This document shows, in pieces, positions 1-31,100 of a stretch of DNA of 31,100 bases. The position numbers and the translations under genes are program-made. The DNA is taken from the NCBI GenBank assembly GCA_001600495.1, contig BCKE01000069.1:1-31100 (forward strand), written 5' to 3'. The notes beneath the pieces are model-generated. The model was not told the DNA's origin and made no database searches. It saw only the letters and a list, made by a program, of their open reading frames with translations. The number at the start of each line of letters is the position of its first letter. The first letter of the stretch is position 1. The stretch comes from Pilasporangium apinafurcum (taxonomy: Eukaryota > Oomycota > Peronosporomycetes > Pythiales > Pythiaceae).

Positions 1-189
1 CTTTGAGTTTGCTAATTACTTTACATGGCCAAAAGCATGCTACTCAATTGTAGCCACGCATGTATTCTATAAATCTATCACTTTATCTATGCATATCGCC
101 AATGCATCAGCTGGATTCTTGAACACGATCGAGTTTTCCGTGTAATGATACAAAAAGTACGTTTTCTTCCATAGCATTTCCTTTCTTGT

Positions 190-1595
<1,406 letters not shown>

Positions 1596-3287
1596 TTATT
1601 GGTGAGTATTATTTCTTGCTCGCACTGCAAGACGAGCGCTAGTAGACTTTCCGCTGGTAATTGACGACCCTGCACTAGTGAAGGTTCCCGAAGTAGTTGT
1701 AGCTGATAATGGTCCGGACTCTGGGATGCTCGTGATCTCCGTCAAATCACTTGCAGATGATCGCCAAGTAGTTGCTCCCGACAGTCGGTTGTGGATCTCC
1801 TCATCCAAAAGTTTCAACCGTGTGGACTTGGAAAGGGAATTGAAGCGCGTTTTGACCGCATCCATGACAGACTTCTGGGACTCATTTTCCTTGACGACGT
1901 CGTTGTCGTTGTCTTCATCGTCACTGCTTAGATAAAGCGAGGGTCTTCCATCGAACAAGCTTGCTCGCACACCGTCATTCTCCTGCCCTATACCTTCTGC
2001 GATGATATCATACGCATATTTCCCACTGGTTTTCTGCAGAAATGAAATCCCAATACTTCCACTCTTTTGATTGCGGTTTATCACGTGTCGCAGTGATGAT
2101 TGCCCATCCACACGGCTGGTTGCATATAACGATGGACGTTGGCGATGCATGCCCATCTTCATCTTGGCCAGGTAATTTAATTTACTCACAGAGAGCGACG
2201 CAATCCTCGTAATTCTATGACGTGAAACGACACGTTCATTCCGATCGAAACAGAGTCCACAAAGCTTCCAGTTGTTGAAATCGGTTGACGTTAAACACGA
2301 CGAGCATACGATAATCCCACATACTGCACAGACATGTCGCCGCTTCCAGCTGAATATCCCGACTTTTTTTTCACAAGTCTGGCATTTCCGCTCGCCCACA
2401 TTCGTCACAGGCAAGAAAGCAAACACTGACTGAATCTGTGACCCAACAGCAGTTGCATGCGCAGCACCATTACTACAATACGCCTTCTCGACCAAGAAGC
2501 GGTACCGAACCGCGAGGCTAAACGCATCGTGGAGACTCGAGAATCCGCCATAGAACCGGTCTCTGTTCTTCGTCAGATTCACATCCAGCCAAACCTGCAT
2601 CCTCAACGTATCTGGATCTTTTGTCTCTGTAAAAAGCACCATAAACGTGTGCAGAATCCCACGATGGTATACTAACTCGGTCTCGTTTTTTCGTTCTAAT
2701 AAATCACCTTCGCCCGGTAACTCGATGGAATAGAGCATTTTGTACACGTATTGAAATCCATCACGATCGACGTCCTTTCCTGTTGTTTCCAACAGCAGAA
2801 AATCTTCTCCTTGATGATCATCAATCACTGATCGATATTTGACGTGCTTGATACCAATGTACTCGTGCGGGTTTTCTTTCGTGCGCGGCTTGACGGTTTC
2901 CAGCACCTGTGCATCCACCAGCAAATCATCACCCATGAGATCTGCTTCGACACGTCGATAGGTGGGCGTCACATCGGTACTGACCGTCTTAACAACTTCG
3001 CTCAGCGTGCCAGAGACATTCATGCACGTCGCCATTGTCGACCGCCGCGAGTTCGTGGTCCCCACAGCGTTCACGTAATACCGCATATCTAGTGGCGTTG
3101 GCAGAGTCGTTTCATCCCATGCCATAAGATTCGTCAGCCGTGTCTGGGACGATTTACGGCGCCGGATAGTTTGTTGTTTACAATTAATCGCCGTAAACTG
3201 ACTGTAATGATTCGCATGTAGAAAACGCTTGACATTCGCATCATTCTCCGCCAAAACCTGGGCAAATTCCATGCTCTCGACCGTCAT
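1596..3287 (-). CDS. START-like / FYVE zinc-finger protein
   Basis: A 563-residue single-exon protein. Residues about 60-280 have the alternating beta pattern of the START-like lipid-binding region that precedes FYVE fingers in a large oomycete family. Residues 302-346 form the FYVE-type finger, with all four CxxC pairs visible: KCQTC, the RRHVCAVC core, CSSC, and KLCGLC. The canonical RRHHCRxCG ligand-binding core is reduced to RRHVCAVCG, so one basic-patch His and the Arg are changed and PI3P affinity may be weak. The WxxD motif normally before the first cysteine pair is absent. The C-terminal ~200 residues are Ser/Thr/Asp-rich and probably disordered. The expected role, by family, is phosphoinositide-dependent endosomal membrane binding. 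The lipid ligand is not deducible. The ATG at 3285-3287 is the first in frame. Confidence 0.85.
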   Translation of the reverse strand: MTVESMEFAQVLAENDANVKRFLHANHYSQFTAINCKQQTIRRRKSSQTRLTNLMAWDETTLPTPLDMRYYVNAVGTTNSRRSTMATCMNVSGTLSEVVKTVSTDVTPTYRRVEADLMGDDLLVDAQVLETVKPRTKENPHEYIGIKHVKYRSVIDDHQGEDFLLLETTGKDVDRDGFQYVYKMLYSIELPGEGDLLERKNETELVYHRGILHTFMVLFTETKDPDTLRMQVWLDVNLTKNRDRFYGGFSSLHDAFSLAVRYRFLVEKAYCSNGAAHATAVGSQIQSVFAFLPVTNVGERKCQTCEKKVGIFSWKRRHVCAVCGIIVCSSCLTSTDFNNWKLCGLCFDRNERVVSRHRITRIASLSVSKLNYLAKMKMGMHRQRPSLYATSRVDGQSSLRHVINRNQKSGSIGISFLQKTSGKYAYDIIAEGIGQENDGVRASLFDGRPSLYLSSDDEDNDNDVVKENESQKSVMDAVKTRFNSLSKSTRLKLLDEEIHNRLSGATTWRSSASDLTEITSIPESGPLSATTTSGTFTSAGSSITSGKSTSARLAVRARNNTHQ

Positions 3288-5600
3288 CGCTTTATTTATT
3301 CTAACTGAATCAACTTCGTTCGTTGATCTGGTCGGTGGTCGAATGCGTCACACGTGGTTACCCTACGCGAAGATTTTCTACAATACTTTCGTTATCCACA
3401 CACACCGCACCAAACTTCCTCTTTTGGTAGGCTGAGTGTGTGGTCACAGAGGTAGCCCGTGGATAACAAACGCAAGTAGCCTCACACACCCACACACTCC
3501 TTCTTCTCTTTCTTCTTCGCAATGCCTTGGAGTTGAGTGTGGTCGGTAAGGAAGAACTCATTAGCTGCTTCTCATCGTCTAGGGCACAGAAGAGGATGCG
3601 CCGCTGCCCACTTCCACACCTCTAACAGGAGTGATGGTCGTTCAAAAAAAACTTTCGTAAAAGTCCGCATATTCCTAAACAAAATAAAGCGAATCAAGAA
3701 TGTTTTGTTAAAGCCGCATGTACAATAAAGTCCGCATGGTTTGCACTGACGACCATGCGCACCTTCTGGACCGAAACAAGACAATTAGATGAAAGTGCAG
3801 AGAGTAAGAGGTCGTAATAAACACCCAAAGCACCAGTGCCGAGTATCCTGCAAATCAAAATAACCGATGCATGGATAGCTTACATTCCGTGGATGAAGCG
3901 GAGTAAAGAGATGGATGACAAAATGTGCGTACAGGAAGGAAAATAAAATAAACTCGACCCTACAGAAACCCAATATAAATCAAGATACGGATTACTCGTT
4001 TAAGTATATTACTATCTGTTTATGTATACGGCACGATTTGGCAAAGGGGATGATGCCCCTGCTGTTTCTCGGTTTGTCATCCGAGGGATGCCTGACATCT
4101 GCTGATTGCTCTCCCTTACTGTTGCATCCTTCATTTACAAACTTGGCAGAACGACCAGTGAACAAGGTACCAGCTCATCTCCACCCATCAGCCTATGGAC
4201 TTCAATTGTCGATGCCAAGTCTAAACTATTGCAAGCGTCATGCAAAGTTCGGTGTGCGTTGTTTAACAACGAGAGTTGTCTGAACAATCACGAAACGTCT
4301 TTGAAGGCGCGCAAATTATTGATACTTTTTCCTGTTGTTGAATCGCCTTGTGTTGTAGCATAAATTCATTATTTGTCGAGTCTCAAAATGTAATCACTAC
4401 TTATATGTGATGGAAGGCATCGTCAAAAGGGCGAGTTAAGTACATGCAGTGGTGTCGGCTGCAGACCATGTCGCGGCGTACAAATGGACCTCTGAGAGTA
4501 TTGAAATGGACGATCCAACGGTCTCTCCCTTTTCGTTGTCCACCACCTTACCCCTGTCTGTTCTGTAAGAGATACGGAATGCAAAAGAAAATCGATCGCA
4601 TATTTTTGGATCCGTTAATTTCCCTCCACGTCCTGCATGGCTACCACACGTGTTTTCACTCTTCCTCTTCCAACCATTGCATAGCGTTTACGAAACCAGC
4701 CAAAAATCTGTCTCATTCAAAAAAAAAAAAGCATTAAAATAAATTGAAAAACAGATCTAGGAGCAATTCAAGTGGGAAAAGGCCTATGAGACAGTTTTTC
4801 GCCCAAGCAGATCAACCAGAGAGCGCACCGAGTGTGTTCGAGAAAGCTGATTTTTCAGCCATGTTAGTGGCTGCGATCACACATTGCTTAGACAAAAGAT
4901 ACACTCATGTGTACTGTAGAGAAGTTCTGGGTTGAGCATCATGATCAGCATTCATGTAGAGAAACGCAATGACCATCCCACTCTGGTGGCTGTGGTGGGT
5001 CGACTACCAATACTAACACTTTTCCGTAATTTTTTCTCAAAAAAGGGTGAATAGAACAAAAAATCCACCGAAACAGCCATCTGGATGATCCTTTGATGAT
5101 GTCTGATCTACCATTTTTTGTGTATTATTAAATTTGTATCACATGTTTTTGATAAAATAGTAAAATCTCAGCAAAATCGAGAAAGGACATTTGGAAGCGG
5201 CTCTCTTTGGCGGCTGGCAACGCTGTATTCCGTGGTTGTGATGTGATGAGTGGCTGTCTTTCTCTAAGATGACGCGTAGGTTACTAGATTCATCTAAAGC
5301 AATCGCATGGATCAGTCAGCTGGTTTTGCAGACGTGTCGTGCATATAAGATCCCACATTGAGAAAAAAGAAAGGGCCATCAACGCCATCGTAATAGGTGG
5401 TGTCCTTACTAGGGTCGAACAGTCTTTCTTATCCAAGCGGATCATTTCCACTACGCGCGCGGCAGAGAACCGTGTGTATGTGTTTGATTTATTGTCCAAG
5501 TGCTGTGTAGAAGCAGACGAACACTTACACAATTCGTTGACGTAGTTGACTGGATATCCAAAACACAACAACCATTAGCAGCGACAACAGCAGCAGCAGG
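3288..5600. other. Long region without a resolved gene
   Basis: About 2.3 kb holding many short, mutually overlapping frames with no recognisable domain, several A/T-rich runs and in-frame stops. The part directly upstream of 5601 includes a CAG-rich stretch that is probably the 5' UTR of the bZIP gene. One minus-strand segment (4139-4279) looks like a single exon and is listed separately. Otherwise I see nothing I can support. Confidence 0.45.
4139..4279 (-). other. Exon-like coding segment, possibly VPS9-domain-like
   Basis: On the minus strand a 141-nt open stretch is bounded by a plausible acceptor (TTCAG before 4279) and a plausible donor (GTAAAT at 4138-4133). It encodes a helical segment ending in STIEVHRLMGGDELVPCSLV. 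The G-D-x3-P pattern after an amphipathic helix resembles the conserved Asp/Pro region of VPS9 Rab5-exchange-factor domains. I could not connect it to further exons with the later VPS9 residues, so it may be part of a multi-exon gene or a decayed fragment. The family call is inference only. Confidence 0.25.
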
Positions 5601-6556
5601 ATGCTCATGGAACATTCTTCCTTTCGCTCAACTACCGACGCATTCGATCACATGGGCCACCCATTGCCAAACCCACCGCGCGAGCTATTGCTTGTCGATC
5701 CATCCGTTGGATATTATTCGCATCACAGCCATCTCCCAAGTCTTCAACGCCAGTATTCACAGCCACCAGTACCATCAGGTTCCGCATATTCATCCGCCAA
5801 TTCTTCACCTATAGATCCCAAAGGGCTCCCATTACCACTCGTACCAGACCGACTCCCACCTGCCCGAAACCCATCGATTTTCCCACCGCTTTTTCTGCAT
5901 TCGCATATACCACCACCACCGACCTCCAACCGTTTGCCACCGTCTGCTCATGTATCTCCAGTACCTGGATCGTCTTTGCCATTACTGCGACCAGAAGATG
6001 TAGCAGCTCAAAAGAAGGCGACGGATGAAGAACGCAAGGCTAAACATCGTGAAGCACAGCGAAGATTCGTCCAGCGCAAAAAGGTTTGCTTTGGAATGCT
6101 CATGTGAAAAGTAGAAGTGATTTCATATCGCTCAAATCGTTTGCTATGATTGTGATTAGGACGAAATGCTGCACCTGAAGCAGTTGGCCTTGGAGTTGGA
6201 GATGCAGTACAAAGTGTTAACGCTCGTGCGCGAGTGTGTCAATTTGGTGCAGGATAACGAAGACATGAGCAAGAAAATTGAGGAAGTAGAAGCGTCAGTT
6301 GCTAAAGCGAGGCAATCCAGAAGAACAGAGGACGCTATTATCAAGGAGGAACAGAAACACAATGGAAAACTGGAAGGAGAAGACGACTCGAAAGCGGTAT
6401 GTGTGCGCGACTTTGCGTATCGCTAAGCGAATTGACTTCCATAGCATGTACCTAATTAATTTAAAATTTATTCTGCAGACGGTAAAAACAGAGGAGGATC
6501 CGAACGCCTTGATTCCAAAAGAGTTCCGCCACACACGCTGGGCTTTCGAGTGGTAA
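5601..6556 (+). CDS. bZIP-type transcription factor, three exons
   Basis: Exon model 5601-6083, 6160-6396, 6479-6556 gives 265 residues; introns are 76 and 82 nt (GTTTGC...TTAG, GTATGT...GCAG), both phase 0. Residues 1-135 are Pro/Ser/His-rich and probably disordered. Residues ~142-161 form a basic region (KHREAQRRFVQRKK), followed directly by a coiled coil with leucine heptads (LKQLALELEMQ onward) interrupted by the first intron. The family binds DNA as dimers in the nucleus. The invariant Asn of the bZIP signature is His here and the conserved Arg eight residues later is Val, so this is a non-canonical basic region. The 3' end is uncertain: a different frame (see 6481-7007) also looks coding, so the true protein may be longer. 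The Fanzor element begins only a few hundred bases downstream. Confidence 0.75.
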
Positions 6557-7007
6557 TGCGCTTTGTGCATTCCAAGATACACCCCACAACCATTCAGCAT
6601 CATAGAGATCTATTTATACGCGGCCTGGCAATATGTGATTCCAGAGAACTTGCCATGGAGCAGCAGGTATAGGTTCATACGATAGGAGATAGTAAATAGG
6701 ATAGACCATCATCGATTGCCCATATCAACAGCGTCATCGGCTAATGATAACATCTCTTTAGAGAGAGAAATTTTTTTGTGAATCAGTATTCAACTGCTGC
6801 TGAGACAGCCATCGCACACAAACGCGCAACGATCGGCCGCCGATGCGGCTGCTACGTACACGCATCCACAACAACAGGACGTGCAAAAGACGGGAACGAG
6901 AAATGTCACATCAGCAGACGTTCGATGATTCTTTGACACCAACTTCAGAAAGTGTGCTAACGAGCAGTGTGGGATTCGCAACTACTCCTCATCCTTTTGA
7001 TATCTGA
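6481..7007 (+). other. Probable 3' coding continuation of the bZIP gene (frame unresolved)
   Basis: From 6481 a frame shifted relative to the simplest exon 3 reads through the stop at 6554 and encodes a protein-like stretch including GFRVVMRFVHSKIHPTTI and LAICDSRELAMEQQ up to a donor-like GTATAG at 6667. Beyond a possible acceptor near 6808 a Gln/Ala/Thr-rich frame ends at TGA 6926. A third frame ends at TGA 7005. Such C-terminal regions after a bZIP are common in oomycete bZIP proteins, to my recollection. The join to exon 2 needs a shifted splice site (for example GTGTGC at 6401) or an indel. The last possible stop lies only 17 bp before the Fanzor element. Confidence 0.4.
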
Positions 7008-7020
7008 CCCAAAATCATCT

Positions 7021-7024
7021 CTAA
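7021..7024. repeat. Target-site duplication CTAA of Fanzor element copy 1
   Basis: CTAA directly abuts the CCTTTATT end of the element. The same four bases abut the other end at 8925-8928. In element orientation this is TTAG. Confidence 0.8.
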
Positions 7025-7079
7025 CCTTTATTCCCCATGTGTTCTGTACCGCGTGGTACAGAATACGTGGGGATAAAGG
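7025..7079. repeat. Terminal palindrome of Fanzor element copy 1
   Basis: A 55-bp inverted repeat with arms CCTTTATTCCCC...TTCTGTACC and GGTACAGAA...GGGGATAAAGG around a short GC-rich centre. It has one unpaired T and a short mismatched section. It can form a hairpin in DNA or RNA and lies at the 3' terminus of the element. Confidence 0.85.
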
Positions 7080-7127
7080 CTACACTCATCCGTTTCCGGA
7101 ATCATAGCAATAAGGCCGTTTATCACC
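7025..7127 (-). ncRNA. Candidate Fanzor guide-RNA (omega-RNA/fRNA) scaffold, copy 1
   Basis: The 103 nt between the Fanzor stop and the element boundary. It contains a 28-nt block (7081-7108) identical to copy 2. Within it TCCG-GAAA-CGGA forms a 4-bp stem with a GNRA-type tetraloop (7089-7100). A 55-nt near-perfect palindrome (7025-7079) ends exactly at the element end. In TnpB and Fanzor systems the guide scaffold lies at this place and the guide is the DNA just outside the element. The RNA is predicted, not shown. Confidence 0.5.
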
Positions 7128-8557
7128 TCAGTTTTTGATTTCGAGTACCAATTCATTCTTTTTCCTCGTGAACGCCTCGAGTCTCCTCTTTTTCTTCACT
7201 TGGTCGATGAAGAGTCTCAAAATGTTTATTGCGGCGTTGATGTCACGGTCCCACAATGTGCGATGGCATTCACTATTTTTGCAGTGTTGCACACCATAAA
7301 GACCGGCACTGACAACTTTTCCGTCAAGGACGAATCCCTTCATCCTCTTGTGACAAGCACAACACAGCTTGCTCGTCCTGAACTCGTTCACATCAACAGC
7401 ACGACACCTGGAACCGATTTTCTTCCGTAAGGTCATTATGAGAACATTAATGTTGCCTTTAGCTGAGCTTGTGAAACTTGCATCTCCATACGCGATAACG
7501 GTTCATTTATTACCACCTGTAAGGTTCTTGACTACTTTCTCGTACGTCTGTTGTCGACGAATATAGGTCGACCATGGTAGCCTCTTCATCCTCCTTGATG
7601 AATGCACGTCAAGAAGACGATCCAAATACACGAGACAAAATCTCACCCGTTCCAAATAGGAGACAAGGTTTGCAACTTTTGTCGAAGGAACATTTTCATC
7701 GAAGGTTTTGATGTCAGGCTCAGCATTAATCCACTCTTTGGTCAACTTTGTTCGTCTATGGTAGCCGCACTCTCTGTAGCAACGGTCGTTAGACCAGTGG
7801 ATGACTTCATGTTTCACGTTCTCTCCTTTCGATTTTTGCAGCGTAGCCATGCTTTCCTCTTTGTAGACAACAGCAGTGAAGATCTTCTTTCTTCCCGGGT
7901 CCAAACCGATGATCTGGTCTTCAAGAGAAAATGCCTTTTTTTCTCTCTCGCGGGAAGCTTTGGACGGGAGATTGGCACACCAACTGACATACTATCGATC
8001 GAGATGAAGTACTCAAACTCCTTTCGCTGGACTTTGGTCACAAGACCTATATTGAAGTATGTGCGCCATAACTCAGCTTTGTCGGCGTAAAGCTCAACAG
8101 GGTCATTCAAAGCCTTAGCAAGTTCCTTCAGAACGGTGATATTGATATTGATGAAAATGGGTCTGAACTGTTTCTGTGGAAGCAGAGATCAGACTCGGCA
8201 ACCCTTCATTCCATCATCCACGTGAGCTTGTATGTCTATCAGCATTGTGCGGAGAAAGGGCATGTGACGTTCCGGTGATTTGTTCAAGTCAAATGGCAGC
8301 GGTCCGATCTCGTTTCTCACTCTATCCGATAATTCTTGCATCCAAACAATCTCCTCAGTAGGGATGGGATACTTCTTGAACCTGGAGTACGCGGGGATCA
8401 GGTTGGATAAGCTATGCTGAGTTTGGATGCTTGCACGGACCAGCAGTGAAACAGCACTCTTGATTATCTTGTCTTGGTGCTTTTCAAAATAGTCACTGTC
8501 NCGAACGAGAGTTGCAAGCATAGTGCGAGAAGGTAAGTTCCAGAAGCGCAGATTTGG
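7128..8557 (-). pseudogene. Fanzor (TnpB-like RNA-guided nuclease), interrupted
   Basis: The minus strand encodes about 475 codons of a Fanzor1-type protein. Visible features in order: an N-terminal FWNLPSRTMLATLV segment (no ATG before it; TGA at 8560-8558), a central ITVLKELAKALNDPVELYAD region, RuvC-I as GLDPGRKKIFTAVV with its Asp, an AYGDASF segment where TnpB has its RuvC-II Glu, then VNEFRTSKLC with the alternative Glu and first zinc pair, HCKNSEC as the second pair, and RuvC-III WDRDINAAINI. TnpB and Fanzor proteins cut DNA at sites specified by a guide RNA made from their own 3' end. Three lesions break the frame: TGA at 8191-8189, TGA at 7505-7503 (just after RuvC-I region ends at GGNK), and a one-base loss in an A run (plus-strand T7, 7936-7942) between ISRPKLPARE and the GLDPG motif. 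Both stops could derive from CGA by one transition. Because the assembly has N here, a collapsed multi-copy consensus is an alternative to true decay. Confidence 0.85.
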
Positions 8558-8924
8558 TCAGAACANTATTAACGGTTCAAAAAACGATAGAGACCTCTGG
8601 ACCATCAAGTTAAGCTGGTAGAAGGAATGCTTAGCAATAAGAATACATAGCTGTTTACAAATGGATAATCAGTAGGTAGTCAGAAACAGAAACACGATCA
8701 CTTTCCAATTGCCCACCTACCTTACAATCCCCACACGTCAATATCGTCAGAACTATTTGTCGCCCTGCAGAAAATGAAATAGTAGAAGAATCCTCAGAAT
8801 CTACTCTTTTATGCCAAGTGGAGTGCTCGTTGCTAAATCCAGTAGAAACAAACTTACACTGTAAAAGAGGATGTACTTCATATACTACAACTCTACTTCC
8901 ACCAGTACACTTGGGGAAAAAAGG

Positions 8925-8928
8925 CTAA
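8925..8928. repeat. Target-site duplication CTAA (second half), copy 1
   Basis: CTAA follows the GGGGAAAAAAGG end of the element, matching 7021-7024 exactly. Confidence 0.8.
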
Positions 8929-9131
8929 ATCGCTCACAGCAATCTTGAAAAGTCGTACATTGCGTAAACTCTTGTGGTCGAATTTCAAATGCTTTTATCC
9001 GTTACATTTTGAAGTGTATCGTCCCAAGCAAATCTCTGACGGGACATGGAGCGATAATGGCTGAATAGCTATTTGCTGGGACGGTGTGTTTGTTCGCGGA
9101 GCCTTGCTTTGCTTTTTGGATAGACCACACC

Positions 9132-12100
9132 ATGTCATATCAAAGTGCCGTCATCCACGCCGAGTACGAATTCAAAGGGCATAACGCTGTTATCAACACA
9201 GTCTGCTACAACAAACTTCAAGACTGCTTCGTATCAAGCGATGACACGTGCCTGCGGCTCTGGCATGCCGCGACCAACACGGAGCTCCGTCAGGTGCATC
9301 TGCCACCACGTACATCACATTTCATTCAAGCGATGACGTTCATTGACACAAAGCAGATTTATGTTGCCTCGGCACTGGATGGGACACTCAAGATGTACGA
9401 CCAACATCTCAACGAGTTGGCATCCATTCATACAGGCAGGGAAACAATCTTAAGTCTTGTATTTGATGGAAAGCATAGCCGTTTGTTTACTGGTGGTGTT
9501 GATGGTTGCGGAGCGTGGCTTGTGCGCGGCAAACCAACTGGCGGTGTCGATAACGGCGTGAATCCAAACTATGAACTGTCTCCAATCCCAAATTTCTTTC
9601 ATACTGGCTTGAAGAAGGCAGTAGACTCTACTCCTACGACACATACACTGCTGAAGCCGTCATCTTCACCATTGGGTTCAACAATCTCCAGCAAAAGTAA
9701 ACCTCCAAAGCTTCCACCTCATGAACGCGCCTGGGTACAAGCAATTCAACTTAACAGAGATCAGACGCGCCTCTATGGGCAGGGCAAGCACTCCATCGAT
9801 GTCTTTAGCGCCGTTGACGGTGCATTTCTGGAAACGTATACTGATTTGTTCCCCAAAGAAAATGGCGCAATAATGGCGTTTGTCGTTCATGAAAAGTCAC
9901 AATACGTTGTCTGTGGCTGCAGAAATGGTTCAATCTTCATCGTCTCCTTACATCCCACGACCGTTGTCCACGCATTTAAGGATCACACGCAAAGTGTAAC
10001 CAGCTTGGCGGTACATGCATCGTCAAATCTCATTCTTTCGAGTTCCCTCGATGGCACAGTGCGGCTATGGGACTTGGATGCACGGCGACTTGCACATCGT
10101 TTGGACATTGGTCAGCCAGTGCATGCGCTGGGACTTCTATTGCCTCATAGTAACCCTTGGCGATTCTTTTGTCGCGTGCGTAGTGCGGTGAGGCTATTCT
10201 CAATCCAGTCGACTATTAAAGAGCACCTTCCAAGTCTCTCACCGATCAGCATCCTACAACGCTTTGTTGGTCCAGCCGACTCAAATTACCAAGACGAGGA
10301 CGATGATGCAGAAGATGATAGTTCAGAGAGCTATGGGGAAGATAACAGATTCTCCAATACAGGTAATTGTAGTCAGTTGATCGTCGCGGCTGGAATGGAT
10401 AAAACGATCCGCTTGTTTGCGGGACGTGCTGCGAACGAAGCGCCCACCTTTACATGGATCCCGGATGGCGACGCGCTCGACCTTATCGGCATCGCTCTCA
10501 ATCCCATGAGGACCAAGTTGTTTTTGGTGCTGGAGAGCCAAAAGATTTTGATCGTCGATATTACTACTCGAGAGAAGCAGGAAAGCAGTTCAACGCGTGT
10601 GGTAGACATGGACGTGACATCAACTTCTTCATCCATGTCGACCAAGTCGGATCCTCCAACAGCCGGTCGTCGATGCAGTAACATCATGTTCCGCTCTACC
10701 AGAAACATTGGAGGACCTGGAGCTGCAGCTGCAGGTGAGAAGCACACGAATGCGAGCGTTAATGGTCGACAGTTGAAGGCAGGCGGTGCACTTCGCAGTA
10801 TTTGCTGTTGCTATTACCCACCAATGTTCCGGTCTGCTCTCCCCACTGCCGCGTCGACTGGAAACATGTCAAGTGCTGCCCAATCAAAATATTTTAGTCG
10901 GACATTTGTCAACCGCAAAAAACCATCGAATGTAGAGCTCGAGCTTAAGAAAATGGCTGAAGAGAGTGAGCATGAAAACGATCTTGCTCTCATTCATTCA
11001 AGGTGGGAATGGATCGTCTGTGGAACTGAATTGGGCCATTTGTTATTCTGGCACACAGGATTAAGTAACAATGCCAAGGAAGCAATCAGCATCGATGCTC
11101 ATGATGGCAGTGTCGTCGCGGTTTTTTGTAGTGCCTCTTCGCCACTACTTGTCAGTCTCGATGAAAACAAACACGTGAATCTGTGGTCGTTCCAGCCTCT
11201 GTTCATGCTACAAAACATGCTAGACTTGAGCGAAAGGCCTTCATGTTTTGTGCTTTCCCACACGTCAGAGCTGCTACTGAGCGGCTACGAAGATGGGAGC
11301 GTCATTCTCATGAACCTCTCGGACTTGGACAGTGTAGAAACGTTCACATCGGATGAAAACCATTTCGCAATGATCAGTGCCGCGGATTTCTTGGATGAGA
11401 AGCATCTCGTCTTGACCGCCAGTGTTGATGCGGTGATCAAAATCTGGGACCAACAAAAGCACTTGCTACGAAATGTCAGTATCGCCTCGGCGCTCACATG
11501 TTTGTGTTTTATGAATCCACACGGAGATGTCATGGCGGGTCTATCCACGGGAATCTTTATCATATCACGTAACGACATCTTACCTGATAAACTACCTCAA
11601 CCTTCTCTAAAGAAAAAGACAAACCGTCACATAAATCACTCTTCACAGTCCCAGTCAGCTCAGCAATCAAATCGCTTGTCAGTAGTCCAAAATGCTAAAA
11701 TTGAGGAAGGGCATGATATGTTGGCAGCGAAGCAAACTGAGGCGGTCGGACCAGCAAGATTAATCAAAACACTAGAATCGACATCGGCTTCATTTGAAAC
11801 AGATGACCGTGGCAGGATCGTTGTGCCATGGAAGCGCTCTCGCGAGATGACCTTAAGCTGCTTAGTGCAAATGAAAAACCTTGTTTCCGAGCTCCAGCCT
11901 CCGATATTACGGCCACCCGGGAACAACAATGTAAAGACTTCCGACCGATTTGATTGTTCCAGTAGAGAGAGGGATCGACTTGGATCTCCTGCTTTGGTAG
12001 GTGTTCTCTGCGTTGTAGTGTGCTCGCTCTATGATTACTGACAACCTGTTCATAACACAGAAGGTATCAAGTCTCCGATACCCATTGAGAGATGATTGTC

Positions 12101-12577
12101 AATCTTTGTCCAACGACAAAGACGAAGATTGGAGAGAAGAGCTTATGTAAGTTGATGAGCATTTTTGCATACTTTTGAGAATATTTCATCTTGTCAATAT
12201 GACTAATAAATTATCACTGTGCTTATGGCAGGCCATCTTCCCCATTCCGTTTACCACGACCGACCGGATCGCACACACATCGTTCATTGCGGAAAGCACC
12301 ACCATCTCCTCTGCTATTATCGGAAGAGCTCGGTCTGAGTCCACGTGCCTCCAGAATATCCCATAGACCAGCTGATAGTTGGACTCCTGGCACAGATGCA
12401 TCAGAACCATCGCCTAGTTGTTTGAGCATTGGTAAAAGTGCTGGTCCCCCTATGCAATATTGCAAACACCAAGCACCAGTCCCGCCGAAGGAGAAGACAC
12501 CACGCAAATTGTGGAATGCTATTGGGGGGGAAGACCGGCGTTTAATTGTCTTGCAACGGAATTTGCCTCCGTTTTGA
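9132..12577 (+). CDS. WD40-repeat protein, three exons
   Basis: Exons 9132-11996, 12061-12146 and 12232-12577 (introns 64 and 85 nt) encode about 1098 residues. The ATG at 9132 lies in ACACCATGTC; an upstream in-frame GTG is not used. WD repeats are visible from the start (HNAVINTVCYN...LRLWH). The clearest is HTQSVTSLAVHASSNLILSS ending GTVRLWDLD, and a second cluster follows the middle (HDGSVVAVFCS...VNLWSF; HLVLTASVDAVIKIWDQQ). An acidic insert (DEDDDAEDDSSE) and a Ser/Gly-rich linker separate two probable beta-propellers. The C-terminal ~200 residues are Ser/Pro-rich and probably disordered. I cannot name the orthologue. Such proteins are usually scaffolds (pre-rRNA processing, trafficking, ciliary). 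The gene ends 22 bp from the end of the convergent downstream gene. Confidence 0.85.
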
Positions 12578-12599
12578 ATGATGTTGGAACACATCCTTA

Positions 12600-13028
12600 T
12601 TATAGTAGTAGCACACTGACAAGACTCACGACGATTATGACTGCGATTAGCGTTGTCTTCGTCAGTTCTGGACGAACAGCTGCACTACATCCACATCGAG
12701 CTGCGTTCACGCGCATGACATCCATGTTATCGTTCCAGTAGCCTCCAAGCGTCTCCATAGGATCAAAGTAGAGGTCCTGAGGTGCGTAGACGCCATCACA
12801 CTGTTTGTACAACGCGTTGATCAGTGATTGGCATTTTGCTGGACATTCGAACGACGTCGGATTACACTGCAAGCAGGAGCCATAAGTTGTTCCGTTACCT
12901 TCGGCCGCAATTTTCTCTACTGCATACGCACATGGAGCCCAAGAATTGCCTTTTGGTTTTGGGTGTCCGGTAGTGCCATGTACATCAAAGCACAGAGCTA
13001 GGACAACAATCAAGCATATACCTTTCAT
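12600..13028 (-). CDS. Small secreted cysteine-rich protein with C-terminal hydrophobic anchor
   Basis: A 142-residue product starting at ATG 13028. Residues 1-18 (MKGICLIVVLALCFDVHG) are a signal peptide. The mature part has eight cysteines (33, 52, 55, 62, 66, 77, 112, 114), including CLQC and CGC pairs, and an NGT sequon. Residues ~126-142 are an uninterrupted hydrophobic tail with no cytosolic residues after it, as in GPI-anchored or tail-anchored surface proteins. I do not recognise the family. The same frame is open upstream to 13382 and contains a second signal-like segment beginning at ATG 13331 (MDLPAATVVVLALLVFF). I prefer the 13028 start because an initiator-like CCATTCTTGAACATT lies about 55 nt before it. 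Its 3' end faces the WD40 gene with 22 bp between stops. Confidence 0.7.
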   Translation of the reverse strand: MKGICLIVVLALCFDVHGTTGHPKPKGNSWAPCAYAVEKIAAEGNGTTYGSCLQCNPTSFECPAKCQSLINALYKQCDGVYAPQDLYFDPMETLGGYWNDNMDVMRVNAARCGCSAAVRPELTKTTLIAVIIVVSLVSVLLL

Positions 13029-13485
13029 ATTTGCTTCGTCTAGGAGATCAAGGTGTTGTGTCTTTGGTGAATAATCAATGTTCAAGAATGGAGATCGCGT
13101 TGGTTTACGATAAGATGTGCAATCTGATCTGGTCTGAACAAAATGACATGAGCGACTAAAAATAGCGCAGCGTATTGCGTACTTGATAGCTGTTCGTAGG
13201 TGTGGTGTGCTCTTCAAATCGAATACAGCTCTCTTTGCAAAGCTTTTATCATCCATCAGCCTTTCTCCAGCTATACTTAAAAAGAAAACAAGTAAAGCAA
13301 GCACAACCACCGTAGCAGCAGGTAAATCCATCACTGTATTTGTCTGCAAGCTAGCTGTAAGCAGAAAGCATGGATTTGTCAAGTACTGACAAAAGATATA
13401 AAGAATAGATCAGATATGCAAGTTGCGATAAAAACCACTTACTGACTATAAAAGCATCCCAGTAAATCATAGGATGGGTATCTTT

Positions 13486-15597
13486 CTAGTAGCTTCGTCC
13501 CCAGAGGATCCAGCACTTGGCAGGCTTGTCACTGACAAAACACTTCAAGCCTTCTTCCACAGGCTTTATATTGTGTTCGAATGGAATGCACAACGTCTTG
13601 GCTGCCGCACTTGTAGCCGTGTTGTCAGCTTCTTCTGCCAAACCCATAAGCGCCAACGATTCTTCGCGACTCTTGGTTTTGACGATTTCTTCCCACTCGG
13701 TTTCATTACAGAATGGCGTCAACACCATGCACCCTTCCTGCAGCGCAGGCACAAAATCCTTCCACTCCGTAACAGTCTTAATGCGACCGTTGCGTTCCTT
13801 GCGCGCACGCTCCAACATATCGTTCTGGATTTCTTCCAACAATGCTGGAATCTTGGTGGCGAGATCGGCAATGGGGATATCGGCCTTGACACCATTATCA
13901 CGACGCACCACACGCACCTGTTGCTTGGCAATATCCTTTGGACCTAACTCAAAGCGAAGAGGCACACCCTTGAGCTCCCAGTAGTTGTACTTCCAACCAG
14001 GCGTGTACACACGTCGGTTGTCCACTTCAATACGAACGCCGGCAGCAGATAGTAATTGTTGCATCTCATCAGCTTTGCTGAAAATTTCATCAATTTCGTC
14101 CTTGTCCTTGAATGGAATTGGGACGACAATGACTTGTACAGGCGCTACACGAGGTGGGAGAACCAACCCCTTATCATCACCATGAATCATGATCATCACA
14201 CCCAACGAACGCGTCGTGAAACCCCATGAGTTCTGGTATGGAATCAACTTCTTGCCATCATGGTCTTCAGCCGAGATGCCAAACATTTTACCAAAGTTCT
14301 GACCCAAATGATGTGATGTTGCCGCCTGAATACCACGACCAGTAGAAGGAATAAAACCTTCAATAGTTGTCGTGTAATCGGCACCGGCAAACTTTTCCTT
14401 CTCAGACTTGACACCCTTGATCATCGGCACCGCCAGCAGTTCTTCGTAGGCACCGGCATAGAAATCCAAGATCTGACGAACTTCGATATCCGCTTCTTCC
14501 TTGGTGGCATGCGCCGTGTGACCTTCTTGCCACAAGAATTCACGTGTACGAATGAATGGGGTGGGGTTTTTGAATTCCCATCGCACAACGTTATTCCACT
14601 GGTTGAGCTTCAGTGGCAAATCACGATGGCTACGGATCCAGTTTTTAAACGCTGGGTACATGATGGTCTCACTCGTGGGACGAATCGCAATAGGCTCCTT
14701 CAGGTCGCTGTTACCCGATTTCGTCACCCAGGCCACTTCAGGGGCAAACCCTTCGAGATGGTCCTTCTCCTTTTGCAACTTCTCACTAGACACGAAGATA
14801 GGAAAGTAGCAGTTCTTTACACCAATCGACTTGAAACGCGAATCCAAGTACCCTTGCACGCGTTCCCAGATCTCATACGAGTATGGGCGCAAGATGTAGC
14901 ATCCAGAAATATCATAATAGTCGATCATACCAGACTTTGTGATGATCTCTGTGTACCAATCGGCAAAGTTTTCGCTCTTCGTACAGGAAATACCTTCATT
15001 GGATTTCTGTTCCGTCTTCTTCGCTGAGACTGCCGCTGCAGCCTTCTTTTCCTTTGGTGCAGGGGCAGGCGCAGCCTTTTTCTCTTCCTCAAGTGCAGCA
15101 AAATCGATGATAATCGGTTCGTGGTTGTAATGACGGACAAACGTCAACAAGGCATCAGGGGTCAGCGAGTACGTCAAATCGTTCCGCAATGGGTGGCAAT
15201 GTACCATTGAGGTATCCACGAGCGCCTTGTCCAGCACCAATCGCACTTCCGTCTTGGTGTCATGCATCACACAAAGTGGCGAGACAGAGCCTTTCGTAAC
15301 CTTCAGTGTCGATGCCAAAACATCTTCGCCCGCAAATCGCAGATTGTACTTCTTTCCAATCCCCGCTGCACTCAACTTTGCCCCCAATAGCTTCGTGTCA
15401 ACGTTGGTACTGGTCGCCGCTGTGACCAAGAATAAACCTTCCTTCTTGTCCTTAAACACCAAGTTCTTGGTCGACAACCCATCCAAATGGCCCAATTCCG
15501 CAATCACATCTTCCACTGTGGGGAGTTCACGATGTTCACGACTCTCATAGTTCAGCGACAGCGCTTTGAGCGCCGCAATCACCTCCTGTTCAGCCAT
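13486..15597 (-). CDS. Prolyl-tRNA synthetase with N-terminal YbaK-type editing domain
   Basis: Class II synthetase charging tRNA-Pro with proline in the cytosol; 703 residues, single exon, ATG at 15597. Residues ~1-165 match the YbaK/ProX trans-editing fold (KNLVFKDKKEGLFLVTA; KGSVSPLCVMHD), which removes mis-attached amino acids. An Ala/Lys/Pro-rich linker follows (~168-200), then the archaeal/eukaryote-type ProRS core. Motif 2 is visible as FKNPTPFIRTREFLWQEGHT, with AIRPTSETIMYP before it and QAATSHHLGQNFGKMF after it. The anticodon-binding domain (PVQVIVVPIP...WELKGVPLRFELGP) and the C-terminal ProRS extension ending in WGRSY complete it. The domain order is like the fused enzyme of apicomplexans and other protists. 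All core motifs are present and I see no lesion. Confidence 0.96.
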   Translation of the reverse strand: MAEQEVIAALKALSLNYESREHRELPTVEDVIAELGHLDGLSTKNLVFKDKKEGLFLVTAATSTNVDTKLLGAKLSAAGIGKKYNLRFAGEDVLASTLKVTKGSVSPLCVMHDTKTEVRLVLDKALVDTSMVHCHPLRNDLTYSLTPDALLTFVRHYNHEPIIIDFAALEEEKKAAPAPAPKEKKAAAAVSAKKTEQKSNEGISCTKSENFADWYTEIITKSGMIDYYDISGCYILRPYSYEIWERVQGYLDSRFKSIGVKNCYFPIFVSSEKLQKEKDHLEGFAPEVAWVTKSGNSDLKEPIAIRPTSETIMYPAFKNWIRSHRDLPLKLNQWNNVVRWEFKNPTPFIRTREFLWQEGHTAHATKEEADIEVRQILDFYAGAYEELLAVPMIKGVKSEKEKFAGADYTTTIEGFIPSTGRGIQAATSHHLGQNFGKMFGISAEDHDGKKLIPYQNSWGFTTRSLGVMIMIHGDDKGLVLPPRVAPVQVIVVPIPFKDKDEIDEIFSKADEMQQLLSAAGVRIEVDNRRVYTPGWKYNYWELKGVPLRFELGPKDIAKQQVRVVRRDNGVKADIPIADLATKIPALLEEIQNDMLERARKERNGRIKTVTEWKDFVPALQEGCMVLTPFCNETEWEEIVKTKSREESLALMGLAEEADNTATSAAAKTLCIPFEHNIKPVEEGLKCFVSDKPAKCWILWGRSY

Positions 15598-16072
15598 AGT
15601 TTCCACTGAAGTTTCTCCTTCTGCTTTCCGCGCGGCAACACCACAAATAAGTTGGCTCTTTCACTGAGCTGAAATGGGTTCACGGGTTTCTAATAATTAT
15701 AATATGGGTCGGGTTCTGTTCAGTGCTGTTCTTATCAGTAATGTGACTTGGATACATTGTATTGCTCCGACGGGTTTCGTGATCATTCACGACCATCATT
15801 TTCTCTCCGATATACAGCTTCATCTCTCACCACATGAACACTAGCTTCATTATGACTGCTTATTCTCGTGGTCAATCAAGGAAAGATTCTTTTTTTTTTA
15901 TGGTTATTTGACGTATCGCTCAGCCTCAGATAATTCTTCTGGTGCAACGAGGGTCCTTCTGGGTTTTCCAGATACCAAACGGGTTGAACCCGTTTATAAC
16001 TGTTCAGCTCCAATCTGTACAGTTTCAAGTTGGTTGATCCATAAAAGACGAAGACGCAAGCAAAGAAGAGAG

Positions 16073-16495
16073 ATGATAAAGCGATCTTGGTGTGTGGCGT
16101 TCTTGTGGCTCGCACTAGCCATTCTGAATGTGTGGGTGGCCTCTGCGGAAAGAACGATGATTGTCCAAGTGTCTGGAGATGAGAGTGATGGTGATTCGAA
16201 AGGTTTGGAACCCGCTGAAACGCTGGAAGAATCAACAGATGAAGAACGCGATGCTGAGACATCCAAAGACACAGAGGATCAAGAAAGCGAGGACGACGAC
16301 GACGAAGAAGAAGAGGACTCTGCGGATGATTCGTCCAGTGAATGTGTTGAAGAATTCACGCGTGATTACGATCCCGTATGCGGCTCGAATGGGGAGAAAT
16401 ACGACAACCTCAGCATTTTCACATACTACCAGTGCCTACAGCGCGAAAAGGATGGTACAGAGATCACGATTGTCGACATGTCGAAATGCGAGTAA
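16073..16495 (+). CDS. Secreted acidic Kazal-type protease inhibitor with two missing cysteines
   Basis: A 140-residue protein. Residues 1-25 are a signal peptide (cleavage likely after VASA). Residues ~34-90 are strongly acidic with a run of Asp/Glu. Residues 91-139 are a Kazal-like domain recognised by DYDPVCGSNGEKYDN. Compared with the six-cysteine pattern C1-C6, C1 (91), C3 (103), C5 (121) and C6 (139) are present, while the C2 position is Phe95 and the C4 position Ser114. These are the two partners of one disulfide. By alignment P1 would be Arg97, suggesting trypsin-like targets. Oomycete Kazal inhibitors are known to act on host apoplastic subtilases; that role here is inference. The frame is open upstream to 15908, but only ATG 16073 gives a signal peptide. 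Confidence 0.8.
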   Translation: MIKRSWCVAFLWLALAILNVWVASAERTMIVQVSGDESDGDSKGLEPAETLEESTDEERDAETSKDTEDQESEDDDDEEEEDSADDSSSECVEEFTRDYDPVCGSNGEKYDNLSIFTYYQCLQREKDGTEITIVDMSKCE

Positions 16496-17086
16496 ATACT
16501 TGTACAAGAAATGAAAGCCGAAAGATGGAAACATGTGTGTGAGTACAATCATTAGACAAAAGTTTACCGTGACTTTCTTACGTATACTAGTAGACAACTT
16601 TCTTGAATACATTTGCCTGGAAAGATGAATTTGTTGCGAGTTGTTGTTGTTGATGTCATCATTCGTATCCAAAGAGGAATTACCACGAGCAGTACTCTAA
16701 TAGTTGCTACAATGAATAGATCATATGCGGTCATTTGCACGTAGCTTCCAAAAAACTGATAAACGCCAGCTCAACACAGAGAATTTCTTTTCGAACAGTA
16801 AAGTGAATGTTGCTGGAAGTGAAACTTGAATGCATGAGTGTGAACGTAAAGACATTAGCAAAACCATCAATTCATCTTCCCTCTAAAGGAATCGATAACA
16901 CGACCGCTCCGTAGAACAATGCTGCTATAATCACATTCGCTGAATGACTTAATCTCTTCAAATGAAGATTTTTTCCGACCTTTTCCGAATGTTTAGCGAG
17001 AAAATATAACGCAAGAGAGTGGCCAGGAGCTGAACAGATCGACATAAAGGTAGCTGTCTTCATAGCCAGCAACATTTAAGCGCCGC

Positions 17087-17204
17087 TCAACTCCACCATT
17101 CTTTTGTGTGCACGTATACTCCCGAGGTTCGATCCAAACAGTGAAGTTAATGTTGATTAGTACTTTAGGAAACGCGTGGACGATTTGTGTGTCAGGTCGA
17201 GTGC
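17087..17204 (+). pseudogene. Degenerate 5S rRNA-like sequence
   Basis: Landmarks of 5S rRNA occur in the right order and spacing: CCAT (17096), a TTG...GCAC segment, ACTCCCG then TTCGATC, GTGAAGTTAA (17141-17150) and TTGATTAGTACTTTAGG (17153-17169). The usual GAAGTTAAGC and GGTTAGTACTTGGATGGG blocks are recognisable but mutated, and the 3' third is poor. It could be a pseudogene or a 5S-derived SINE head. It was identified by eye only. Confidence 0.35.
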
Positions 17205-17375
17205 ATAGATGTCGCTTGATCCACTGCTGTCGTCATAAATTTCGTCTACAATTTCTGAATTCGTCGGGTAGTTACTGTCATGACTAGAGTCGTATCATTT
17301 CAGTTGCCCAGTCATAGAGAAGCATTGCCAGTCTATTATTGACGTCGGCATCACACCGACATTTTTCTGCACTTT

Positions 17376-17409
17376 AGTGTGATGAAAAACTGATACATAT
17401 CATCACACT
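17376..17409. repeat. Perfect 10-bp inverted repeat with 14-nt spacer
   Basis: AGTGTGATGA at 17376-17385 and TCATCACACT at 17400-17409. It could form a hairpin or bind a dimeric factor; no gene is adjacent. Confidence 0.6.
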
Positions 17410-17853
17410 ACATCCATGGCGACTGTTTGCGCAACGACAGTATCAATCGCGTATCCGACTGACGTTCCTAGTGACACGTTACCGAACGCATCCGTACGAG
17501 CGTTCACTTAACAGTACCGCGTACCTTAACGTATTCTGTAGCAAACCATACTAACATGAAAGCGAAAGATCCACACACCAATTGCGTCGCGCGATATCCA
17601 AATTCTAATCGCAAATGATAACAAAGAGAGCGATTGCGCATACAGCTGCCGTGAGAATGACGCCTTGAACTCAGATTTGGTTCAGTCCAATCTTTTCAAT
17701 TTAGAGCGCGTTCACGACATCAGCTTTAATCTTTGTCTGGGACCACAATATCACAAAGTTTATAGTCCAGGTAATCGCCAGATCTGTACTACTATGATGG
17801 TCGCTTGGTCATAAGTGTACTTGATAATAACTAGCTTCAGTTTGTCATACCCT

Positions 17854-17915
17854 GGCTCAAAGATTCTGTCCTAATCGGACTCCCGGCTCAAAGATTCATT
17901 CCTAATCGGACTGAT
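17854..17915. repeat. 31-bp tandem duplication
   Basis: Two adjacent units starting GGCTCAAAGATTC (17854 and 17885), each containing CCTAATCGGACT, with a few substitutions between them. It appears non-coding. Confidence 0.75.
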
Positions 17916-18878
17916 GTGATCACCCCCATGGAATTTCACACCGAAGTACATCACCCGTTTCATCTCCAATCAAAATAAATGGCAATCCAAACATGCCAGA
18001 TACGGGAATTCAGAGCAATCGAACATGTCGCTGTATTCTTTGCACATTCATGCGTCCCATCAGTTGATATAGCCACGAATGGTGCGTCATACTCGTCCAA
18101 TATCACAACGAAGAATGGACGATTTCCTCACGTCAATATGCAATTTTATAGCAATCAAACTGATGCTGGTTGAATGCGTTAAATATTGACACCATTGTCA
18201 GCTTATATTACACTCGACTAGTGATTACTACCAGTCCATCTGATAAAGAGAAAGACAATGAAATGCATAATACACACACGCTTCATTAGTGGACAAATGC
18301 AAACATCAAATGGCGCGGAGAAAAAGATTCGCTTCTTGGGAAAAGATTCAGTTCGTTTAGTACAAGAGGTGCACATGTAGCTCTTCGTCGCCGTGACATG
18401 CGAGGCTTAAGAGCTGCATATCAAATCAAAACAAGTTCTCATTCGTATAGATTTACGAAGGTATCCATTAAGTCAAATATCTATTATTATCAGATATTTA
18501 CAAATCGGTTAAAGACGGTTATAATAAATAGAGGGTGACATGCCAATCTTTCACAAATGACAGCATCTCTTGGCACATAAGTGACTTGAAGTCACTTCTG
18601 TGGCCACAAAACCTTTCAATATGAGAAGAAAGAGTTCAATAACTACTACGAACTTTGTTTACTCTCATAAAAATAAAAAAATGATAAGTTTATAAAGCTT
18701 TTGTGACCAATTTGCGTTCCGCTTGCTGGTCACGACACCACTTGATTGTGGGACTTGAAGTCGCTGTCGATGGGTTGGGAGCACCGGATGACGCTTACGA
18801 CACTTGAACGAGATCCTACGCGCAGTTTAATGTGACACACGTGCATCAAGCAAATCGCAGCCACCCAAGCATGTCACG

Positions 18879-18893
18879 TTCATTTTTGTTGTT
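18879..18893 (+). promoter_or_regulatory. Initiator-like motif upstream of the first HAD phosphatase
   Basis: TTCATTTTTGTTGTT, resembling the oomycete TCATTYY-type initiator, lies 69-84 nt before ATG 18963. A second TTCATTTC lies at 18905. Motif match only. Confidence 0.3.
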
Positions 18894-18962
18894 CTTCCTC
18901 GCACTTCATTTCTTAATCAGCCAGCACTTCAGCAGTTCATCCGTCGGATTAGTTGGGAAAGA

Positions 18963-20354
18963 ATGGTCGCATCTGTCTCCTTCCTTCGTACTTTTGGCCT
19001 CAGCGCAGCCTGTGTGGTTGCCTCTGTCCATGCCACTTGGCTCCGAGGTCTGGAAGCTACCGTGAGTGATGACCTCACTTCGTACCCGAACTGGTTCATC
19101 GCGGCTGAGGCTTCGGACTACAACAACGGCATCGTCGCCAACTTCCTCGCCAATGTCAGTAACACCCGTGCTGAGGGTGAAGCTTATGCGACGTTTGACT
19201 GGGATAACACGTGCGTTTTTGGTGATATCTCGTACACATCGGTTTTCTACCAAGTCGACAATCTCAACTTCCGCCTCACGCCAGAGCAATTTGAATCCCA
19301 CTTTGCATTGGGCTACAACACGTCCAGCAGTGACAAGTGCTTGCCAGAGGGGCTCAATACTGTGCTCGCTAACGATGTGAATGGCAGCGGTATCACTTTC
19401 GCGGATGTCTTGAACTCCACTGCGCAAGACTACAAGGTACTCTACAACGCGTACATTGGCCCCACATACAACCTCACGTCAGGAAATGCCTCGCTGACAC
19501 TCGAGGAGATCAAGGAAACGACTGAATACAACAACTTTGCCGCAAAATTTGGCTTTATGACCAACGGCGTGGTGTCAGTTGCCCCCGATGCATTCTTGGA
19601 TTGCGCTATGCGACTCGCGCTGACCGTGCGTCCACAGACGCTCGTCGGCATGACGGAGCAAGACATTAACGAGATGATGACAGGCAGTCTCCGATGGAAT
19701 CTGAACGCCAAGATCGACACACCTTCATACACATCAACGGGTGATTTGCAAGTTAAGGGCTCTTACCAAACTGGCCTCCGTGTGTTTAACGGCCAGGAGA
19801 CAACTATGCGTGCGCTCCGCGCCGCTGGCGTTGAAGTCTACATCGTCAGTGCCTCTCCTGTGCCAATTGTGCAAGTAGTGGCGCAATTGACCGGCTTGAC
19901 CTATGCTGTGCCCGACTCAAACATCTACGCCATGCGTTTCACTTGGGATGAGGAAAACAAGTTCGCCGGACAGTTGGTTGATGGATACCCAATTGTGTGG
20001 GGTCCAGGAAAGGCGACAGTCATCGAAGAGTACTTGGTACCACTGCACAACAACCAACCCCCTGTTTATGCCAGTGGCGATTCAGATGGCGATTGTGCTA
20101 TGCTTGAAACCGTACGCGATGGAATTGTACACGTTAACAACCGCCTCCATACGACGTGCATTCAAGAGTTTTATGAATTGGCATGCACGTACTTCAACAC
20201 TACTGACCCATCAACCAACAACCACTACCTGCTCCAGGGCCAGGACAAGATCATTGGCTCGTGGATTCCATCGGGTTACACCACGACCAATGGCACGGTT
20301 TACACCGCCGGTACCGCCGAAGCCTGCGCGGAATTAAAGTTTTTGAGCGTGTAA
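18963..20354 (+). CDS. Secreted HAD-superfamily phosphatase, phosphorylcholine-phosphatase-like (paralogue 1)
   Basis: A 463-residue single-exon protein with a signal peptide (residues 1-~24, MVASVSFLRTFGLSAACVVA). HAD motifs: I is FDWDNT with nucleophile Asp79 and Asp81, II is VSAS with Ser296, III is Lys350 in GPGKAT, and IV is SGDSDGD with Asp373/375/377. The long insertion between motifs I and II and the DxDNT form resemble bacterial secreted phosphorylcholine phosphatases. That substrate is an inference from the family, and other phosphomonoesters are possible. Several N-x-S/T sequons and an even distribution of cysteines suit an extracellular enzyme. A paralogue lies in reverse orientation at 24962-26419. 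Confidence 0.85.
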   Translation: MVASVSFLRTFGLSAACVVASVHATWLRGLEATVSDDLTSYPNWFIAAEASDYNNGIVANFLANVSNTRAEGEAYATFDWDNTCVFGDISYTSVFYQVDNLNFRLTPEQFESHFALGYNTSSSDKCLPEGLNTVLANDVNGSGITFADVLNSTAQDYKVLYNAYIGPTYNLTSGNASLTLEEIKETTEYNNFAAKFGFMTNGVVSVAPDAFLDCAMRLALTVRPQTLVGMTEQDINEMMTGSLRWNLNAKIDTPSYTSTGDLQVKGSYQTGLRVFNGQETTMRALRAAGVEVYIVSASPVPIVQVVAQLTGLTYAVPDSNIYAMRFTWDEENKFAGQLVDGYPIVWGPGKATVIEEYLVPLHNNQPPVYASGDSDGDCAMLETVRDGIVHVNNRLHTTCIQEFYELACTYFNTTDPSTNNHYLLQGQDKIIGSWIPSGYTTTNGTVYTAGTAEACAELKFLSV

Positions 20355-20578
20355 GAAAATGAAAAATAGAGAAAGAGAGCTTGCAAGCATTTCAATAGCA
20401 TAAGGACCTGCATCCTATTTCCCAATCGTGTCGCTTCATTTTTCCAATTTTGTCTTTTTGTATATCTGGAGCTATAAATTATCTAGTTACTGTACGGCAA
20501 CATTGGTAATACCGTTTTACCGATTTTATACCGTAGCTCCAGGTAATGAGCTCTTGAGGTTTCAGCGTCAATCAATTG

Positions 20579-22076
20579 ATGACCATGCTCAACGCCATCA
20601 CCCTGCTGAAGCGATCTCTTGTTCGTAGAACCTTTGTGTCTTCTGCGTTCACTCGCAGCATTTCTACAAAGTTTGATGTCCAAGCACGCCAATTGAGCGC
20701 TTCGGGGCAGGACTATCGCGTCATTTTCGGCTCGAAAACCGCCGCCGACCATCTCGGACAGGTTGCCCGAGCGAGTGGCATCCACAAAATGCTGGTTGTG
20801 CGCGATAAAGACGCCAGTGCTGCCGTCCGTACGCAATATGTCGAGTATTTGCTGCTACAGGCGGGGATTCCGTGCTTCCAGTATACACTGAAACGCGATT
20901 GTGCAACACTGGAGGACGTGGATGCCGGGTTTGCGACAGCACAACGTGTCGGTGCGGATGGTGTACTGGCGTTTGGTGGTGGGAATACAGCAGACATGGC
21001 GCGTGCGATTGCCGTGCTCATAAACAATGGTGGAAGTGCGGAGGAATACGTTCGGGTAATGTGGCAGCTCTTTGTCTGACGAGATCGTCTTTGATATTGA
21101 TATCCTGTTCACATCCTTGTGCAGGGCGAAGGTGTGAGTGACCTAGAACCTGCTGCACCGCACATTATCCTTCCTACAATTGCTGGGTCTGGTGCTGAGA
21201 TTTCCACACAAGCACTGGTGCTGGATGAAGACGAAGAAACTAAGCAATCGTTCATTACGTCGCCCATTCTCGCAGAGGTATCACCACTTTTTATTGTATC
21301 ATCATACCATGCCAGATTTCTAATGGATAACTTCATCATGATGTGTTTAGGCGCTGATTGTCGATCCGATGTTGGCTCTAAGTGTGCCCATGCAACCAAC
21401 CGTCCAAGGCGCCTTAACAGCATTGGGTCAATGCATTGAATCGTATCTCCATGGGTGCAGAGATATTGCAACCGAAGCGTTGGCACTGCAAGGCATCGAA
21501 GTCTTGGCCGCTGCTTTTGCGGATCCGCTTGTAAAAGGGCAACTGGACCTGAAACATGTCGGTACGCGCGAGAAATTCGCGCTTGGTAGTTTGTTGAGCG
21601 GGATCGCTGCCAATTCCTCCGGTTATAGTGCAGCACACGCGATTGCGGTATCGATGGGAGGCATCTCTGATATTCCGCACGCTCAAGTAGCTTCGGCGTT
21701 CCTTCCGTTCGTGTTTGACAAGTACACTGAACTGGCTCAGGAAAACGCAGGCGATGATGGATTTTTCGATGAATTGAATGGAAAACTAGAGAGCGTGGCT
21801 GATCGATTGACCGCTGCGAGTGGATTCCAAGGCGCTTCCGTGTCTGCCTGGTTGCGGTATGTCTCGCAGCGATTTGATCTGCCCAATACATCGACGCTCG
21901 ATTTGGATGAGAGTCTGCTCAATGGCATTATCGACCGCACAATGCAACGCCAAGACGCATCTATGGCGTTCCGAGAGGAAGGACCGATTTTAGAGAAGGA
22001 CGATATTCGCGCCGTGATAGACAGCGCCGTGTTGGTCACTGGCGATAAGAAGAATGACGGGAAAACAAGTAATTAG
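20579..22076 (+). CDS. Iron-containing alcohol dehydrogenase-like protein, three exons
   Basis: Exons 20579-21055, 21125-21277 and 21351-22076 (introns 69 and 73 nt, phase 0) encode 451 residues. The N-terminus is Arg/Ser/Thr-rich without acids and looks like a mitochondrial presequence. The nucleotide-binding AFGGGNTADMARAIA (131-145), PTIAGSGAEIS (176-186) and IVDP (213-216) place it in the group III alcohol dehydrogenase / dehydroquinate-synthase-like superfamily. Of the four usual iron ligands, the two C-terminal histidines align with His306 and His320. The Asp and His of the DALxHA motif are Thr233 and Gln237. It may therefore use another metal, use none, or be inactive. A match to hydroxyacid-oxoacid transhydrogenase is conceivable but not supported by specific residues. 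The gene ends 161 bp from the convergent acyl-CoA dehydrogenase. Confidence 0.85.
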
Positions 22077-22237
22077 AAGCAACATAAAGAACGAGTGGAC
22101 TCAAAACAGCCAAGTGAATAAACAATGGTGCGTGCCTACGATGTGGTTAGCTTAATCAACGTGTCCATTTCTTTTTATCATTTTACTGCTTTCGTGTACT
22201 AACAAGTAGACATTCACATCGTCGCATAGTACTACGC

Positions 22238-23518
22238 TCATGGGTCCATGCTTGCGCGGGAGAACATTTCCTTCGCGATAATCATACGCTGGATTTGCGA
22301 CGTACCTTCGTAGATCTGGTAGATCTTGGCATCACGGAAGAGCTTTTCGACGGGGTATTCCGTGTTGAAGCCAGCGCCACCAAAGATCTGAATGGCGTCC
22401 GTCGCAACCTGATTCGCGTGGTCACCAGCAAATCGCTTCGCCATCGAGGCAAACATGGTGTTCTTACGGCCACAGTCAATTTCGTACGCAGCCTTGTAGG
22501 TCAACGCACGACCAGCTTCAATGCCCGTCGCCATATCGGCGAGCATGAACTGAATGGCTTGGTGGTGGGCGATAGGGACGCCCATGGTTTTGCGTTCCAT
22601 AGCGTATTTGCGCGCCTCATCGAATGCACGACGCGCCAACCCCACTGCTCCGATCGCGACAGGTGGTCGTGTAATATCGAACGCTTGCATGGCGATCTTG
22701 AACCCATATCCAACAGATCCAAGCACGTTTTCTTCTGGCACGGCCACGTCTTCAAACGTGATTCCGCGCGTATCCGAGCAGCGCTGTCCAATGTTGATTT
22801 CCTTACGGCCGACGGTGATGCCAGGAGAATCAGCATCGACAATGAAACCAGTAAATGCCGACCCAGCGTTGGCATTGGAATCAGTCTTCGCTAGCACAAA
22901 GTACCACTTGGCGACTCCGCCGTTGGTGATCCACATCTTGGAGCCATTGAGCACCCACTTGTCGCCTTTCTTGACGGCAGTCGTCTTGGCGCCCGCGACA
23001 TCTGACCCTGCACCTGGCTCAGTGACACAGTAGGCGGCTTGCACGGGTTCTTCCACAAGACGACCAAGGTATTTCTTCTTCTGCTCGTGGCTCGCAGCAA
23101 CCAAAAGTGGGGCAGTCGCCAATCCATTCGCTTCCATGGCAGTCGTCATGCCCGTGCACCCATACGCGAGCTCTTCGCCGATGATGCAGCCATCCAACGA
23201 CCCCAATCCCAAACCACCGTACTCCTCAGGGATGTGCGTGTTGACCAATCCCAATTCCCAGGCCTTGGCAAAGATCTCCTGTGGATATTCACCTGTTTGG
23301 TCATAATGGCGCTCCTTCGGGATCATTTCTTCACGGGCGAATTTGCGCGCGAGTTCCTGGAATTCACGCTGTTCATCTGACAACTTCAGCGAGAAATGTG
23401 AGAATTCCGAGTCATCGGTGTGGCGGCCAAGCGCAAACGACCGAGTGGCGAGCGTGTGTGGTGCTTTACGCATTGACTTGGCGCCAACGCGGGCCGCGGC
23501 AGTGGCAGTGGGCAGCAT
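22238..23518 (-). CDS. Medium-chain acyl-CoA dehydrogenase (mitochondrial)
   Basis: Flavoenzyme of beta-oxidation that introduces the alpha-beta double bond into acyl-CoA, passing electrons to ETF in the mitochondrial matrix. The 426-residue length is close to animal MCAD precursors. Residues 1-~35 are Arg/Ala/Ser-rich, a mitochondrial presequence. The FAD/substrate motif [29 protein letters not shown], and the C-terminal signature [20 protein letters not shown] are present. The catalytic base is Glu404 in [10 protein letters not shown], the position used by short/medium-chain enzymes and not isovaleryl or long-chain ones. The match to MCAD in the C-terminal half is very close. ATG 23518 is used; the in-frame TTG before it is not needed. 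It is head to head with the GT8 gene (274 bp apart), so the promoters probably overlap. Confidence 0.93.
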
Positions 23519-23792
23519 CGTCAAAATTCGTTGGTGTCTGTCTGAGATGTGGAGGTCGGATGAGCGAATGATCTTGTTGATGTAGACAACTAATGCGCTC
23601 CACGTCGGTGTTGAACTTGAAAAATGACGTGAAACCCTCTCAAATATGATACTTCAAGTACGGCTTTCTATGGGACTTACGGGATATACGGGATTTGTAT
23701 GTTTGTGGTCGCGTAATATTAAATTAGAGATATGTATTATTGCTACAAACATAAATTTAAAGAATATATAAGGTTCTTCATAGCTCCTCAGT

Positions 23793-24773
23793 ATGGATAA
23801 GTGGGGGAAAATGGCTACCAATGCGGCTACATTAGGACCAAAGGTGTACGCGACACTGATCACATCGGACGCCTACTGCATGGGTGTGGAAGCGCTTGTT
23901 TATTCATTATACAAGAACGGAGCTTCTTATCCAGTGGTGGTGATGTACACGGCGCAGGTCACCCAGACGACGTGCGCGAAGCTGAAGCGGTTCTTTGCGC
24001 CGTTCGCGGCTAAATTACATGTGGAACTACGTTGTATACCAGAGATTGGTATCCCATCACTGACTAATATCGAGGAAGTGCACGTTGCTGGATGGGTCAA
24101 TTCTGCCTACTCCAAGCTGATGGTCTTTGCTATGGACGATTTTGATAAGATCGTCTACATTGACGCGGATGCGGTCGTATTGGCTAATGTTGATGAGGTA
24201 TAACATACCAAAAATGCTTTCTGTTGAACCAATCCGTACTCCATCTCGCTTAGTAAATGGTGATAATGTAGCTTTTCGAGCGAGAGACGAACTTTGCAGC
24301 AGCACCAGACGTATTCCCGCCGGATAGATTTAATGCAGGAGTCATGGTTGTTAAACCCAATGCTGATCTGTTCCAGCGAATGATGGAGCAAACCAACGTA
24401 CTAAAGTCGTATGATGGAGGTATCTGGGAGTGAAAATAAAGGAGTAGATACGATTAATTGCTGATGAACTGATGATTGGTTCTTGTTTGATGTTGTAGGC
24501 GATACGGGTTTTCTCAATAATTTCTTCCCCGATTGGTTTCAATGGGATGCTGCATCACGACTTCCCTTTGGCTACAACGCACAACGCACTATGTATTGGC
24601 TGGTGAACGGCAAGAATCCAGGCTATTGGAATGCGATTCAACCACTAAAAATTGTCCATTACTCATCCAATCCAAAACCATGGGAAGATCCTGCACGCAA
24701 AGGCGATCTGGAGCTATTGTGGTGGCAAATCTATACAGAATCACGATGCATTGGGTTTACGAGTGGATTTTGA
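23793..24773 (+). CDS. GT8 (glycogenin/galactinol-synthase-like) glycosyltransferase, three exons
   Basis: Exons 23793-24197, 24272-24419 and 24499-24773 (introns 74 and 79 nt) encode 275 residues. The family transfers sugar from a nucleotide sugar using Mn2+. The metal-binding DxD is IDADAVV (Asp124, Asp126), followed by FNAGVMVVKPN, the GDTGFLNNFFP segment and the C-terminal HYSSNPKPWE, where the His is the third metal ligand. The start YATLITSDAYCMGVEALVYS is the GT8 nucleotide-binding strand. There is no signal peptide or membrane anchor, so it is probably cytosolic. It is shorter than animal glycogenin and lacks the glycogen-synthase-binding tail. Acceptor specificity cannot be read from sequence. 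ATG 23793 is the first; ATG 23811 is an alternative. Confidence 0.9.
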
Positions 24774-24961
24774 CGACTTCGCTATTCAATACAAATATAA
24801 CAAGAAGTAGAAATGAATAAATACAAGTAAATGGTTGTATAAACCTTCGTTCGTTTATTTTCATAAGCGTCTCCGGAAATATCCATGTGAAGCAAATGTG
24901 CGTATGCTAAAGAGATCTCGCACTCGTTTTCAATTGTGTAAATCACAGACAGACAGTGCGC

Positions 24962-26419
24962 TCATAGGAACTTGTATGATGTACAAGTATCGGTAGCACC
25001 CGCGGCGTACGTCACACCATCAGATGTAGTGAATCCCGAAGGAATCCACGAGCCAATGACCCTATCCTGGCCCTGCAAAAGGTACTTGTTATTGGTCGAC
25101 GGCTCAGTAGTACCGAAATATGTGCAGGATTTGTCATAAAACCCATGAATGCACGCGCTAGAGCTTTTGAGGCGATTGTTGACGTGGACAATACCATCAC
25201 GAACAGTATCGAGGAAGTCGCAATCACCGTCCGAGTCACCACTAGCATAGATAGGATACTGATTGTTGTACAGTGGCTTAAGGTATTCTTCGACTATCGT
25301 TGCTTTACCAGGTCCCCATGTGATGGGATAGTCTTCGATGAGCTTGCCAGTGAATTTGGCATCGTCATCAAATGTGAAGCGGACAGCATAGATGTTCGAG
25401 GATGGAACCCAGTACGTCAAACCAAGAAGTGATCCAACGACATCAACAAACACCTGAGGCGATGCACTGATGATGTAGACATCCACTCCAGCCGCACGAA
25501 GCGCTCGCATCGTTGTTTCTTGGCCGTTGAACACGCGCAAACCAGCGGTATACTCTCCTTCAACCTCCAAATCACCGGTTGATGTGTATGACAGTGTGTC
25601 CAACTTAGCGTTCAAGTTCCATCGCAGACTACTAGTGATCATCGTCTTGATTTCTGCTTCGGTCATGCCCACCAGCATTTGTGGGAAAATCGACATCGCA
25701 ATGTGCATCGCACACTCGGAGCGTTCATCTGGACTCACACCTTCCAAACCAAAAGTTAGAAATGATATTTTAGCCCGAAAGTTGAGGTATTCAGTTGTTT
25801 TCTTGATCTCTTCAAGTGTAGCACTGGCATTTCCGGAGGTGAGACCATATGTGGGGCCAATATATGCATCATATAGCACCCTGTAGTCTGCGGCGGTAGA
25901 TTCTAGAGCATGAGCGAGCGTCACACCATTGCCATTCACATCGGAGCCCAGAACGGTGTTGGTACCATTTGGTAAGCACGCATCACCGTTAGCTTCGGTG
26001 TATCCCAGCGCAAAGATCGTTTCAAAATCGTCTGGCGAGAAGCGGAAATCAAGATTATCAACTTGATAAAAGACTGATGTGTACGAGATATCGCCGTAGA
26101 TGCAGGTGTTGTCAAAGTCAAAGGTGGCATACGCTTCGCCTTTGTCACGAATGTTGGAAACATTTGCCAGTAACTCGGTCACAACGCCGTTGTTGTAGTC
26201 CGGTGCTTCAGCCGCGATAAATCCGTACGAGTTTCTTGTCGAAGGCGAAGGCGTTGGGGCTGGCGTCGTTGTCGAAGGTGTCTTGGTTTCATCGGCATCT
26301 GGACAAGTCTTGTTGGTTGGGGCGGGTGTAGCGGCTTCCAGACCACGCAGTGTAGTACCAGACGCCGAGGCAATAATGCAGGCAGCAGTAAATCCAACGG
26401 CGCGGAGTACAGACACCAT
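24962..26419 (-). CDS. Secreted HAD-superfamily phosphatase, phosphorylcholine-phosphatase-like (paralogue 2)
   Basis: A 485-residue single-exon protein, clearly homologous along its length to the product of 18963-20354 (shared FNGQETTMRALRAAGV, GPGKAT, SGDSDGD). Signal peptide at residues 1-~21. Motif I is FDFDNT with Asp101 and Asp103. It differs mainly by a Thr/Pro-rich insertion at residues ~31-62 (PAPTNKT...TTTPAPTPSPS), which looks like an O-glycosylated linker or stalk and contains one extra cysteine. All four HAD motifs are intact, so it should be active. It ends 188 bp from the convergent GT8 gene. Confidence 0.87.
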   Translation of the reverse strand: MVSVLRAVGFTAACIIASASGTTLRGLEAATPAPTNKTCPDADETKTPSTTTPAPTPSPSTRNSYGFIAAEAPDYNNGVVTELLANVSNIRDKGEAYATFDFDNTCIYGDISYTSVFYQVDNLDFRFSPDDFETIFALGYTEANGDACLPNGTNTVLGSDVNGNGVTLAHALESTAADYRVLYDAYIGPTYGLTSGNASATLEEIKKTTEYLNFRAKISFLTFGLEGVSPDERSECAMHIAMSIFPQMLVGMTEAEIKTMITSSLRWNLNAKLDTLSYTSTGDLEVEGEYTAGLRVFNGQETTMRALRAAGVDVYIISASPQVFVDVVGSLLGLTYWVPSSNIYAVRFTFDDDAKFTGKLIEDYPITWGPGKATIVEEYLKPLYNNQYPIYASGDSDGDCDFLDTVRDGIVHVNNRLKSSSACIHGFYDKSCTYFGTTEPSTNNKYLLQGQDRVIGSWIPSGFTTSDGVTYAAGATDTCTSYKFL

Positions 26420-27836
26420 AGCTTTGCGTTGTATGTAGCTCGCCTTCGATCAGATGACAGTGGGAGGAGGGTACCTGGCTTTGGGTTGGTAAAAGCGAGA
26501 ATGAACGGCTTGGTTGACTGCTAGTCAGGTCTGGAAGGAAACCTTTTTAGCCTGTAGTTAGAGTAGAGTTGCACATGTTGGGATATCTCTCAACCATCTA
26601 AACAACTTTGGTCGCGTCCATGCGTATTAGCTCACTAGCTCAGTTACGGTGCCCATCTACTATTGGACCCAAATATGGAAAGGGCATATTGGGAAAGGCG
26701 AATATCTCTATAAATGAATACTTTGCGCTTTAGATTGAGCCTACAACTATCTTTTACCTAATACAATATCCTGTATAAATTTATATCATGTAAAGCGTTA
26801 TATGTTCAGATGAAAAGCTTATCTTCCTCGATGTTAATCTGGTTGCAAATCCAGGCGAAAATTGAAGCTCACTGAATGCAGGTTGATATTGAGCACTTCT
26901 AATCCTCTTCACTCACATCTTATCCATCTTCCTGTGATGTCTGCACAGTCATCGTACGCATCTGTTTGTGTAAGAAACACAGGAAGATTGATTTGCATGG
27001 CGGCCTAGCAACCCATCACTATTCGAAGATGCACAAAATTGGAGAAATTGATGCATGAAGACAACTCAAATGTTGGGCAAGGTTCAGCAATCAGCAACGG
27101 TATTTGGTATCTTTACGCGATGTTTTTGTATTTTCTGATGCCTAATCGAGATGTTTCAGTGAAAGTGTTCACTGTAGGTAGCTACGTATTCTTAGATTCT
27201 TGTATTTTTGTTCTGGAAGCTATGACTACTTGCGGATCTTTCTGTATAAAATGTCTCGGAATCACCATTCCGTAATGTCTCTTCACAATATATTTGTTCA
27301 GCATTCAGATACATACCATGGACTGATTCCTAATAGATCTTTTCAGGATTTGTAGACTGATACAATGCCATGGAGATTCCATGCCGTTGGCTGGTGAATC
27401 TCAACACACTGTAAGTTCTACTGCTGGATACGCATTCTTACGATAATGGTCGTTTTCTCGATATTCTACACATTCGGGGAGCACTCCTTTGTTCTGTCTC
27501 ACAGCGACTGGCTGATCCATAGGCTTCACTATGATGTTCCACCGATCGTAGACGATAATGCATTTTTACATCATTGGAGCGCCTGTCACAGAGGAGATTC
27601 ATTAGTCATCTCTAACTGGGCTTATAAAATCTTTGTAGGAGCGATGAATCTCAGTCAGGAAATGGCAAACGATCACAAGATTCATTGACTCATTAGTATG
27701 CACTCAACTCTGCAAAGAAACCAAAGAGAAAACAAACGACCAACAACTCTTTCAACCTAAGTACCACACCACCATAGTAACTACTCTTTCTGTCTCTCCA
27801 TTCATTGTTCTTTGATCTGGTCTGATTGTTATAGTG
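26420..27836. other. Intergenic region without a recognised gene
   Basis: About 1.4 kb upstream of the second HAD gene. It holds that gene's promoter near 26.5 kb. Two short plus-strand frames (27039-27275, 27446-27688) have no domain and poor coding character. Apart from a small CATGGA/TCCATG palindrome near 27.37 kb I see nothing supported. Confidence 0.5.
26491..26505 (-). promoter_or_regulatory. Oomycete initiator-like core promoter of HAD paralogue 2
   Basis: On the minus strand TTCATTCTCGCTTTT, close to the oomycete TCATTYYNCAWTTT initiator, lies 72 nt before ATG 26419, a typical transcription-start distance. Confidence 0.4.
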
Positions 27837-28745
27837 TTACGTCTGATGGGCAACCGGTTGCTCACCTTGGACTGGAGTCCGCATGCTCTGGTACCATGGC
27901 TGGCTTCTCGTTCGACTAACCGCCGATGAAGAAGGTGAAGAATTTGGACGGCGATGTACACTCGTGTGCTGTACATGCTTCCCTGTCTTGCGAAATTGCA
28001 CATATACTCCTAACACCCACAATAGTAGCGTCACCGTCAAGTACGTCCACCAGGCTGTGGGGATGTGGTAAACCCAATCCCCTTGGTCATCTTGTGTGCG
28101 GAAGCGCTTAAGGTCCGCTGCACTTGGGTATTCGCCAGCGAAGTACCCAATACCCCATACAAATGAAAAGGCACCGATAAATGCAGTCGTGATAATGATC
28201 AGTGGACGCTCAAGCTTCCAGGTCAAGGCACCACCCAATAAGCCCAACACGATAATGAGGATAATCAGCATCACATCCGGCTGGCTCGGGTAGAATCGAT
28301 GGGCAAACGACGTGTTAACCAAGAATGCCAAGAAAATTCCACCAAGTGCACCGATCATAAACACTCCGAGACCATAAAGTGACCAGACAAAAAAGCCTGA
28401 AATTACACCTGCAACGAGGAACCCAATCCAAGAAGCAGTGGCGACCCACGCCATCGATGCAAATGCATACTCAATTATCAATGCAACCAAGAGCCCGCCA
28501 ACAATAAACCCACAGATGAAAATAACTGGACGCAGCAGTTTGTACCCGTATGCCCAGATTAGCGCGCCTACGAGAATGGCTAGTATAGCAGCAATGCTTG
28601 GAGTCACACGGACGCGGCCGTACGAACGGTAGACCGAGCTAGTATTGGCTGGATCAGTAGCGTGTACATATAAGACGAGCAGTGCTACTGCTGCATGTGT
28701 TATCGCCAAGATGGACAACTGGGCTAGCCATTGGTGTTTCGTCAT
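27837..28745 (-). CDS. Seven-helix TMEM198-like (DUF4203) membrane protein
   Basis: A 302-residue single-exon protein. A signal-anchor or signal peptide (residues ~9-28) is followed by a short lumenal segment and about seven hydrophobic helices with many small residues (AILAILVGALIWAYGYKLLR; FIVGGLLVALIIEYAF; LYGLGVFMIGALGGIFLAF; VMLIILIIVLGLLGGALTW and others). The Gly-rich paired helices and the ALTWKLERPLIIITTAFIGA stretch match the TMEM198/DUF4203 family. The C-terminal ~60 residues are Ser/Arg/Gln-rich and cytosolic. Animal TMEM198 has been linked to Wnt receptor signalling at membranes; here the function is unknown. TTCATTCATTTTC motifs about 70 nt upstream on the same strand suit an initiator. 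Confidence 0.8.
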   Translation of the reverse strand: MTKHQWLAQLSILAITHAAVALLVLYVHATDPANTSSVYRSYGRVRVTPSIAAILAILVGALIWAYGYKLLRPVIFICGFIVGGLLVALIIEYAFASMAWVATASWIGFLVAGVISGFFVWSLYGLGVFMIGALGGIFLAFLVNTSFAHRFYPSQPDVMLIILIIVLGLLGGALTWKLERPLIIITTAFIGAFSFVWGIGYFAGEYPSAADLKRFRTQDDQGDWVYHIPTAWWTYLTVTLLLWVLGVYVQFRKTGKHVQHTSVHRRPNSSPSSSAVSRTRSQPWYQSMRTPVQGEQPVAHQT

Positions 28746-29102
28746 AGATTTGCTATTTCTTGCTCTCTTCCTGTTGGTTACTTAGTGTTTGCGGGGTGAG
28801 TTGAGAAAATGAATGAACGCGCATTGATTAGCCCGTTGGCGAAGAAAAAGTCAATGAGAAGGTGAGTATTCATGGCTGCGAAGAGGTCCATTTCAGGATG
28901 AAGATTGACCGGAACTGTTCAAGCCCAATTAGTGCTAACCTTCGTGCAACATATACCACTTTCAATAGAAGATGAGGCCACTAATCAAGGACAGCTTGTA
29001 TTACAATTATTCATGCGCATCATGGGAGATAGCAACAGAACCAGTAACTCAGGACAGATCTCCTGTTTTTTGTTCGGGTCCGAACTGACTAGCAAATGCT
29101 AT

Positions 29103-29106
29103 TTAA
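29103..29106. repeat. Target-site duplication TTAA, copy 2 (left)
   Basis: TTAA directly abuts the CCTTTATTCC end; the same tetranucleotide is at 29793-29796. Confidence 0.8.
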
Positions 29107-29157
29107 CCTTTATTCCTCACTTGTACAACGCGTTGTACAAATGATGTGGGAATAAAG
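29107..29157. repeat. Left terminal palindrome of Fanzor element copy 2
   Basis: CTTTATTCC...TTGTACAACGCGTTGTACAA...GGAATAAAG: a 20-bp perfect central palindrome inside a longer inverted repeat. It resembles the 3'-end palindromes of both copies, although it sits at the 5' end. Confidence 0.8.
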
Positions 29158-29488
29158 ATTTAAACTAAGATTACCTTGAGAATGGAGTTTAGGATTCATT
29201 GAATGGAGAGACTCCTTGGTGGCTCTTGCTGTGTGTGCAATCATCTTGAAAGGCCATGTTGACGATCAATCGCGTTTTCAGAAAAATGAAATTATACACC
29301 TTGGATGGGAAAAAAGGTTGATATATGGANTTAGAAAAATCAAGTATACACTACAAGGTATTTCTCAGGAGTTTGAGAGTTTCTCATTTCGGTGGCGTCT
29401 CTTGAATGAATTGTTTCCAGCTTCTCAATAGCGAAACATATTGAATTGAAGTATTTANCACCTCACGCCCATCTATTGAGTGTCGCTT

Positions 29489-29687
29489 CAACGAAGAAAT
29501 TGGNGGTAAGGATCTTTATGGTGTGNGACACTGCAAAAATAGTGAATGCCATCGCACATTGTGGGACCATGACATCAGCACCGCAATAAACATTTTTAGA
29601 CTCTTCATCGACCAAGTGAAGAAAAAGAGGAGACTCGAGGCGTTCACGAGGAAAGAGAATGAATTGGTACTCGAAATCAAAAACTGA
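29489..29687 (+). pseudogene. Fanzor C-terminal remnant
   Basis: From about 29489 the plus strand aligns with the end of the copy 1 nuclease: the second zinc pair (HCKNSEC), the RuvC-III region, and the lysine-rich tail ending EIKN and TGA (29685-29687). The RuvC-III motif reads WDHDISTAINI where copy 1 has WDRDINAAINI; the Asp is kept but the Arg and Asn are lost. RuvC-I, the alternative Glu and the first zinc pair are deleted, so no nuclease can be made. Confidence 0.85.
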
Positions 29688-29792
29688 GGTAATAAAAGTC
29701 CTCACTGCTATGATTCCGGAAACGGATGAGTGTAACTATTTTCTTCACGTGTTTTGTGCCACGCGTGGTACAAAACCCGTGGGGAATAAAGG
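29688..29792 (+). ncRNA. Candidate Fanzor guide-RNA scaffold, copy 2
   Basis: This 105-nt segment matches 7025-7127 of copy 1. A 28-nt block (29707-29734) is identical and includes the TCCG-GAAA-CGGA hairpin (29715-29726). The terminal palindrome (about 29736-29792) keeps its pairing by base changes on both arms. Its retention in an otherwise gutted copy suggests the end is needed in trans, as RNA or as transposase substrate. Confidence 0.5.
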
Positions 29793-29796
29793 TTAA
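29793..29796. repeat. Target-site duplication TTAA, copy 2 (right)
   Basis: TTAA directly follows GGAATAAAGG, matching 29103-29106. Confidence 0.8.
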
Positions 29797-29810
29797 GAGC
29801 AGACAACCAC

Positions 29811-29980
29811 AGAGTAGGCATATTCGACACCTGGACTCGAGGAGTCCAGACGAGTAGGTGCGCATTTTTGAGAAAGATGTTTCTTGTGCGATCTTTTCCT
29901 TCCTTTCGTACCGATATTGTTACATTACACTTTCTAGACAATCGCTTTGACTTATTCATCAGATAGATCTCCTCGGGCAT
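29811..29980 (-). other. Start of a repeated reading frame (left copy)
   Basis: The minus strand begins ATG at 29980 with MPEEIYLMNKSKRLSRKC. The same beginning (MPEEI...KSRLSRL) occurs on the plus strand at 30978, so this is a duplicated sequence. The frame runs toward the Fanzor element, which may have inserted in it. I do not recognise the protein, and it may be transposon-derived or dead. Confidence 0.3.
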
Positions 29981-30160
29981 GCACTGTCATCGCCTCGTAT
30001 CCGTTCTTGAAAAGAAGAATGGATATGAAAAGAGCTCATTGAGGAGAATTCAAAATAGATTGCTGCTTCTATCGATGTTGATCTGTTCACTAAAAAAGCA
30101 CGTCAAAGTGCATCCTACAGGTAGGAGAAATGGGAGAGAGAGGTTAACTACAAATGTGCG
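29966..30160 (+). repeat. Inverted repeat, left copy
   Basis: Shares GATCTCCTCGGGCATG, GTCAT, TTCTTGAAAAGAAG, AGAGAATT-type segments, GGGAGAAATG and GGTTAACT in order with the reverse complement of 30838-30991. A ~40-nt insertion is present in this copy. The repeat covers the start of the reading frames at 29980 and 30978 plus ~150 bp upstream. Confidence 0.75.
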
Positions 30161-30837
30161 GGAAGCATTTTAGCAATTAATAAAGATGACTGATAACCTC
30201 ATGCGTGAAGTATTTCGCCACGTGAACTCTACTTCTTGTGTTTTTGCAGAGTAGCAGCAATCATTAATGGTAATCTTTCATGTCGAATAAACATAGGTAT
30301 ATTACATACAAATGTGGTAGGAATAACGCAATACAACTTCACTGCATCATAAAAAGGAAACGCTTAAAAAAGACTGCTTCGCATTTTCTTGTTTTATACT
30401 GTATAAGTGCAAGTATATGAACGCAAGAAGGAATGGAGAAGGCATCATCCATCAAGAGTCTACACTAACTTGCACATTCCACCAGGAGGAACTGTGTCCA
30501 CCCGAGATCTCTCGGGTAGACAATATGCTTTTCGCGCAGGTCGTCGCATTGTGAAAATCTGAGACCTTCGAACGTGAGATTGTGGTGCTACCTCCCCTTG
30601 TGAGGAGCGCATCCTTTTTTTCATTTAATTCTCACTGAACCCACAAGAACACCAATTATATTCTGCCGTTTATGAATCCGCAATACACTTGGGATAGTTT
30701 TGATGGCCAATTACAGTGTACATAACGGGCCAACCTGCTTGTATTTGTGTTCCTCATCAATGCCTCCCACTCTTGGTTAGTGGGTTACAGGGTTCCACCC
30801 ATCTGACGCGACTATTGGCTGCACTGCAGTCATTCAC
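30161..30837. other. Spacer between the inverted repeats, no gene seen
   Basis: No convincing coding frame. It includes a short palindrome ACCCGAGATCTCTCGGGT near 30.5 kb. It may be the divergent promoter region of the duplicated reading frames. Confidence 0.45.
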
Positions 30838-30991
30838 TTCTTTTTGCGCTAACAAGTTAACCTTCATTCTCTCATTTCTCCCACCGGTGGGATAAAAATT
30901 TGTTTTCAATTCTCTGCGATGAGATCTTTTCTCCATTATCCTTCTTTTCAAGAAAGGATGCAACTCAATGACATTACATGCCCGAGGAGAT
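30838..30991 (-). repeat. Inverted repeat, right copy
   Basis: Reverse complement aligns with 29966-30160. The central part holds CCCACCGGTGGG where the left copy has CCTACAGGTAGG, so both copies have a small palindrome here although its bases differ. Confidence 0.75.
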
Positions 30992-31064
30992 CAACAGTGG
31001 TTCCAGTCTCAAGGACAGCAAGTCAAGACTGTCCAGATTGGTAGAAATGCCACGTAAAAAGTAG
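30978..31064 (+). pseudogene. Start of a repeated reading frame (right copy), truncated by TAG
   Basis: ATG 30978 opens MPEEINSGSSLKDSKSRLSR and stops at TAG 31062 after 28 codons. It parallels the minus-strand frame starting at 29980. It is probably a decayed copy or the first exon of something continuing beyond the window. Confidence 0.3.
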
Positions 31065-31100
31065 ATCTCGAGGATTGTGGTTACCATCCAAGACCGACTT

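Follow-up and report, generated by a model that had tools for sequence, protein, structure and literature searches.

The right end of a probable Mariner-type Fanzor1 transposon and its predicted omega RNA scaffold in Pilasporangium apinafurcum

Described Fanzor1 systems and the present element

In Pythium ultimum, Fanzor1 genes are described within Mariner elements having TA ends, and some of these elements carry a Fanzor only (PMC3627910). Hairpin ends described there include those of Helitrons or IS200/605. For the Fanzors studied in PMC10432273, the omega RNAs are described as encoded between the stop codon and the edge of the element. The omega RNA of SpuFz1 is given there as the right-end repeat along with a guide of 14-15 nt, and Spizellomyces is described as having ghost copies and a right-end omega RNA whose guide is derived from the flank. 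The omega RNA of GtFz1 overlaps the open reading frame (ORF) by 17 aa (PMC10432273).

Here we analyzed a Fanzor1 repeat family of the oomycete Pilasporangium apinafurcum, two decayed members of which (copy 1 and copy 2) lie in one window, that is, the whole stretch of 31,100 nucleotides taken from contig BCKE01000069.1. The element is a Fanzor1 transposon, probably of the Mariner type, and its right end likely encodes an omega RNA scaffold. By description it is like PUl-1 to PUl-6 of Pythium ultimum, which share with it an oomycete host, a Fanzor1, the Mariner type (probable for the present element) and TA target duplications, PUl-4 having Fanzor1 only; the main text of PMC3627910 nowhere uses the word "palindrome". 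The SpuFz1 locus, as described in PMC10432273, is alike in its Fanzor ORF, in a scaffold running from the stop codon to the right end, in a guide from the host flank and in its many copies devoid of the ORF; it differs in having 30-nt inverted repeats and a CATA motif, whereas the present element has palindromic ends of about 55-64 nt at TTA(A). The target-adjacent motif (TAM) given for GtFz1 of Guillardia theta, TTAAN, is similar to the TTA(A) at which the present element is inserted, and its omega RNA likewise overlaps the end of the ORF, the overlap being a predicted one in our case; a point of difference is that four stem-loops (SL1 and three more) are described for the omega RNA of GtFz1 (PMC10432273, PMC11423790).

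Palindromic Fanzor ends were the topic of no title among the Fanzor-literature matches listed, and a literature search joining quasipalindrome, template switch and transposon gave no match. The element and its predicted omega RNA are of a known kind, and a self-renewing palindrome is the part that could be new.

The identity of the protein was analyzed by means of a profile built from 12 Fanzor relatives, which matched SpuFz1 (E 5.7e-29), GtFz1 (2.8e-24) and PpFz1 (2.9e-13), the longest match being that to GtFz1 (positions 7-595 of 612). Against the solved structures these three Fanzor1 proteins (8gkh, 9cer and 9cf0) were the sole matches of this profile at E ≤0.001. Together with the PF07282 match in copy 1, this gives a RuvC/TNB likeness to Fanzor1 nucleases at the C terminus. 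No unmasked open stretch in the copies examined exceeds the 404 codons of the copy L071; this stop-free stretch has 39 homologues at E ≤0.001, one of them with 70% identity, and as a single fragment it gave no match to the solved structures with phmmer. The sense strand of L071 (2.4 kb) has only three frames (404, 88 and 193 aa), which together look like a single decayed Fanzor, and on the other strand no frame reaches 72 aa. The Fanzor is the only gene recognised in the element.

TA adjoins both ends in 17/17 copies having both ends, the search patterns themselves requiring TA (with mismatches tolerated at the left end). The transposase domains matched in the genome were PF03184 (11 matches), PF13843 (3) and PF13358, DDE_3 (59). 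When transposase genes were compared by eye with the element ends listed, none of those compared was inside an element, and no transposase having the same ends as the Fanzor1 element was identified among the matches listed. The element is probably moved in trans by a transposase of the host.

Copies, size classes and anatomy of the right end

The core motif gave 195 matches in the 36.5 Mb genome (at most 2 mismatches) and the reversed-pattern control gave 0; the interior motif of the left end gave 107. About 195 right ends provide an unusual chance for following the evolution of a Fanzor guide-RNA end. In 21 copies the distance from left end to core falls into size classes of 2.32-2.42, 1.37-1.52, 1.06-1.13 and 0.55-0.61 kb, and a second family of left ends, to which copy 1 belongs, is found at about 1.8 kb. 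In the 0.6 kb class most of the Fanzor ORF is gone, and the last ~200 nt are kept along with the right end.

Copy 1 occupies 7022-8927 on the minus strand, including TA at each end, as given by the boundary search and the sequence; its left end (family 2) was placed at 8913-8927 on the same strand by the boundary search. It retains a C-terminal Fanzor1 fragment of 102 aa at 7128-7436 (minus strand), a Cas12f1-like TNB match (PF07282, E 3.3e-08), with its stop codon TGA at 7128-7130 (minus strand). Copy 2 (29104-29795, plus strand) is internally deleted and without most of the Fanzor ORF, its left end lying 611 nt before the core; sequence matching gives the retained end of the ORF as 29491-29687, the stop codon being 29685-29687 (plus strand). 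Upstream of the stop 124 codons are open in copy 1 and 80 in copy 2, there is no intact ORF in either, and both look like dead relics of the Fanzor system.

In sense order the right end consists of the stop codon inside TGAGGT..ACCTCA, then TCCG-GAAA-CGGA, the palindrome and the host DNA. The conserved unit runs for about 105 nt from the stop codon to the edge and comprises a possible stem-loop containing the stop codon, a GNRA-capped hairpin and the terminal palindrome, which is 61-64 nt long and ends at TA. The candidate stem-loop 1 (TGAGGT.../CCTTA in copy 1), which overlaps the stop codon, was located by fold and alignment at 7111-7130 (minus strand) in copy 1 and at 29685-29704 (plus strand) in copy 2. 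The TCCG-GAAA-CGGA hairpin, located by sequence and fold, is at 7089-7100 (minus) and 29715-29726 (plus), respectively. The palindrome of copy 1, a predicted terminal hairpin adjoining the guide, spans 7022-7082 (minus strand; fold and alignment A1) and that of copy 2 spans 29733-29795 (plus strand). The unit is retained in derivatives lacking most of the ORF, namely L005, L009, L010, L016, L022 and copy 2. An Rfam scan of the window gave no match at gathering scores.

The two window copies had been compared in an earlier note made from the sequence, which placed a predicted guide RNA scaffold here. The identical block that it described (TGCTATGATTCCGGAAACGGATGAGTGTA) does hold TCCG-GAAA-CGGA, its length being 29 nt and not 28, and the stem differences quoted between the copies are exact. 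The palindrome was said to stay paired in spite of these differences. Both copies do fold strongly (z -7.04 for copy 1 and -4.39 for copy 2 against 200 dinucleotide shuffles), with the reservation that pairs 4-29 of copy 1 include three A-C mismatches and a gap.

Altogether 116 distinct right ends were collected; since most of them were found by matching the core motif, apparent conservation of the core is to be expected in this set. The palindromes of type A have the form TA[G/A]CCTTTATTCCCC...ACGCGT...GGGGAATAAAGG[C/T]TA. In those of type B (27/116, copy 2 among them) the outer part of the left arm is changed, reading ACTATTTT, ACTAGTTT or something close to these, and the stem is shorter as a result; in 10 of the type B ends the inner hairpin is like the hairpin of the left end. 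The outer stem is not essential, because type B ends have multiplied, and the want of outer pairing in type B copies counts against the reading as an omega RNA scaffold.

The diversity profile was obtained from 28 copies, with a 351-nt query from copy 1 and the best 40 of 254 candidates scored, a sampling that favours copies resembling copy 1; diversity is 0.08 between stop codon and palindrome and 0.11 within the latter, and over the 26 nt past the edge it reaches 0.71. Conservation thus stops at the edge. The most conserved window of 15 nt is formed by the 15 nt before the stop (0.014; 28 copies), and the three codon positions are alike across the final 69-70 codons (0.105, 0.095 and 0.105). 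An RNA overlapping the end of the ORF would give such high conservation without any difference between codon positions.

On these grounds it is likely that the ~105-nt unit and the last codons of the ORF would be transcribed together as an omega RNA scaffold, in which the terminal palindrome would form the last hairpin. Transcription would continue into the host DNA, whose first 15-20 nt may serve as guide; the guide is predicted past the element edge because conservation stops there, at 7002-7021 (minus strand) for copy 1, where the diversity is 0.71, and at 29796-29815 (plus strand) for copy 2. The complex of Fanzor and RNA would then cut the empty site beside the TTA(A) motif, and retention of the element would be favoured.

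The same anatomy may be read in terms of the transposase, the palindrome being its binding end only and the block between stop codon and palindrome an internal binding site rather than an RNA. Both ends are indeed palindromic and have the same outer ACCTTTATT repeat adjoining TA. We regard this explanation as rather improbable, since the conservation of the block extends into the end of the ORF, the block sits where the Fanzor omega RNAs described in PMC10432273 lie, and by eye the 66-nt left-end sequences show no such block.

The bases next to TA fit a TTAA target, with T preceding the left TA in 21/21 copies and A following the right TA in 68/86 (Fisher p 0.02). This difference is no more than suggestive of a possible stricter requirement on the left side, as from a TAM. 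After the right TA, A is also enriched at +7 (42/86) and +10 (44/86). Palindromic target sites were considered and rejected, as the inverted similarity of the flanks at positions 2-8 was 34 against a permuted mean of 32.9 (p 0.44, n=17). Flank position 1 pairs in 15/17 copies because of the TTAA preference, and direct repeats of the bases beyond TA were found in 0/17 copies. The host flanks of L036 and L063 have inverted repeats of about 6 nt (GCCTGC/GCAGGC and TATGCT/AGCATA), there being no excess over the 17 copies. In L032, L047 and L092, which lie in different places, the palindrome is absent between AGG repeats and CAGG stands directly before TTA, which looks like recurrent deletion of the hairpin at the same short repeat. 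One further locus, L141 (G000:C44:305508-305573), is a lone 66-bp palindrome with the ends of the family and one mismatched central pair; its flanks (28 and 27 nt examined) are without the interior of the left end, and it is possibly a solo end.

Covariation and its possible causes

Two copies alone cannot show covariation and a test on many copies was therefore needed. Of the 116 distinct right ends, 55 entered alignment A1; the 27 of type B were excluded, as were 34 that were truncated, short, masked, near-duplicate or failing the length filter. Copy 1, L009, L020, L097 and L117, which are 2-3 nt shorter, were added by hand, the symmetric deletions of four of these rows being already known at inclusion, and L103 was removed as a copy of L010. 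The pairing counts used the ends alignable to one reference (63 of type A, 15 of type B), 12/27 of type B falling outside, and the left-end control used the 21 copies whose left end fitted the search pattern.

Over 39 pairs in the 55 right ends, 95.9% of the cells are paired. Cells with both sides changed number 51, against a shuffled mean of 18.7 (sd 3.8) and 3-9 when the partner is slid, and the pairs having such double changes number 15, against a shuffled mean of 6.7 and 3-7 with the partner slid. Since the shuffles ignore the relatedness of copies, more weight falls on the slid control and on the left end. The covariation claimed from the two copies was in this way confirmed across many, and the T.G intermediate between C-G and the T-A of copy 2 is present in L021 and L022. 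By helix, the pairs with double changes are 12 in the palindrome, 2 in stem-loop 1 and 1 in the GNRA stem. Changes in the palindrome centre on pairs 17, 18 and 25, pair 17 occurring as C-G (17), G-C (14), U-A (7) and A-U (1). The GNRA hairpin, which had been offered as structural evidence, shows one double change in 115 copies; it is uninformative on structure because it is nearly invariant, and this part of the earlier proposal fell away.

Covariation in the stem of a transposon end is no proof of an RNA, as a DNA palindrome can produce the same pattern. The left end of the same element is an internal control for this pitfall and could serve likewise in other TnpB and Fanzor families; in the window it is represented by the left-end palindrome of copy 2 (29104-29161, plus strand). 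The left-end palindromes have double changes in 0/420 cells, compared with 46/1,430 at the right end (Fisher p 8e-6, or 0.047 once the three most variable pairs, 17, 18 and 25, are omitted), although shared ancestry of the copies makes the cells non-independent and the left end has fewer copies. This absence speaks for an RNA, or at least right-end-specific, cause.

The competing explanation is that the palindrome is kept as DNA, either through one-step copying from arm to arm during or before transposition or as a dyad to which a dimeric protein binds, the omega RNA merely passing through the palindrome; this is compatible with the reading as an omega RNA scaffold, and we hold it to be a real possibility at somewhat less than even chances. 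Such hairpin-templated copying of one arm would be a quasipalindrome-type correction. Counted from pair 4 inward, 16/61 right ends are perfect palindromes, in 12 versions, and L009, L020, L097 and L117 have symmetric losses of a single pair, both as expected under such maintenance. The comparisons L007-L009, L007-L010 and L007-L016, at about 5% upstream divergence, show 3 symmetric changes and 0 one-sided ones; other close pairs are one-sided only and tell against it, e.g. L017 and copy 1 (6 to 0 at 4.9%). Transversions make up 22/52 cells, or 4/17 kinds, of the double changes, near the 30/170 of one-sided changes, which is again in its favour. Maintenance as DNA should affect the left end as well, given the same outer repeat, and the 0 double changes in 21 copies there stand against it.

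The left end is itself imperfect, with a nearly fixed C.A mismatch (20/21 copies) and a 5-nt bulge in most copies, and when both ends of the same 8 copies were scored, 23/160 left cells were unpaired against 15/208 right cells. The bulge is filled in three left ends, L005, L063 and L142 (the last outside the 21), and in L142 the left end is palindromic except for one mismatched central pair. Either restoration is possible at the left end as well or the filled form is the older state.

Within the right end the three central pairs are unpaired in 51/187 cells against 165/1,617 for pairs 4-29, as in the loop of a hairpin and unlike a continuous dyad, which argues against keeping as DNA; yet the least-paired positions are pairs 17 (23/63) and 25 (20/63) and not the centre.

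Wobble pairs were rejected as proof of an RNA. Among pairs 4-29 the 63 type A ends have 50 G-U and 47 A-C, and in the type A copies that depart from Watson-Crick pairing at just one position the numbers are 5 G-U and 4 A-C; this want of a G-U excess fits maintenance as DNA, and these mismatches are probably mostly decay after insertion, which would be even between G-U and A-C anyway. The outermost variable pair is G-U in 28/63 and A-C in 0/63, and type A changes on the left arm give 41 G-U against 13 A-C. The 15 aligned type B ends have 28 G-U against 4 A-C, an excess that comes mostly from two small lineages (copy 2, L021, L022, L104 and L109; L053 and L056). On its face it favours an RNA, and it is explained as well by the C-rich left arm. 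Counted by copies in the 55 ends, stem-loop 1 has 24 G-U against 7 A-C and the GNRA stem 8 against 4; stem-loop 1 variants present in at least 3 copies are of 4 kinds for G-U and 3 for A-C.

It is also conceivable that there is no maintenance at all, a few old versions of the palindrome having spread by transposition or recombination and then decayed neutrally. The mean number of symmetric changes is flat with divergence (28 copies), which suits this explanation and maintenance as DNA alike, and mixed arms are common (pair 25 is C.C in 12/63 and G.G in 3/63). Perfect versions with private double changes need a paired origin, however, as in L140, which has two, and in L020, which is perfect with one private double change and a symmetric deletion; the excess of double changes over the shuffles, a control ignoring relatedness, points the same way. 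We consider spread followed by decay quite improbable.

A more specific and tentative proposal, which we think unlikely on balance, is that the right-end palindrome would be renewed in each transposition cycle, one arm being rewritten from the other, with new copies perfect regardless of any mutation in the source copy. If true, the transposon end would correct itself and at the same time the guide RNA would be assured of a perfect terminal hairpin.

In the preferred reading as an omega RNA scaffold the omega RNA position is likely, and the covariation may be due to RNA or to DNA. The guide RNA scaffold first proposed for this stretch is retained accordingly in its position and in its covarying terminal stem, and not in the choice of RNA over DNA.

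Other features of the window

Two related genes in opposite orientation, with about 71% DNA likeness, are located at 18963-20354 (plus strand) and 24962-26419 (minus strand). The minus-strand gene has a HAD hydrolase domain, and its protein (24965-26419) has its best named matches, at 57-66% identity, in Phytophthora, Pythium and Globisporangium, in keeping with an oomycete host; the top match overall is at 69%. Outside the Fanzor element a 96-bp inverted repeat is present at 29966-30061/30897-30992, its arms 77% complementary and 835 nt apart, and it possibly belongs to another transposon.
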